This document shows positions 1-64,000 of a stretch of 64,000 bases of DNA, piece after piece. Position 1 is the first letter of the stretch. Every line of letters starts with the position of its first letter. The notes under the pieces are model-generated. The model worked only from the letters and a program-made list of their open reading frames with translations, did no database searches and was not told where the DNA came from. Source of the DNA: Ruminococcus sp. GTDB taxonomy: Bacteria > Bacillota > Clostridia > Oscillospirales > Ruminococcaceae. The stretch spans positions 372,001 to 436,000 of the forward strand of contig JAJBTZ010000090.1 of the NCBI GenBank assembly GCA_020860605.1, read 5' to 3'. Position numbers and translations under genes: made by a program.

Positions 1-964
1 TGATATTAATACTGCCGGAAAGCGTAGCATAGAATCCTGCACCAATACCTGCCCCACTATATCCACTATAAGAATTTATAGCAGTCACTTTACCGCCAGA
101 AATTATAATACTGCCGGAAACCTCAGCGGCTTCTCCACCGCCAATGCCTGCACCGGATCCAGTGGCTGAGCCAGTAACCGTACCTCCAGAAATATTGATG
201 GTGCCGGAAAACGTGCTTTCTTCATTGCAACCAGAACCAATGCCCGCGCCTGTGACAGCAGAACCAGTTACCGTTCCGTTGGTAATATCGATACTGCCGG
301 AAAGCTTACCCTTATAGCCGGAGCCGATGCCAGCGCCTGATATGCCCGAGCCAGTTACTGTACCACCAGAAATAGTAATGCTACCAGAAAACACACCTAG
401 TCTTCCAGAACCAATGCCAGCACCTAGGGCGGCAGAACCGGTGACCACACCACCAGTGATGGCAATACTGCCCGAAAATTCTTCCTTGTCGCAGCTGCCG
501 ATTGCAGCCGCAAAACTATTTGTGTCTGCGGTGGCGCTCAAAGCATCGCTGGTGCCGCCAGAAATGGTTAAGCTGCCAGAGCTCACATGGATAGCAGGAT
601 TATCACTGCTATAAAGTATATTGCTCCCAGAAAGAGTGATGTTTGCGCTATATTCGCCCACATCAATCGGGGCTTTCCCACTTGTCGAGATGTTTACATT
701 TGATAGTGTGAAATTCGCTGATGCATTGCCACTTGTCGAAACTGTAATCGTATAAGCTGTTGAGGTCGTGGGAGTGCTATTTGAAATAACGGGGTTTGAA
801 TCGGATTTAGAGACGGAGCCCTGTGTTACAGTTTGACCGCTGTCAGTCGCACTTATGGTTATGTCACCATCTTCCAAATACCAGGTATCCGCCACCGCCA
901 TCACCGTCATCCCAACTACCGCCAAACACACGGTAAGGATTATAACTAAAATTCTTTTTGACAT
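1..964 (-). CDS. Secreted Gly/Ser/Thr-rich repeat protein, C-terminus cut by window edge
   Basis: This open frame is absent from the ORF track because its stop lies beyond base 1; I translated it by hand. It begins MSKRILVIILTVCLAVVGM, a Sec signal peptide ending near AVA-D at about residue 26. A Ser/Thr-rich stretch follows, and then from about residue 140 tandem units of about 30-35 residues, each resembling SGSITISGGTVTG followed by GAGIGSG. At least six units are visible before the edge. Such repeats are typical of large Firmicutes surface proteins annotated as carbohydrate-binding-domain proteins and are expected to form beta-helix or beta-sandwich stacks. The ATG has an excellent GGAGG about 7 bases upstream, which is itself paired in a hairpin. 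Function is unknown; adhesion or glycan binding is an inference. No anchor signal can be seen because the end is missing. Confidence 0.85.
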   Translation of the reverse strand, partial: MSKRILVIILTVCLAVVGMTVMAVADTWYLEDGDITISATDSGQTVTQGSVSKSDSNPVISNSTPTTSTAYTITVSTSGNASANFTLSNVNISTSGKAPIDVGEYSANITLSGSNILYSSDNPAIHVSSGSLTISGGTSDALSATADTNSFAAAIGSCDKEEFSGSIAITGGVVTGSAALGAGIGSGRLGVFSGSITISGGTVTGSGISGAGIGSGYKGKLSGSIDITNGTVTGSAVTGAGIGSGCNEESTFSGTINISGGTVTGSATGSGAGIGGGEAAEVSGSIIISGGKVTAINSYSGYSGAGIGAGFYATLSGSINI

Positions 965-1087
965 AATAAAAACCTCCTTCATATTCGATGGAGGTTTTAT
1001 ATTGGGTCTCGCGCGAAGCGCGAGTACCCCCCACGCAAATTGGGTATTTCGCAATTTTGTAAGAGGAATCTTACAAACATCACAAAT
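965..1087 (-). promoter_or_regulatory. Structured 5' leader with RBS-sequestering hairpin
   Basis: Reading the minus strand from the promoter, the leader holds a GTAAGA/TCTTAC hairpin, a G-run segment GCGTGGGGGG, a GC-rich hairpin CTCGCG-CTTCG-CGCGAG, and then AAAACCTCC pairing perfectly with GGAGGTTTT. That last 9-bp helix contains the Shine-Dalgarno sequence of the downstream gene, so opening it would control translation. The same order of elements recurs in front of the operon starting at 62108. Confidence 0.55.
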
Positions 1088-1116
1088 ATTATAGCATATT
1101 TCAGCATCAATTGCAA
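1088..1116 (-). promoter_or_regulatory. Sigma-A type promoter of the repeat-protein gene
   Basis: TTGCAA, a 17-base spacer, then TATAAT on the minus strand, about 125 bases before the start codon. Confidence 0.75.
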
Positions 1117-1181
1117 TAGGTTCTGGGGTGGTTTTGAAAAATTTTTGGGGACGGGGCGAAAAAGTTTTTTCAAAAAAGGGG

Positions 1182-1210
1182 TTGACAAAGAGGCACGGGT
1201 GTGGTATTAT
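1182..1210 (+). promoter_or_regulatory. Promoter of the initiator tRNA gene
   Basis: Perfect TTGACA, 17-base spacer, TATTAT. The expected start is about 30 bases upstream of the mature tRNA. Confidence 0.8.
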
Positions 1211-1248
1211 ATATAACGCGTTCGGGGTGAGAACCCCTTACGATATAT

Positions 1249-1324
<76 letters not shown>

Positions 1325-1330
1325 GAAAGA

Positions 1331-1363
1331 ATTCCGAATCGCTTTTGCGGTTCGGAATTTTTT
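1331..1363 (+). terminator. Rho-independent terminator after tRNA-fMet
   Basis: ATTCCGAA(T)CGC and GCG(G)TTCGGAAT form a long stem around a TTTT loop, followed by a T run. It starts 6 bases after the CCA end. Confidence 0.85.
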
Positions 1364-1407
1364 ATATAAATCTTAGGATAAGTCAATATCTGTCTCGTTA
1401 TAGGTCA

Positions 1408-1436
1408 TTGAATTTGTGGCGATACTATTGTATAAT
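1408..1436 (+). promoter_or_regulatory. Promoter of the GH43 gene
   Basis: TTGAAT, 17-base spacer, TATAAT, 33 bases before the ATG at 1470. Confidence 0.75.
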
Positions 1437-1469
1437 AGGAGTATATCTCCTTGAAAGGAACATCATAAA

Positions 1470-3284
1470 ATGAAGAAAAGGATAATTTGCCTCATGACAA
1501 TTGCAACGATGCTCAGCACCTTGCTGGCTACTGGCTGCGGTGCTACCGGCACCGCTTCAGACTTTACCATCTCGGATGAACTCACAGACACTCAGGAGCT
1601 TGGCTACAGTGTCGGAGATACTCTTTCCGACCCCGACAAGTTTGTCGGCGAGAATAACCCGATTTCATCGGTGACATTCTTTGCCGACCCGACCTCGGTT
1701 GAGTACGAAGGCAGGCTCTATGTCTACGGAACCAATGACAACGAGCAGTATGACGCTGGAACCGGGAACGACGAGAATACCTATGGCTCCATCGGCTCGC
1801 TCGTCTGCTACTCGACCGACGACATGGTGAACTGGACCTATGAATGCACAATTGAAGTTACCGAAATTGCAACCTGGGCTGGCTGCAGCTGGGCGCCTTC
1901 AATTGTTTCGAGAGAAACTTCATCAGGAAAAACGGAGTTTTACCTCTATTTTGCCAATGCTTCGAGCGGAATAGGCGTACTCAAATCTGACTCCCCTACT
2001 GGTCCATGGGAGGACCCGATCGGGGCAGCACTTATCGACAACTCAACAGGTGCTCTTGCTGACGACCCGGTTTACTGGTGCTTTGACCCCGGCGTTGTTA
2101 TCGATGAAAATGGCGTTGGCTGGCTCGCCTTCGGCGGAGGAAGTGCCGTTCACGATGACGAGGACGGAATGTACACTGGAAACTGCCGTATTGTCAAGCT
2201 TGGCGACGACATGATTTCACTTGACAGTGAAATAGTCAAGGTTCCGGCTGTTTACCACTTCGAAGCGAACGAGCTCAACTACATAAACGGCACCTACGTG
2301 CTGACCTACTGCTCGAACTATGAAGACAGATATAAGTGGTCCTCCTACGGTTCGGATGAGGAGGCTCCGACAACCTGCTCGATGGTCTATATGACTTCGA
2401 CTGATCCACTCAACCCAGACAGTTGGGTTTATGGAGGAGAATATCTCTCGAATCCGTCGAACTATGGGTTCTCGTTCAGCAACAATCACTCGCATCTCCA
2501 GAAGTTCGGGGACAACTATTATATTCTCTACCAGACGGTGATGCTGCTTGACAATATGGGCTCATCGGCGAGCGGTTACAGAAGCATCGGCGTTGACCTG
2601 ATTGAGGTTGATGAGGAGACGGTCACAATCTCCCCTGCTACTATGACGCGTGAAGGCGTGGAGCAGCTGAAGGACCTGGACGCCTTCGAAGTGAATCAAG
2701 CGGAGACAGCGGTCACGACTGCTGGTGTCTCCTACTACACAAGCGAAGGCAGGACGTTTGTCACGAGCATTTCTGACGGCGACTGGTCAGCGGTTTCGTC
2801 GGTTGATTTCGGAAACGGCGCCAATGCATTTGCAGCGACTGTGAGAGGCAAGGGCATTATTGAAGTAAGGCTTGATTCGGCCGACGGTAATGTTGTCGGA
2901 AGCGTTCAGTTCGAAACTGGAAGCGATTTTAAAACGATAGTCTGCACGCTCGACAAAACGATTTCTGGTACTCACGATTTGTACTTCGTCTTCGGAGGGA
3001 GCTTCGTGTTTGACGAATGGCAGTTTGCGTATATTTCGGATGAAACCGTTTCAGGACTGAGTGTCAGCACGAATAACGGCAAGGTCAAGCTTTCCTGGAA
3101 TTTGAGCACCGATTCTGAATACACGGTCTACTACAGAAGAAGCTCTTCTTCTGAATGGAATGTGGCAGGATCTACAAAGAAAAGTGCTGTAAACATTTCA
3201 GGGCTAACGAGCGGTATAACCTATCAGTTCGTGGTTAAAAACAGCACCTCGAGCACAGATATAGTTACTACAACGTTATCGTAA
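1470..3284 (+). CDS. GH43 family lipoprotein glycosidase with CBM6-like and Fn3 domains
   Basis: A 604-residue secreted enzyme predicted to remove arabinose or xylose units from hemicellulose. The signal peptide ends in a lipobox (LLATGC, Cys23), so it should be tethered to the outer membrane face. The GH43 five-blade propeller occupies roughly residues 65-400; the catalytic triad is readable as Asp73 (FFADPTS), Asp206 (CFDPGVV) and Glu265 (YHFEAN). A beta-rich region near 405-515 ending FVFDEWQFAY resembles CBM6, and the last 80 residues (KLSWNL...YTVYYRR...YQFVVKN) form a fibronectin type III module. The start is set by AAAGGAA upstream. It stands alone between its own promoter and terminator. 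Substrate (arabinoxylan versus xylan or arabinan) cannot be fixed from sequence alone. Confidence 0.9.
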   Translation: MKKRIICLMTIATMLSTLLATGCGATGTASDFTISDELTDTQELGYSVGDTLSDPDKFVGENNPISSVTFFADPTSVEYEGRLYVYGTNDNEQYDAGTGNDENTYGSIGSLVCYSTDDMVNWTYECTIEVTEIATWAGCSWAPSIVSRETSSGKTEFYLYFANASSGIGVLKSDSPTGPWEDPIGAALIDNSTGALADDPVYWCFDPGVVIDENGVGWLAFGGGSAVHDDEDGMYTGNCRIVKLGDDMISLDSEIVKVPAVYHFEANELNYINGTYVLTYCSNYEDRYKWSSYGSDEEAPTTCSMVYMTSTDPLNPDSWVYGGEYLSNPSNYGFSFSNNHSHLQKFGDNYYILYQTVMLLDNMGSSASGYRSIGVDLIEVDEETVTISPATMTREGVEQLKDLDAFEVNQAETAVTTAGVSYYTSEGRTFVTSISDGDWSAVSSVDFGNGANAFAATVRGKGIIEVRLDSADGNVVGSVQFETGSDFKTIVCTLDKTISGTHDLYFVFGGSFVFDEWQFAYISDETVSGLSVSTNNGKVKLSWNLSTDSEYTVYYRRSSSSEWNVAGSTKKSAVNISGLTSGITYQFVVKNSTSSTDIVTTTLS

Positions 3285-3299
3285 ATCAACAAAAAATCA

Positions 3300-3331
3300 G
3301 GGACACCGCAATCTGCGATGTCCCGTTTTTT
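3300..3331. terminator. Bidirectional terminator between convergent genes
   Basis: GGGACA(C)CGCA pairs with TGCG(A)TGTCCC. T runs flank both sides (TTTTTT on plus; TTTTTTG on minus), so it can serve the GH43 gene and the convergent gene at 3337. Confidence 0.85.
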
Positions 3332-3336
3332 ATGGG

Positions 3337-4122
3337 TTATTTTTTCTTTTTGTCCTTCTTCGGCTTCTTTTTCTTCTGGTTCTGATAGGGATACGGGCTC
3401 ATCTGAGCCTTTTCGCGTTTATCTTCGAGGATGAATCCGTAGATGGTCAGCGCTCCACATATTATGAGTCCGATTCCGGCAGGAACTGCCACACACCAAT
3501 AAGGGATGGTGTCTGAGGCCTCAGGAAGGGCCTGAATCTTGAGAGTATAGCCAAGAGCGGTGCCCGAAATTCCCATTGCGGAGAGGCCTTCGGTGAAGAG
3601 CTCCTCTTCGGAGGAAGTCATCGTCTTGAAGCGACCTGTTATCTCAACGATGCTGCCCTGGTATCCTGCATCCGGGTCGCTAGCATACTCAAGATAGGCG
3701 TCAATAACCTCCTGAATCTCAGCGTCTCCGCGCTTGTCGGCTTCGACGAGGGTTGCAACCTGTTCACCGTTGATGTCGAGATACATGACGTAATAGTAGT
3801 AGTTCGCTGCATCTTCAGTGGCTGCGATGTAGCCGATCTGAGCTAAGAACTTGTAGGCACTGCCGGTTACGTACTGGTCGGTTAAGTCGTAGGTGAGCGT
3901 TACGTCTGAAAGGGCGATGACATTCTCGGCTGTTCTGACGTTACTGTAGATGGTGCCAATAGTCGCCACTGTCGGCAGGAATGCAACAAGGCATATGATG
4001 GCTGCAATCAGAAGTATATAGATAGTTTTGCCTGTGAGGAACCGCTTAAGCTTGGTGTCCTCGGTTGGGGCAAACTCTTCCTTTACTTCGTAGGTTTCGT
4101 TGTTTCCGTCTAAAATACTCAT
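3337..4122 (-). CDS. Two-TM membrane protein with extracytoplasmic domain, function unknown
   Basis: 261 residues from the ATG with GGAGG 7 bases upstream; the ORF-track start 33 bases earlier has no ribosome site. Hydrophobic helices lie at about residues 34-57 and 212-235, flanking a roughly 150-residue domain expected outside the cell. The C-terminus is an extremely basic cytoplasmic tail ending in a Lys run (KKKKPKKDKKKK). It has its own promoter inside the end of the preceding ABC gene, so it is only partly coupled to the exporter operon. I do not recognise the family. The lysine tail could contact nucleic acid, ribosome or acidic lipid, but this is speculation. Confidence 0.8.
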   Translation of the reverse strand: MSILDGNNETYEVKEEFAPTEDTKLKRFLTGKTIYILLIAAIICLVAFLPTVATIGTIYSNVRTAENVIALSDVTLTYDLTDQYVTGSAYKFLAQIGYIAATEDAANYYYYVMYLDINGEQVATLVEADKRGDAEIQEVIDAYLEYASDPDAGYQGSIVEITGRFKTMTSSEEELFTEGLSAMGISGTALGYTLKIQALPEASDTIPYWCVAVPAGIGLIICGALTIYGFILEDKREKAQMSPYPYQNQKKKKPKKDKKKK

Positions 4123-4177
4123 TTTCTGTCCTCCATGACATGGGTTCCGTGGCAAGCCACCAATACTGCTACTGAGA

Positions 4178-4206
4178 ATTATAGCACAATACTTCGCTCA
4201 CGTCAA
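4178..4206 (-). promoter_or_regulatory. Promoter of the two-TM protein gene
   Basis: TTGACG, 17-base spacer, TATAAT; the -35 overlaps the stop region of the upstream ABC gene. Confidence 0.7.
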
Positions 4207-6092
4207 TTATTTTGTAAGAGGTTTTCTTTTTCAAACTGCAACATGTAGAGCTCATAGTAGTGGCCCTTGAGCGCCAGGAGCTCTTCATGGGTTCCGCTTT
4301 CGAGAATTTCACCGTGAGAAAGATAGATTATCCTGTCGGCCTTTCTGATGGTAGAAAGCCTGTGGGCAACTATCAGAAGCGTGCCGATATTCATCATCTT
4401 CTCGAGAGAGTCCTGGATGAGGATTTCAGTCTCGGTGTCAATGTTGGCGGTTGCTTCGTCGAGAATCATGACTTCGGGCTTGTGGATAATGGTTCTTGCG
4501 AAAGAGAGAAGCTGGCGCTGGCCTGCAGAGAAGTTGTTGCCACGCTCCCTGACCTCTTCGTCGAGGCCCTTGTCAAGCTTTTCAATAATCTTGTCGGCGT
4601 TGACATAACGGCAGGCATCCATTATCTCTTCGTCAGTGAAGCTGTCCTCTCGTAAAACGATGTTGCTACGGATGGTTCCCGAGAAGAGGAAGACGTCCTG
4701 AAGCATCTGACCGAAGTGTTTGCGGAGGCTTGAGACGGTATAGTGTTTGATGTCAACGCCGTCGATGAGAATCTGGCCCTTCTGGATGTCGTAGTTACGG
4801 CAGATGAGGGAGAGTATTGTCGTCTTGCCGGAGCCTGTGGCTCCTACGAATGCGACCGTTTCGCCAGCGTTGACCTTGAAGGAAACATCCTTCAGAACCC
4901 ACTCACCCTCGTTATAGGCAAACCAAACATTCTTGAACTCAATATCGCCCTTGCAGGTCTCGAGGTCTATGGCGTCAGGCTCGTCCTGAATCTCAGGGAC
5001 CATGTCGAAGATGGTGAATATCTTCTCAGCGGAAGCAAATGCGGACTGGAGCCAGTTGAACTGCTCGGCAAGGTTCTGGATCGGGTTATAGAACTTCGAA
5101 ATGTACATGTAGAACGATACGATGGTACCACTCGTGATGGTCTGTCCTAAGAAAACGGTATCCTTTATGTATCCCCTGCCGCCTAAGTAGAAGAGGCAAA
5201 GGATTGACGAAACATAGAGCATATAGACGAGAGGACGGAAGACAGCGAATGTGAGTATCTGCTGGGTCTGAGCCTTCTCGAGCTTCTTGTTACGCTGCTG
5301 GAATTCGTCAAGCTTTCTGTCCTCACGGTTGAAGATCTGGATTATCTTCATGCCGGAGAGGTGTTCGGAGATGAAGGTGTTTATGTCGGTTGTACCGTCC
5401 TTGACACGTCTGTAGGCACGGCGGGAGAACTTTCTGAAAATAACGGTGAAAAGAAGTATAAACGGCACGAAGCAGAGAACCATCAACGTGAGCTGATAGT
5501 TGAGCATCAGCATCGCAACAAGAACTCCGATGATTACAAAGAAGTTCTTTATCAGGTTCACAAGGATGTTTGTGAACATGACTGAGATTGCGTTGGTGTC
5601 GTTTGTGACTCTGGTGACCAGCTTTCCTACCGGGATATTATTCAGCTGAGCATGGGAGAGGCTCTCGATATGCTTCATGAGGTCTTCACGGAAGGCTGAG
5701 AGGATCTTCTGGCCTATTTTCTGGAGGACAATTGCCTGAACATAGGTGCAGATCATCGAGATGATGAGGATGCTTGCGTATACTGCGATATAGGCGAAAA
5801 TCTCTTTCATCTCGAAGTCCCCGACAATCATGTCTTCGATATCGCCTATAATAAGTGGAGAAATGATGTCGTAGGCGACGGAGACGAGCATTACGAAGAG
5901 AACGAAGATGAATTGGCCGATATAGGGCTTCGCATACTTGAGAAGGCGCTTCAGAATCTCGCCATCGGACATGTTGCGGTCGAAGCCCATGGCTTCTTTA
6001 CGATCCTTGACAGAGAAATAGGCGACGATAAAGATGATTGAGACGACACCGACTACAGCACCGACAGCCAAAAGAGGATAATACTCATGCAT
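4203..6092 (-). CDS. ABC exporter half-transporter, canonical subunit (YheH-like)
   Basis: 629 residues from the ATG with AAAGGGGTG upstream. The start overlaps the stop of the preceding gene by 8 bases (ATGCATGA), indicating translational coupling. An extra N-terminal helix (residues 1-25) precedes a six-helix ABC_membrane domain (about 45-340). The nucleotide-binding domain carries Walker A GATGSGKTT, signature FSAGQRQL, Walker B VMILDEATANID with the catalytic Glu, and H-loop AHRLSTI. It pairs with the gene at 6085, whose Walker B is degenerate; together they match the heterodimeric YheI/YheH or TM287/288 class of multidrug or lipid exporters. The SAGQ signature is the slightly deviant one expected for the non-catalytic half of the composite site. 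Substrate unknown. Confidence 0.9.
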   Translation of the reverse strand: MHEYYPLLAVGAVVGVVSIIFIVAYFSVKDRKEAMGFDRNMSDGEILKRLLKYAKPYIGQFIFVLFVMLVSVAYDIISPLIIGDIEDMIVGDFEMKEIFAYIAVYASILIISMICTYVQAIVLQKIGQKILSAFREDLMKHIESLSHAQLNNIPVGKLVTRVTNDTNAISVMFTNILVNLIKNFFVIIGVLVAMLMLNYQLTLMVLCFVPFILLFTVIFRKFSRRAYRRVKDGTTDINTFISEHLSGMKIIQIFNREDRKLDEFQQRNKKLEKAQTQQILTFAVFRPLVYMLYVSSILCLFYLGGRGYIKDTVFLGQTITSGTIVSFYMYISKFYNPIQNLAEQFNWLQSAFASAEKIFTIFDMVPEIQDEPDAIDLETCKGDIEFKNVWFAYNEGEWVLKDVSFKVNAGETVAFVGATGSGKTTILSLICRNYDIQKGQILIDGVDIKHYTVSSLRKHFGQMLQDVFLFSGTIRSNIVLREDSFTDEEIMDACRYVNADKIIEKLDKGLDEEVRERGNNFSAGQRQLLSFARTIIHKPEVMILDEATANIDTETEILIQDSLEKMMNIGTLLIVAHRLSTIRKADRIIYLSHGEILESGTHEELLALKGHYYELYMLQFEKENLLQNN

Positions 6093-7869
6093 TGACGACA
6101 CCCCTTTCGCTTTCGAGACGCTGCAGATCAACTGTCAGCTTATACTGCGGACAGCTCTTGTAGAGCTCTTCGTGGTTTCCGACGGCTAAGATATTTCCAT
6201 CATCGATGAAGATTATCTTGTCCATATGCTCGATGGTGGTGACACGGTGAGCTATGAGAATTGTGGTCTTGCCCTCGCGGGATGTCTTGAGACCACCGAG
6301 AATCTCCTTCTCGGTCTCAATATCGACGGCTGAGACGGAGTCATCCAAGATAAGAATTGAAGCATCTTTCATAAGTGCTCTTGCAATCGAAATTCTCTGT
6401 TTCTGTCCGCCAGAGACGGTCACGCCTCTTTCGCCGAGAACCGTATCATAGCCTTCGGCAAATTCGACGATATTGTCGTCAACTGCGGAGAGTTTGGCAG
6501 CTTCAACAGCCTTTTCGTGGCTGACATCGTCTGTTGCAAATTCGATATTGTGCTCTATCGTGTCGCTGAAGAGGAAGTTGTCCTGTGGGACATAGGCGCA
6601 ATACTTTCTTAGAGAAGCAATTGAAATCGAATTGACGTCTTTTCCGTCGACGAAGATTTTGCCATCGGGGACGTTGTAAATCCTGAGTATCAGGTCGGCA
6701 AGAGTGGTCTTGCCTGCACCTGTACGGCCAATTACACCGACGCTTTCACCGGCGTTAATCTTGAAGGAGGCGTTCTTTAAGACGTCATACTCGCCATCAG
6801 GATAGCGGAAAGTGAGATTCTTAAACTCAATGTCACCCCTGACATTTTCAATATTGGTCACATCTTCTCTATCTTTTACATCAACCTCAGCGTCAAGAAG
6901 CTCACTGATTCTCTTGAGAGACGCTGCACCCTGAGAATGCATGTTGATGAGCTCGGCGACTGCCATTACAGGCCAGACGATCGAGTTGAAGTAGCCCATG
7001 AACTCGACGAGCTGTCCTGCGTTGAAGGTTCCCTTATAAACAAGGTAGCTTCCGTAGCCTAAGATAACACAGATAACGGATTCTACAAGCAGAGTTACGA
7101 AGATGGTCATGAGTGTTGAAAGGCGGGTGTATTCGACATTTGCGTCCTCATTCTCTTTGTTGAGCTTGCGGAAGGCAATGAGCTCTTTGCTCTCTTTTAC
7201 AAAAGCTTTGATAACTGCGATTCCTGAGAAGCTTTCCTGGGAGAAATCGGAGAGCTTCGAAAAAGCCTCCTGGCGGACTTCCCACTTCTTCTCCATGTAC
7301 TGCATGAGAGTTAATCCGACGCCGAAGAGAAGGGCTATAGGAATCATACAGAGAAGAGACATGAGAAGGTTCATGCGGAGCATCTTTATGAATGAGAGGA
7401 TGCCTAAGAAGGCTGCATCACAGGTCATTAAGATTCCGTTTGAATAGCAGTCGCGGATGGTTTCGAGGTCGTTTGTGAAGAGAGACATCAGGTTGCCGAC
7501 CTTGTTCTTCTGGTAGTACTGCTGGGAGAGGTCCTTGCAATGGTCGAACATGCGGTATCTCAGATCTGCTGCGACCTTGTTTCCGCTTCCGTTGAAGCAG
7601 ACGCGCCAGAGGAATCTGCCAGTGACTATTCCAACGATTATTCCTATCATTGGTAGGCAGACTTCGTCCAGAAGATAATCCATATCGAACGCTGCGGTTG
7701 TGCCGTCGTCGAGAGTGATGAAGCCATCGTTCAGGCCGTTGATGACGTTTCTATAGAGCTCCGGGATGATGAGCTGGAGATAGTCGACTAAGATCAGTGC
7801 TGCAATACCGATTATCAGAAGATAAGCGTACTTTATGTAGTAGCGATTTATGTGCTTTCCAAAAAGCAA
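6085..7869 (-). CDS. ABC exporter half-transporter, degenerate-site subunit (YheI-like)
   Basis: 594 residues starting at TTG, preceded by GGGGGGA at 5 bases; no ATG lies nearby in frame. ABC_membrane domain about residues 15-305, then a nucleotide-binding domain with Walker A GRTGAGKTT, signature VSGGQKQR and Walker B ILILDDSVSAVD. The residue after the Walker B Asp is Asp instead of the catalytic Glu, the hallmark of the degenerate site in heterodimeric exporters. First gene of a two-gene unit with 4203..6092, driven by the promoter at 7903-7931. It is expected to form a 1:1 heterodimer in the membrane with its neighbour; substrate unknown. Confidence 0.9.
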   Translation of the reverse strand: MLFGKHINRYYIKYAYLLIIGIAALILVDYLQLIIPELYRNVINGLNDGFITLDDGTTAAFDMDYLLDEVCLPMIGIIVGIVTGRFLWRVCFNGSGNKVAADLRYRMFDHCKDLSQQYYQKNKVGNLMSLFTNDLETIRDCYSNGILMTCDAAFLGILSFIKMLRMNLLMSLLCMIPIALLFGVGLTLMQYMEKKWEVRQEAFSKLSDFSQESFSGIAVIKAFVKESKELIAFRKLNKENEDANVEYTRLSTLMTIFVTLLVESVICVILGYGSYLVYKGTFNAGQLVEFMGYFNSIVWPVMAVAELINMHSQGAASLKRISELLDAEVDVKDREDVTNIENVRGDIEFKNLTFRYPDGEYDVLKNASFKINAGESVGVIGRTGAGKTTLADLILRIYNVPDGKIFVDGKDVNSISIASLRKYCAYVPQDNFLFSDTIEHNIEFATDDVSHEKAVEAAKLSAVDDNIVEFAEGYDTVLGERGVTVSGGQKQRISIARALMKDASILILDDSVSAVDIETEKEILGGLKTSREGKTTILIAHRVTTIEHMDKIIFIDDGNILAVGNHEELYKSCPQYKLTVDLQRLESERGVVNA

Positions 7870-7902
7870 TATAATCCCCCCAAATTACAAAATTCAAAGG
7901 CG

Positions 7903-7931
7903 ATTATAGCACATTGCATGGTTAAAATCAA
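7903..7931 (-). promoter_or_regulatory. Promoter of the heterodimeric ABC exporter
   Basis: TTGATT, 17-base spacer, TATAAT, about 34 bases before the TTG start. Confidence 0.7.
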
Positions 7932-7982
7932 GAGGCAATTTCGCTATATTGTATTTCACCGGAGGACAATTTTTTGACATGA

Positions 7983-8010
7983 AAACGCCTCTGAGTTTCC
8001 CCAGAGGCGC
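7983..8010 (-). terminator. Terminator of the second ABC pair
   Basis: On the minus strand CGCCTCTG and CAGAGGCG form a perfect stem followed by TTTT. It lies just after the stop at 8018, with a rather short T run. Confidence 0.65.
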
Positions 8011-8017
8011 TTAAGTA

Positions 8018-9895
8018 TTATTCTTCTTTCGTGTAATACTGGGCTTGAGTGTTCCAGAGCTCACTATACTTGCCATCAGTCTCGATAAGCTCATCATGGC
8101 TTCCCTTCTGGACGATGGAGCCATGGTCGAAGACGGCGATTTCGTCGCAGAAACGGCAGCTTGAGAGGCGATGGCTGATGTAGATGGCGGTCTTATCGCC
8201 AACTATTTCGTTGAACTTCGAGTAGATTTCGGCTTCCGCCATTGGGTCTAACGCTGCTGTCGGTTCGTCGAGGACTATGAAAGGTGAATCCTTGTAGAGT
8301 GCTCTTGCAAGTGCAATCTTCTGAGCCTCACCGCCGGAGACGTTTACGCCGTTCTGATCTACTTCGGTATAAAGAGTAGTTTCGAGACCAGAAGGAAGCT
8401 CCTTCAGCCTGTCGCCGAAGCCGGTTTTAACGAGGCAGTCGGTGGCTTTGTCGCCGTCATAGGTCATGCTCGAAGCGACGACCTCGCCCAATTTAAATGC
8501 TGGGAGCTTGAAGTCCTGAAAGACTACTGAGAAGATGTCGAGATATTCGCGGTAGTTGTACTTCTCGATATTGATGCCGTTGAGGAGGATTTCGCCCTCG
8601 GTCGGGTCATAGAGACGGCAAAGAAGCAGTATAAAAGTAGTCTTGCCGGAGCCGTTTTCACCGACAACTGCGAGTCGTTCACCTACTCTGAACTTTACGT
8701 TTACATGCCTTAAGGCATAGTTTTCACTTCCGGGATATTTGAAGGACACGTCTCGAAATTCTATCTCATAATCCCTGTCAAGTCTCTTTTCAACCGTCAG
8801 GGAACCCTTGTACATGCTGTGAGGGATGTCGAGGTATTCAAGGGACATTTCAAGGAACGGAGTGTTGGCTTTGAGCTGACCGAGTGTTGAGAGGGTTTGT
8901 GTGAGACCGCCTGAAACACTGGTGATTGCAGCGACATACTGGGTTACATATCCGATTCCGAATGCGCCACCGAGGGCTTTCAGGCAGACATAGACATAGG
9001 CAAGTCCTGAGAACATTGTCGCAATTCCGCTTCCGAGAGCGCTGAAGGCTCCCATTCCTCTTCGTGCAAAGTGAGCAAACATGCCATCGGACAGGAATAT
9101 CCCCGTTTTGTCGCAGTTGTATTTCTTACTCATCTTGTGCTGATTGTACATTCTCACGTCGAGAGAATACTTTTCTTCGGTTCCTAAGAATGCGTGGTAG
9201 GTGCCGAGTCTGTTGGCTAAGTTATGGTCGCCGACATTTTTCGACCAATAGCTTGAAGCTTTGTTGGAACACATCGGTGCTAAAAGTGTAACGCCGATCA
9301 TTACTGCAACTACAAGAATTATGCAGATAGGATTATTGAGAAACGCAAGTGATGAGCCATCGGGGACTCTTGTTGTAAAGAGAGTTACAGTCAGAGCAAC
9401 ACCGCCTATGATTGTGAAAACGCCTTTGATGAGGTCATCAACCCAACTGAGCAGGTACACAAGTCCCCAACCTCCGCTATTGACGTTCTGAGTGATATTT
9501 GAATAGGCATCCTTTGTCTTCTGGCTGTCGGCGTCGGCAAAATCCATATCGAGTTGCTTTTTGGTATAATTGCCCATTCCCCTGAAAAAGTTTGTCAAGC
9601 CGCCATAAGTATTTTTGTACTTGTTTAGGAATGCACTTATAAGTGCAACCGCTGCCGCCAGAGCAAGCGTTACCAGAACAAGCATTGTGAGACGGTCTCT
9701 GTCTCTGTTTCCAGAGAGCTCTGTTATGATGAGAGCCGACATATAGATTCCAATATAGGGACTAAGAGCAGTCCAGATAGAATTGGCTATTGTCGAGATT
9801 ACCATGTGGGGACTGTTTTTATAGAGAATCTTAAGACCCTGTATCGTCTTGGATGCCATCCGGCGATAGGTGATTTTGTCATTGTTCTTACTCAT
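8018..9895 (-). CDS. ABC half-transporter, type IV exporter fold
   Basis: 625 residues from an ATG with GGAGGGTG at 7 bases; it overlaps the preceding stop by 8 bases (ATGAGTAA). Transmembrane helices span about residues 30-310; the ATPase has Walker A GENGSGKTT, Q-loop VVFQDF, signature VSGGEAQK, Walker B IVLDEPTAALD and H-loop SHRLSS. All ATPase motifs look catalytic. Partner of 9888..11735. The pair sits directly downstream of a LytTR two-component system and behind candidate LytTR boxes, the usual arrangement for peptide or antimicrobial exporters under quorum or stress control. There is no C39 peptidase domain, so any exported peptide would need separate processing. Substrate unknown. 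Confidence 0.88.
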   Translation of the reverse strand: MSKNNDKITYRRMASKTIQGLKILYKNSPHMVISTIANSIWTALSPYIGIYMSALIITELSGNRDRDRLTMLVLVTLALAAAVALISAFLNKYKNTYGGLTNFFRGMGNYTKKQLDMDFADADSQKTKDAYSNITQNVNSGGWGLVYLLSWVDDLIKGVFTIIGGVALTVTLFTTRVPDGSSLAFLNNPICIILVVAVMIGVTLLAPMCSNKASSYWSKNVGDHNLANRLGTYHAFLGTEEKYSLDVRMYNQHKMSKKYNCDKTGIFLSDGMFAHFARRGMGAFSALGSGIATMFSGLAYVYVCLKALGGAFGIGYVTQYVAAITSVSGGLTQTLSTLGQLKANTPFLEMSLEYLDIPHSMYKGSLTVEKRLDRDYEIEFRDVSFKYPGSENYALRHVNVKFRVGERLAVVGENGSGKTTFILLLCRLYDPTEGEILLNGINIEKYNYREYLDIFSVVFQDFKLPAFKLGEVVASSMTYDGDKATDCLVKTGFGDRLKELPSGLETTLYTEVDQNGVNVSGGEAQKIALARALYKDSPFIVLDEPTAALDPMAEAEIYSKFNEIVGDKTAIYISHRLSSCRFCDEIAVFDHGSIVQKGSHDELIETDGKYSELWNTQAQYYTKEE

Positions 9896-11735
9896 TGATA
9901 TCACCCTCCCTGTAGTATTTGCTCTGAACTTCAAAGAGTTCTGCATATTTTCCGCCCTGTTTAAGCAACTGCTCGTGGGTTCCCTCTTCCAGTATCTTGT
10001 GGTCGCCTATCAGGATGATTCTGTCGCAGAATCGGGTCGAAGCGAGACGATGGGAGATATAGACGGAGGAGCGTCCCACGGTCATGTCGTTATACTTGTT
10101 ATAAAGGTCGGCTTCTGCAATCGGGTCGAGAGCTGCTGTCGGCTCGTCAAGGACGATTACGGGAGCGTCTTTATACAAGGCTCTTGCAAGCATCAGCTTC
10201 TGTGTCTGACCGCCCGAGAGGTTCACGGCGTCCTCATAGACTTCACGATTGAGCTTTTCCTCAAGACCGTCCTTGAAGCCTTTGACCATTTCAGTGAGTC
10301 CGGCTTTTTCGATGCAGGAATTAACCTTGTCATAGTCGATGTCGTGGTCGGTCTGGGCGACGTTTTCAGCGACCGAGCCCGCCCAGAGGACACAATTCTG
10401 GAATACTGCCGAGAAGACTTTGTAATATTCACGGCGATTGAATTCACGGATGTCAACGCCATTGAGGAGCACTCTCCCCTCTGTCGGGTCTTCCATGCCG
10501 GTGATGAGCTTGACGAGGGTCGTCTTTCCTGCGCCGTTAAGTCCCACCACAGCGAGCTTTTCGCCTGCATGTAGTGTTAAGTTGATGTCTTCAAGAGTGT
10601 AGCTGTCGGATGAAGGGTACTTGAACCAAACATGGTCAAGAACTATCTCGTACTTGCCGTCAGCGGGAACGGGGACATCGGAACCGTCTTCAAACTTGAA
10701 CTGTTCAGGGTAATTGAGAATTTCAATGACGTTTGATAATTCAAGGCACTGACGGTGCATTGTGGTGAGGTCTCCCAAAACTCCTGTTACCCAGTCGGTG
10801 AATCCGCCAACGGTTGAGAAGTAGAGGATGAACATTGAGACGTCGATTGAGCCGTCAAGAACAAGTGCTATGAAGTAGGCATAGGCTACAGCGTTTCTGA
10901 GAAAACTCAGAACAAGGTCGGCAACTCTGCCCCAGATATAGACGTTCTCGCACTTGCGATGGAAGGCTTCAAGGAGAAGGCACTGCTTGTCGTAAAGTTC
11001 AGTGAACCAGCTCTTGATGCCGAAGATTCGGACATCCTTTGCAAAGCTCGTTTCGGAGGCTGTTTTGCGGACGTAGCTCAAAGTCTCATCAATCTTCGCT
11101 TCTTCCTCACGGTGATTATAGCCGTAGCTGTTGAGCTTGTTCGTGACGAAATAGCCGACAAGAGCGGTCACCGTCACAAGAAGGAGAATCCAGACATTTG
11201 CCGTCGAAAGTATTGCGGCATAGATGATGAGTCCCAACAGATTACTCAGGAACGAGCAAATCGTTTTCCAGATAGCCTCGCAAGCCGAAGAGTTAGAGTA
11301 TGTGGTTGGCAAAGCCTTATTGAGAATCGTCTGGAACTTTTCGTTGCCCAGGTTCGGGTATGAGGTTTCGGCACACTTTGTGTTGATGAGGTTTATGATT
11401 TCCGAACGGGTTGTTATCCTGCCGTAGAGGATATTCGAGTCGATGTATTGCCTTGCCATAGCGAGGAAAACGAGAATCAGCGTGAAGCCGATTATCGTGA
11501 TGAGGAGCTCAGACACAGTTCCGTTTCGCTCAAGCACTGCAATTATCGAGGGCGAAATATAAAGTCCCGCTACGCTCTGACCTGTGACTACGATCGAGAA
11601 GAGGAGTCCTAAGATTACAACCTTTTTCTCGCCGTTAGTCCAAGCGCATTTAATCATGAACCAGACACAGCTTAAGATGCCGTACTTTGGTTTTTCTTTT
11701 ATTTTGTCTTTTGTCTTACCTTTGGTAATGGTCAT
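9888..11735 (-). CDS. ABC half-transporter, first gene of LytTR-linked pair
   Basis: 615 residues. I choose the ATG of MTITKGK, three codons inside the ORF-track GTG, because GAAAGGCGG lies about 8 bases upstream. The basic N-terminus precedes helices at about 35-310; the ATPase domain has Walker A GLNGAGKTT, Q-loop AVFQNC, signature LSGGQTQK, Walker B VIVLDEPTAALD and H-loop SHRLAS. It overlaps the next ABC gene by 8 bases, supporting a heterodimer. Transcription probably starts from the promoter at 11761-11823, which carries two perfect LytTR-type direct repeats. Both sites of the putative dimer look catalytically competent, unlike the pair at 4203-7869. Confidence 0.88.
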   Translation of the reverse strand: MTITKGKTKDKIKEKPKYGILSCVWFMIKCAWTNGEKKVVILGLLFSIVVTGQSVAGLYISPSIIAVLERNGTVSELLITIIGFTLILVFLAMARQYIDSNILYGRITTRSEIINLINTKCAETSYPNLGNEKFQTILNKALPTTYSNSSACEAIWKTICSFLSNLLGLIIYAAILSTANVWILLLVTVTALVGYFVTNKLNSYGYNHREEEAKIDETLSYVRKTASETSFAKDVRIFGIKSWFTELYDKQCLLLEAFHRKCENVYIWGRVADLVLSFLRNAVAYAYFIALVLDGSIDVSMFILYFSTVGGFTDWVTGVLGDLTTMHRQCLELSNVIEILNYPEQFKFEDGSDVPVPADGKYEIVLDHVWFKYPSSDSYTLEDINLTLHAGEKLAVVGLNGAGKTTLVKLITGMEDPTEGRVLLNGVDIREFNRREYYKVFSAVFQNCVLWAGSVAENVAQTDHDIDYDKVNSCIEKAGLTEMVKGFKDGLEEKLNREVYEDAVNLSGGQTQKLMLARALYKDAPVIVLDEPTAALDPIAEADLYNKYNDMTVGRSSVYISHRLASTRFCDRIILIGDHKILEEGTHEQLLKQGGKYAELFEVQSKYYREGDINE

Positions 11736-11760
11736 ATTCAGCACCGCCTTTCATGATTCT

Positions 11761-11823
11761 ATTATAGCGTAAAATTTTAAGAGCGCACGTTTTGGGGACG
11801 AAACGCTCTCTGTGGGGGACGAA
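11761..11823 (-). promoter_or_regulatory. LytTR-type tandem operator and activated promoter
   Basis: On the minus strand two identical 9-mers TTCGTCCCC (11815-11823 and 11794-11802) are separated by exactly 12 bases. TATAAT lies at 11761-11766. The 17-base-spaced -35 position reads CGTGCG, a non-consensus hexamer, and begins 4 bases after the proximal repeat. Two 9-bp direct repeats 12-13 bases apart just upstream of a poor -35 is the known layout of LytTR-activated promoters. The cognate regulator is probably 12494..13198. Confidence 0.7.
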
Positions 11824-11836
11824 TTGCAAATTTCAG

Positions 11837-12484
11837 CTATTGCGGGAGGAGAATTTCGGTCGAGAAAGCTCCGTCCTCGCTGTTGCGGGAGATGTAGCCA
11901 CCGTATTTCTTGACAAGAGAATCAATACGGGCAAGTCCTAAGCCATGGCCTTCGCCCTTGGTAGTGTCGAAAATAGTCCGCTTCTTGTCGGCGGTGAAGT
12001 TGGTGAAAGAGATGTAGAACTGGCTGTCGCGGACTGCCATGTAGACTCGGATCATACGCTTGTCTTCAGAAAGCTTCTTTGATGCCTCGATGGCGTTGTC
12101 GAAGAGATTGCCAATGATTGAGCAGAGGTCGATATCGGAGACTGTGAGCTTCACAGGGATATCGGCATCGGCTTTGACGGGAATATTGGCTGCCTCGGCG
12201 AGAGAAATCTTGCTGTTTAAGATAGCATCACACATTGCGTTGCCGGAATGGATTACGGTGTCGACGGTGTTCAAATCCGTTTCGAGCTCATTGAGGTAGG
12301 CCATGACGGAATCCATGTCGCCAGACTGGACACGGGTTTTGAGAACTTGAATGTGGTTGCGATAGTCGTGGCGCCAGCCACGGATTTGCCTATACATGTT
12401 CTCGACCTCGGCATAGTGAGTCTTGAGGAGCTCCTGCTGGTAGGTGTCTATCTTCTTGTTCATCTTCTTTGAAAGCTTCGGCAT
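11837..12484 (-). CDS. Soluble GHKL sensor histidine kinase without sensor domain
   Basis: 215 residues. A helical region with the phospho-acceptor motif RHDYRNHI (His about residue 39) precedes a GHKL ATPase domain with N-box NLFDNAIEAS and G-box EGHGLGLARI. This matches the C-terminal half of AgrC/LytS-type kinases of LytTR systems. There are no membrane helices, and the upstream neighbour is the response regulator, so the usual multi-helix sensor is absent rather than split off. GGAAGGAG lies 11-14 bases ahead of the ATG, 9 bases after the regulator stop. It presumably phosphorylates 12494..13198; its input could come from another protein, possibly the adjacent ABC transporters, which is inference. 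Confidence 0.88.
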   Translation of the reverse strand: MPKLSKKMNKKIDTYQQELLKTHYAEVENMYRQIRGWRHDYRNHIQVLKTRVQSGDMDSVMAYLNELETDLNTVDTVIHSGNAMCDAILNSKISLAEAANIPVKADADIPVKLTVSDIDLCSIIGNLFDNAIEASKKLSEDKRMIRVYMAVRDSQFYISFTNFTADKKRTIFDTTKGEGHGLGLARIDSLVKKYGGYISRNSEDGAFSTEILLPQ

Positions 12485-12493
12485 CGATAGTGT

Positions 12494-13198
12494 TCACTCC
12501 TTCCCTACTCTATGGATGATTGCACGGTTCAGTGGCTCATATTGGCCACGAGGCAGTGGGATTACAATATCGCCTTTGAGATAAATTTCGGTTTTAGTGA
12601 CTTTTCGGACGTACCTAAGATTTACTATATAGGAACGGCCGGTGCGGTAGAAATTCTCATCCAAAAGAGATTCGAACTCACCGAGGGTTTTCTTGACCGT
12701 ATAGTCTTCACCAGCATGAACGGTGACGTAGTTTTTGATGACTTCGAGATATTTTATGTCTACGAGAGGGATTTTGACGATCTCGTCTGTAAGCTCAAGA
12801 GTGAGCATCCGCTCGCTTCGGGCGATTCGGACTATGGCTTTGTCGAGGACCTCGAAAAACTTCTTTTCGTTCAGGGGTTTCATAAGGTAGTTGAGGGCAT
12901 CGACATCGTAGCCATCGGCGATATAGTCGGAATACCCGGTGATAAAGACAATCTGGACATAACGATTTTCTTCACGGAGCTTTTTGGCGAGGCTGACCCC
13001 GTCCATGCCTCCCATTTCTATGTCCAAAAGGAGAATATCGTAGTCACGGGTCTCGGAATATGAGAACAGGAACGCCTCGGCAGAATCGAAGACATTTATT
13101 TCAGTTGTCAGGTCTCTGGCGATTGCCCATTTCTGGGTGAGTTCATGAACAAGATTTGTCATATCCTGAGAATCGTCGCAGATGGCGAGCTTATACAT
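12494..13198 (-). CDS. LytTR-family response regulator
   Basis: 234 residues from MYKLAICDD, with AGAGGAGG 7 bases upstream; the longer ORF-track start lies upstream of the promoter and is not used. Receiver domain residues 1-120 with acidic pocket DD and phospho-acceptor Asp in LLLDIEMGG. A C-terminal LytTR DNA-binding domain (about 130-232) shows KYLEVIKNYVTVH and GRSYIVNLRYV. It is first in a two-gene unit with the kinase. LytTR proteins bind paired 9-bp direct repeats, and such a pair occurs 672 bases downstream, before the ABC genes. Confidence 0.92.
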   Translation of the reverse strand: MYKLAICDDSQDMTNLVHELTQKWAIARDLTTEINVFDSAEAFLFSYSETRDYDILLLDIEMGGMDGVSLAKKLREENRYVQIVFITGYSDYIADGYDVDALNYLMKPLNEKKFFEVLDKAIVRIARSERMLTLELTDEIVKIPLVDIKYLEVIKNYVTVHAGEDYTVKKTLGEFESLLDENFYRTGRSYIVNLRYVRKVTKTEIYLKGDIVIPLPRGQYEPLNRAIIHRVGKE

Positions 13199-13229
13199 GG
13201 CGGAGCCTCCTCTCTTATAATCTATATCC

Positions 13230-13258
13230 ATTTTATAACACTCAGGCTTAAAAGTCAA
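13230..13258 (-). promoter_or_regulatory. Promoter of the LytTR two-component operon
   Basis: TTGACT, 17-base spacer, TAAAAT; an alternative TATAAA lies 2 bases closer. Confidence 0.65.
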
Positions 13259-13264
13259 CATAAT

Positions 13265-13295
13265 AAAAAAGAGCCTGCCGGGTTGGCAAGCTCTT
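13265..13295 (-). terminator. Terminator of the rpsB-tsf operon
   Basis: Minus strand AGAGCTTGCC pairs with GGCAGGCTCT (one G-U) around AACCC and is followed by TTTTTT. Confidence 0.88.
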
Positions 13296-13308
13296 TTGAA
13301 GCTCAATA

Positions 13309-14220
13309 TTACTTGATCATGGAAGCGATTTCTTCTGCGAAGTTCTCTTCCTTCTTGGCGATGCCTTCGCCTCTCTCATAGCGGACAAACTGCTTTACTG
13401 CAATCTTGCCACCGAGATCCTTGGCACACTTCTCGACATACTTGCCGACGGTATACTCGCCATCCTTGACGAACTCCTGCTCGAGGAGGCAGTTCTCAGT
13501 GTAGTACTTGCCGAGCTTGCCTTCTGCAATCTTTGCGAGGACAGCTTCGGGCTTATTGGCCATCTTGGGATCCTCAGCCATCTGAGCCATGACAATCTTC
13601 TTCTCGCCTTCGAGGACATCAGCAGGAACTGAAGCTCTGTCGAGGTAGGAAGGATTCATTGCAGCGATCTGCAAAGCGCAGTCCTTGCCACAAGCATAAG
13701 CCTTGTCGCCAAGGTCGGTGTCGAGCTGAACGAGAACGCCAATTCTGCCTTCGCCGTGAACATAGGAAACGAGGTCGCCTTCGAGGCGGACAAAACGTCT
13801 GATCTGGATGTTCTCTCTGATCTTAAGGAACAGCTCCTGGAGCTCTTCCTGAACGGTCATTTCAGAACCAACAGCCTTGCAAGCCTTGAGAGCCTCAACA
13901 TCAGCAGGGTTCTCTACTGCGATGGTGTTGGCAACGGTCTTGACGAAAGCCTTGAACTGGTCTGTATTTGCAACGAAGTCGGTCTCGGAGTTGACTTCGA
14001 CGACTACGCCGACGCCATTCTCAACGAAAGCCTCAACAAGTCCTTCAGCAGAAACTCTGCCAGCCTTCTTGGCCTGAGAAGCGAGACCCTTCTCTCTTAA
14101 GATAACTATTGCCTGTTCGAAATCGCCGTCAGCCTCAACGAGGGCCTTCTTGCAATCCATCATGCCGACGCCGGTTCTCTCTCTGAGAGTTGCAACGTCC
14201 TTTGCGGTTATATTAGCCAT
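13309..14220 (-). CDS. tsf: Translation elongation factor Ts
   Basis: 303 residues, normal family length. EF-Ts is the nucleotide exchange factor that regenerates EF-Tu-GTP in the cytoplasm. The N-terminal UBA-like domain reads TAKDVATLRERTGVGMMDCKKAL, here shortened in quotation to its core TGVGMMDCKKAL. The exchange motif appears as VEVNSETDFVA, which contains the conserved TDFV that inserts into EF-Tu. The ATG at 14220 has AAGGAA 8-9 bases upstream. It follows rpsB by 36 bases, the near-universal bacterial order, and shares its terminator at 13265-13295. Confidence 0.97.
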   Translation of the reverse strand: MANITAKDVATLRERTGVGMMDCKKALVEADGDFEQAIVILREKGLASQAKKAGRVSAEGLVEAFVENGVGVVVEVNSETDFVANTDQFKAFVKTVANTIAVENPADVEALKACKAVGSEMTVQEELQELFLKIRENIQIRRFVRLEGDLVSYVHGEGRIGVLVQLDTDLGDKAYACGKDCALQIAAMNPSYLDRASVPADVLEGEKKIVMAQMAEDPKMANKPEAVLAKIAEGKLGKYYTENCLLEQEFVKDGEYTVGKYVEKCAKDLGGKIAVKQFVRYERGEGIAKKEENFAEEIASMIK

Positions 14221-14256
14221 AGTAAAGATTCCTTTCTTGCTATCGTTATATCTTGA

Positions 14257-15021
14257 TTATTCCTCAACAGGAGCCTCTTCTGCGCCAGTTGCAACAGCAA
14301 CTGTAGCCTCAGCAGGCTCTTCAGCAGCAGCGTTAGCCTCGCCCTGTCTGCCTTCGATGATGGCATCTGCCATAGCGCCGGAAATGAGCTTGACAGCTCT
14401 TATAGCGTCATCGTTGCCAGGGATTACATAGTCAACCTCATCGGGGTCGCAGTTGGTATCTACGATAGCAACTATCGGAATACCTAATTTTCTTGCTTCG
14501 GAAACGGCGATCTTCTCACGCTTGGGGTCAACGATGAAGAGTGCTGCAGGGAGCTTCTCCATGGTCTTGATACCGCCGAGATACTTCTCAAGCTTCTCGA
14601 TTTCGAGAGTGAGCTTAGCAACTTCCTTCTTCGGGAGAAGTTCGAAGGTGCCGTCGGTCTCCATCTTGTGAAGCTGCTCGAGACGAGCGATTCTTGTCTT
14701 GATGGTCTCGAAGTTGGTCATCATACCGCCGAGCCAACGGGCATTTACATAGTGAGCACCGGCTCTTGTTGCCTCTTCCTTGATGGAATCGCCAGCCTGC
14801 TTCTTTGTTCCAACAAAGAGAACCTCACCGCCGTTTGCGGATACGTCTCTTAAGAACATGTAAGCCTCGTCAAGCTTCTTGACGGTCTTCTGAAGGTCGA
14901 TGATATAGATTCCGTTTCTTTCTGTGAAGATGTAGGGAGCCATCTTCGGGTTCCATCTTCTTGTCTGGTGACCGAAATGTACACCGGCTTCAAGAAGCTG
15001 TTTCATTGATACTACTGACAT
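14257..15021 (-). CDS. rpsB: 30S ribosomal protein S2
   Basis: 254 residues from MSVVSMKQ with AGGAGG about 7 bases upstream; the ORF-track start 42 bases earlier lies in the leader. S2 family signatures include [19 protein letters not shown] and the later [18 protein letters not shown] core. The C-terminus carries an Ala/Glu-rich tail of about 25 residues ([19 protein letters not shown]), a common variable extension. It is the first gene of the rpsB-tsf operon, and a strong promoter plus folded leader precede it. Confidence 0.97.
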
Positions 15022-15135
15022 TGTAGTTCCTCCTAATTTGGTTTTTAATATAATCCTCCGCACAGGTTACCTTGCCTTCACCTGGAGCTTGCTCCAAGAA
15101 CCACAGCAAAACCTATGCGTGCGAATTGCGGTAAT
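15022..15135 (-). promoter_or_regulatory. Structured rpsB leader, possible autoregulatory RNA
   Basis: The minus-strand leader can form a closing stem CGCAC..AGGTT with AACCT GTGCG and an inner hairpin TGGAGC-AA-GCTCCA, all before the S2 ribosome site. Ribosomal-protein operons are often controlled by their own product through such leaders; S2 control here is inference. Confidence 0.45.
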
Positions 15136-15164
15136 ATTATAGCACGTGGATTTTGAGATTGCAA
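15136..15164 (-). promoter_or_regulatory. Promoter of rpsB-tsf
   Basis: TTGCAA, 17-base spacer, TATAAT. Confidence 0.78.
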
Positions 15165-15202
15165 GTGGTTTTTAAGAAAATTTGCAATTTTTGTCCTTAA
15201 AT

Positions 15203-15228
15203 AGCCCTCCCGACAAGTCAGGAGGGCT
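15203..15228 (-). terminator. Hairpin after the class C sortase gene
   Basis: AGCCCTCC/GGAGGGCT stem with a 9-10 base loop just past the stop at 15241. The T tract is weak (TATTT), so termination may be partial. Confidence 0.5.
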
Positions 15229-15240
15229 TCTTTTGCTTCT

Positions 15241-16191
15241 TTACGGTTTTCTATGGCCGTCATACTTCTTTTTTCTCGGGAGAGAGACGATTATGAAGAG
15301 GATGATTACCATTGGGATGGCGACGCAGACGGAGACGAGGATTGTGTCGATCTTGTAGGCTTCGGCGGTGACTTTTATCGTCTTTTTCGCCGCCTCGGTC
15401 TCGATTCGGTGGCCTCGGACCATCAGGCGCTGGGTGTTGATGCCGTAGGGGGTGCAGGTCATCAGCGTCACGTAGTCCTGGCCGTCCTCGATATAGATCG
15501 TCTCGAGCTCGTTCGGGTAGATTATCGAAATCTGGTCGACCTCGTACGTGAGAACCTCGTTTAAGATCGTTATCGTGAAGGTGTCGCCCACCTCCATCTG
15601 ATCCAAATGTGTGAAAAGGGTTGCCGAAGGGAGGCCACGGTGAGCGGAGATAACCGCATGGGTGCTCTCTCCGCCGACGGGCAGGCTCGTCCCCTCCAGA
15701 TGTCCCGCAGCGATCTGCAGGACGCTTGCGGAGGTGCCGTGATAGATGGGGAGCTCCACGCCGATTTTCTCAATCGTTATGTAGCCCATAACGCCAGTTC
15801 CAGAAACGTTCAGGATATTCGAATACCCTTCAATCAGTCCGGGATTCGAGATAGAAGTCGCGGAACCGAGCTTCGCGATGGCCTCGTTATAGGCATAGGC
15901 TGCCTCGAAATACTCAGAGTAATCCGCCTCTGACATCGACGACACCGCCTCATCATAGCTCGCCATCGCCCTCGACTGCACCCGGGAGTTCCACCAGTTC
16001 GAAAACGACGGGTAAATCACAATCGCGAGACCCAGCAGGAGGACAAGAGTGAGCCCAAAAGTAGCCCAAGACCTCTTCCCCTCCGCCTTCCGTTCCTTCC
16101 TTCTTCTCTCCCTCTCCTTCCGTTTCCGATTCCTAACCTCGTCAACCGTCATCACCTTAGGAGTGAAATCTTTTTCGTTATTACCTTCCAC
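15241..16191 (-). CDS. Class C (pilus-type) sortase, locus A
   Basis: 316 residues from a GTG with AAGGAG 9 bases upstream. A very basic N-terminal cytoplasmic segment (KRKERERRRKERK) precedes a membrane helix at about 42-62. The sortase barrel follows with catalytic His184 (SAHRGLP), Cys246 (TLMTCTPYG) and Arg in RLMVRGHR. A second helix near 280-302 and a basic tail fit class C enzymes, which polymerise pilins. I see no clear DPW/DPF lid motif in the region before residue 130. It lies immediately downstream of the MPETG pilin and giant LPSTG adhesin, its likely substrates. The paralogue at 58298 shares long identical stretches, including the catalytic loops. Confidence 0.93.
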   Translation of the reverse strand: MEGNNEKDFTPKVMTVDEVRNRKRKERERRRKERKAEGKRSWATFGLTLVLLLGLAIVIYPSFSNWWNSRVQSRAMASYDEAVSSMSEADYSEYFEAAYAYNEAIAKLGSATSISNPGLIEGYSNILNVSGTGVMGYITIEKIGVELPIYHGTSASVLQIAAGHLEGTSLPVGGESTHAVISAHRGLPSATLFTHLDQMEVGDTFTITILNEVLTYEVDQISIIYPNELETIYIEDGQDYVTLMTCTPYGINTQRLMVRGHRIETEAAKKTIKVTAEAYKIDTILVSVCVAIPMVIILFIIVSLPRKKKYDGHRKP

Positions 16192-16230
16192 AAGAAATCA
16201 CTCCTTAAGGATACATGTTGCCAACCGCAA

Positions 16231-16363
16231 AGGCGCTCCCTTCGGCGCCAGCTCCCCAGTGAACCCTCTCAGGCAGCTGCTTCGCAGCTGCCAGCTCCCC
16301 CGGAGGGGGAGCCAAGACTTGCCTCTCCCTCCGGGAGAGGTGGCGCGAAGCGCCGGAGAGGGT
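16231..16363. repeat. Foldback (REP/MITE-like) repeat between pilin and sortase
   Basis: A chain of perfect short hairpins: GGCAGCTGC-TTC-GCAGCTGCC, GCTCCCCC-GGA-GGGGGAGC, CCTCTCCC-TCC-GGGAGAGG and GGCGC-GAA-GCGCC. They are enclosed by ACCCTCTC and GAGAGGGT. Related elements lie at 18171-18357 and near 59200. Confidence 0.8.
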
Positions 16364-16365
16364 CC

Positions 16366-18135
16366 TTACTCGTCCTTATTTCCAAGTCTCTTCTTAGTAA
16401 TCAACAGCACAACCGCGCCAACTACCAATATGCCACCGACGACGTAGAAGATAGTGGTACCAATGCCACCGGTTTCAGGCATCTCAGAACCAGAGTTATT
16501 CTGAATAGGAACAGCGGTCTGAGCAACTGAAATTCCAGAAATCGTTGTAGTATTAGGATCTTCTCCGTTAACAGAAACGTAACCCTGGGTAGTAGTCTGA
16601 TTATCAGAACCTGCTATAACGAATGAAACATTCGATGCCAACTTGTTATATCCAGCAGGAGCTGCAGTTTCGTGGATTTGGTAAGTAGTTTCAGCATCTA
16701 AGCCAGAGATGTTGAGAATACCAGTGCTATCTGTTATCAAGGTGTAGTAAGTAGGATCACTATTTGCTTCAAGGTTATCATCACCACTGTATGCAACCCA
16801 TTCATCAAATCTATAAACACCATTTTCCAAGATGAACTTAGCATAGTTATTGCCAGTCGAATCCAAGATAATGAAGCTTGCACCAGAAAGTACTTCAGGA
16901 GAGCCTGATAATGTACCGGTGTACTTGTAGACATTCAGAGAGTATACGTAGGTATTGGTTGTAGACATTAGAGACCAAGAATTATTACCATAAGATACGC
17001 GGGTATCGTTGTCGTTGCTGCCTGTCTGATTCTCTACATCATAGATTACAGCATTCTCATTAACAGTTGCTGAGTATTTGACAACGATAAAAGCAGTTCT
17101 AGTAAGACCAGTTACGTCCGAATAGTCAAACGTCATACTGAAGTCGCCAAGGAGGTAGTATGTTTCAGTAGGGTCATATGTACCAGTGGTGACTTGAGTA
17201 TATTGAGGAGTGTTACCAGCATCGTAAGTATACAATGTACCATCAGTAGTAAATGTGGTAGCATCTACATCAACTACAAAGTAAACATCAGCGGTATTTA
17301 CAGCGTATGTGCCGGTACCAGTGCCTAAAGTTAATGCTGTTCCAGTGGTATCACTATCACTTAAGTACAATGTAACTGAATCAATCTGGCTATAATCCAA
17401 TCCTGCATCCATCGAGTCGTAAAGAACGAGGTTGCTTACGCCATAGATATTGTCGATTACAGTCTGGAAGTAAACAGTATCACCAATCTCAGCATCAGAA
17501 TCGGTGTCATCAGTGGTGCTTGTATAAGTCGAATCATCGTAGACAGTCTTTTCAGTCGTCGGCTCTAAGTTCTTGTCGTAGATTTCAATATTTGTAGTGT
17601 CGAGCATTACTATGGTACCAACGGTTGTAGAAATGTAGTAATAACCAGCATCGAGGTCTGTCATCTCAGCTACACCATTAGCATCTGCAACATCGGAAGC
17701 AGTCGCTGATATTCCTGGTGCTGTCGTAATTGCAGTCTCAACAATTGAAGTCAAAAGGTCAAGGAAAGCTTGTTTATATTCAGCATCAGAATTGTAACCA
17801 GGAGTTGCATAGTCCACATAATCTTTAAACTGAACAGTATAAACAGTGGGATCCGTAGTAGCAGTTAAAGTGATGAAGTTTGCGAGAGCACCTGAACCAC
17901 TATCATATGCCGAGTTAATGGCGCTCCAGAAATCACCTTCAGTGCTTATGCTGTACGAATAATGACCGTTACCATCATCAGTTGCATCAAAAATCTTCCA
18001 AGCACTATACGTTTCGCCTTCTACAGCGCTAGTAATGGTAATCGAGGCTGTTCCTACCGCCTGCACCACTACCGCCAAGCTCATCATCATCGTCACCGCG
18101 AGTAAAATCGCGAGAAGTTTGTTTAATCTTTTCAT
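16366..18135 (-). CDS. Fimbrial major-subunit-like pilin with MPETG sorting signal
   Basis: 589 residues. Signal peptide (LLAILLAVTMMMSLAVVVQA) cleaves near residue 27. Domains fit isopeptide-forming fimbrial proteins: an N-terminal domain to about 190, a middle SpaA/isopeptide domain (about 190-400) and a C-terminal Cna_B domain. A textbook E-box YQIHETAAPAGYNKL carries the Glu that catalyses the intramolecular Lys-Asn bond. The tail has MPETGGIG, a hydrophobic helix and KKRLGNKDE. Start ATG follows AAGGAG. It is the probable backbone of a pilus built by the adjacent sortase. The usual YPKN-type pilin Lys motif is not obvious; DKNLEPTTEK is a possible stand-in. Foldback repeats bracket the gene. 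Confidence 0.9.
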   Translation of the reverse strand: MKRLNKLLAILLAVTMMMSLAVVVQAVGTASITITSAVEGETYSAWKIFDATDDGNGHYSYSISTEGDFWSAINSAYDSGSGALANFITLTATTDPTVYTVQFKDYVDYATPGYNSDAEYKQAFLDLLTSIVETAITTAPGISATASDVADANGVAEMTDLDAGYYYISTTVGTIVMLDTTNIEIYDKNLEPTTEKTVYDDSTYTSTTDDTDSDAEIGDTVYFQTVIDNIYGVSNLVLYDSMDAGLDYSQIDSVTLYLSDSDTTGTALTLGTGTGTYAVNTADVYFVVDVDATTFTTDGTLYTYDAGNTPQYTQVTTGTYDPTETYYLLGDFSMTFDYSDVTGLTRTAFIVVKYSATVNENAVIYDVENQTGSNDNDTRVSYGNNSWSLMSTTNTYVYSLNVYKYTGTLSGSPEVLSGASFIILDSTGNNYAKFILENGVYRFDEWVAYSGDDNLEANSDPTYYTLITDSTGILNISGLDAETTYQIHETAAPAGYNKLASNVSFVIAGSDNQTTTQGYVSVNGEDPNTTTISGISVAQTAVPIQNNSGSEMPETGGIGTTIFYVVGGILVVGAVVLLITKKRLGNKDE

Positions 18136-18170
18136 TATTAGAACTCCTTCTAATTATTTATTTGCAGATT

Positions 18171-18357
18171 AGCCCCTGCTGGGCTCCGGCTCTGCTGGGC
18201 CGGATTGCTTCGCACCCTCTCAGTCTGCCCTTCGGGCAGCCAGCTCCCCCGGAGGGGGAGCCAAGAATTGCATCTTGCACAACTCTTGAGTCTATGCGAA
18301 TTTTCTTGTCTCCCCCTTCGGGGGAGATGTCGGCGAAGCCGACAGAGAGGGTTCGCA
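18171..18357. repeat. Foldback (REP/MITE-like) repeat between adhesin and pilin
   Basis: Contains CTGCCC-TTC-GGGCAG, GCTCCCCC-GGA-GGGGGAGC, TCTCCCCC-TTC-GGGGGAGA and GTCGGC-GAA-GCCGAC, enclosed by ACCCTCTC and GAGAGGGT. The internal order parallels the element at 16231, and the segment AGTCTGCCCTTCGGGCAGCC is shared with the element near 59265. Confidence 0.8.
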
Positions 18358-18360
18358 GGT

Positions 18361-21300
18361 TTACCCTGCTTCATCAGGTCCTGCCCTCGTGTCCCCCTTT
18401 CTTATCGTTCTCGGAATTACGAACTTTCGGAATCTCACATCACGAGGCCTTTGATCACGCCGACACCCGTGGGGTACTTTTTCAACCCTCGGCTCTCGGA
18501 CGAGAATATTACGGATGTGAGAAATGTTTCTATAAGCTCCCGCCCCGAAGAGCGCGAGCAAAATCAGCATTACGCCGAATTCGTACAATTTCTGGTAGTC
18601 GACCACGACGCCTGTTGACGGCAGGACATAGGTCGTGGCGACGTTGGTGATGACAATCTCGCCACCGCCGTTCTCGCCTTCCCTCTGGGAGTAGGTCGTC
18701 GTGTAGGCGACCGACCCTCCGACATAGGAGGTTTCGACGAAGTAGTAGTAGATGTCATAGGTTTTGCCACTGATGGTCATCGTCAGAGGAAGATTCGCAA
18801 CCGCAACAGTCCAGTCGTTTGATTGGTCAAGCGTGAAGACATACCCGCTCGTATGGGTGCTGTCAGTATACGGCGCGCCGTACTCATAGCCGACAAGGCT
18901 CGAAAGCGTGTAGGTGTCGGAAGCTGTGTTGATGGTGCCCGAGACGACCTTGAGGTCAGTAACCGTCGCCGAGAACGGGTCAGAGCCACTCACAGCCATG
19001 ATAAGGGCGTTGTAGTCCGCGAAGACGGCTGCTGCGGTGGTGTAGTTTTCACTGAATGACCTCAGGGCTGCGAGTATAGCCTCTGTTGAATAGGTCAGAG
19101 TGTAACTGCCGTCAGCGTTCAGAACAGGGTCCTTCGTCGGTGTCACTGTTGCAATTGCAGCATAGCCCTCAGTACCAGCAGACTTGTCGCCCTGAATTAT
19201 CAGCTGAAGCTTACTGAGGAGAGTGGCATCATCAACATTCGAAACTGTAATCTGAACCTCAGAAGCAAGATCCGCAAAGATAGCGTTCAGGAAGCCGTAG
19301 CCGGTGAAGAGATTGTTTTTGCCCTCAGTGTCATCGACACTGGAGTAACTGTAAGTCGGCTCAGTAGCACCGCTAGAGATCAAGTTCCAAGCACTCTCAC
19401 CATAAGTACCGCCGTTGTTGATAGTAACCGTACTCGGGAAGTCAGGGTCGTACAACGTCACAGAGTAATTCGTACTCACAACTGTGCCAGAAACGGATTC
19501 GGTGAGGGAATATGGAAGCAAAACTTTGACCGACTTAATGGTCAGATCACCGTCTGTTTCCCCCTGCACTACAACAAGATTATAGTTGTCTAAATTATAG
19601 TCAGACACGCTGTACCCGAGAATATCTGTCACAGGAATTGCAACGTACGAGCCACCAACACTAATCAGAGATTTAATTGGATACAAGTCTGATTCGTAGC
19701 CATTGGTAGTATACTGTACACCAACGTTTACCCAACTCGGAATTGCATTACATTCATACTCGATATAGATAACAGCTTCGCTATTCCTAAGAGCAGCCTG
19801 AACTTTTTCATTCCCGCCAAAATATGTCATCCAGGTGTCAATAGTTTTTTCTGTTTCATCTGAGTCTACAACATAGTAGGTTTGCGCCGTAGTTTCATTT
19901 GAAGCTGGAACAAGAACAGACATAGAACTAATTGTACCGGCAAAACTAGAGTTATAGGTATAGACGTATGTCTGACCGTACTCGCTCCAATCAGCATTTG
20001 ATATGCTATTGGAGTTGCCGTCAGTCATATCAGCAACTGGCACATAAACCGTACCTGATCCAGCAGAAACCGTTACAGATTTATAGTAACTTACTTCATC
20101 ACCATTATTACCTGGGGTTGGATCAAACTGAATACCTACTAAAATATCGCCACTAGTACTGCAAGTATAATCTACAGCAACTACAGCACCACTTTGAGCT
20201 TCATAGCTAGCTGCACCAGAACCAGCTACCCATACCCAAGAATTGGAATAACTATCTATAGTACCCGAAATAGAATTTGTATACACCTCACTTGCAGATG
20301 CAACAACTTCGAAGCTAACCATCGGTGCACTTTCAGTCTGACCGTTATTGAAGTTCAGGCAAATAGAACTAATCGCTGCTTTTGCAGCATCTTCAGTTGT
20401 ATATCCTGCACTTTCAAAGGCGGAAATTATATCGCTGGCACTGAATCTAACGGTTGTAGTATTACCAGTTGTCGTCGAAGAAGAGAGTGGAACGGTAAAA
20501 GATTTAGACCAGCTATCGTACTGGACAACCAGCTGCATTTTCGAAGGATCACTTGCACTTGTCATAACAACTTCAACGTAAGCATCACTATAATCGTCAT
20601 TATACACTGCCGACAAGAAGTTCGATGTATTTAAATAGATAGTGTACCAATAGTAATAGTTGTACTCACCAGTACCATTTCCTTGATTATCAGTTTTTTC
20701 AACACCGTTTAAAATGGTATAACTCGATGCATTAGCCAACGAATAGAGCGCAACAGTAGTATTCGCCGTCGTCCCCGTTGTCGTCGTCAACGTTATCAGC
20801 TCGGTGGCGGAGGTGGCGGAGGAGAGGTCTAGGATGTTGCCATTTTCGTCCATGAGGTAGTAGTAGAGCTGGACGGTGGCGGTGTAGTTGGAGTCATCTT
20901 CGACGTTGCCGTTTTCGTCAATCCAGACCTTCGTGACCTCAATGGTCGTAGAGGTCTCGGTGTTGGTGGCGGTGACGGTGGTGCTCTCGTGGGAGATGTC
21001 GTAGACGACAGAGTATTTCGCGCTGGAGGGGTCTCCCCAACCAGAAGGCGTATTCGGCGCGTAGGTGTAGTTATCATCCGAAGACCACCAGAAGTAGAAC
21101 TCGGTGACGTCCTCCCAGGCGATGTTGTAGCCATCCGCCGTGGTGACCTCAATGAGCTTGTAAGCCCTGTTGAAGCTGTAGAGCTCCTCGTCATAGGTGA
21201 TGGAAATCTGGCCGTTCTTGTCGGTGGTGTAGGTACCGATTTTCACCCAGATGTCCTTCCCTTCCGAGTCGGTTTCCTTGTAGACATACAGCGCGAAGGT

Positions 21301-24300
21301 CGCACCAGGGATGGTGGTGCTGTTGTCGGACGAGCTGACCTTGTTCAAGGTGAAGGTGGTTATCGGAGCGTTTTCGACGTAGACGCTGCGGGTTTGGAGA
21401 TTTAAGTCGTAAGCAGTATTGCTATAATCCCATCCTGAAGGATAATTAGAGAAAGAGTAATTAGTGCCCTCTGACCAATAGAAGTATATCTTATTCGCTT
21501 CAGTAAGGGCATAACCAGTACCAGCCTCGACCTCGACAACATAGTACATGGTATAAGGCTCATACCAGCTGTAGGTACCAAGAACTGCGCCACTACCATT
21601 GACATAATTCTTCGTAATGGTAAGAATACCATCTGAGTCTGTAGTGAGATAGTTATCCGAGTCCATGGGGTTATCGTAACCGAGTTCAGTAATTTGTGTT
21701 TTTGTCGTGCTTGAGGTAGGATAATAATAATCATAATCATCCTTAGTCACCTGAACCCAGGAATACGTAGAAGTATCATACTTGTAAAGAGCAAACTTAG
21801 TGTCGGGGATGGTTGTGGTATAGTTGTTTTCATCAACTTTTCTGAGGGTGATACCGCCATCAGACGTCAAACCGCCTGAAACTTTAGGATCCTCGTATAC
21901 TTCTTGATTTGTATATGTATCTGATCCTTCCGTTGTAGTTTCACCATCCAGAGTCGCAGTATTTGTAATAGACAATTTCTCATTAGCACCAGACATAGTA
22001 GCAACCTGATACGAATACTCTACCAGAATTGCCTTCTTGTCAGGAATCGAAGCTGTTATAGTATGAGCAATATTGCCTCCACCAGTATCAACTTCGGAAT
22101 ACGTCCATGCAATGCTGATTTTAACCATCTTATAGTAGGTAATGCTACCATCGGATTCAGTGTATTTGTAAATATCACTTGCATCCAGGTTAGTAACAAT
22201 ATAAGTATCGCCGTCGTCATCGGTGTATGTGTACGACGTACCATCAGTATCAATCTTATACAACTGATAGAACTCGACGGAAGAATAGTCAAGAGATATG
22301 ATTGTTCCATAATCGTTGTTGGCAAATGTTTTGGCCACATCTGTAAAGGTCAATGCATTACCACTGTTAAGCTCTTCTGCATCGATATTCAGAACGACTT
22401 CGTAATTAATTTCTCCACTTGTGCCCTCGTATTCTCCTGACTTTGAAACAGTATCATGCTCGGTGCTTCCGCCTCCGCCTGTTTCTACAACCGTGTAAGT
22501 AGGCGTCTGAGTCTGTTCGTCATCTGCGGAGTTATTTGTTCCCCACGTGACAATAACTTTGTTAGTATACGGGCTAAGATAATAAGTTGCTGCTGCTGTA
22601 TTCTTACTAAAATTATCAATCGTAACGGTATACGTGATGATGATATAACCACCATTACTGACAATCCATGAGTAGACTTCAGGAGTAATCGTCAATACAA
22701 CGTCCTGACCACTGACAATACCAGTGATTGCACCATTTGTGTTGTAAATCAAGTTTCCACTTATAGTTCCATTACTAATAGTCAAATCCGCATAGTCGCT
22801 GTTATCCTTGAATGAAACCTTAATTGACTCAAGAGTTACGCCTGATGGCAAGGTATCGGTTACGGTGTAAGTGTCATCGCTACCGGCTTCGATATAGAGG
22901 TAAACCTTCCAAGTAAGAGTGCCGTCATCGTCTATTTCGACGATTGTGTCATCCTTCTTATCACTGCCATCAGTCTTATAAACCCTCTCGTATTCGGTAT
23001 AGGAAGCGTTAGTCTTCAGATTATTGATTACAACAGAATTGTAGTAGGTATGACTGGTAGAGCCACTATAGTAAACATCAGATATATTAGATGTAGTAGA
23101 ATAAGAAAGATTGATTGTTCCATCGTAGCTGACATCATTTGTAAAGGTGATCTTGTATGCGACGAAATAATGGCCTTCATAATTCGACGAATTTGTAGTC
23201 AGATCGCTATACGATACCCAATCTTTAATTGTCCAATCATACGCTGAAAGCGAATAATCAGTGCTGTCGATTGTTTCTACATTACCACTACTATCAGTAA
23301 TGGTTATACCACTTGCATACCTTCCGAAGAAATCAGTAATTTGGGCATAATTGAACCATTGGTCAGGAGTCGACCATTGATACATACTGGCATCCCCACC
23401 ATATGTGCCGAGATAGTCTTCAATTTCAGTACCTGAGGTTATACCACCAGATGGAACGGTTATCGTGGTCTGCCATGTCAAAGTACGATAAGCGGTTGAT
23501 GTAGAATTATCAGCAGCGACATCGCCAGCAGTAACACTCTTTGCAACAGAACCACTTGCCGGAACCCAAACGCCCTTTTCCGCTTCGCCAACAGTAGTAC
23601 CACTGCCATTATCAATCACAACTTCGTTGGTAACAGTCTGAGCCGATTCGCCAAGAGCTGCACCTGAAGAAGTCGTATATGTAATAATGTAGGTATTATA
23701 ATTTCCACTGCCAGTATCATTGAAGGTAATACTTGCTATTGTATTATCACTATTATAGTTGATTGTATAGCCATCAGCCACTGTGCCATTGGAATAAGTT
23801 ATAGTTACAGCGTTATTCAAAGCCTCAGCGAGATACTTATCTGTCAGAACATACCCAGCGATATTGGAGCCACTGCTATTGAGAGTAATAGTCCAGGTGA
23901 TGGTCTCTGTTGACGAATTATAACTACCATTTTTGGTCGCAATATGGCCTGTTGCAGTTACAGAAACGGAGTCAGCATCAGTAAGGTCTCCACCACTTGT
24001 CTCTGTCTTGGCTGTTGCTGAGTTTATTATTGATGAGTTATACTCAGCGCTCTCATTATTAAAGTAAACGGTATACTTTATAACGTATGCATCACCAATA
24101 ACATACTCGTTAGTATTATTGCTATCTTCACCGTTAAGCTTATTGAGGGTAATTGTGAGAGAATTATCGGAACCAATTTCAACAGTATAGTCAGTGTTCT
24201 CAGTCTGCTGTGTAGGATTGCCAACGCCATTCCAGCTGTAATATTCGGAATAGTAAGTAACGCTATCAACTGTCACATTGCTTACAGTCACATCCGTATT

Positions 24301-26613
24301 TGCATAAGTGGAGTTGTTGATGATATTCATAAGGTCACTGAGAACAATTTTATCCTCTGTACCGTTTTCAGAATAGATCGTTACAGTATAAGTAATGCTG
24401 TGATCTTTGGCATTGTAACTAGACGCAGTCTTCGACAAAGTCAAATCTGCATACCAGTTTTCGTTGCCACCAGTATCAATTTCGCTTCCTCCGACCTCTA
24501 TCGTAGCAGTACCAGTACCAAAGGTTACAGTGTTATCCTCCTTATCGACTATAACGTCTTCAAGCGAAACATCAACATAGAAATTAATATATCCATCAAC
24601 AGTTGCATCAATAGATAAACCAGAAACATAATCATCATCAAATACTATCTCGATATAGTAACTGTCCGAAGCAGAATCATAACGATAATAGAAAGTAAAT
24701 GCTTTGTTGCCACTTGTATCATATCCAGTGTATGAATAATCTAAAGTTATATATTTTTCAACCTCATACGCTGAAGGAAGATAAAGATAGAAAGTATTGT
24801 TTTTAACACCCGTAATTTCAGCATATGTTAAACCCGTAAAGTCAACATTAAAGTTGATTGTGAAAGTTTCATCATCATATGTGATTTTATCATAATTCCA
24901 CTCAACGCTAGCCGCATCCTCCAGATTACTCGAGTAAGAAGTTGCAGTAAGCGAGCCCGTTCCCTGCTCTTCTTCCAACGTCATCACCCCATACGGATCA
25001 TACCTAACCGTCTCGACGAAGTAGTAATAGACTTCGTCTGTCAAGGTGTTTACATTGTCATACTCTTCCGTGGTGAGGGTGAGGGTGCCGGCTTCTTCTT
25101 CGGCGTAGATTTGCTCCCAGATGGTCATCAGGCTGTCCCAGATGGTGGCAGCGGTCGAAGTGTCGGCGGAGGTCAGGGACATGGCGAGGGTGTAAAGCTC
25201 GGTCACTTGCGTGACGTAGTCGGTGGAGGTCGAGGTGAGGAGGGTGGTTCCCTCTTCGGTACCGATCTCTTCTTCAGAGGCGGTGATTTCGGTAGAAGGC
25301 TCATCACTGGTTTCGACAGGCTCTTCGATGACGGAGGAGTCTTCTTCTGTAAGCTCTTCGGTGAGTTCAGAATCAGCTTCGGATGACCCTTCTTCGACGG
25401 TAACTTCTTCATTAAGGTCGGTTTCTTCTTCGACTACTTCTTCGATTTCTTCGGAGGCAGTCTCCTCTTCGGAAACGGTTTCAGGAGAGATGTTGGCGTA
25501 GCCCAATATTGTTGGGGTAATTTCGGCGGCGTTTGCAGATAATGAGGTGAGCTCATTCGTGGTTGCAGTACTGTATGTAACGAGAGAGACAGTGTCGGTC
25601 GTGGTGCCTTCAGAATCGGTGATGGCATAGTTGCCCTGGATAACGGTGATGGTGGAAGCGGTTTCGTCTACTGAAATGACTATTGCGGAGATGTCTGCCT
25701 TGCCGTCTGAATCGGTGTCGATGAAGACGACATCGCCCTGTAAAGGCGAATAGCTTTCCACTGTCTGATAGTAGCCCAGATTTGTAAGTTCTATCGACCA
25801 GGCATAAGCACCGGCGTTGTAGGTGAATTCGTCTGCAATCCCGGCATAGTCAAGGCAGAATGCGACAAACATCGATTCCCAATCGGCATAGGAGCTGCCG
25901 TACCAGGCACCGTAGCGGGTGTAGCCATTGTGGGTTGTGCCGTCCTCGGCTAAAGTATAGTTGGCTGTGGATTCAGTATATCCCAGCTGAGAGTAAGCGA
26001 TATTGACGACATCGGTCCTGAGGTCATCGGTGAGAGCAGGAAGAGTTGCCTCCCAGACGGTTGCGTCTTCAACATCAGCGTTGAGGTCGACCAGGCACTC
26101 GACGGTGTGAGTGTGCTCCTCCATGCCACAAATCAAGGTCTTTTCATAACATTCATCAGTGTGAGTATGACCTTCATATTCTTCAAGTTCACAAATCAGG
26201 ACAAGCTGCGTTTCATAGCACTCATAAGTATGGACGTGACCTTCAGATTCTTCGATGGTGCAGGTCAAATTCCCCTCTTCATCGTAGCAGGAATCATCGT
26301 GAGTGTGGCCTTCGAATTCCTCAAGAGTGCAGACAAGGACCCGCTGCTCTTCATAGCACTCGTCAGTATGAGTGTGACCCTCAGATTCTTCAAGGCCACA
26401 AATAAGAGTCAATTCATAGCATTCATCAGTGTGGATGTGCTCCTCATAACCGCAGTAGGTCTCATTGGTCATGGTAATGCCGGTGTAACGAAGCTGCCAG
26501 TAAACAACGAGAGTTACCATTATAGCTAAAACAAGCAAAACAGACCCAAGCACTAACCGCTGATGGCGATCGTGCCTGAATCTGTCTATGTAAGACTTAA
26601 TGCTAGTTCCCAT
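18361..26613 (-). CDS. Giant LPSTG-anchored Cna_B adhesin (2750 residues)
   Basis: Start is the ATG of MGTSIKS, with GGAAGGTG upstream. A basic stretch and a membrane helix (about 20-42) form the signal anchor. Six Cys/His repeats (C..H-x-H-x3-C) follow to about residue 175, then a CHAP/NlpC-like domain (about 185-330) whose nucleophile position reads DWESMF where active enzymes have WCAMF. A very acidic linker (about 350-430) leads to a long series of isopeptide/Cna_B and DUF11-like beta domains (about 500-2650), for example GITLRKVDEN, FTLNKVSSSDN and TIEVTKVWIDENG. LPSTG sits about 95 residues from the end, followed by a helix and an unusually long basic tail. It presumably acts as pilus tip or adhesion stalk. 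It is coupled with lepB upstream (43-base gap). Confidence 0.9.
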   Translation of the reverse strand: MGTSIKSYIDRFRHDRHQRLVLGSVLLVLAIMVTLVVYWQLRYTGITMTNETYCGYEEHIHTDECYELTLICGLEESEGHTHTDECYEEQRVLVCTLEEFEGHTHDDSCYDEEGNLTCTIEESEGHVHTYECYETQLVLICELEEYEGHTHTDECYEKTLICGMEEHTHTVECLVDLNADVEDATVWEATLPALTDDLRTDVVNIAYSQLGYTESTANYTLAEDGTTHNGYTRYGAWYGSSYADWESMFVAFCLDYAGIADEFTYNAGAYAWSIELTNLGYYQTVESYSPLQGDVVFIDTDSDGKADISAIVISVDETASTITVIQGNYAITDSEGTTTDTVSLVTYSTATTNELTSLSANAAEITPTILGYANISPETVSEEETASEEIEEVVEEETDLNEEVTVEEGSSEADSELTEELTEEDSSVIEEPVETSDEPSTEITASEEEIGTEEGTTLLTSTSTDYVTQVTELYTLAMSLTSADTSTAATIWDSLMTIWEQIYAEEEAGTLTLTTEEYDNVNTLTDEVYYYFVETVRYDPYGVMTLEEEQGTGSLTATSYSSNLEDAASVEWNYDKITYDDETFTINFNVDFTGLTYAEITGVKNNTFYLYLPSAYEVEKYITLDYSYTGYDTSGNKAFTFYYRYDSASDSYYIEIVFDDDYVSGLSIDATVDGYINFYVDVSLEDVIVDKEDNTVTFGTGTATIEVGGSEIDTGGNENWYADLTLSKTASSYNAKDHSITYTVTIYSENGTEDKIVLSDLMNIINNSTYANTDVTVSNVTVDSVTYYSEYYSWNGVGNPTQQTENTDYTVEIGSDNSLTITLNKLNGEDSNNTNEYVIGDAYVIKYTVYFNNESAEYNSSIINSATAKTETSGGDLTDADSVSVTATGHIATKNGSYNSSTETITWTITLNSSGSNIAGYVLTDKYLAEALNNAVTITYSNGTVADGYTINYNSDNTIASITFNDTGSGNYNTYIITYTTSSGAALGESAQTVTNEVVIDNGSGTTVGEAEKGVWVPASGSVAKSVTAGDVAADNSTSTAYRTLTWQTTITVPSGGITSGTEIEDYLGTYGGDASMYQWSTPDQWFNYAQITDFFGRYASGITITDSSGNVETIDSTDYSLSAYDWTIKDWVSYSDLTTNSSNYEGHYFVAYKITFTNDVSYDGTINLSYSTTSNISDVYYSGSTSHTYYNSVVINNLKTNASYTEYERVYKTDGSDKKDDTIVEIDDDGTLTWKVYLYIEAGSDDTYTVTDTLPSGVTLESIKVSFKDNSDYADLTISNGTISGNLIYNTNGAITGIVSGQDVVLTITPEVYSWIVSNGGYIIITYTVTIDNFSKNTAAATYYLSPYTNKVIVTWGTNNSADDEQTQTPTYTVVETGGGGSTEHDTVSKSGEYEGTSGEINYEVVLNIDAEELNSGNALTFTDVAKTFANNDYGTIISLDYSSVEFYQLYKIDTDGTSYTYTDDDGDTYIVTNLDASDIYKYTESDGSITYYKMVKISIAWTYSEVDTGGGNIAHTITASIPDKKAILVEYSYQVATMSGANEKLSITNTATLDGETTTEGSDTYTNQEVYEDPKVSGGLTSDGGITLRKVDENNYTTTIPDTKFALYKYDTSTYSWVQVTKDDYDYYYPTSSTTKTQITELGYDNPMDSDNYLTTDSDGILTITKNYVNGSGAVLGTYSWYEPYTMYYVVEVEAGTGYALTEANKIYFYWSEGTNYSFSNYPSGWDYSNTAYDLNLQTRSVYVENAPITTFTLNKVSSSDNSTTIPGATFALYVYKETDSEGKDIWVKIGTYTTDKNGQISITYDEELYSFNRAYKLIEVTTADGYNIAWEDVTEFYFWWSSDDNYTYAPNTPSGWGDPSSAKYSVVYDISHESTTVTATNTETSTTIEVTKVWIDENGNVEDDSNYTATVQLYYYLMDENGNILDLSSATSATELITLTTTTGTTANTTVALYSLANASSYTILNGVEKTDNQGNGTGEYNYYYWYTIYLNTSNFLSAVYNDDYSDAYVEVVMTSASDPSKMQLVVQYDSWSKSFTVPLSSSTTTGNTTTVRFSASDIISAFESAGYTTEDAAKAAISSICLNFNNGQTESAPMVSFEVVASASEVYTNSISGTIDSYSNSWVWVAGSGAASYEAQSGAVVAVDYTCSTSGDILVGIQFDPTPGNNGDEVSYYKSVTVSAGSGTVYVPVADMTDGNSNSISNADWSEYGQTYVYTYNSSFAGTISSMSVLVPASNETTAQTYYVVDSDETEKTIDTWMTYFGGNEKVQAALRNSEAVIYIEYECNAIPSWVNVGVQYTTNGYESDLYPIKSLISVGGSYVAIPVTDILGYSVSDYNLDNYNLVVVQGETDGDLTIKSVKVLLPYSLTESVSGTVVSTNYSVTLYDPDFPSTVTINNGGTYGESAWNLISSGATEPTYSYSSVDDTEGKNNLFTGYGFLNAIFADLASEVQITVSNVDDATLLSKLQLIIQGDKSAGTEGYAAIATVTPTKDPVLNADGSYTLTYSTEAILAALRSFSENYTTAAAVFADYNALIMAVSGSDPFSATVTDLKVVSGTINTASDTYTLSSLVGYEYGAPYTDSTHTSGYVFTLDQSNDWTVAVANLPLTMTISGKTYDIYYYFVETSYVGGSVAYTTTYSQREGENGGGEIVITNVATTYVLPSTGVVVDYQKLYEFGVMLILLALFGAGAYRNISHIRNILVREPRVEKVPHGCRRDQRPRDVRFRKFVIPRTIRKGDTRAGPDEAG
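26090..26455 (-). repeat. Six Cys-His repeats in the adhesin N-terminus
   Basis: Six in-frame units of about 18-23 residues share Cys, then 5-9 residues, then HxHxxxC(Y), with acidic spacers such as LEESEG. Spacing of one Cys, two His and one Cys per unit suggests metal binding. At least two units survive in the broken locus B copy. Confidence 0.85.
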
Positions 26614-26656
26614 GTTTCTCACACCTTCCACGGTTGAGATTCCCAATATAAAAAGT

Positions 26657-27247
26657 TTATCCGAAGAATGATATGTTGTTGAAAGGATAGATTCTTACCA
26701 GAACCTTTCCGACAATCTGATCTTCTTCGATGCAGCCGATTACGCTGCTACGAGAATCGATTGATGTTGCCCGGTTATCGCCCATAACGAATACCCTGTT
26801 TTCCGGGACTTGATATGGCAGTGTGATATCACACTCGCCGATTGATTTATTGGTTACATAAGGCTCGTCGATGAGCTCACCGTTGACTGTGACGTTCCCT
26901 TCTTCGTCAATGTCGATGACATCACCAGCGACGCCGATTACCCTTTTTAATAGTAGCTTATTCTGATAGTAGAAGCCAATCAGATCTCCTGTCGTCAGAT
27001 TATCCGTCTTGATCAAAAGGATTATGTCGTTATCGGACAGTGTTGGCTCCATGCTTGAGCCTGAAACCTGCAGAACTGGCAAAAACAGCGTTGCCAGAAG
27101 AACTGCTACCGCAGCGACAACCGTCAATGCATAGACCGTTGTCCTGAGCGTTAATATGAATCTTCTCCGATATTTCAGGCGTTTTCGTTCCGCCTGGACT
27201 TCACTTTCGGTTGGAAGAACAAGCTCTCGATTCTTCTTTCTGCTCAT
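26657..27247 (-). CDS. lepB: Signal peptidase I, pilus-locus copy
   Basis: 196 residues. Single N-terminal membrane helix at about 29-52, then the catalytic domain with nucleophile Ser in VSGSSMEPTL (about 62-64) and general-base Lys in LLKRVIGVAGD (about 101); the later MGDNRATSIDSR box is intact. The family removes signal peptides at the outer membrane face. The ATG shares one base with the stop of the coiled-coil gene (TGATG), and it precedes the giant adhesin. Dedicated signal peptidases occur in several Gram-positive pilus islands, where they help assembly, so a specialised role with the long-signal adhesin is likely. Locus B carries a deleted copy of the same gene. Confidence 0.93.
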   Translation of the reverse strand: MSRKKNRELVLPTESEVQAERKRLKYRRRFILTLRTTVYALTVVAAVAVLLATLFLPVLQVSGSSMEPTLSDNDIILLIKTDNLTTGDLIGFYYQNKLLLKRVIGVAGDVIDIDEEGNVTVNGELIDEPYVTNKSIGECDITLPYQVPENRVFVMGDNRATSIDSRSSVIGCIEEDQIVGKVLVRIYPFNNISFFG

Positions 27248-27708
27248 CAGGACTGGTTCTCCTCTGTGTAAAGGTCTCCTGCTTGTCGGACGAGTTCCAG
27301 GGCTTTGTCGACTTCCCTTCTCGCTTCAGCAAGGATTTCGTCAGCCTGACGGTTGGCCTCGGCGACGATCTCTTCAGCCTGATACTGGGCGAGCTGAACA
27401 TCAACTCCGCTTGGATAAGAGCTTCCGGCAGTAGTAGTGCCAGCAGCGGTCACTTTGATTGCCATCAGATACTGCTCCAGAGCCTTCTGGGCTTCGGAGA
27501 AGATGTCATTAAGGCTCTGTGAGGCATCCGCAACGGTTCCGAAATGGCTGATGACCTGCTCATTCTCGGCAATACGGGCTTTGAGCTCCTCGTTCTCCTC
27601 TTTAAGAGATTTTTCACTTTGCTGCAAAGCATAGATGATCTCAACAAGCTCTTCACGGCTGAGCTTTTTGAGCTTCACGCCAGTGTTTTTGGTATTGAAA
27701 AGCCCCAT
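27247..27708 (-). CDS. Coiled-coil protein with DivIVA-like C-terminal half, locus A
   Basis: 153 residues from MGLFNTKN, with TTTGGAGG 7 bases upstream. A heptad-rich segment LSREELVEIIYALQQSEKSL plus EENEELKARIAENEQ (about 15-55), a linker rich in Ala/Gly/Thr, and a second Ala/Glu helix (AEEIVAEANRQADEILAEAR, about 108-140) resemble DivIVA/GpsB or ATP-synthase b-subunit coiled coils. No signal or membrane segment is present, so it should be cytoplasmic. It is the first gene of locus A, overlaps lepB by one base, and is conserved in locus B with about 85 per cent identity by eye. It may localise secretion or pilus assembly to a membrane site; this is inference. Confidence 0.85.
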   Translation of the reverse strand: MGLFNTKNTGVKLKKLSREELVEIIYALQQSEKSLKEENEELKARIAENEQVISHFGTVADASQSLNDIFSEAQKALEQYLMAIKVTAAGTTTAGSSYPSGVDVQLAQYQAEEIVAEANRQADEILAEARREVDKALELVRQAGDLYTEENQS

Positions 27709-27831
27709 AGCATCGCCTCCAAACCTCAGCGATACAACAGGGCAAAGTCGGTCGCCGAAATCCAAATAAGGGTTAAGACGAGCTTAATGCAAACAACACA
27801 TTACATAAATGTCTCACCCTTTTACGCCATA

Positions 27832-27860
27832 ATTATAACACATCGCCATCAAAAATGCAA
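27832..27860 (-). promoter_or_regulatory. Promoter of pilus locus A
   Basis: TTGCAT, 17-base spacer, TATAAT; about 117 bases of untranslated leader follow. Confidence 0.7.
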
Positions 27861-27964
27861 CAACTTTTTATAGAAAATTGCTAAAAAGTTTTCAACGCCC
27901 AAAAGTAGTTACCCCCCACTCCAAGAAATATTAACCAGCCTGTTTTGAATATTATATTTTTCTC

Positions 27965-27994
27965 TTGACATGTATTCGTTCAGTATGATATAAT
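27965..27994 (+). promoter_or_regulatory. Promoter of the GH44 gene
   Basis: Perfect TTGACA, 18-base spacer, perfect TATAAT, diverging from locus A. Confidence 0.82.
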
Positions 27995-28059
27995 TTTCCC
28001 ATCAAATATAGGTTTGAAGCATTTGGAAAGGGATACTTTGACCATAAGGGTAAAAAAAT

Positions 28060-29712
28060 ATGAAACTAAGAAGAGCAACAACAATCCTCACTTTGACTAT
28101 CTTCATAGTCACGGTTATGTCTTCCTGCTCTGGAATTGGTCGCAAGACTGTTACCATTCCGACAGACATCTATTCGGATGAAAGCTATGATATAAACATT
28201 GTCATCGACTTTTCTGATGAGACGAAGGAGATAAGTCCCTACATCTACGGTGTCAATCAGTATGGCAACGAGGATAACCTTGATGAGGCGAATTTCGCCG
28301 CAATCCGTCAGGGCGGAAACAGAATGACTGCTTATAACTGGGAGACCAACGCCTCAAATGCTGGTGCAGACTGGTATCATTCATCAGACAGCAATCTTTC
28401 GGATTCAGATGAGCCTGCTGACATCGTAAGAACTTTGTCTGAAGAGGCCAAAGATAACGGAATCACGTACAAGCTGACTACTTTACAGATGGCTGGCTAC
28501 GTCGCTGCCGACAAGAGCGGACAAGTTTCTGAGGAAAACACGGCACCTTCCGAGAGATTCAACGAGGTTATATTCCGCTCGGATGGCGAATTCCCTGATA
28601 CTCCCGACCTCACCGATGGCGTTGTCTACATGGACGAATACGTCAACTACATTATAAATATGCTTGGAGACTCTACCAGCAAAAACGGCATTCAAGGCTA
28701 CAGCCTCGACAACGAGCCAGCACTCTGGGCTGGAACTCACTCAAGAGTTCACCCAGACCCAGTTACTATTGAGGAGCTTTGTTCGAAATCCGCTGAGCTT
28801 GCAGCGGTTGTAAAAGAGCTCGACCCGAGCGCTGAGATTTTCGGTCCTGCCCTATATGGCTATACTGCCTATGATCATCTTGCCGATGATGACGACAGCA
28901 CCGAATGGGAAGAGCTGAAGGAAGAAAACGGCTATAACTGGTTCCTTGATTGCTATCTCGACTACATGTGTCAGGCCTCTGAAGAGGCGGGTGTACGACT
29001 TCTTGACGTTTTGGACATTCACTACTATTCAGAATCCGCAGGAGTAAGTGTTGAGGACAGGCTTCAGTCTGTTCGCACCCTCTATGAAGAAGGCTTTTCT
29101 GAAAACAGCTGGATTGGACAGTGGTGCATGAATAACGTCCCGATTCTTCCTACTATTCAGGCTTCTATTGACGAGTACTATCCTGGAACCAAGCTTGCCA
29201 TTTCCGAATATAACTTCGGTGGCGAAAATATAAGCGGAACCATTGCAGAGGCTGAGGCTCTCGGCTGCTTTGCAGACATGGGAGTTTATCTCGCGACCAT
29301 CTGGGGCGGTAACGACTGCCAGTTTGCAGGAATCAGACTCTATACCAACTATGACGGCGAAGGCTCTATGTTTGGTGATACTCTTATCAGCACAACCACC
29401 GATGATGTTTCCCTCTCGAGCGCCTACGCTGCCACAACCGATGACGGGCTTGTCACCCTCATGAGCACCAACAAGGACTCGAGTCTCAATGAAAACGCAA
29501 TTATAGACCTGACCTCGTCCGAAACCATCTACACCGCAGCTGCTGTTTATGCCGTCTATGACGAGGAAACCTATGAGATTCAGCTAATCAACGTTGTTGA
29601 AAGCACTGACACCAATGTCTTCGAAATCACTCTCCCTCCCTACTGTGCTGCGATGGTGGTTCTGAGCGAGGATGTCAGCGATTTCCCGATTGTTATTACT
29701 GACAGCGAATAA
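28060..29712 (+). CDS. GH44 family lipoprotein endoglucanase/xyloglucanase
   Basis: 550 residues, short for the family because no dockerin or CBM is attached. Lipobox VMSSC (Cys23) anchors it to the membrane outer face. GH44 landmarks are clear: IYGVNQYG, RQGGNRMTAYNWE, acid/base Glu219 in YSLDNEPALW, DVLDIHYYSE, and nucleophile Glu383 in ISEYNFGG. The catalytic TIM barrel spans about 50-450 and a small beta domain ends the protein. The family cuts internal beta-1,4 bonds of xyloglucan, carboxymethyl-cellulose or mannan-type substrates. The next gene, an ECF sigma factor, starts 83 bases downstream with no terminator I can see, so some read-through to the sigma/lacZ unit is possible. Confidence 0.92.
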   Translation: MKLRRATTILTLTIFIVTVMSSCSGIGRKTVTIPTDIYSDESYDINIVIDFSDETKEISPYIYGVNQYGNEDNLDEANFAAIRQGGNRMTAYNWETNASNAGADWYHSSDSNLSDSDEPADIVRTLSEEAKDNGITYKLTTLQMAGYVAADKSGQVSEENTAPSERFNEVIFRSDGEFPDTPDLTDGVVYMDEYVNYIINMLGDSTSKNGIQGYSLDNEPALWAGTHSRVHPDPVTIEELCSKSAELAAVVKELDPSAEIFGPALYGYTAYDHLADDDDSTEWEELKEENGYNWFLDCYLDYMCQASEEAGVRLLDVLDIHYYSESAGVSVEDRLQSVRTLYEEGFSENSWIGQWCMNNVPILPTIQASIDEYYPGTKLAISEYNFGGENISGTIAEAEALGCFADMGVYLATIWGGNDCQFAGIRLYTNYDGEGSMFGDTLISTTTDDVSLSSAYAATTDDGLVTLMSTNKDSSLNENAIIDLTSSETIYTAAAVYAVYDEETYEIQLINVVESTDTNVFEITLPPYCAAMVVLSEDVSDFPIVITDSE

Positions 29713-29744
29713 CCTTCTTTCCTCAAATTTTTTCGCAAATACAT

Positions 29745-29774
29745 TGTAAGATTTCTTCCTCCATGAAGTCTTAT
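29745..29774 (+). promoter_or_regulatory. Candidate ECF-type promoter before the sigma gene
   Basis: TGTAAG, then GTCTTAT 17 bases later, 21 bases before the GTG. No TTGACA/TATAAT pair fits here. Autoregulation by the ECF factor is a guess based on position and the unusual elements. Confidence 0.35.
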
Positions 29775-29795
29775 AAGTAAGGTGGTGGCGAGCAA

Positions 29796-30293
29796 GTGGA
29801 GTTTGAGGAGATTTACAGGACCTATTTCAAGTCGGTTTACAACTACATTCTGAGGCTTTCGGGAAACGAGCATATTGCCGAGGAAATCACAAGCGATACC
29901 TTCTTCAAAGCGATGAAATCTATCGGGAAGTTTCGCGGCGAATGCGACATCAGGGTTTGGCTCTGCCAGATTGCGAAGAATTCTTATTATTCGTATCTGA
30001 AAAAGTCGAGAAAGACTGAGAGCATTGACGATGTGGTTTTTCCAGAAATAGTCGATCCCAACGCTTCGCCTGAAGAGCTGGCAAGTCGCAAGGAAGATTT
30101 CCTAAGGGTAAGAAAAGCCCTGCACGATATTGCGGAGCCCTACAAGGAAGTTTTCATGTGGCGGGTGTTCGGAGAGCTTTCCTTCAAGGAAATTGGCGAG
30201 CTCTACGGCAAAACCGACAATTGGGCCTGTGTCACCTACCACCGGGCAAGAAAAATGATTCGTCTTAGAATGGAGGAACAAAGCAATGAATAA
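29796..30293 (+). CDS. ECF sigma factor (sigma-70 family)
   Basis: 165 residues from a GTG with AAGGTGG upstream. Region 2 reads YFKSVYNYILRLSGN with AEEITSDTFFKAM and VWLCQIAKNSYYSYL; region 4 reads VFGELSFKEIGELYG and WACVTYHRARKM, which is the helix-turn-helix. There is no region 1 or 3, as expected for ECF factors. The stop overlaps the start of the zinc-finger anti-sigma gene by 8 bases (ATGAATAA). Sigma, anti-sigma and beta-galactosidase appear to form one transcript, so the sigma factor probably responds to an envelope or sugar signal sensed by 30286..31002. Confidence 0.92.
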   Translation: MEFEEIYRTYFKSVYNYILRLSGNEHIAEEITSDTFFKAMKSIGKFRGECDIRVWLCQIAKNSYYSYLKKSRKTESIDDVVFPEIVDPNASPEELASRKEDFLRVRKALHDIAEPYKEVFMWRVFGELSFKEIGELYGKTDNWACVTYHRARKMIRLRMEEQSNE

Positions 30294-31002
30294 CGAGTGC
30301 AGTATAATCCGGGATCTCTTGCCTCTTTACTATGAAAATATGTTAAGTGAGGAAACAGCTGAGTTTGTTGAAGAGCATCTTAAGAATTGCCCCGATTGTG
30401 CTTCCGAGCTTGAAAAGCTGAAGGCTGAGAAGAACATCGGCGAAACTTCTCTTGCTGAAAGAACCGACGATGCCGAAGTGATAACGGGCATGAAAAAGAA
30501 GATTCGCAAGAAAAAGTGGACAGCTGTAACGGCCATTGTCGCCTGTATTCTCATCGTCTGCATACTCATTTATCAGTTCCCCGTTTACAGGCTTTTGATG
30601 GTCGCTGGCACGTTATCCTACTATAACAGTGACGAAGTCGCAATGCTCGTTTCTATTGGGAGTCTGTCTGACAGGATTGAGGCACAATCGGTTCTCAGGC
30701 AGGCTGATGCGGCATTTCGGGACTGTAAGCATACAGACGCCGAGTGTGACGAGCTCTATGGGCTTCTCTCAAGGTATGCTACACCAAGCGAACGTTCTGC
30801 ATCATATGTGAACTATTCGCTTCAGCTTTGGAGCGCTCATTTAGGGGACACCGAAGGCTATATATGGGTCTACTATTCCAGGGAAGCGATTGACTCGAAC
30901 GGAGATACCGTCAGTGCCAGTTCGCGATGCGAAGCTCTCTGGAAAGTGGAGAAGAACGAAGACGGGGTCTGGGAAGTCGTTAGCATAAGAGAGCATCCGT
31001 AA
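30286..31002 (+). CDS. Zinc-finger (ZAS) anti-sigma factor, single TM
   Basis: 238 residues. The N-terminus holds the anti-sigma zinc finger: Cys near residue 4 (NNECSII), DLLPLYYENMLS, and HLKNCPDC, giving the His-x3-Cys-x2-Cys cluster. A Lys/Arg-rich turn (KKKIRKKK) and a membrane helix at about 83-103 follow, then a roughly 135-residue outer domain of unknown fold. It should hold the ECF factor of 29796 at the membrane until a signal arrives. Translation is coupled to the sigma gene by overlap. The outer domain resembles no family I can name. Confidence 0.88.
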   Translation: MNNECSIIRDLLPLYYENMLSEETAEFVEEHLKNCPDCASELEKLKAEKNIGETSLAERTDDAEVITGMKKKIRKKKWTAVTAIVACILIVCILIYQFPVYRLLMVAGTLSYYNSDEVAMLVSIGSLSDRIEAQSVLRQADAAFRDCKHTDAECDELYGLLSRYATPSERSASYVNYSLQLWSAHLGDTEGYIWVYYSREAIDSNGDTVSASSRCEALWKVEKNEDGVWEVVSIREHP

Positions 31003-31015
31003 TCATTAAGAATAG

Positions 31016-34003
<2,988 letters not shown>

Positions 34004-34008
34004 AGTAC

Positions 34009-34049
34009 AATAAATCGGTCTGAGATTAGATTTCTCAGGCCGATTTATT
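34009..34049. terminator. Bidirectional terminator between lacZ and radC
   Basis: AATAAATCGG(T)CTGAGA pairs with TCTCAG(G)CCGATTTATT; A and T tracts are built into the ends of the stem. It overlaps the radC stop codon. Confidence 0.8.
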
Positions 34050-34773
34050 TCAGATTGTCTTCGAGGCGTACAACCTCGTTTTTAAACATTGACCTCGCTT
34101 CCTCGTGGGAAACTATAACATGGTCAACAAGATTGATGCCCATTCCTTCCAAGGATTTCTTTAAACTTTCAGTGAGACGGGTGTCCTCTCTTGAAGGCTC
34201 TGTATTGCCGAGTGGATGATTATGAGCTATTGCACAGCTGGTGCATTTGCTTTTGCAGATTTCGTTGATGATTTTAAGCTCATTAAGGGATACGCTTGAG
34301 CCGTCGCCTTCTGAAATCTTCCTGCTCGACACTATTCCCATCTTATCATCGAGGCATATAATCCAGAGCTGTTCGATCTGAACACTTGAAAGTTTATATA
34401 AAAAATAACGGCATAGATCGGAGGTCGTTTCAAGCCTTTCTCCATCCAAGCCAGATAGCATATATTTTGCAAAGAATTCAGGGAGAAGTTTCAGCAAACA
34501 TGCCGTGTTATCTCCAACACCATCAACCTCAAGGAGGTCCTCATACGGGGCGTTCAGCACATTCGCTATGCTTCCGAAACGATTCAGAAGCGCATGAGCT
34601 GTCGGGTTTGTGTCGCCTCTGGGATTTGTATAGAAAAGAAGGAGCTCGAGCGCCTGATGATCATAAAATCTATCCAGCCCATAATTAAGAAATTGTTTCC
34701 TGAGTCGCTGGCGATGGCCTTCGTGAGGATTGTCTTTTGTTTTGCTTTTGTCAGCAATTAATTTATTGCTCAT
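34045..34773 (-). CDS. radC: RadC/JAB-domain protein
   Basis: 242 residues. N-terminal UPF0758 helix-hairpin-helix region (QALELLLFYTNPR, then LLEVDGVGDNTA) and a C-terminal JAB/MPN metalloprotease-like domain with the metal motif AIAHNHPLGNTEPSREDTRL. The His-x-His and downstream Asp are present. The family was named for DNA repair but its true role is unsettled; a DNA-linked hydrolase is the usual suggestion. The ATG has AAGAAGGG upstream. Single-gene unit with its own promoter and shared terminator. Confidence 0.9.
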   Translation of the reverse strand: MSNKLIADKSKTKDNPHEGHRQRLRKQFLNYGLDRFYDHQALELLLFYTNPRGDTNPTAHALLNRFGSIANVLNAPYEDLLEVDGVGDNTACLLKLLPEFFAKYMLSGLDGERLETTSDLCRYFLYKLSSVQIEQLWIICLDDKMGIVSSRKISEGDGSSVSLNELKIINEICKSKCTSCAIAHNHPLGNTEPSREDTRLTESLKKSLEGMGINLVDHVIVSHEEARSMFKNEVVRLEDNLK

Positions 34774-34861
34774 ATAATTTTGTTCCCTTCTTTTATATTA
34801 ATGTTATCGTGGCAAAAACGGCGAAATTACGTGGATTTCGCTCGTTCATGCTCACGGTTAC

Positions 34862-34890
34862 ATTATATCTGGTGGAGGGAGAAAAGTCAA
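34862..34890 (-). promoter_or_regulatory. Promoter of radC
   Basis: TTGACT, 17-base spacer, TATAAT, with a roughly 85-base untranslated leader. Confidence 0.78.
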
Positions 34891-34940
34891 CTGTTTTTTC
34901 AGATTTTTCGGATATAATTGAAAAATCATGGACTTGTATT

Positions 34941-34979
34941 TAAAAAGTTCTCCCGAAGATATCGGGAGAACTTAAAAAA
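34941..34979 (-). terminator. Terminator of the sigma/ABC/lipoprotein operon
   Basis: AAGTTCTCCCGA and TCGGGAGAACTT form a perfect 12-bp stem with a 5-base loop, followed on the minus strand by TTTTAAA. T-rich on both sides. Confidence 0.82.
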
Positions 34980-35001
34980 CTAATAAATTCCGCCTGTGGT
35001 T

Positions 35002-36780
35002 TCAATCCCCTATATAATTCTCCGCCTGCTTCGTGAACATCTCGCAGTACAAGCCTTTCCGTGCCATCAGCTCGTCATGCGTTCCCATTTCTGCAACTTG
35101 TCCCTTATCTATGACGATAATCTGGTCGGCTTTGACGACGGTCGAGAGTCTGTGCGAGACGAAGATAACCGTTTTATCTCTGCCGAGCTCGTAGATCTTC
35201 TTGAAGAACTCATACTCGGCGTTCGGATCTAAAGCACTCGACGGCTCATCGAAGACCAGGATATTTGCATCCCTGTAGTAAGCTCTTGCAATAGAGATTT
35301 TCTGCTTCTCGCCGCCAGAGAAATCAACGCCTTCTTTATCAAATCGTGTCGAGAAGACACTTTTTTCTTTCTTAGGCAATGAATCTATCTTATCTTCCAG
35401 ACCGGAGAACCTGATGCTGTCCTCAATTTTGCCGGAATCGATGTCTTTCTCGCCACGGAAAGCGATGTTTTCTTCGAGAGTAAGTGGAATATTGACCGAG
35501 TTCTGCAGGACAACAGACAACTGCTTGTACCACGAGGACAGGTCCACGTCGTTTATGTCGGTTTCACCGTTGATGAGAATCTTTCCGCTCGTCGGAGGAT
35601 AAAGTGCCAGAATCAGCTTCAGAAGCGTCGTCTTTCCGGCACCGTTTTCGCCGACGATTGCAATTCTTGAACCGGCATGAATCGAGAATGAAACGCCGTC
35701 AAGTGCATTCTGCTCCTGATTCGGATATTTGAAGCTGACATTTTCGAGCGTTATCTCCTCGCAGTTTTCAATCTTCTCGGTTCCATTCTGGACGTACTTC
35801 TCGTCCTTGATATAATCCATATAGAATGATGCTTCGTTGACGTTGTTCTTGAGATTTATAAACAAGCCGAGGAATTTGTTGAAGTTCTCTGCGAACTGCT
35901 GAACAGCTACAAACAGTGCCGAATAGGTGGCGACATCAAGCTGTCCCGCAAACAGCATATATCCGAAATAGAGATATGCCGAAAGTAGCTGAACATTGCC
36001 GAGGAGTATTGCAAGGTAATTCCACCTGAATCTCTGCCTGTCCTTCTTGTTGCCCTCAATGGTAATAGCCATTTCCTTTTCGTTCACCGTCTCTATCGAA
36101 TAGTCGAAAGCCTCGTTCAGCTTGACGGTGGAAACATAATCCTTTTCATTAAAGAGCCTCTGTAAATACTGCAAAAGTCTGACCTTCGGCAGACGCTCAG
36201 TGTTCTGATACTTGAACCACAAATCGTTGACCTTGTTCATACAGAGATGCGACAGAATCAGGGTTGCGAAGATTATAATCACGATTATAACGCTGACCTG
36301 ACCGACGATATAGGAAACGCCTATCAAGGTCAGAATGCAGGTGATCATCTGCGAGAGTATGTTTATGACTTCATCTGCACCGACATATGTATAGTTCAGA
36401 GCTTTCTGAAGCGCATCGTATTCACTGCTGTCCTCAAACGCCAGCATACTGTTTTCGTTCATCTTTCTGTAAATATGCTCACGAAGCTCGACGCTTATGT
36501 ACTCGGTGTTCAGGTTCTGCTTGATTGTCAGTCTCCGCTCGACATATGCCCACACCGAAATAATCAGGATATATCCGCAAATATACCCGACACCGAGCCA
36601 CAGGTCTTCCTTATAAAGAAAAGCGTTCAACGACATCTTTGGCAGGTAAATCACAAGCATATTGCTGATAAACCCATACAAGGTCGTTATGATGTAGATA
36701 AAGAAGTAAGACTTGTGCGATTTCCAAGCGATTTCAAAGAAAAGCTTGTTGGTTTCTAAAAAGGTTTTTAGTTTTTTCAT
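35002..36780 (-). CDS. ABC half-transporter, last gene of ECF-linked operon
   Basis: 592 residues from MKKLKTF, with GAAAGGAG upstream; the ORF-track start lies within the internal promoter region. Six helices lie within residues 20-320. Walker A GENGAGKTT, signature FSGGEKQK, Walker B ILVFDEPSSALD and H-loop SHRLSTV are intact. It is the most divergent of the three ABC genes of this operon. It could pair with 36879..38714, since exporters of this type work as dimers; no peptidase domain is present. Substrate unknown. An inverted-repeat promoter sits immediately upstream. Confidence 0.87.
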   Translation of the reverse strand: MKKLKTFLETNKLFFEIAWKSHKSYFFIYIITTLYGFISNMLVIYLPKMSLNAFLYKEDLWLGVGYICGYILIISVWAYVERRLTIKQNLNTEYISVELREHIYRKMNENSMLAFEDSSEYDALQKALNYTYVGADEVINILSQMITCILTLIGVSYIVGQVSVIIVIIIFATLILSHLCMNKVNDLWFKYQNTERLPKVRLLQYLQRLFNEKDYVSTVKLNEAFDYSIETVNEKEMAITIEGNKKDRQRFRWNYLAILLGNVQLLSAYLYFGYMLFAGQLDVATYSALFVAVQQFAENFNKFLGLFINLKNNVNEASFYMDYIKDEKYVQNGTEKIENCEEITLENVSFKYPNQEQNALDGVSFSIHAGSRIAIVGENGAGKTTLLKLILALYPPTSGKILINGETDINDVDLSSWYKQLSVVLQNSVNIPLTLEENIAFRGEKDIDSGKIEDSIRFSGLEDKIDSLPKKEKSVFSTRFDKEGVDFSGGEKQKISIARAYYRDANILVFDEPSSALDPNAEYEFFKKIYELGRDKTVIFVSHRLSTVVKADQIIVIDKGQVAEMGTHDELMARKGLYCEMFTKQAENYIGD

Positions 36781-36808
36781 AATTAGTACTCCTTTCTGAA
36801 CTCCAATT

Positions 36809-36866
36809 ATTATTTTACCCCCGCCAAGATTTGTCAAGTATTTTCTACAAATTTTTGCAGGGGGTA
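36809..36866 (-). promoter_or_regulatory. Promoter inside a long inverted repeat (copy 1)
   Basis: On the minus strand TTGACA, 17 bases, AATAAT. The -35 lies between and within arms TACCCCCTGCAAAAATTTGT and ACAAATCTTGGCGGGGGTA, an imperfect 19-20 bp inverted repeat with a 12-base loop. Nearly the same sequence occurs at 40335-40392. Confidence 0.65.
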
Positions 36867-36878
36867 GTTCAATTTTCT

Positions 36879-38714
36879 TTATATTTCTTCGCTTTCCGCT
36901 TCCTCATTCGCCTTGACATAAAACTCTACCTGCTTATCAAACATTTCAGTGTATAGACCGCCCTGAGCGTAAAGCTCCTTATGCGTGCCGGATTCTACTA
37001 TGTTGCCGTCCTGGAAGACGAGGATTTTCTCGGCTAACTGGACTGCCGCCATTCTGTGAGTTATCAGGACTGCCGTTCTGTCTGTAATCATCTCGGTGAA
37101 CTTGGTGTAGATTTCATACTCGGCAAACGGGTCTAATGCGGCTGTGGGTTCGTCCAGGATATAGATAGGCGCATCGTGGTATATCGCTCTTGCTATGGCT
37201 ATCTTCTGGTCCTCACCGCCTGAGGGCTCAAAGCCGGTGGGGTCTATATTCTTTCCGACATATGTATCCACACCCTTTTCCAAGCTGTCAACCAAAGGCT
37301 TTATTCCGGCTCTTTCTATTGCATTATTCAGCTTGTCAGTGTCATAGTTTTCTTCACAGGCTATGCCGAGCGAAAGAGGCATATTGAAACGGCAGAAATC
37401 CTGAAATACGGGAGCGAACAGTCTCTGATACTTGACGTAATCATAATCCATTATGTTGATGCCATCAAGGAGAATCTCGCCCTCGGTAGGAACATACAAA
37501 CGGGTCAGAAGCTTGACGAACGTTGTTTTGCCGGAGCCGTTCTCACCAACTATACAGAGCTTCTGGTCGCAGGGAATCTTAACGCTGAGGTGTCTTAATG
37601 CGTAGCGTTCGCTTCCCGGATATTTGAAGGATACGTCTCTGAACTCAATAACGGAATTTTTATCATACAGAGGCACCTTGTTACCGTTGTTTTCAAGCAT
37701 GGTGGGCTGGGAGCGAAACGCTTTCATTTCATCAACGTTCATCGAGTATGAGGATATTTCAAGATAAGCGTTGAAGATTCCGCTTACAGCACTTGAGAAC
37801 TGGCTTGCCGCAGACATAAAGATTGTCATGGAACCGAGTGCCAGGTCGTCAAACAGAACCTTGAGTATTGCAACAAGGTACAAAACCGCTTCCTGAACGG
37901 CACTTGTGACCGCGTGAACCATTCTCCACCTTGCGCCGAATTTATCCTGTTTCTTCGACACATCATCATGCTTCTTGCCGATACCGGTATAACGGTTGAC
38001 GAAGAAATCCTTTAGTCTGAATATACGGACTTCCTTTCCTCTTGAGTGATCCGTGAGGTTATAAAATTCATTCCAATATTCATTGTCGAGCTTGCTGAGT
38101 TCCAAGCCGAAGTTGTAGTTCGCAACATTGATTTTCTTTGTGACAACAGCATTAATAGCGATTATAGCCAAGAGAACTATGATTACTATCGGATTCAGAT
38201 ATACGATTATTGAAGTTACCGCAAGAATCTTTACAAACGAGTTGATGAGCCTGAGAATATAGCTGAACATTTCAAGCGGGGCATTCGGTGCGTGCATACT
38301 GATTCGATTAAGCTGAACCGCAACCTTCGGGTCTTCAAGGGAAGCATATCCCATGTCAGCAACATATGACTGAAGCTCTCCCTGAAAAGCACGGCGAAGC
38401 TCACGGTAAAGTTCACTCGCCTTTACACGCAAAGTCATTTCTTTGAGATGGTTCAAAAGAGGAACCGCCACCAAAACAGATGCAAGCGATACAATCACTT
38501 TAATATCTCTGTCAGCAGACAGCTCGTTGATGATAAGACCGGGGATTATCATATAGACCACCGGCACCAAGGCATCTAACACAGTAAGAAGTATTTGCAG
38601 GAAGATATAGAGCGCACTGTGCTTCTGACCCTTGAAGTATTTCATCAGGTAGACTATACTGTCCCAGCTTCGGCGAAGGTCTTTCATGGCTGATAAGTCG
38701 GTTAGTTTTTTCAT
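36879..38714 (-). CDS. ABC half-transporter, middle gene of ECF-linked operon
   Basis: 611 residues; the ATG has AAAGGAG 8 bases upstream. Helices at about 25-310, then Walker A GENGSGKTT, Q-loop PVFQDF, signature PSGGEDQK, Walker B IYILDEPTAALD and H-loop THRMAA. The final 55 residues are almost identical to those of 40406..42229 (ELYAQGGLYTEMFDKQ and KANEEAESEEI), and the identity continues into the downstream intergenic DNA, which points to recent duplication or gene conversion. It probably forms a dimer with a sister ABC protein of the same operon. Confidence 0.88.
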   Translation of the reverse strand: MKKLTDLSAMKDLRRSWDSIVYLMKYFKGQKHSALYIFLQILLTVLDALVPVVYMIIPGLIINELSADRDIKVIVSLASVLVAVPLLNHLKEMTLRVKASELYRELRRAFQGELQSYVADMGYASLEDPKVAVQLNRISMHAPNAPLEMFSYILRLINSFVKILAVTSIIVYLNPIVIIVLLAIIAINAVVTKKINVANYNFGLELSKLDNEYWNEFYNLTDHSRGKEVRIFRLKDFFVNRYTGIGKKHDDVSKKQDKFGARWRMVHAVTSAVQEAVLYLVAILKVLFDDLALGSMTIFMSAASQFSSAVSGIFNAYLEISSYSMNVDEMKAFRSQPTMLENNGNKVPLYDKNSVIEFRDVSFKYPGSERYALRHLSVKIPCDQKLCIVGENGSGKTTFVKLLTRLYVPTEGEILLDGINIMDYDYVKYQRLFAPVFQDFCRFNMPLSLGIACEENYDTDKLNNAIERAGIKPLVDSLEKGVDTYVGKNIDPTGFEPSGGEDQKIAIARAIYHDAPIYILDEPTAALDPFAEYEIYTKFTEMITDRTAVLITHRMAAVQLAEKILVFQDGNIVESGTHKELYAQGGLYTEMFDKQVEFYVKANEEAESEEI

Positions 38715-38827
38715 AAGTATTTCTCCTTTCGGGTTTCCCCATATTATATAGACACCAAAAATGGCGAAAAGGTTTCACTTTTCATTATAATTTTCGAAAA
38801 ATTTTTCAAGGGTTTTGGCACAAACAA

Positions 38828-40306
38828 TCAGAAGTGCTCCGTTGCTACTCTGGCAATGTCTTCTTGGGTCATATAGTAAACGTATTCTTCAAGCGAATAG
38901 CTCGATTCTCCCTCGTTAAGTATGATTCTTATGCAACCATCCGAGGTTGATTTTAAACCAGATATATGAGTCTCTTCAAAAGGCATAGGAAAGTCGGCTT
39001 CAACGATTTCTCCAGTTTCTATCTTCAGAATATAAAGCTTCATCTCAGACGAAGAGAGATCGGGATAGTTTGTAAAGAAGATACAGTCGTCTGTGACACC
39101 AAAGCCCACAGATGAGCCCTTGGCTATCACCTTAACGCTGTCATCTCTGATTTCACAGACATACGCTGTCAAGGTATTGCCAGCCCTGAAAGCAATGTAG
39201 TTGCCAGTTCGCTCGATATCGTACATCGCATCAGGACTGACGATTTTATCGAGCCCGACAATATCGGATATGTCGACTTCATCTTCTTCGAGAGGATACG
39301 ACATATTGCTCTCTTCGAGCTCTGTAAGCTCGGTGAACTCGCCTGCCTCTATGTCGTAAACCGCCTGGTATCGCTTCTCCTCCTCGACATCCGAGTATGT
39401 CCCATAGGCATAGTTGCCGTTAATGTCGCTGACAGTGAAGCCGTACTTCATGAAGCTATGAAACCACTCATCCGTGTCAGCCTCGACTATTTCGACATCC
39501 TCCGGCAGAATCAAGGATTGACTGTTGACGCTCTCGTAGTATTCATCGTAGTCTGGAAGCTCGGCAGTTTCTTCCTTATCAATCGTGCCGTTTACCATAT
39601 CGATAGTCCAAGTGCTTCCGTCTGTAAGACTGCTAAAAGTGATGATTCCGTTTTCCTCATACACCTTGTCGAAGCTCACCTGCTCTGTGATTTCATATTC
39701 AGTCAATTCGTTCAAAGCGAGATTGTTCACAAATATCGCGCTGTCGGTTTTGTAAACTGCATACCCGTTACTGACACAGACAAAGATGTCAGATGGAAGA
39801 TTCAAGGTTTCAAGTGTGTTGTCGGTGAGATTAAGCTTATAGAATTCCCCTTCTTCGGTCGAAAACATCAGGGTTTCGTTATCAATCCAATTGAGATAGC
39901 CGACTGTCGGGGAAAGCTCGCCTAAATCAAACCTGTACTCACTGGCACTCAGCAAATCCACAATCCAGATGCCCGGGATCAGGGACATTTCGCCATTTTC
40001 GGCGTACTTGTTCGACCAGTAGGCAATTGTAGTGAAATTGTCGTTGACAGTCGGAACATCAAACCAGACTATCATGTCCCACTTGCCGTTAAGAGTCTCG
40101 TACTCCTCATAGGTAAAGCCATAGGCAGAGTCGGACAGCATTGGCGACGAAGTGCCGGTGTCAGAGTTGTAGACATAAATCTGATTTTCGGAGTAATCGG
40201 CAAACATGGACAGGTTATCGTTTACTCCACCCGAAGAATCTTCCTTGACACTGCCACAGGACACCAAGAGCATAAGAGCAAGAGTTATTGCGATTAGTTT
40301 TTTCAT
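38828..40306 (-). CDS. Lipoprotein with beta-propeller-like body
   Basis: 492 residues from MKKLIAI, with AAAGGAG upstream; the ORF-track start is in the intergenic copy of the duplicated promoter. Lipobox LLVSC (Cys17) marks an outer-face lipoprotein. The body has many short beta stretches with GYLNWIDNETLMFSTEEGEFYKL-like blades (quoted core NWIDNETLMFS), consistent with a TolB/WD-like propeller; I cannot name the family. It is sandwiched between ABC half-transporters in the ECF-sigma operon, so it may sense or sequester the transported molecule, or act as an immunity-type lipoprotein. That function is inference. Confidence 0.8.
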   Translation of the reverse strand: MKKLIAITLALMLLVSCGSVKEDSSGGVNDNLSMFADYSENQIYVYNSDTGTSSPMLSDSAYGFTYEEYETLNGKWDMIVWFDVPTVNDNFTTIAYWSNKYAENGEMSLIPGIWIVDLLSASEYRFDLGELSPTVGYLNWIDNETLMFSTEEGEFYKLNLTDNTLETLNLPSDIFVCVSNGYAVYKTDSAIFVNNLALNELTEYEITEQVSFDKVYEENGIITFSSLTDGSTWTIDMVNGTIDKEETAELPDYDEYYESVNSQSLILPEDVEIVEADTDEWFHSFMKYGFTVSDINGNYAYGTYSDVEEEKRYQAVYDIEAGEFTELTELEESNMSYPLEEDEVDISDIVGLDKIVSPDAMYDIERTGNYIAFRAGNTLTAYVCEIRDDSVKVIAKGSSVGFGVTDDCIFFTNYPDLSSSEMKLYILKIETGEIVEADFPMPFEETHISGLKSTSDGCIRIILNEGESSYSLEEYVYYMTQEDIARVATEHF

Positions 40307-40334
40307 AATTATTTCTCCTTTCTGAACTCCAATT

Positions 40335-40392
40335 ATTATTTTACCCCCCGCCAAAATTTGTCAAGTATTTTCTACAAATTTTTGCGGGGGTT
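40335..40392 (-). promoter_or_regulatory. Promoter inside a long inverted repeat (copy 2)
   Basis: Copy of 36809-36866 with six instead of five Cs in the left arm. TTGACA is then 18 bases from AATAAT. Arms TAACCCCCGCAAAAATTTGT and ACAAATTTTGGCGGGGGGTA pair almost perfectly. It drives or modulates the lipoprotein gene, which follows at 40306. Confidence 0.65.
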
Positions 40393-40405
40393 AGATCAAT
40401 TTTCT

Positions 40406-42229
40406 TTATATTTCTTCGCTTTCCGCTTCCTCATTCGCCTTGACATAAAACTCTGCCTGTTTATCGAACATTTCAGTGTAGAGACCACCCTGAGCGTAAA
40501 GCTCCTTATGCGTGCCATAGCCGACCATATGTCCATCTTGGAACACTGCAACCCTGTCGGCGAGCTGAACTGCAGAAAGGCGGTGGGTTATCAGGACGGC
40601 ACACTTGTCCTGAATCATCGAGTTGAACTGTGAGTAGATTTCGTACTCGGCGTTCGGATCAAGTGCGGCAGTAGGTTCATCCAAGAGATAGATTTCACCT
40701 CCGTGATACTGCGCTCTTGCGATTGCAATACGCTGTCCTTCTCCTCCTGATGGCTTGAAACCTCCCTCATCCACTGATTTCCCGACATATGTATCATAGC
40801 CTTTTGGCAACTTTGCTACTAACTTTGTAAGCCCACACTTTCTGCAAACCTCGTCAAGACGTTCATGGTCGCATGGTTCGCCACTGAGCGTAATATTCTT
40901 TTCAAGAGGCAACTTATACTCGACAAAATCCTGAAATACAGGTGCGAACAGCCGCTGATACTTTTCGTAGTCATACTCGTTTATATTTTTGCCGTTAAGC
41001 AAAATCTCTCCCTCGGTTGGCGTATAAAGCCTTGTGAGAAGCTTTATGAATGTTGATTTTCCAGCACCGTTTTCTCCGACAACGCAGAGATGCTCCGAGC
41101 CTTTGAGTGTGAGATTAAGTTTTTTTAAAGCATATACTTCACTGCCGGGATATTTGAATGAAACATTCTTAAATTCGATTATAGAGTCCTTGTCATAGAC
41201 AGGCGTTTCAGTTCCGCAACCATATCCCTTTCTCGGGAGCGACATAAATTCAAGATACTCCTGAATATTAAGGCTTTTAGCCGACAGCGACAGATATGTA
41301 TTGAATACATTAGACAAAGCCGATGAGAACTGGCTGACAGCCGAAAGATATATTGTCATGCTACCTATTGCAAGTGAATAGTATATGACTCTGATAATGA
41401 GATAAGCGTATAAAACTACTTGTTGCACAAGTGAAGTAATGGTATAGACAATACCTCCGGTTGACCATGAGCGTTTGCCTCGGATGATGACATCAGCGAA
41501 CTTATACTTGTTTTCTCTGAAAAGGCTTATGAGATATTCTCCTGCTGAGAAAAGCCTGTTTTCTTTGCCATATGCCTGCTCGTACATCATGTAGGTTAAT
41601 CCCCAGTCACGGTTTGAATAAACTGCATTTTCCTTGTTCAGCTCAAATTGCTTCGTATTAAGCTTCTTCGTAACAGCCGAGTTGATAAGCACCATAGCCA
41701 ATACCAGAACAACTATCAGTGGATGCAATGTTGCAATAATAGATGAAATTGCAATAAGAGTGAAGACTGCTGTAACCGCTTTGAATATCAGATCGACATA
41801 ATTCAGAATGTCGCTCAAGGTATCGTTGGCACGATTTTTCATGACGATTATATTGGGATTCTCAAAATTCTCATAATCCATCGTCATCAGATGGCGATAA
41901 AAATCTGAATCAAAGCTGATGTCCAAGTCCCATCTGATTTTGTTGAGCCAATAATCGCCCCATGAATTTACAACATAAGCGATTAACGAATTTAAAACCA
42001 AGAGACCGACGTACAGAACCACCATACTGATGCTGTCACCATCGACAAGTGCATTGATAATCCATCCGGGGAGTACCGTGTACATAACTGTTATCAATGC
42101 CTGTAGCACTGATATTAAGCCTTTGAGGAAAAGATATAGCTTTCCTTTAGGCGTTCCCACAACGAAGGACAGCACAAACTTTGTACACTTCCATGTGTTC
42201 TTTACTTTTTGATTGTCGGGCTTTTTCAT
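40406..42229 (-). CDS. ABC half-transporter, first transporter of ECF-linked operon
   Basis: 607 residues; the ATG has AAAGGAG 8 bases upstream and follows the anti-sigma stop by 43 bases. Helices at about 20-310. Walker A GENGAGKST, Q-loop PVFQDF, signature PSGGEGQR, Walker B IYLLDEPTAALD, H-loop THRLSA, all catalytic-looking. Sister of 36879..38714 with a shared C-terminus. The operon order sigma, anti-sigma, ABC suggests induction of export in response to envelope stress or an extracellular peptide. Substrate unknown. Confidence 0.88.
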   Translation of the reverse strand: MKKPDNQKVKNTWKCTKFVLSFVVGTPKGKLYLFLKGLISVLQALITVMYTVLPGWIINALVDGDSISMVVLYVGLLVLNSLIAYVVNSWGDYWLNKIRWDLDISFDSDFYRHLMTMDYENFENPNIIVMKNRANDTLSDILNYVDLIFKAVTAVFTLIAISSIIATLHPLIVVLVLAMVLINSAVTKKLNTKQFELNKENAVYSNRDWGLTYMMYEQAYGKENRLFSAGEYLISLFRENKYKFADVIIRGKRSWSTGGIVYTITSLVQQVVLYAYLIIRVIYYSLAIGSMTIYLSAVSQFSSALSNVFNTYLSLSAKSLNIQEYLEFMSLPRKGYGCGTETPVYDKDSIIEFKNVSFKYPGSEVYALKKLNLTLKGSEHLCVVGENGAGKSTFIKLLTRLYTPTEGEILLNGKNINEYDYEKYQRLFAPVFQDFVEYKLPLEKNITLSGEPCDHERLDEVCRKCGLTKLVAKLPKGYDTYVGKSVDEGGFKPSGGEGQRIAIARAQYHGGEIYLLDEPTAALDPNAEYEIYSQFNSMIQDKCAVLITHRLSAVQLADRVAVFQDGHMVGYGTHKELYAQGGLYTEMFDKQAEFYVKANEEAESEEI

Positions 42230-42272
42230 GTTGATTTCTCCTTTTTCGTTTTACAATCCAAATGCGATTTTT

Positions 42273-42977
42273 CTATCCAAGTCCTACACTTTCGGCGATT
42301 TGCACTAAAACGTCAATGTCAATTTGTGCAGAAATACTAAAGATATAACCGTCATCAATCCACACAACAGTATTCAGTCCGTATTCATCAAACGTCTGAT
42401 AGCAGTAATACTGGATGCCGTCAATCAGATATTCGGAAACAGTACTGTTTTCATTGTCGGTAGAAAAACTGGTTCCGTCCGTAGCCAAGCTGTAATCAAA
42501 GCATAATCTCTGGCCGTCATAATCCTCATAAGTTACTTCTACATTGATGTCGCCATAGTATACCGTTCTCAGCTTATAGCCGTCAGGGATATAATCTGGT
42601 CTGATTTCGGTGTTGAAAGTCACATCTTCCGAAGTTTCAGTGAAAGAATACTTGTCATACCCATCAAAAACCTGCTTAAACACCTGATTCACTGCGGCAT
42701 AAACAGGTGGCTGAGTGAGGAGCAAGCAAAATGCAACGCCGAGAGCGCAAGCAAGAGTTACAAGTGAGCGAGATGTGACTTTCAAGGCGGTTCTTCTGCG
42801 CTTTTCGCTATCTATTTTTCTTGTAGCTTTTCTTATGTTCTTTGAACACTTTTCGCTGAACTCATGATTCTCGGATTCCGCTACCAGTGTTTCAGATTCT
42901 TCACTAAGCTTTTTTGTGAGTCCATCACGCAAGAGTATTTCAAATATTTCGTCGCTGTTAGTGCATTTCTTCTCCAT
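42273..42977 (-). CDS. Anti-sigma factor, DUF4367-like outer domain
   Basis: 234 residues. A cytoplasmic segment of about 70 residues lacks the usual HxxxCxxC zinc finger. A membrane helix at about 73-93 (TLACALGVAFCLLL) is followed by an outer domain with RPDYIPDGYKL and IDGIQYYCYQTFDEY, typical of DUF4367 proteins that accompany ECF factors. The start overlaps the sigma stop by 20 bases, with GAGGAG 4 bases upstream. It should bind the sigma factor of 42958..43509 and release it on a signal at the cell surface. Confidence 0.85.
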   Translation of the reverse strand: MEKKCTNSDEIFEILLRDGLTKKLSEESETLVAESENHEFSEKCSKNIRKATRKIDSEKRRRTALKVTSRSLVTLACALGVAFCLLLTQPPVYAAVNQVFKQVFDGYDKYSFTETSEDVTFNTEIRPDYIPDGYKLRTVYYGDINVEVTYEDYDGQRLCFDYSLATDGTSFSTDNENSTVSEYLIDGIQYYCYQTFDEYGLNTVVWIDDGYIFSISAQIDIDVLVQIAESVGLG

Positions 42978-43509
42978 AATACTCCTCTAACTTCTTTTGC
43001 AGTATTTTCTTTCCACGGGACACACGAGAAATTACAGTGTTTTTCGGAACGCCTAACATCTCCGAAATCTCCTCACTGCTATAGCCCATTACAAGTTTCA
43101 ACGTAAGCGCATCGCTATAAATGTCGTCAAGATCATTTATCAGCTTCAGAAGATATTCATAGCCGTCATCTGAAATAACCTTGTTCAAAACGCTCATACT
43201 CATGTCGGGGATGTCTTCATCAAGCTCATCTGAGACTGCACCGCATTCGCCTTTGAGCATATCGAGTGAAGTGTTCCTAACTATAATAACGATAAAATTC
43301 CGAGTTTGAATGCAATCCGGAGAAGAAATTTTCGAAATATTTTTTGTGATTTTTAAAAAGCTCTCCTGCACCGCTTCCTCTGCAATAGATTCGTTATGCA
43401 AAATGGACATAGCTTTTCTGAACATCATATTCTTGTACAGATTATATACAGCCGTGAACTTTTCCTTATCGCTCGGCTCGTCAATGAGAGCCAGATATAT
43501 TGTCAGCAT
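42958..43509 (-). CDS. ECF sigma factor (sigma-70 family)
   Basis: 183 residues. I prefer the ATG at 43509 (GAGGTG 5-6 bases upstream) over the ORF-track GTG two codons earlier. Region 2: YNLYKNMMFRKAMSIL, AEEAVQESFLKIT, FIVIIVRNTSLDML. Region 4: LKLVMGYSSEEISEMLG, NTVISRVSRGKKIL. First gene of the operon that runs through anti-sigma, three ABC genes and a lipoprotein. Its main promoter is an ordinary sigma-A type; no distinct ECF promoter is visible there. Confidence 0.92.
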   Translation of the reverse strand: MLTIYLALIDEPSDKEKFTAVYNLYKNMMFRKAMSILHNESIAEEAVQESFLKITKNISKISSPDCIQTRNFIVIIVRNTSLDMLKGECGAVSDELDEDIPDMSMSVLNKVISDDGYEYLLKLINDLDDIYSDALTLKLVMGYSSEEISEMLGVPKNTVISRVSRGKKILQKKLEEYYGEEMH

Positions 43510-43571
43510 AAACACACCTCATTCAAACTTAAACTCATATTTATTTCTCTTTTTTTCGTTTTCCAATTCAC

Positions 43572-43599
43572 ATTATACCCGATAAATTTTCCTTGTCAA
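43572..43599 (-). promoter_or_regulatory. Promoter of the ECF/ABC/lipoprotein operon
   Basis: Perfect TTGACA, 16-base spacer, perfect TATAAT, 62 bases before the ATG. Confidence 0.82.
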
Positions 43600-43616
43600 C
43601 CGATTTTCACGAACTG

Positions 43617-43653
43617 AAAAAAATCACCTTCAGGCTGGTGCCTAAAGGTGATA
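43617..43653 (-). terminator. Terminator of the lipoprotein/ABC-2/XRE operon
   Basis: ATCACCTT..AGGC and GCCT..AAGGTGAT form a stem around ACCA, followed by TTTTTTT. The stop codon of the XRE gene lies in the stem. Confidence 0.9.
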
Positions 43654-44580
43654 TTTGTCTATAAGGTCTTGGATATGTCCCGCAAGGGTTGGTGAATAGT
43701 CTGTGTACTTTGATATTACTTTATTGAGTTCGAGAGCATCATAGGCGAGCTTTTTTGCTTCCTCCATATCGCCCTCTTCGTTTCTGCGTGCCAGAGACCA
43801 AGCGCAATTGTACATAGTCTGTGGCAATGTTTTCTGTATGCCGGTGAGCTTGTGCCAGTAGATGCCGTCACGGGCTACGGCGATGCAATCACTATATCTC
43901 CCCGCAAGTCCGAGGAACTTCGAAAGATTATAGCAAATGACCCTCAAATGATTAGCAGCTATCAATTTGTCTTCAACGTAAAGCTCCATAAAATGCTTGA
44001 CGTGAGTATAGATTAAAATGGCAGTTTCAATTTGCTTCAAATCATAATATGTATTTGCAATTTTGCCGAGAATCTGACACTCCATATTAGTCATATATGG
44101 TGGCAAGTTCTGAGGACTATAGTTTATGACAGTCATGTGAAGAGCATTCTCGAGCCTATCAAGTTCTTCTTCAACGGATATTTTACCGTCCATTCGAGAA
44201 AGCTGGGCTTCTAAGACAATGAGCCTTTGCTCGTTTGCAAGAGAGATATTGCGATGGTCATCATTGATCCTGGCACGGGTTTCCTTCACAATTTTCCAGG
44301 CTTCCTCGGTGCCTTCAAGGATAATCGCCTGATTTGCACGGCGAATCATCTGGCGGACGGTGTAGTCGTCCTCGCTGATAATATCGTTGATGGAATCGCC
44401 CGACATACCGAGTCTTTCAAGAAGGCTGGGAATGTAGCTTCTGTCATGGTTTCCTGCTTTGCCGTTTTCGATTCTCGAAAGAGTGGCGGTGCTGCAGATG
44501 CCGAGACAGAGGTCTTCCTGCTTGCAGTTTTCGGCTTTGCGACGGTCGCTTATGATCTTACCAATAGCTATCTTGTCCAT
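43642..44580 (-). CDS. XRE-family regulator with TPR-like C-terminus (Rgg/PlcR-like)
   Basis: 312 residues from MDKIAIG, with GGGAGA upstream. An HTH-XRE domain covers about residues 5-65 (QEDLCLGICSTATLSRIENG). The rest is alpha-helical with helix pairs such as ILGKIANTYYDLKQIETAI and SDCIAVARDGIYWHKL, matching the TPR repeats of RRNPP-type regulators, many of which bind short peptides. It starts 51 bases after the ABC-2 permease gene, in the same direction and with no terminator between, so it is probably the last gene of the lipoprotein operon and a candidate controller of it. Peptide binding is inference. Confidence 0.85.
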   Translation of the reverse strand: MDKIAIGKIISDRRKAENCKQEDLCLGICSTATLSRIENGKAGNHDRSYIPSLLERLGMSGDSINDIISEDDYTVRQMIRRANQAIILEGTEEAWKIVKETRARINDDHRNISLANEQRLIVLEAQLSRMDGKISVEEELDRLENALHMTVINYSPQNLPPYMTNMECQILGKIANTYYDLKQIETAILIYTHVKHFMELYVEDKLIAANHLRVICYNLSKFLGLAGRYSDCIAVARDGIYWHKLTGIQKTLPQTMYNCAWSLARRNEEGDMEEAKKLAYDALELNKVISKYTDYSPTLAGHIQDLIDKYHL

Positions 44581-44631
44581 ATAAATATCTCCCAGTGGAA
44601 TTATAATCACTTCTTTATAATATCACAAAAC

Positions 44632-46689
44632 TCAGAATGTGTCAACAATCCACTGAATTTCCCTGTTCCCACTTATTGGAAGGGAGAGATACTGGGCAGC
44701 GTCTGCACCCGCCAGGTAGATTATTATCGGCAGGCAGAAAAGCGCAAGGGTGACGACCATTGCGGTTGTCGGGCTCTGGCACTTCGACGAAATCCAGAGT
44801 AGCAGAAGCGAGAAGAGAATCAGCACCGCCGTTCTGTAAGTAAGGAGTATCACGAGGTAACCCCATACTGGGAGTTCTCCGAAGGCGAACATATCGCTTA
44901 TGCAGTTCACGCCTGACATGATGCCATCTGTGCCATATGCCGAAAGAATCTGAGCGAAGTATGGGATATTCACGCCGAGGCTCACGGTAATAGCAAGCAA
45001 AATCGCAATAATACAGTTATGCCGGTAGTAGGTTCTTCTGCCGGCTTTTGTCGTGTAGAGGACATAGCCGATCCGACAGCGGTTGTCGTAGGCGACAATC
45101 GGCGAGAGCATAAGACAGAGCGTGGCGATGGCAATCAGTCCGAGAATGTAATCCTGTCTGAGGGTGTCAAATCCAAAGATGAGGCGGTAGCCTGTCTGGT
45201 AGAACATGTCGTCGGTTCCCTTGCCTATAGAAACAAGATATTCATACTGATTCTTTGCCTTTTCAAAGCCTCGCTCGGCTATGTCTGTTTCCAGATGGTC
45301 GGCTTCGTAAGCAAGGAACTCCACTGCTTCTTCGTCGGTCATCTCGGAAATTTGGGTGCAGTAATAGAGATAGTAGTTGTCGTCGGGGTTATAGGGCTTT
45401 GAGTAGTTGAACGCCGTATAGAGCTGAATCGCGAGGACTGCCACTATTATCACTGCACCCTTGTGCATGACGAGAGCCTTATAGGTGGTATAGCTGAAAA
45501 GGCTTTTCGGGACTCGTTTCGAGAAAGTCGAGGCGGAGCTTCTCTTAATCTCCGAAATGCTGATTGATGAGTAGAGGTGGCAAACTACGGCTGTAACTAT
45601 CACGAGCCCAATAGCAATGCAAGCTACAGTGCAGGCGAACAGGTTCACGGGATAGCCAAAGAAGTTGATGTTTGTGTATGTCTTGAAGAAGTTCCTCGGC
45701 TGAGTGAGCGCGACTAAGTTTATATATTTCAGCGGGGAGAAAATCGAGTTGCCGGAAATGAGGGCATAGAGAGCCGTCTCGACTGCAGCAATCGCAATCG
45801 TCACGAGATACGCCATGATGTTTGAAAGCCTTACAAACAAGGCGGAGACTATCAGGGCGCAAAGGGTCAGGGCGAACAGCTTGATTATGAAGCTGTAAAT
45901 CAGCAAATCGCCGACGGTTATAGCAAGATTACAGCCTAAGTAGCCTTCAAGAGACTGCACCGCACGGCTCAGATCTCCCAGTCCGCAACGATATGCACCT
46001 ACAGCCAGATCGCTCAGATACATGATTCCGAAGGTAGCAAAGCATACAGTGAAAACGGCCGCCGACTTTGCGAGAGCAAGCCTTGCTCTGCCGTATTTCA
46101 GAGGCTTTATGAGAGCCACGACGCCCGATTCCCGGTCTTTATAGAAGACGGCTGTCACGCAGGCGAGGAGCGAGAACATCACGAGTATATCGGTAGCCAC
46201 GTTGTCGGTCGCCAGAAGGACGCCGTCAGATGGTGCATAGGTCGGCGTGACGTCCCGGACGGCTTCATACGCCGACGGAGTTTTTACGATATTACGGTAT
46301 GAAAAGCTGTCGGTGCCGGCAAAGATCGAGACAGAAGTCATAGTCTCGGCAGTAGTATTGATTTCGGCGAGATAGTCCTGATAACCGAGTATTTCCTCAA
46401 GCCGGGAGATTTCGCCGCTCAGAATAGACATATCCTGCCAGTAGTATTCGCAATAGACCGGCTCGCCCGTCTGCCGGATGGTCTGATATAATTCTTCGTC
46501 ATATTCGAGAGCTTCCTCTGCGGTCATGCCGCTTACATCTTCCAAGTAGGCTCTATACTCACTATCCGAGAAGTTGCCGAAGCTCTTGGTGGAGGCGATA
46601 TACACATTCAGAAGAATTGCCGCCGCAGTCACTAAGAGGAAAGCCTTGTTGTGAAAGAGCTTGTAAAGCTCGTTTTGAAAAATTCTCAT
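44632..46689 (-). CDS. ABC-2 type permease-like membrane protein
   Basis: 685 residues from the ATG that shares one base with the stop of the ATPase gene (TGATG). Many hydrophobic helices in two halves: one at about 18-35, a group from about 160 to 370, another at about 405-425, and a final group from about 515 to 670. Large hydrophilic segments (about 38-160 and 430-510) should face outside. N-terminus FQNELYKLFHNKAFLLV is the signature look of ABC-2 permeases in Firmicutes. It forms a transporter with 46689..47417. It is the only membrane-spanning component in an operon of extracellular lipoproteins. Substrate unknown. Confidence 0.85.
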   Translation of the reverse strand: MRIFQNELYKLFHNKAFLLVTAAAILLNVYIASTKSFGNFSDSEYRAYLEDVSGMTAEEALEYDEELYQTIRQTGEPVYCEYYWQDMSILSGEISRLEEILGYQDYLAEINTTAETMTSVSIFAGTDSFSYRNIVKTPSAYEAVRDVTPTYAPSDGVLLATDNVATDILVMFSLLACVTAVFYKDRESGVVALIKPLKYGRARLALAKSAAVFTVCFATFGIMYLSDLAVGAYRCGLGDLSRAVQSLEGYLGCNLAITVGDLLIYSFIIKLFALTLCALIVSALFVRLSNIMAYLVTIAIAAVETALYALISGNSIFSPLKYINLVALTQPRNFFKTYTNINFFGYPVNLFACTVACIAIGLVIVTAVVCHLYSSISISEIKRSSASTFSKRVPKSLFSYTTYKALVMHKGAVIIVAVLAIQLYTAFNYSKPYNPDDNYYLYYCTQISEMTDEEAVEFLAYEADHLETDIAERGFEKAKNQYEYLVSIGKGTDDMFYQTGYRLIFGFDTLRQDYILGLIAIATLCLMLSPIVAYDNRCRIGYVLYTTKAGRRTYYRHNCIIAILLAITVSLGVNIPYFAQILSAYGTDGIMSGVNCISDMFAFGELPVWGYLVILLTYRTAVLILFSLLLLWISSKCQSPTTAMVVTLALFCLPIIIYLAGADAAQYLSLPISGNREIQWIVDTF

Positions 46690-47417
46690 CACATATCACC
46701 GTACAACTGCATATACAGCCCCTCAAGGGTTTTCTCGCCGTCTGTGACCTGTGCCGTCAGCTCGTCCACCGTTCCGCTGTCGATGAGTTCACCAGACTTG
46801 AGAAGCAGGATGCAGTCGGCAATGGTCTCAATGTCCGAAACTATGTGGGTCGAAATGATGACAATCATGTCTTTTGATAGTGAGGATATAAGATTTCTCG
46901 TTAAGACCCTCTGCTTCGGGTCGAGACCGGCTGTCGGCTCATCTAAGATAAGAAGATGCGGGCTTCCGAGAAGCGACTGGGCGATAAGGGTACGTTGTTT
47001 CATTCCGCCGGAAAAGCCTCCTATTTTCTTGTTGGCGACATCCGAAAGCTCAACAAGTCGGAGAACCCTTGCGATTTCGCCGTCAATCGCAGACTTTTCG
47101 ATTCCCTTGAGCGCCGCTATGTAGCCCATGAAGCGTTTCAGGGTAAACGATGGGTAAAGCTCCTGCTGTTGCGGCATGAAGCCGATTTCGGAACGATATT
47201 TCGAGCCGAGGTCACGGATATTTTCGCCGTTCCAGAAAATTTCCGAGCCTTTGTCGGGATCAAGATTCTGGGTCAGGATGTTCATGAGAGTTGACTTCCC
47301 TGCCCCATTCGGTCCCAATAGCCCATAAATGCCCTCGGAGAAGTCGAAAGAGAAGTCTTTCAAGGCATGCTTGGTGCCGTAGTGCTTATTGAGGCTTGAG
47401 ATTTTAAGGGTGTTCAT
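46689..47417 (-). CDS. ABC transporter ATP-binding protein
   Basis: 242 residues from MNTLKIS, with GGAAGGA 9 bases upstream. It overlaps the preceding stop by 4 bases (ATGA). Walker A GPNGAGKST, Q-loop MPQQQE, signature FSGGMKQR, Walker B LLILDEPTAGLD and H-loop STHIVSD are complete. This is the DRA-type ATPase typical of ABC-2 exporters. It powers the permease of 44632..46689, with which it also overlaps. Being coupled to the solute-binding-like lipoproteins upstream is unusual, because those normally serve importers. Confidence 0.92.
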   Translation of the reverse strand: MNTLKISSLNKHYGTKHALKDFSFDFSEGIYGLLGPNGAGKSTLMNILTQNLDPDKGSEIFWNGENIRDLGSKYRSEIGFMPQQQELYPSFTLKRFMGYIAALKGIEKSAIDGEIARVLRLVELSDVANKKIGGFSGGMKQRTLIAQSLLGSPHLLILDEPTAGLDPKQRVLTRNLISSLSKDMIVIISTHIVSDIETIADCILLLKSGELIDSGTVDELTAQVTDGEKTLEGLYMQLYGDM

Positions 47418-50056
47418 TGCTGTGATTCCTTCCATTCTGCATATTGGCGGTTGGCTTCGGCGATTATGTCGTTTATGCCGGCTTCTTCAAGCGTTTCACG
47501 ATATTCAGCCAGATATTCTTCAAAGGTAAGATTGCTGTAATTAAACATATTCTTTCCGTAAACACATGTTACCGCACGAACTTCTATACATTGCTGATAA
47601 ACTTTGGAATCGTCAAAAACAAAGTCGAAATCTTCGCTGACATAGGCGTTTTCGAGCGATTCAAGATAGGTCTCGCCGATATATGAGGATTCATCGTATG
47701 TTGGGATGCACAGAAGTAGATTTGCAAACTGTTCATAGGCGGTTTGATAATGTGTATCCGGCTCGATTTTGCCGTTATCGAGGATGTAATCTTCATAATC
47801 TGCATAACACATTCGGTTGTTCAGCTCCTCATCAGTGAGCATTGTCGCTATGAAATCAAACGCCATGTCCTGATTATCGCTTGTACTGCTTATCCCAACA
47901 GCATTGCTGTTCCTTGTCAGCGAAACGCTCTCATCATGGACGACATAAACGGGAATATATACTCTGTTGCGATCCGAATCAGTGCCAAACGGAAGATCGA
48001 ATATATCTCCATCGTCTGCAGGAAGATACACGGTGTTCTCAAAAGCGAAGAAAGAGTTGAAAAACGAATACTCTCTCACATATCCTTCAAGATTCAGGCT
48101 GTACATCATCTCAAGATAGCTGACAAATTCATCGTTATCCAGCCAGCTCTTTGCGGTCTTTTTTTCCTCATCCCAATAAATTCCCGTTGTTAGCACCTGA
48201 GAATCGATATATGCAGATGTCTGGTAATTCGAGTAGGTCATGATAGGCGTTACGCTTGATTCTTTCGAAGCTATTTGCTCAAGTATATCCATCTGCTCAG
48301 TGAGCGGTTTTTCAATGTCATAGCCGTGCTTATCTACTAGTTCAGAATTCAAGTACAGGCATTTCTGATAGCTTAGTGAGCCGTTGCAGTTTATGCCGTA
48401 GACTGTTCCATTGTATCTGAGTGAAGTCCACAGATTTTCCGGCATCATCGAGTAAAGAGTCTGACCGATTTCCGTCGATTCAAGATAATCATCCAGTGGC
48501 AGAAGCAAATCATCACGAATGCAGTAGTAGTATTTATCTGTACTGATAATATCAACCTGCTCCCCACTGTCAACCAGAGCTTTCAGACTGCTATAGTAAT
48601 CGACAGAGCCGTAGTTACTCGGATAATAATCGCTGTAGATAACATTCAAGTCTATGGTTTCAAAGTACACAACATAGTCCTTGCCGATACTATCTAGGTA
48701 TTCGTTTACTGCGTTTTGAATATTAACGCTATAAGAATTCCCTATCATCGCCACGACAAGTACGGTTTTATCGGGGTACTCCGCCTGAAGGCCATCTTTG
48801 GTTATGCCATAGGACTGAGGATAAAAGGATATGTCTGTATGGCGATTTCCGTCTTCGTCAATATATGTTTCTTGAACCTCGATTTCTCCATCCTCATTTA
48901 TCCACGAGGTGATATAGTATTCATCTTCACTTTCGGGAGCGGTTGTGACGGCGGTAGTTGTAGCCTCTGTTGTGGGCTCATATCCTATGAGCTTACCCTC
49001 CGCTATCTTTACATAACAATAATCACCGTCGAGATACTTCAGAACAAAGCCGTCGTCGGCGTAGTAAACAACCGAATATGAGTAGCTGTCGTCGAGATTA
49101 AGGCTATACTGCTTCCCGGTAGAGATTTCGATTGCGATTTTAGACCATGTGTCGAAGATATAACCGCCACAAACTTCATAGGAGCCGGAGCCGACTTCTA
49201 TATCTTCGCCGTTCGGAGTGAGGACGATTTTGCCGGTGTCGCCGTTCAGAATAAGATAGCCATTCGACCATTCGGAGATGTTTGTTATGTCGCTTTCACT
49301 GAATTCACCAGTATCGATGTTATACATATAGTAGTCGTAGTTATACCAGTCGGTGTTCTTATAGTCGTCCTGCATGATGTCTTCTATTGTTGGCTCGTCG
49401 CCTTTGAGATAGCTATACTGAAGATAGATTTTGCCGTTATATTCGCCATAAACCCAGTCTCCGCCACCGTCATATGAGCCCACCTCCGCTATTTCGGTAT
49501 ACTCGTCGGAAGAAAGAGAGTAACTGCTAAAGTATATTGTCCTCTGGTTGGTGCTTGTGCCGTAGGCATCATAGACGCTTTCTTCTGAACAGAAATAGAG
49601 GGTGTCGCCGATGAGGACGATTCTTTCATAGACGTTTACTGTCCTGTTGGAAACGGTTTTGAGCTTCACACGTGATGTTCCATCGGTCTCTGCACTGTAA
49701 ATCGAGAAGTAATTTTCATAGCCGTCATCGCCCATTGAAACGCCAGTCACGAAATAGTAGAGTTTGCCCTCATATAAAAACGGGTGATTATACATTCCGA
49801 AGGAGGGACAGGTGTCGGAATCGATATGGGTACAGTTCGGATATGGGCAAACTATAACCGACACCATGCTCTCAAAATCCACAAAGTGAAGCCTCGACAT
49901 GGAGTCGACAAACAACTCCCCGCCCTCGCCGACATCTGTATACTGGCTGATGACCCGTGAGGTGGACACGGTTTCCTCTGTGTCTCTATTTCCGCAAGAG
50001 GTAAACGCAGATAAGCAAAGTGCGATTACGAAAATTACTGATAATAGCTTTTTCAT
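47414..50056 (-). CDS. Lipoprotein fusion: propeller-like domain plus solute-binding-like domain
   Basis: 880 residues from MKKLLSV, with GGAAGGAG upstream; overlaps its neighbour by 4 bases. Lipobox AFTSC. Residues about 25-370 form a propeller-like domain with the motif CPYPNCTHIDSDTC. A TTEATTTAVTTAPE linker (about 375-390) follows. Residues about 440-880 match extracellular solute-binding proteins: PDKTVLVVAMIGN, GYDIEKPLTEQMDILEQI, MAFDFIATML, and the C-terminal EEAGINDIIAEANRQYAEW. The same two modules occur as separate genes just upstream (51680-52762 and 50053-51683), and the linker matches the N-terminal spacer of the latter, so this gene looks like a fusion of duplicated neighbours. 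Ligand unknown. Confidence 0.82.
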   Translation of the reverse strand: MKKLLSVIFVIALCLSAFTSCGNRDTEETVSTSRVISQYTDVGEGGELFVDSMSRLHFVDFESMVSVIVCPYPNCTHIDSDTCPSFGMYNHPFLYEGKLYYFVTGVSMGDDGYENYFSIYSAETDGTSRVKLKTVSNRTVNVYERIVLIGDTLYFCSEESVYDAYGTSTNQRTIYFSSYSLSSDEYTEIAEVGSYDGGGDWVYGEYNGKIYLQYSYLKGDEPTIEDIMQDDYKNTDWYNYDYYMYNIDTGEFSESDITNISEWSNGYLILNGDTGKIVLTPNGEDIEVGSGSYEVCGGYIFDTWSKIAIEISTGKQYSLNLDDSYSYSVVYYADDGFVLKYLDGDYCYVKIAEGKLIGYEPTTEATTTAVTTAPESEDEYYITSWINEDGEIEVQETYIDEDGNRHTDISFYPQSYGITKDGLQAEYPDKTVLVVAMIGNSYSVNIQNAVNEYLDSIGKDYVVYFETIDLNVIYSDYYPSNYGSVDYYSSLKALVDSGEQVDIISTDKYYYCIRDDLLLPLDDYLESTEIGQTLYSMMPENLWTSLRYNGTVYGINCNGSLSYQKCLYLNSELVDKHGYDIEKPLTEQMDILEQIASKESSVTPIMTYSNYQTSAYIDSQVLTTGIYWDEEKKTAKSWLDNDEFVSYLEMMYSLNLEGYVREYSFFNSFFAFENTVYLPADDGDIFDLPFGTDSDRNRVYIPVYVVHDESVSLTRNSNAVGISSTSDNQDMAFDFIATMLTDEELNNRMCYADYEDYILDNGKIEPDTHYQTAYEQFANLLLCIPTYDESSYIGETYLESLENAYVSEDFDFVFDDSKVYQQCIEVRAVTCVYGKNMFNYSNLTFEEYLAEYRETLEEAGINDIIAEANRQYAEWKESQQ

Positions 50057-51683
50057 GGGTTTGTCTCCTTCCATTCGGCGTACTGTCTGTTTGCTTCGGC
50101 AATTATGTCGTTTATGCCAGCTTCCTCGAGAAGAGTGCGGAAGTCGGAGATATACTCATCAAAGTCGGTGTAATCCGTGAGGCGGTTATATGTCATCTCG
50201 CCCATAACACCCATGACATCCACACACTGCTGATATACTTCGCTGTCGTCAAACACGAAATCGAAGTCTTCGTTGACATAGGCTTCTTCAAGAGAAGTCT
50301 TATAGACTTCGGCTATGTCAGCCGTTTGCGAGGTATCTGGGATACTCAAAAGAAGATTTGCAAATTGATCGCGGGAGAAGTAATATGTATTGCTCCCAAT
50401 TCGTCCATCGCTGTATATTTCTGATTCGTAGTCGGCATAGCACATGCGGTTATTTAGCTCGGCATCCGTGAGCATGGTGGCAATAAAATCGAAGGCCATG
50501 TCCTGATTCTCGCTGGTGCTGCTCACTCCCAAGGCATAGCTATTTCTAGTGAGAACTGGTTGATAGTCGTCATATACCGCATACACCTCTTTATATATGG
50601 CGTTGCCGTCATCGTCCTCGTAGCCTGTCCAATAGTTGAAGACTTCACCGATTTCTGATGGATAATCCAGTGTACATTCAAGAGCAAAGTAGGACTCGGT
50701 GTAGACCGTTGTCGATAAGCCCTCGTTATAGAGGGTAAACGCTGTTTTCAAAGTGGAGATATAGTCCTTGTCGTCAAGCCAGCTTATTGCGGTTTTGTTT
50801 TCTGCGTCCCAATATACTCCCGAAGTCAGCTCAGTTTTATCAGCGCTGCAATCTACCATCAGAGTCGAGAAGAATGAATAAACGGCTTTGCTCACGCTTT
50901 CACTTTGGATAGTTTCAAGCAAATCAAGTTGATCGGTGAGTGGCTTTGAAAAATCATAGCCGTATTCATCAGCTAAAGCTGCATCTACAAGATAAGCATG
51001 TGTTGGCTTTATGGAGCCATTGCAATTGATTCCGTAAATAGCACCATTGTAGCTGTAAGCTCTCCAGAGGTTTTCTGGCATCATCGAATAGAGAGTCTGA
51101 CCGACCTCGGTCAATTCAAGATAATCATCCAATGGCATCAGTAAATTGTCGCGAATACTGTAGAAATAGTTTGTCGTGCTGATGATGTCAATCTGTTCCC
51201 CTCTTTCAACTTTCGATTTCAGATCGCTGTACCAGTTGCTGAGTCCGACATTCGAGCAATAATCGCTGTAAATTGGATTATTCTCGGTGAAGTCGAAGCA
51301 TATGACATAATCCTTGCCGAGCTCATTCAAGTACTCGTTAACTGATTCGGTTATATAGCGGTATCTGTTGTTTCCGACACATGCAACGACAAGAACCGTT
51401 TTATCGGGGTATTCCGCCTGAACCTCCCCATATGTCTGAATATCAGGTGATTTTGAATACTGTGCAGTTCCGCCATCCTCAAATTCCTCATAGTACTGTA
51501 TATAACCGTCATCATCCATCCACGAGGTGATGTAATACTCGTGAGTCGTGGCTTCGGCAGTGGTTGTTACTGCTGTAGTCGTAGCTGCCGTTGTGGTCTC
51601 GCTTTCCTGTAGGGTTTCGCTTCTGCAGCCGCAGAGGGAAAACGCGAGGGATGCTGCTAAGATAAGGGAAAGTATTTTTTCAT
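50053..51683 (-). CDS. Solute-binding-like lipoprotein with frameshift in the signal peptide
   Basis: The ribosome site AGGAG and the ATG that overlaps the preceding stop (ATGA) lead into six As, which puts the ATG out of frame with the body. With seven As it would read MKKILSLILAASLAFSLCGC, a perfect lipoprotein signal. The open frame in the track instead begins at an upstream TTG without a ribosome site. The body (about 540 residues) carries a TTTAATTTAVTTTAEATT linker, then a family 1-like solute-binding domain: PDKTVLVVACVGN, MPLDDYLELTEVG, TRNSYALGVSSTSENQ, EEAGINDIIAEANRQYAEW. It may be a real frameshift, a phase-variable A tract, or a sequencing error. Ligand unknown. Confidence 0.7.
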
Positions 51684-52762
51684 GATGTAATCTCCTCTCC
51701 GATGAGTTCACTTGCTTCAAGCCTGATGAATTCGTTGTTCAATGAGTCTTTCAGAATATAAGAGCCGTCGAGATAATACTCGACATTGTATCCGGTTTCA
51801 AGCGGGAGCTTCGACTCGTAGTAAATGCCTGTTTCAAGATCAATTATCAGTCCATAGTATAGGTGGAAAGCGTAGCCGTTTCACACCTGTAGCGCAACTT
51901 TATTTCCTATGTCATATTCTTTTCCGCTTGGAGTCCTGATTATGGCTTCCGTCAGGTCGTCGTTATAAACTATCAGGTAGCTATCTAACACTTTCCAGAC
52001 CGCTTCGTCATTCTCGGCAAGTTCTCCTGTGGACAAATCGAACTTGTAGTATTCCGAGACTGATTCAGGGAATATATAATCATTATACAGTGCGTCAAGT
52101 TCTTCATTGGCCAGTTCGTGGTCATAGTAAGAATAGCTTATATAGACGATGCCGTTTGCTTCGCCCTTGATACTCGCACCGGCGTTGTAGCCTTCGCCTA
52201 TTTTTACTTCCTCGTTGAACTTGCCGGTTTCAAAGTCATATGAAATCAAAGAAACACTCACATAATCTTCGGTAGTGCCGTAATCGTTGAAGGTCGTCTG
52301 CTTTGCGGTCATCTAAATGTTGTTTCCGACAACGAGTGCCGAATTATAGTCTGCAATTTCCCAGCCGGTGAAGGTCTCAAGAGGTATGCGGTTTGTGCCG
52401 TCAAAGTCGCAACGATAGGCAGTAATGGTCTCAGCACAGGTGCCGTTTGTGTATTTTATATCATCCTTGAAATAATACAGTTTTCCATCAAAAACAGTAG
52501 GATAAGAGGACAGGCCATAGGATGAACAGGTGCTACTGTCAGCATGAGTGCAGTTTGGGTAAGGGCAAACTATAGCTGATTGCATTGTCGTGAAATCGCA
52601 GTAGTTCAGCCTTGTATAGGAATCATAGTAGAACTCGCCGTTGTTGTAGATGTTTGTTTCAAGGCTTACCATGTGAGAATTGGCATATTCATCGGTTGAT
52701 GGGCTACCGCAACTACTGAGCATAACCGTGAAGGCCAGGACCAATATAAAGAGTCTCTTCAT
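51680..52762 (-). pseudogene. Propeller-like lipoprotein gene with two in-frame stops
   Basis: A 361-codon frame that would run from MKRLFIL (lipobox MLSSC) to a TGA overlapping the next ATG. It is interrupted by TAG at 52313-52315 (NNI-stop-MTAKQ) and TGA near 51882 (ALQV-stop-NGYAF). The frame continues unchanged after both stops and stays alignable to the homologues at 47414 and 52759, including VCPYPNCTHADSSTC, LYYFKDD and LDGSYILKD. Where the fused homologue reads EVCGGY, this copy has the TGA, a likely Cys to stop change. Other genes here use TGA and TAG as ordinary stops, so recoding is unlikely. The track lists only the fragments 51881..52312 and 52313..52762. Confidence 0.8.
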
Positions 52763-53880
52763 ACTATCTCGTCCCCTGTAAGTTCACTTTCTGCAACCTC
52801 GATATATCCATCATTCTGCCTGATGATATAACTTCCGTCTAAGTACCATACAACCCAGCCGTCATAATCGCTAACGTTGTATCTCTTTCCTGTTTTAAGA
52901 TTGATACACTCACGATCAGCACCGCCGGAGAAAAGCATGTCGTTCACCACGCTATAGCTTGACATTCCAAGCGGGGTGAAGTTTTCGTAAATGCTCTCGT
53001 TGCCTTTGGAATCGAAGACGGTCACGGTGGTGCCACTTATAGCGATGAAATAGTCGCTGTCAACAACGAAGTTGTCATAGCCGTCGTCGGAGCCAGGCAT
53101 ATCCCAATCGACAAAGCTTTCCGAGGCGATGTCATAGCAACAGTAGTGATTCTCATAAAGAGCCGTGAACTCGTCCCAGTGCTCCGTCATATAGTCGAGG
53201 TCTTCCCACTTCTCATCCCAAGGCTCATCAAGGGCGTTCTCAGTCAGGTAGATTTTGCCGTTATATTCGCCGTAGATTGTCACCCCGCCGTCATAGCCGG
53301 AGCCGAGTTCTCCCAAGCAATAAAAGCTCTCGGTGGAATAGTCAATCCGATAGAGATAAAAAGTCTCATTGCCGGTGGCGATGAAGTTGACGGCGTCGAA
53401 CTCTGACTCTGTGCCAACAAAATAGAGGCTGGTTCCTACCAACAGTGCCTTTTCTGAATGGTAAAGCTCGATATTCTCAGCGATAGTAACTTTGCGGCGG
53501 TTGGAGCCGTCGATTGAAGCCGAATAGGCGACAAGATTATTCTGCGGCAAGCCGTCGCTGTTCGTGACAGTTTCCTGCACGAAATAGTAAAGTCCGCCGT
53601 TCACTGCCACAGGATGGTTGACGATGCCAAAGGCTGTGCATTCGTCCGAATCATTATGAAGGCAGTTCGGCTTCGAGCAGATATAGGTGTAAGCCATGGT
53701 TGTGAAGTCGATATATATAAGCTTCTCGCCTTCCTCGTAAAACTCGCCGTTGTTATATAGGTTCGAGAAGACATAAACCGCCGACGACTCCTCATATCCG
53801 TCAAGAGTCTCCGTTGTAATCCTGCTCCCGCAGGAAGTAAGCATCAGCACCGCCAATAATACCGCTAAAATTTTAATCAT
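52759..53880 (-). CDS. Propeller-like lipoprotein with Cys-His motif
   Basis: 373 residues, lipobox LMLTSC (Cys17). The mature protein contains ICSKPNCLHNDSDEC, a Cys-x4-Cys-x-His-x5-Cys pattern also present in its two homologues downstream, followed by LYYF/LYFVG repeats every 40-60 residues typical of a beta-propeller. Cys and His could bind a metal or form a disulphide; this is inference. The ATG overlaps the tandem solute-binding gene by 8 bases and its stop overlaps the broken paralogue by 4 bases, so it is embedded in the operon. Confidence 0.82.
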   Translation of the reverse strand: MIKILAVLLAVLMLTSCGSRITTETLDGYEESSAVYVFSNLYNNGEFYEEGEKLIYIDFTTMAYTYICSKPNCLHNDSDECTAFGIVNHPVAVNGGLYYFVQETVTNSDGLPQNNLVAYSASIDGSNRRKVTIAENIELYHSEKALLVGTSLYFVGTESEFDAVNFIATGNETFYLYRIDYSTESFYCLGELGSGYDGGVTIYGEYNGKIYLTENALDEPWDEKWEDLDYMTEHWDEFTALYENHYCCYDIASESFVDWDMPGSDDGYDNFVVDSDYFIAISGTTVTVFDSKGNESIYENFTPLGMSSYSVVNDMLFSGGADRECINLKTGKRYNVSDYDGWVVWYLDGSYIIRQNDGYIEVAESELTGDEIV

Positions 53881-56845
53881 AGTTGTTTGCCCTCCATTCC
53901 GAATACTGCCTGTTTATCTCCTCCAGAAGTTCGTCTATGCCTGCTTCTTCAAGCTCGGATTTCAGAGTGGCGAGATCTTCTTCGACTGATGAATAGCCTA
54001 CATATGAGTGGTTCCAGGCGGCTCTTTCCACAGCCGCATTGAGCTCTTCATAGCCTCTGACATCAAATGCAAAGCCTATTGCTTCGCTCTCATCGGCGGG
54101 TGAAGCTGTTTCAAGAATTTCCTTGCAAAGCTCGTTCATATCCTCTGGCATATCTCCCGAGCTATCGGAGTATGGCAGGCTTATAAGTGGATTATAGAAC
54201 CTGAACATGTTGAGTACCGGGCGAGCATCCGACACGACACCATCGACGATATTGTAGTCCTCGCCCTCTATGCCATAGGTCAGAAGATTATTTAAGTATG
54301 AATCCGTCTGGCTGAGAAGTATAAAATCGAATGCTTGAGACTTATATTCCGAGCCGGAATATATTCCAATCCCTCCTAAAGCCTGAGTATAGTGGTAATC
54401 GGACATTGGCACAACTGTGTAATCCTCGGTGCTGTCGCTTGAATCGACTATCTTCTGAATGTGCGACCTTATTTCAAACCTCAGCGGATTAACATAAATG
54501 AAGCAGTCGTCAAGCCCAACGATGTCGTAATTCTCGAGAACGCCTGCGTTTTTCAACTCATACATCATTTCGAGATACGCTTCCAATTTTTCGCTGTCTG
54601 CAAGGCTTACCGCAACGCCGTATTCACTGTCGAAAGAAATGCCGTCCATGTAAATGAAACGATCAATAAGATATGCCGAAGAATAGCCAGCTGAAACTCC
54701 AGCACAGCCCTCGGTCTGCATTACCTCTTTAATAATATCAAGCTGTTCGGTTATAGTCTTGTCAAAATCCCAACCGTATTTTTCGGCAAGCTCGGTATTG
54801 ATATAGTAGTAGCAATCTGCTCTTACTCCGACTTCATACCCACCGAAATTATATAGAGTTCCGTTTACTCGGAATGAATCCCAGTATTCTTCCGGCAGCG
54901 AGTTATAATAAGCCATGGCTTCCTCCGAGCTTTCAAAATAGCTGTCAAGAGGTTTATAAATCCCATCATAGATGTTGCTGTAGTAAGCGTGGATGAGTCC
55001 GTTTCCAACAGTTAGTGAACAGCGGGTAAGTATATCAACCTGTTCACTCGACTCAAGCTGTTCTATATACGCATCCCTTGCATCGTCATAGTAGAGCGTG
55101 GCATTATAAAAGTCAACCGGCGAAAAGCAGATGACGTAATCCTTGCCGAGAGAAACAAGATAATCGTTGATGGTGTCGATGGGTATGAGCCTCGTATCTT
55201 CTGCGGGATAATCATAGCCCAGCCAGACTAAAACCGTCTTGTCGGGGTATTCAGCTTTAGTTTCGCTGACTGTTTTATAGGGATGTTGGGACAGGTACTG
55301 GCTGTTTACTTCTTCTAAAAGCTCGTTAATTCCCGCTTCTTCAAGCTCGGATTGCAAGGCGGAAAGGTCATTCTCAACTGATGAATAATACAAGTATGAG
55401 TGATTCTTCACGACATCCTGAACAGCACTGTAGAGCTCTTCATATCCTCGGACGTCAAAGGCAAAACCAACTGCTTCGCTCGCATAGGCAGGCTGGGCGT
55501 TTTCCAGAATCTCAGAGAAAAGCTCGTTCATGTTTTCGGGCATGTCACCGTAGGAATCGGTTATCAATGGGTTGGCGAAGCGATAATTGATGAGATACGG
55601 CCCTTCTTCACTATTGCCGAACGAAAGGAGATTGTTGAGGGTGCTGTCGGTCTGGGTGAGGAGGGTGAAGTCGAAGGCTTCGGATTTATGCTCGGAGGCG
55701 GAATAGATGCTGACTCCTCCGGCGGAGGATGAAGTGTAGGTAAAGCTGGTATTATCGGCAACTGTTGTGAAATCGGAATAGGTGTCGTCGCCAGTTTTGA
55801 GCTGGGTCTGTTCGCCTGTGAAAGACTTTCCCAGGTCGAGAGAATAGGTGCTTGTCGAGACACCATAGCTTGCAAGATACATGCCGGTGTAGTCTTCGGC
55901 GTCGTCGAAGATGAGGCCACTGTCTTTGAGCTCGTACCAGAGGGAGAGGCTTTCAGAGAAGCTGGTGCTGCCTTGGAGGCTGACGATTCCGTCGTCATAG
56001 GAGGTGCCGATGATACCTGCAAAAACGAACTCTTTGTAGAGGCTCGAATAGTTGACTTTGATTCCACGGCAGTTTTCTTCCGACATAATGGCCTCGACCA
56101 AATCAAGCTGCTCGAAGAGGGACTTTTCATAGTCCCAGCCGTATTTGTCGGCAAGGTCGGTGTTGATGAGATAGTAGTTTGTGGCGGTTCTCCTCACGCC
56201 GAGGTTGAAGCCACCGAAGCTGTAGAGGGTGCCATTCACCTTGAAGGATTCCCAATATTCTTCGGGGAGCGAATTGTAGTACTCGCTCGCCTCTTCGGAA
56301 GAGTCGAAATAGGTCTCGAGGGGCTCATAGATGCCGTTCAGAGCGTTATAATAGTAGGCGGTGATAAGGGGCTCGTCGTCGCTGATGGGCATTATGGTCA
56401 GGATGTCGGCCTGTCCGCCAGATTCTATATAATCGGTGAAGCAGTCGAGCATTGAGGAGTAGTCGCCGTTATCGTATCTGATAATTGCTTCGGTCATGTT
56501 GAGAGGCTGGAAGCAGAGGACATAATCCTTGCCGATTGAATCCAAGTACTCGTTGATTTCGTCTATCGGGATCTCGATTTCGAGACTGCTGTCGGCAGTC
56601 AAAGCGAATCCGACCCACGTGAGAACCGTTTTGTTGGGATATTCTTCTTGGATTTCTTCGGCGGTTTTATAGGAGTAGAGAGTGAGAGTGGAATAGAGGG
56701 CCTCGTTGTCGATCTCAGAGGTTTTGCCAGTGGTCTCAGCGGTTGTGGAAGCTGTCGTGGTTTGCTCCTCTTTGGGAGCGCTCCCGCAGGAGGTGATGGA
56801 CAAGCAGAGGATGACCGCGAGAATCAGGGTGAATAGTCTTTTCAT
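53873..56845 (-). CDS. Lipoprotein with two tandem solute-binding-like domains
   Basis: 990 residues from MKRLFTL, with AAAGGAGG upstream; lipobox SITSC. After a Thr/Ser/Glu spacer, two homologous modules follow: about 55-530 and 535-990. Each starts with (E)YPNKTVLTWVGF or EYPDKTVLVWLGY, then DSIGKDYVLCFQP or VSLGKDYVICFSP, YYNSLPEEYW, VNGTLY(S/N)FGG, LLTQTDSTLNNLL or LLSQTDSYLNNLL, and ends GINELLEEVNSQY or GIDELLEEINRQYSEW. Internal duplication of a whole binding protein in one chain is unusual and implies two ligand sites. It is the first gene of the operon that ends in an ABC-2 transporter. Ligand unknown; sugar or peptide are equally possible. Confidence 0.83.
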   Translation of the reverse strand: MKRLFTLILAVILCLSITSCGSAPKEEQTTTASTTAETTGKTSEIDNEALYSTLTLYSYKTAEEIQEEYPNKTVLTWVGFALTADSSLEIEIPIDEINEYLDSIGKDYVLCFQPLNMTEAIIRYDNGDYSSMLDCFTDYIESGGQADILTIMPISDDEPLITAYYYNALNGIYEPLETYFDSSEEASEYYNSLPEEYWESFKVNGTLYSFGGFNLGVRRTATNYYLINTDLADKYGWDYEKSLFEQLDLVEAIMSEENCRGIKVNYSSLYKEFVFAGIIGTSYDDGIVSLQGSTSFSESLSLWYELKDSGLIFDDAEDYTGMYLASYGVSTSTYSLDLGKSFTGEQTQLKTGDDTYSDFTTVADNTSFTYTSSSAGGVSIYSASEHKSEAFDFTLLTQTDSTLNNLLSFGNSEEGPYLINYRFANPLITDSYGDMPENMNELFSEILENAQPAYASEAVGFAFDVRGYEELYSAVQDVVKNHSYLYYSSVENDLSALQSELEEAGINELLEEVNSQYLSQHPYKTVSETKAEYPDKTVLVWLGYDYPAEDTRLIPIDTINDYLVSLGKDYVICFSPVDFYNATLYYDDARDAYIEQLESSEQVDILTRCSLTVGNGLIHAYYSNIYDGIYKPLDSYFESSEEAMAYYNSLPEEYWDSFRVNGTLYNFGGYEVGVRADCYYYINTELAEKYGWDFDKTITEQLDIIKEVMQTEGCAGVSAGYSSAYLIDRFIYMDGISFDSEYGVAVSLADSEKLEAYLEMMYELKNAGVLENYDIVGLDDCFIYVNPLRFEIRSHIQKIVDSSDSTEDYTVVPMSDYHYTQALGGIGIYSGSEYKSQAFDFILLSQTDSYLNNLLTYGIEGEDYNIVDGVVSDARPVLNMFRFYNPLISLPYSDSSGDMPEDMNELCKEILETASPADESEAIGFAFDVRGYEELNAAVERAAWNHSYVGYSSVEEDLATLKSELEEAGIDELLEEINRQYSEWRANNYD

Positions 56846-56884
56846 AGGAAACCTCCTTTCATTTTGTGCTTCTATAATAAAAGA

Positions 56885-56907
56885 CACCCATATTATTCAT
56901 ATGGGTG
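56885..56907. terminator. Hairpin at the start of the lipoprotein operon
   Basis: CACCCATAT and ATATGGGTG form a perfect 9-bp stem with a 5-base loop, 39 bases before the ATG. It may be a second terminator for locus B or part of the operon leader. Confidence 0.55.
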
Positions 56908-56908
56908 C

Positions 56909-56936
56909 AAAAATCCCCACCAGTTTTGGTGGGGAT
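56909..56936 (-). terminator. Terminator of pilus locus B
   Basis: ATCCCCACC and GGTGGGGAT pair perfectly and TTTTT follows on the minus strand, 18 bases after the sortase stop. Confidence 0.82.
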
Positions 56937-56953
56937 AATCTTAGATTCGGTTT

Positions 56954-57565
56954 TTAGCCTATCAACTTACATCTCACGGCGACTCTCGCCTGGCCTGAAT
57001 AGTTGCAGGTGAAGAGGGTGAGATCCCAGTCGTCGCCGGTTATCATTTCGGATATAGCTGTCGGCTGGAGGGTTTCAACCTCGGTCACCTCGTACTCATA
57101 GACGGTGCCGGTGACGCTTGTGAAGGTTATCGAAGCGCCGATAGAGAGGTCCTTTATCCTGCCGAAGTGGCGCTCATAGTTGTGAGCACAGATGACGAGA
57201 TTGTTTGCTGACGCTGAGCCGGTATATCTTGCGGGAGAATTCTTGAGGCCCGAGTAGCTCCATTCGGAGAGAACTGGGAGCTCAAGTCCGAATGATGGGA
57301 TCGAGAGAATGCCGATATAGCCTTCATTATCGACTTCGAGAGATACCACTGAGTAGACTTCGCCAGCCTCGTCCTCCTCAACAGAGAGCTCGAACTCGGT
57401 GGCTGCTGCACTCAGCATGGCGTCGGAGAGTTTCTCTTCCGTTTCGGCGGAAGAGGTCGCTGCACGGTCGGCATCGTAGGAATTGTAGAGATAGAGCGAA
57501 AGCGCGCCAAGGAGCAGCAGCACACCGATCGCTATTAAACTTCGTCCAAAAATCCGTCTGGTCAT
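56954..57565 (-). CDS. Class D-like sortase, locus B
   Basis: 203 residues with one N-terminal helix (about 9-28) and a compact sortase barrel: catalytic His in VICAHNYERHFG, Cys in LTLFTCNYSGQ, Arg in ARVAVRC. The short length, lack of a C-terminal helix and the CAHN motif fit class D or related housekeeping-type sortases rather than class C. The ATG overlaps the LPKTG gene stop by 4 bases. It may anchor the finished pilus or the LPKTG protein to the wall. Confidence 0.87.
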   Translation of the reverse strand: MTRRIFGRSLIAIGVLLLLGALSLYLYNSYDADRAATSSAETEEKLSDAMLSAAATEFELSVEEDEAGEVYSVVSLEVDNEGYIGILSIPSFGLELPVLSEWSYSGLKNSPARYTGSASANNLVICAHNYERHFGRIKDLSIGASITFTSVTGTVYEYEVTEVETLQPTAISEMITGDDWDLTLFTCNYSGQARVAVRCKLIG

Positions 57566-58308
57566 TTCTTCTTATCCGTCTTCGTCATTATTAAGCCTGC
57601 AGCGACACAACATGCCCCTGCACCAGCCATTATCGGGATGGGATAGTTGAGCTGGCCGGTCTTGGGGAGAGTTTCCTCCTCTTCCTCGGGCTCTGGCTCT
57701 GACTCGTCAAGCTCGATTTCCTCGTCGGTGTCGCCTTCCTCGCTTTCCTCCTCTATCTCAATTGTCTCCTCCACCTCATATGGGTCACCAGGGTCATCAG
57801 GGTCGTAAGAAAGCGGAGTTGGGGTGTCAGGATCCTGCCAGGTCTCGATCTTCGGGGTGAATTCGATGTCATACTCGCCATTCAAGGGAATGGGTATGAG
57901 GCTTGCCTCAAGTCTGTAACCGTCGGGATTGACTGTCGGGACGAAGAGATAAACTCCCTCCGTGAGCCCTGAGAATGTCACCGTTCCGTCGCCTCCTACG
58001 GCATATGATGTGCCGGAAACGCCAGTCAGCGTTGCCCACTGCCAGAGAAGATACGGCAGTGTTGTGTCCTCAGTGTCGGTTATCGGGACTCCATAGCCTG
58101 CGAAGTCTGAAGTGTAGGTATAGCTGCCGTCAGCGTTTATGTCTGCAACCCTATAGAGGGTCAGGACACCATCTGTAAGAAGCGTTCCTTCATACTCCAC
58201 CGTCACCTTTATCGAGCCGGTTGTCGCGAAGACGGTTATCATGCATGACAGCATGACTAACATAGCCACGACTGTGGCGGAAAGTGTCCTCAAAAGTTTA
58301 TTTCTCAT
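57562..58308 (-). CDS. Small LPKTG-anchored pilin-like protein, locus B
   Basis: 248 residues. Signal peptide ends near ITVFA (about residue 28). One prealbumin-like/Cna_B-type domain (about 30-150) contains GVYLFVPTV and TLYRVADINADGSY; a strongly acidic linker (about 175-213) precedes LPKTG, a hydrophobic segment and KTDKKK. The size and acidic stalk suggest a minor or basal pilin. It overlaps the class C sortase gene by 11 bases and the class D-like sortase by 4. Since the large locus B adhesin is broken, this could be the only remaining substrate encoded in the locus. Confidence 0.85.
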   Translation of the reverse strand: MRNKLLRTLSATVVAMLVMLSCMITVFATTGSIKVTVEYEGTLLTDGVLTLYRVADINADGSYTYTSDFAGYGVPITDTEDTTLPYLLWQWATLTGVSGTSYAVGGDGTVTFSGLTEGVYLFVPTVNPDGYRLEASLIPIPLNGEYDIEFTPKIETWQDPDTPTPLSYDPDDPGDPYEVEETIEIEEESEEGDTDEEIELDESEPEPEEEEETLPKTGQLNYPIPIMAGAGACCVAAGLIMTKTDKKK

Positions 58309-59185
58309 TTAAATCTCCCCCATCTCGGTCAATATGCTCCTTCCTTTTCGGAAGCGACGCCAATATGAACAGAATTATTATCAGCGGAATTGCCACAACT
58401 GCTGCGACAATCACCGTGTCGATTTTGGTCGCCTCGGCGGTGACCTTGATATGTGAGACCTCTGTGGTCTCGATCCTTGTGCCTCTGACGAGCAGCCTAT
58501 GGGTATTGATGCCATATGGTGTGCAGGTCATGAGTGTTACATAGTCCTTGCCGTCCTCGATATAGAGATACTCCATCTCGTTCGGCTCGACTATCGAAAT
58601 CTTGTCGACCTCATATGTGAGGACTTCCCCCAGCACCGTTATAGTGAAGGTGTCCCCTATTTCGAGTTCGTCAAGGCGAGTGAAGAGTAGTGCGCTTGGG
58701 AGGCCTCTATGGGCTGAGATGACAGAGTGTGTGCTCTCCCCGCCGACAGGCAGGCTTGTGCCCTCAAGGTGTCCAGCGCCTGAAGAAAGAACGCTGCTCG
58801 AGGTGCCATGGTATATTGGGAGCTCGACATTGATCGACTCAATGGTGATATACCCCATTATCCCCGTCCCGGTGACGTCGAGGATATCATAATACCCTTC
58901 CTCCGCCAGTTCCTCAGCCGAAGCAAGAGCAGTCCGGGAGCCCATCTCGGCCACCAGCTCGTTAAACTCCTGAGCCTCTTCCCAATAGGCGGAATAATCC
59001 TCCTCCGTCAAAGAAGCCGTGACCTCGTCATAGTTCAGCACCGCATGGGTAACCATGTTACTGTTCCACCAGTTACTGACAGTAGGGTACAAAATAACCC
59101 CCACTCCCACAACGAGCACCAGCGCCAACGCCACAGATCCCAGCAAACTGCCAATGGACCTTTTCTTTTTAGCACGTTCTTTCAT
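58298..59185 (-). CDS. Class C sortase, locus B
   Basis: 295 residues; the ATG has GAGGA 6 bases upstream (a GTG one codon earlier is possible). Basic N-terminus, helix at about 14-34, catalytic His in SAHRGLPSA, Cys in TLMTCTPYG and Arg in RLLVRGTR, then a C-terminal helix and basic tail. It is a clear paralogue of 15241..16191 with long shared blocks (GYITIE, VELPIYHGTS, AGHLEGTSLPVGGEST). The first gene after the broken adhesin and a foldback repeat, it is followed by its likely substrate at 57562. Confidence 0.92.
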   Translation of the reverse strand: MKERAKKKRSIGSLLGSVALALVLVVGVGVILYPTVSNWWNSNMVTHAVLNYDEVTASLTEEDYSAYWEEAQEFNELVAEMGSRTALASAEELAEEGYYDILDVTGTGIMGYITIESINVELPIYHGTSSSVLSSGAGHLEGTSLPVGGESTHSVISAHRGLPSALLFTRLDELEIGDTFTITVLGEVLTYEVDKISIVEPNEMEYLYIEDGKDYVTLMTCTPYGINTHRLLVRGTRIETTEVSHIKVTAEATKIDTVIVAAVVAIPLIIILFILASLPKRKEHIDRDGGDLNEK

Positions 59186-59197
59186 CACAAGTCCTCA

Positions 59198-59303
59198 GAA
59201 GTTTGGCTTCGCCAAACTTGCTATTTTCGCCTACGGCGAAAATAGCACCCCTCAGTCTGCCCTTCGGGCAGCCAGCTCCCCTTATCAGGGGAGCCTTTTG
59301 TCG
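59198..59303. repeat. Foldback (REP/MITE-like) repeat in locus B
   Basis: Four consecutive hairpins: AAGTTTGGC-TTC-GCCAAACTT, GCTATTTTCGCC-TAC-GGCGAAAATAGC, CTGCCC-TTC-GGGCAG and GCTCCCC-TTATCA-GGGGAGC. The last two match the elements at 18171 and 16231. It occupies the same place relative to the sortase gene as in locus A. Confidence 0.8.
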
Positions 59304-59317
59304 CCAATCCCAATTAA

Positions 59318-61441
59318 TTATTCTTTATCGTCACTCTTCATTCTCTTCTTAGTAATCAGCAAAATAACCGCACCAACCACAAGAAGCCACCGACTACGTA
59401 GAAGATGGTAGTACCAATGCCACCGATGGAGGTGAAGCCGGACTGGAACGGGTTGCTGCATCCTGAAGGTAGAGCTTATAGATTGTACCATTGCCGTCTT
59501 CGAGCTCTATGTAGAATGGCAGACGATTGTAGTTGGTACCGTTGTTAGCTGAAGTACTCGCTTCGTAGATTTCCTGAAGCTGAGCGTATGTAATCTCACC
59601 GCTGAAGGTCTTCGTGATGGTGATTTCTGCTGTCTTCGCGACCATGACACCGTCGATATGCCAGCCGTCAACCTGTTCCTTCAGGACGTACCAACGAACT
59701 GTGTAGTTATCAGTCGTGGCGTTCTCGTTTTCGATGGCGGGATTGGCGCCATCAGCTGTACTTATTTTAATTGTTATACCACTTTCTCGGATATATGTCA
59801 AGAGGTATTCGTCAAGAATACTGTCATTAATGCCTTCCGCAAGGTTGTAAATCCCCTGCCCGTCGATGGTGACGTATTCGATGACTATCTGGACAATCTC
59901 GTTGTTATCCACATAGATAATGCCGTTTACAACCTCAATAGTGATGTCGCCAACATCTGCGAAGCCAGTCATTGAAGCCTCAGACAGGATATAAGTGCCA
60001 TTGTATGCAAGGCCTATGAACTCAATTTCGCCTTCGCCAGTTATGTCTATAGTCTCAGAGTAGCTCGGCGTATCAGTGGAACTGTCTGATGTGAGGGTGA
60101 ACGTTGCAACCAAATCATCAACTCCATTGTAAGGGCATTGCCATTCTCACTCACATAAGACTTCGAAACAGTCAGCGTGCAAGTTACCGCATCACTGCTC
60201 ACCAACCTGAAGGTTGCGTCTTCGAGCTGAGTGGTTTCGTTGGTTTCGTATTTGTTGATGGTGAGAGAGGCGGTGACTGGTATCTTCTTAAAGTACAAGT
60301 TAATGTATCCAATGTAACCGTATAACTCTGTCCATTAGTCGTGTACGTTATAGTTGCATAGTCATATTCATAGCCATCAGCTGAACATATATCAGCCAAT
60401 GTAGCCTCTACATCACTGCTAAAAGTATTGGTAATATTTGAAATAGATGTAGAAGGTATTAACTCTCCACTATCCTCATCGTATACGTCAACGTCAATAG
60501 TTTCGGTAAGAGTAACAATAATTGCATTGTAGCTCCATGTCAGCGTAAACGTCGAGAAGCTTTCGGTTTCGAAGACTACTACGGCGGTCTCGTCGGTGTC
60601 GTCGGTGACTGTTTCAGCCAAAGGCTCTACAGTGTTGACAGCGTCATCGGTGATATGGGTGACCTCGAGGGTTTCGGCGGTGGTGCCTTCTGGAAGGATT
60701 TCGGTGATGTCGATACTGACGGTGACGGCAGCGGCCGGTTCGACCTCGACGCCGAATTCGTCGTAGAAGGTGATGTCGAGAGCTGCCATGTTCGACTCAG
60801 CACTTTCGGAGTCGTAGCCGATCGCTTCGGCTGCCGAAGCGTACTCGTAGCTGTTCTCATCAAGAAGCGTGACCACGAGGCTGGCATTATCCGACAGCGC
60901 TCCTTCGGGAGTGTCGGTGCTTTCTTCGGGAGAGTCGGTTTCTTCAGGGGCTTCAGGCTCTTCGGTTTCTGTATCTGTATCAGTCTCCTCTGCCACAGGT
61001 TCTTCTTCCGCTTCAGAAACAGGAAGAACGCCGTAGCCGGAGATGATTGTTTCAGTTAAAGCATAGGTGGTGAGGGCGACGGTGTCAATGCAGGCAGAAG
61101 GCTGCAAATACCGCATCCCAGTCGCCATAGGCGTTGCCGTACCAGGCACCATAGCGGGTGTGGCCATAGCGGTTTTCGTCGTCATCGCTGACGGTGAAGT
61201 TGGCGGTGGATTCGGTGTAACCGAGCTGCGGATAGGCGATGTTGACGACATCGGCGCTCAGGGTGCCAGTGAGTTCGGGAAGAATTGCAATCCAGGTGTC
61301 AGCGTCCTCAACATCAGCCTCAAGGTTAATCAGGCACTCGACGGTGTGGGAGTGCTCCACGTAACCACAGATAAGGGTCTTTTCGTAGCATTCATCCGCG
61401 TGGACATGGCCCTCGGACTCTTCCAAGCCACAGATGAGAAC
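59318..61441 (-). pseudogene. Broken chimeric adhesin of locus B
   Basis: Reading frames 61085..61426, 60199..61251, 60047..60298 and 59394..60113 are pieces of one gene. The 5' part copies the giant adhesin (Cys-His repeats SEGHVHADECYE and HSHTVECLI, then GYTRYGAWYGN and FAAFC). At about 61085 roughly 300 bases are missing relative to locus A and the frame shifts, resuming at DTVALTTY and an acidic linker. Further shifts lie near 60300, 60115, 59445 and 59385. The 3' end (GGIGTTIFYVVGG, then ITKKRMK in another frame) matches the tail of the locus A pilin, not the adhesin, and the sorting motif is lost. It cannot yield a full surface protein as written. Confidence 0.85.
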
Positions 61442-61444
61442 CTT

Positions 61445-61677
61445 CCCTACTTTCTATGCAGCCGATGACGCTGCTGCGGGAGTCGATGGATGTTGCCCGG
61501 TTATCGCCCATTACAGAGACACGATTTTCGGGAACCTGATACGGGAGTGTGATGTCGCACTCACCGATTGATTTGTTGGTTACATATGGCTCGTCGATAT
61601 TTAAGGCACTTGCGTTCCGCCTGAACCTCACTTTCGGTTGGGAGGACAAGCTCACGACTCTTTTTTCTTTTATTCAA
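61445..61677 (-). pseudogene. Deleted signal peptidase I remnant of locus B
   Basis: Begins TTG-AAT-AAA, overlapping the coiled-coil stop, and reads RELVLPTESEVQAER as in lepB of locus A. It then jumps with a frame change to DEPYVTNKSIGECDITLP and MGDNRATSIDSRSSVIGCIE. The missing part (about 100 codons) includes the membrane helix, nucleophile Ser and general-base Lys. The 3' end is also lost, running directly into the Cys-His repeats of the adhesin. Non-functional as written. Confidence 0.87.
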
Positions 61678-62108
61678 AGCAAGCTCTCCTCGGAGTATAC
61701 TTTTCGGACAAGTTCCAGAGCCTTGTCGACTTCCCTTCTCGCTTCGGCAAGGATTTCGTCAGCCTGGCGGTTGGCCTCGGCAACGATTTCCTCAGCCTTA
61801 TGCTGAGCAAGCTGGACATCCGCACCGTTTGAATTAGTTCCGCCAGCGGTGACTCTTATCGCCGTAAGATACTGCTCAAGAGCCTTCTGGGCTTCGGTGA
61901 AGATATCATTGAGGCCCTGGGAAGCATCAGCAACAGTGCCGAAGTGGCTGATGACCTGCTCATTCTCGGCAATTCGGGCTTTGAGTTCTTCATTCTCTTC
62001 CTTGAGCGATTTCTCGCTCTGCTGGAGGGCATAGATGATTTCGACCAGCTCTTCACGGCTGAGCTTCTTGAGCTTAACGCCGGTATCTTTTTTACCGAAA
62101 AGTCCCAC
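61674..62108 (-). CDS. Coiled-coil protein with DivIVA-like C-terminal half, locus B
   Basis: 144 residues from a GTG with GGAGG 7 bases upstream. It starts MGLFGKKDTGVKLKKLSREE and shares nearly all of the first helix (ELVEIIYALQQSEKSLKEEN) and the Ala/Glu-rich second helix with 27247..27708; the linker is shorter. No membrane or signal segment. It remains intact behind a consensus promoter although the two next genes are destroyed, which suggests it is still expressed or that decay is recent. Likely cytoplasmic scaffold of the secretion locus (inference). Confidence 0.85.
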   Translation of the reverse strand: MGLFGKKDTGVKLKKLSREELVEIIYALQQSEKSLKEENEELKARIAENEQVISHFGTVADASQGLNDIFTEAQKALEQYLTAIRVTAGGTNSNGADVQLAQHKAEEIVAEANRQADEILAEARREVDKALELVRKVYSEESLL

Positions 62109-62302
62109 AAAAGCGCCTCCAGACTTCGTTCGTTTATAAAACCTCCCACACAGACATGTAGGAGGTTACGACCAATATTCCCGGAACAGGATTAGTTCGG
62201 AGGGAATCTACATGTACTGGGACACTAAAAAATTCATAGTGCCGAAGGCACTCCCCCCCACGCTAGTTTAGGTATTCAAAAATATTAAGTATCGATGGGT
62301 AC
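62109..62302 (-). promoter_or_regulatory. Structured 5' leader of locus B
   Basis: A roughly 190-base leader. In order: AATACCTAAAC, GCGTGGGGGGG, hairpin GTGCC-TTC-GGCAC, hairpin ATTCCC..GGGAAT, and AACCTCC..GGAGGTT followed by TTAT about 40 bases before the GTG. The order mirrors the leader at 965-1087. The last hairpin may act as an attenuator. Confidence 0.5.
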
Positions 62303-62331
62303 ATAATATCACTTTTTGCCGTCTTTGTCAA
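62303..62331 (-). promoter_or_regulatory. Promoter of locus B
   Basis: Perfect TTGACA, 17-base spacer, TATTAT. Confidence 0.8.
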
Positions 62332-62438
62332 CAGGAAATCTGAAGAAAATGTGAAATGTTTGTGAAAGCAAGCTTGCAAGGTTAAATCTTTATGAAAGAA
62401 AAATGGCTTTCAAATCTTTTTACCCCCCAGATTTAAAA

Positions 62439-62482
62439 TTCGACAAAATACGGCTTGAAATCTGCGAATCGTGTGGTATAAT
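62439..62482 (+). promoter_or_regulatory. Promoter with 0A box before the Spo0A-like gene
   Basis: TTGAAA (62455-62460), 16-base spacer, TATAAT (62477-62482). Nine bases upstream of the -35 lies TTCGACA (62439-62445), the exact reverse complement of the Spo0A box core TGTCGAA, within a good longer match (ATTTTGTCGAATT). A palindrome AAATCT..AGATTT lies just before it. Confidence 0.65.
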
Positions 62483-62530
62483 AGCGAGCAGTGACGAAGG
62501 TTGTCACAAAAATCAAAGTGAGGTGAAAAT

Positions 62531-62989
62531 ATGGAAGGCGAAGCAACACTGACTGTTAAAATTTATGGAGCAGACAGGGATGAAGCAATTTCGATTCTGA
62601 CTGATTCTGGGCTTAAGTTTCAAATCGAGAAAGTTCCTGATCAGCAAACGCCAAGTGAAAAGCATATAGCAGAATTTCTCATAGATCTTGGCATGTCAAC
62701 AAGCTTGCAGGGATATCTTTACATTAAACAGGCGATAATTCTCGTTCTGAAGGATCCTACATACTTGAGGCGAAATGTAACCCTGAAGCTATATCCTGCG
62801 ATTGCAACTGAGTATGAGACGAAAGCGAGTCGCGTTGAGCGAGCGATTCGGCACGCGGTTACGGCGGTTTTTGAGAGAGGGAACCTTGATGAACTGAACG
62901 AGCTGTTTGCAAACAACATTTCCGAGAAAACCGGCAACCCGACCAACTCGGAGTTTATCGCGAGGATAGCAGAGAAACTGAAGCAGTAA
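62531..62989 (+). CDS. Stand-alone Spo0A C-terminal (DNA-binding) domain protein
   Basis: 152 residues. From about residue 45 the protein matches the sigma-A-contacting, DNA-binding domain of Spo0A: LIDLGMSTSLQGYLYIKQAI, TLKLYPAIATEY, the recognition-helix signature SRVERAIRHAV, and the ending PTNSEFIARIAEKL. The N-terminal 45 residues are not a receiver domain: there is no acidic pocket or phospho-Asp, only a short alpha/beta-like stretch (EATLTVKIYGADRDEAISIL). It should therefore bind 0A boxes without phosphorylation control, acting either as constitutive regulator or competitor of full Spo0A. AGGTGA precedes the ATG. A 0A box sits at its own promoter, suggesting autoregulation (inference). 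Confidence 0.9.
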   Translation: MEGEATLTVKIYGADRDEAISILTDSGLKFQIEKVPDQQTPSEKHIAEFLIDLGMSTSLQGYLYIKQAIILVLKDPTYLRRNVTLKLYPAIATEYETKASRVERAIRHAVTAVFERGNLDELNELFANNISEKTGNPTNSEFIARIAEKLKQ

Positions 62990-62995
62990 TTGAAA

Positions 62996-63037
62996 AGCAG
63001 CGGAGGCCTTTTTAAGAAGGCTTCCGCTGCTTTTTTT
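62996..63037. terminator. Bidirectional terminator between Spo0A-like gene and rlmD
   Basis: AGCAGCGGA(G)GCC and GGC(T)TCCGCTGCT form a 12-13 bp stem with TTTTTTT on the plus strand and A/T-rich flank on the minus side. Confidence 0.88.
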
Positions 63038-63039
63038 GT

Positions 63040-64000
63040 TTATTTGGTCAGAAGGGATACTGTTTCCACGTGGCTTGTCCTCGGGAACATGTCGAAGGGC
63101 TTGTAACGTCTGAGCTCGTAGCCAGACTGGGTCAGGATTTTCAGGTCACGGGCACAGGTGGCGGGGTTGCAGGAGATGTAGACTAGCTTCCGCGGAGACA
63201 TTTTTGCGATGGCGGAAAGGGTTTCGCTGTCGCAGCCTCTTCTCGGAGGGTCGACGATGACGACATCTGGCTTCTCACCAGCACTACTCAGCTTTTCAGC
63301 GACCGTTCCTGAGTCGCCAGTAAAGAATTCGGCGTTTGCTACACCGTTCATCTCGGCATTTCTTCTGGCGTTTTCAATAGCTGCAGGGACAATTTCGACG
63401 CCAATAAGTCGATTGACTCTTTGAGCCATCGAAAGCCCGACCGTGCCGATTCCACAATACAGGTCAAGAAGAGTCTCACTGCCGTTAAGATCGAGAAAAT
63501 CCCGGGCAGCACTGTAGACATTCTCGGCAGCAGCAGTGTTGACCTGGTAAAAGGAATGAGGGGAAATCTCGACAGACACGCCACACATACTGTCACGGAT
63601 AACTCCAGAGCCATAAAGGCAGGTGTCCTTATTGCCGAGGATGACGTTTGTATTCGCAGAATTTATGTTAAGGAGAATCGTCTTGATAGAGGGAAACTTC
63701 CCGGTGAGCGGTGCAATCATATTTTCAAAAAGCTTCGTCTCCTTTGTGCAAACGAGGCTCAGCATAATCTCGCCTGTGTGGAAACCACGCCTTAAGTAAA
63801 GATGCCGGAGGAGTCCCCTGCCAGTTCTTTCATCATAGACAGAAATTTGATTTTTATTGACATAATCTATAATCTCGCCACAGATTTCTGTGAAGATTTC
63901 TGGCTGAAGAAGGCAATCGGAAATCGGAACGACGCGATGTGACCTCGGCGAGAAGAATCCGCAGTAGGCTCTCCCGTCTGCCATGGCAACCGGGAGCTGG
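63040..64000 (-). CDS. rlmD: 23S rRNA (uracil-C5)-methyltransferase RlmD/RumA type, 5' end cut
   Basis: The frame stays open to the window edge (…LPVAMADGRAYCGFF), so the track's Met is internal and the true start lies beyond 64000. 320 codons of an expected 400-450 are visible; the missing part would hold the TRAM domain and the Fe-S cysteines. Motifs: SAM-binding LLDLYCGIGTVGLSMA, VIVDPPRRGC, and the catalytic Cys in YISCNPATCARDL. The enzyme methylates C5 of uracils in 23S rRNA; whether U1939 or U747 is the target cannot be told from this fragment, and tRNA-acting relatives exist, so the symbol is tentative. Confidence 0.88.
   Translation of the reverse strand, partial: QLPVAMADGRAYCGFFSPRSHRVVPISDCLLQPEIFTEICGEIIDYVNKNQISVYDERTGRGLLRHLYLRRGFHTGEIMLSLVCTKETKLFENMIAPLTGKFPSIKTILLNINSANTNVILGNKDTCLYGSGVIRDSMCGVSVEISPHSFYQVNTAAAENVYSAARDFLDLNGSETLLDLYCGIGTVGLSMAQRVNRLIGVEIVPAAIENARRNAEMNGVANAEFFTGDSGTVAEKLSSAGEKPDVVIVDPPRRGCDSETLSAIAKMSPRKLVYISCNPATCARDLKILTQSGYELRRYKPFDMFPRTSHVETVSLLTK

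Follow-up and report, generated by a model that had tools for sequence, protein, structure and literature searches.

The window analysed here, a 64-kb stretch of DNA, carries a pair of direct repeats in front of an ABC exporter operon, and in all likelihood this site is the operator-promoter of that operon, run by the two-component system encoded directly upstream, with a hairpin in the same DNA that probably ends the regulator-kinase transcript. The gene order on the minus strand is tsf, a terminator, a promoter-like sequence, a receiver-LytTR regulator, a GHKL kinase, the operator site, and two ABC half-exporters (Table 1). This bears out the preliminary description of the DNA, which had placed a LytTR regulator and a kinase directly upstream and an ABC exporter downstream of the repeats, the exporter being a pair of half-exporters. 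Judging from the sequence, the switch is very probably read by the adjacently encoded response regulator. We propose that the LytTR response regulator receives its phosphate from the membrane-free GHKL kinase. As a dimer it would bind the two 13-bp half-sites on one face of the DNA (21 bp corresponds to two turns) and bring RNA polymerase to a promoter that has a -10 element and no -35. The hairpin would probably end the regulator-kinase transcript just past the kinase stop codon, so that the exporter would not be expressed by read-through.

Table 1. Features of the regulator-kinase-exporter region (positions in the window)
Feature	Position	Strand	Basis or remark
Terminator after tsf	13297-13267	-	terminator scan
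Promoter-like TTGACT-17-TAAAAT of the regulator-kinase genes, no operator	13230..13258	-	sequence
LytTR response regulator (receiver + LytTR; FYRTGRS variant of FhRhHRS)	12494..13198	-	domain profile matches
Soluble GHKL/SPOB_a-type histidine kinase, 215 aa, no membrane segment	11837..12484	-	domain match, hydropathy
Half-site 1, GCAATTCGTCCCC	11815..11827	-	LytTR 9-mer GCAATTCGT at 11819-11827
Half-site 2, GCGTTTCGTCCCC	11794..11806	-	LytTR 9-mer GCGTTTCGT at 11798-11806
Terminator-like hairpin; half-site 2 lies between and partly within the arms; UUAAAAUUUU comes next	11779..11810	-	-13.3 kcal/mol, z -4.68
-35 position, CGTGCG, non-consensus	11784..11789	-	17 bp from the -10
Predicted -10 element TATAAT of the exporter promoter	11761..11766	-	relatives keep it 27-29 nt downstream of half-site 2
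First half-transporter of the ABC exporter; ATG at 11735 is the likely start	9888..11744	-	domain match
Second half-transporter of the ABC exporter	8018..9946	-	domain match

The 9-mer TTCGTCCCC occurs exactly twice in the window, at 11794-11802 and 11815-11823, both on the minus strand (shuffled sequences gave a mean of 0.29), and the resulting TTCGTCCCC-N12-TTCGTCCCC spans 11794-11823 with a period of 21 bp. The layout given previously, two copies 12 bases apart that end 4 bases before a non-consensus -35 followed by a perfect TATAAT, is correct: AAAA (11793-11790) separates the second copy from CGTGCG, and a 17-bp spacer leads to TATAAT at 11766-11761. The site begins 9 bp past the kinase stop codon. 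The repeat extends 4 bases further upstream (GCAA/GCGT), so that the conserved unit is the 13-mer RCRATTCRTCMCC, and the start of this unit, RCRATTCRT, sets the LytTR 9-mers as GCAATTCGT and GCGTTTCGT, 12 bp apart. LytTR sites consist of repeats of 9-11 nt, 11-13 nt apart, with no common consensus (PMC4847170), and in the LRS operons of S. mutans the LytTR repeats lie 4-11 bp before the -35 (PMC6193735). GCAATTCGT-N12-GCGTTTCGT has the spacing of such a direct repeat, and in the correct register the 9-mers end 8 bp before the -35 (CCCC plus AAAA), a distance within the range of about 4-11 bp. The preliminary description had also stated that the 9-mer differs from the best-known consensus. The 9-mer had, however, been read 4 bases out of register and is less divergent than it appeared: against what we take to be a generic LytTR consensus, GCAATTCGT/GCGTTTCGT-N12 agrees at 7/9 and 6/9 positions, and the core of the E. 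coli YpdB operator fits the core of the present family at 8/9. The apparent divergence would thus be largely a register shift plus the conserved CCCC suffix. This suffix and the overlapping terminator-like hairpin are the unusual features of the operator.

The proposed scan of the whole genome for TTCGTCCCC-N12-TTCGTCCCC found a single pair with no random extra occurrences, and the reversed-pattern control gave 0; the extended motif still found a single site genome-wide with 3 mismatches permitted. No autoregulatory operator for the regulator-kinase operon was found upstream of it or elsewhere in the genome at the same tolerance. The absence of a second site genome-wide, together with the operon's own promoter-like sequence, led us to reject autoregulation.

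The regulator matched the profiles PF04397 (LytTR, E 1.5e-17) and PF00072 (receiver, E 5.6e-17). It has FYRTGRS in place of the FhRhHRS signature, with the remaining signature residues present, and in relatives carrying the CCCC operator the His of FhRhHRS is replaced by Gly or, rarely, Ser. The assignment of the LytTR domain stands on the profile match, and FYRTGRS is a variant of the signature. The kinase shows a highest 19-residue hydropathy of 1.14 and no membrane segment, and its longest possible frame opens directly with the region preceding the conserved RGWRHDYRNH box. The lack of a membrane part raises the question of the sensed signal. In Bce-type systems, the exporter has been proposed as the sensor; by analogy, our guess is that the exporter of this module may itself be the sensor. 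As for its substrate, the family models gave generic ABC exporter matches only, and among those listed none was above the curated cut-off. A second ABC exporter pair (MsbA/Smd-like) follows the second half-exporter in the same direction at 4203-7869. It occupies the same position in a close relative (L033) and was not seen downstream of the second half-exporter in more distant loci; membership of the regulated operon is possible. Elsewhere in the window, beside rpsB, there is apparently a pilus or fibre locus (15241-18135). As judged from the translation alone, it comprises a sortase-like gene and the gene of a long surface protein with an MPETG-type sorting motif at its end.

Conservation was examined in the best 80 of at least 582 relatives found via the kinase alone in named genomes. 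Being the closest in kinase similarity, these 80 loci are not independent; their records include Oscillospiraceae, Lachnospiraceae, Gemmiger, Faecalibacterium, Roseburia, Butyrivibrio, Erysipelotrichaceae, Peptoniphilaceae, Gorillibacterium, and others. Two copies of RCRATTCRTCMCC were present in 74 of these best 80 of at least 582 loci, with a spacing of exactly 21 bp in 74/74. The pair was found in every locus with the exporter (74/74) and in none of the six without an adjacent first half-exporter gene (0/6). This rigid layout is shared by many Clostridia of the gut and their relatives. Most positions of the half-site carry 1.7-2 bits of information, and position 8 (G/A) carries 1.0-1.2. TTCGTCCC pairs were detected in 20/99 relatives and 3/63 genera, and nearly all of those in relatives sit between the kinase and the first ABC gene. 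Among 297 order-level genomes, the strict site occurred in 18 and the kinase in 46, and all 18 were within the 46 (Fisher 9e-17, ignoring relatedness).

The promoter is conserved in a similar manner. In most loci, half-site 2 is followed after 27-29 nt by a -10, which typically has the extended form TGnTAnnnT, and most of the apparent '23'-nt cases have a second -10 at about 28, as judged by eye. No -35 consensus was visible in the promoters of the relatives. A -10 at a fixed distance combined with no -35 consensus is the form of an activator-dependent promoter. The architecture of a LytTR-activated promoter, as it had been interpreted from the window, is consistent with the geometry, the position, the one-per-genome occurrence, and the strict co-occurrence with the regulator-kinase-exporter module. 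In loci with up to 1.4 kb of other sequence between kinase and exporter, the site is usually found beside the exporter, with L064 and L128 as exceptions. In genome G010, the ABC pair has the site in front of it on a contig that carries neither regulator nor kinase; these two are encoded on another contig, where no site was seen up to 1.5 kb from them. The fact that the site travels with the exporter when the genes separate indicates that the operator belongs to the exporter.

Several loci showed other arrangements. In L064, two identical 34-bp operators (6601 and 8722), separated from each other by 2.1 kb, lie between kinase and exporter, which looks like the insertion of a cassette with duplication of the operator region. 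L096 and L099 encode a kinase of the same family with the regulator downstream of it, and have no exporter and no operator nearby. L024 (genome G043) contains three TTCGTCCC-N13-TTCGTCCC pairs within 5.4 kb (7401-12852), inside duplicated sequence of 180-300 bp, one of them just upstream of a paralogous lipoprotein gene array. These pairs may be an unrelated repeat, since G043 is without the kinase of the module (best match 3e-15).

A predicted terminator-like hairpin overlaps the operator in most loci. For its prediction, the stretch folded ran from the inter-repeat spacer to a point 22 nt beyond half-site 2, and the downstream part was shuffled for comparison. A simple terminator scan of the window did not call the hairpin at 11779..11810. 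In the 74 loci with the pair (of the best 80 of at least 582), the mean z was -3.6 and z was below -2 in 59/74; at least four U followed within the next 8 nt in 64/74. The usual hairpin uses half-site 2 as its 5' arm (TTCGTCCCC...GGGGACGAA-TTTTT). About a dozen loci and the window differ in that half-site 2 lies between the arms or is partly contained in them; an example is GATCCGTGCA...TGCACGGATC in L078. Position 8 of half-site 2 (G/A) covaries with the opposing C/T (34/6/3/9, p 2e-4, ignoring phylogeny). Among the more distant paralogues described below, the hairpin is built around both half-sites in those with the suffix ATCA and lies between the two half-site regions in those of the GCAC class (33 loci, mean z -2.9). 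The same hairpin-then-U arrangement rebuilt from different bases argues for selection on RNA structure, and the operator appears, from these predicted folds, to be fused to the terminator of the regulator-kinase transcript. The following observations, together with the negative result of the simple terminator scan, count against the terminator part of this reading. About ten of the 74 loci (for example L088, L095, L110, and L125) have no convincing hairpin, so that the terminator would not be indispensable, and the U-tract UUAAAAUUUU of the window is interrupted by AAAA, so that termination there may be weak.

More distant kinases in the same genomes belong to modules that share the gene order, the core, and the 21-bp period and carry the suffixes GCAC/GTAC/GCGC, ATCA, TCAC, or GCCA. 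The suffix was associated with the LytTR residue at the position of AgrA H200: Gly (34) or Ser (1) with CCCC; His (17), Gln (2), Thr (1), or Cys (1) with the GCAC group; His (6) with ATCA; Gly/Ser with GCCA; and Gln with TCAC, the counts being approximate as the classes were assigned by rules plus a few hand-set cases. The association is strong when phylogeny is ignored (Fisher 6e-11). On a kinase tree of 91 modules, only two changes between small and large residues occur, and the operator follows in about 1.9 of the 2, which is too few for a test; the His/ATCA group nests inside the Gly/CCCC group, one apparent joint reversal. The earlier suggestion that the repeat defines the specificity of the regulator is plausible in that suffix and LytTR residue shift together between paralogous modules, but such a suffix-residue code draws on only two independent changes. 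Many genomes show differing suffixes among their paralogues, but insulation of the paralogues by this means was rejected: with class labels shuffled, the 12/45 same-class pairs, most of which come from one genome with 7% contamination, did not differ significantly from the mean of 13.5 (P 0.40). Seven kinase copies (L184, L190, L193, L204, L209, L210, and L213) were found in G107 (7% contamination), most of them beside an exporter and with several operator suffixes; this genome would be useful for a study of orthogonality if the assembly is clean.

The hairpin lends itself to other explanations. An RNA attenuator in the regulator-kinase transcript, in which the hairpin would set read-through into an exporter without its own promoter, would agree with a conserved hairpin and U-tract directly after the kinase gene. 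However, it leaves half-site 1, which is usually outside the hairpin, and the invariant 21-bp period unexplained; the -10 at a fixed distance and the association of the site with the exporter when kinase and exporter separate also speak against it, and no alternative antiterminator pairing is evident. We consider an attenuator improbable. The downstream G-rich arm could also be a third, inverted protein site instead of an RNA hairpin arm, as suggested by the many loci in which the arm, GGGGACGAA, is the half-site exactly inverted. The window clade and about a dozen other loci, however, have an arm unrelated to the half-site and form the hairpin with other bases, and paralogues with other suffixes use still other pairings. 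An inverted third half-site was rejected as not general, and we regard it as very improbable.

The repeats themselves might be bound by a DNA-binding protein other than the neighbouring LytTR regulator. H200 of AgrA has been implicated in DNA binding (PMC4227749), and the corresponding His of the LytTR motif is Gly in the regulators of the module; this counts against our reading, in which binding by the regulator is predicted, and it favours another protein. On the other hand, every strict site in the order sample lies in a genome with the kinase of the module, the geometry is that of a LytTR site, the core resembles the YpdB operator, and suffix and LytTR residue appear to shift together between paralogous modules. 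Binding by another protein is, in our judgement, quite unlikely. A chance or dispersed repeat has in its favour the shortness of the 9-mer and nothing else; it was rejected by the window, genome, and mismatch scans, with one pair per genome and no control match, and the fixed spacing is kept in all 74 exporter-bearing loci of the best 80 of at least 582. We take its probability to be practically negligible.

An operator-promoter run by the adjacent two-component system, our preferred reading, gives a sequence definition of the operator for a module in hundreds of Clostridia and relatives, so that its targets become predictable by pattern. If the terminator fusion is true, selection has fitted both insulation and activation into a stretch of about 70 bp. 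Paralogous modules with differing suffixes would form a natural series on the DNA choice of LytTR domains, useful because LytTR sites are said to share a geometry and no common consensus (PMC4847170). We tentatively raise the possibility that these loci belong to a large undescribed family of self-contained export modules in Clostridia and relatives, consisting of a LytTR regulator, a membrane-free kinase, and an ABC heterodimer, in which one piece of DNA acts as operator and promoter and also terminates the transcript of the regulator upstream; its geometry would be a rigid 21 bp, and an exchangeable 4-bp suffix (CCCC, GCAC, ATCA, TCAC, or GCCA), recognised through the residue that corresponds to AgrA H200, would set the specificity of each paralogous module. 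LytTR geometry and the LytTR domain are already known. Our literature search yielded nothing on this regulator-kinase-exporter module, on a LytTR operator-terminator fusion, or on the CCCC half-site family, the suffix series, and the Gly variant of the LytTR motif; subscription papers were mostly outside its scope, so that absence is weak evidence. For the repeat as a string, the papers listed were only ones seemingly unrelated by title.

The closest operator known to us is that of E. coli YpdB (PyrR), given as GGCATTTCAT-N11-GGCATTTCAT in PMC4847170 and confirmed by us upstream of yhjX in the K-12 genome. Its period is also 21 bp, and it shares 8/9 of the core RCRATTCRT and a CC at the same offset (GGCATTTCATTCC/GGCATTTCATGCC), whereas the suffix differs from the CCCC of the module. 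The YpdB protein is 26% identical to the regulator of the module and has HRS where the latter has GRS. The transporter gene that it targets lies elsewhere in the genome, whereas the exporter of the module adjoins the regulator-kinase pair, and a terminator fusion is unmentioned in the available part of the YpdB description (PMC4847170). The LRS of S. mutans and relatives (HdrRM/BrsRM; PMC6193735) share direct 9-bp repeats, mostly 12 bp apart and just before the -35, that activate the promoter, as is predicted here. Unlike the present system, they control their own operon of regulator and membrane inhibitor; here a soluble GHKL kinase takes the place of the inhibitor, and the sole operator follows the regulator-kinase pair. 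Systems of the S. aureus AgrA and C. perfringens VirR type have in common with the module the LytTR domain and two direct repeats, bound by a dimer in those systems, upstream of a suboptimal promoter (PMC4227749). They differ in the half-site sequences, in the motif (FFRCHNS in AgrA and FxRxGRS in the regulators of the module), and in the kinase, which in the module is without a membrane part.
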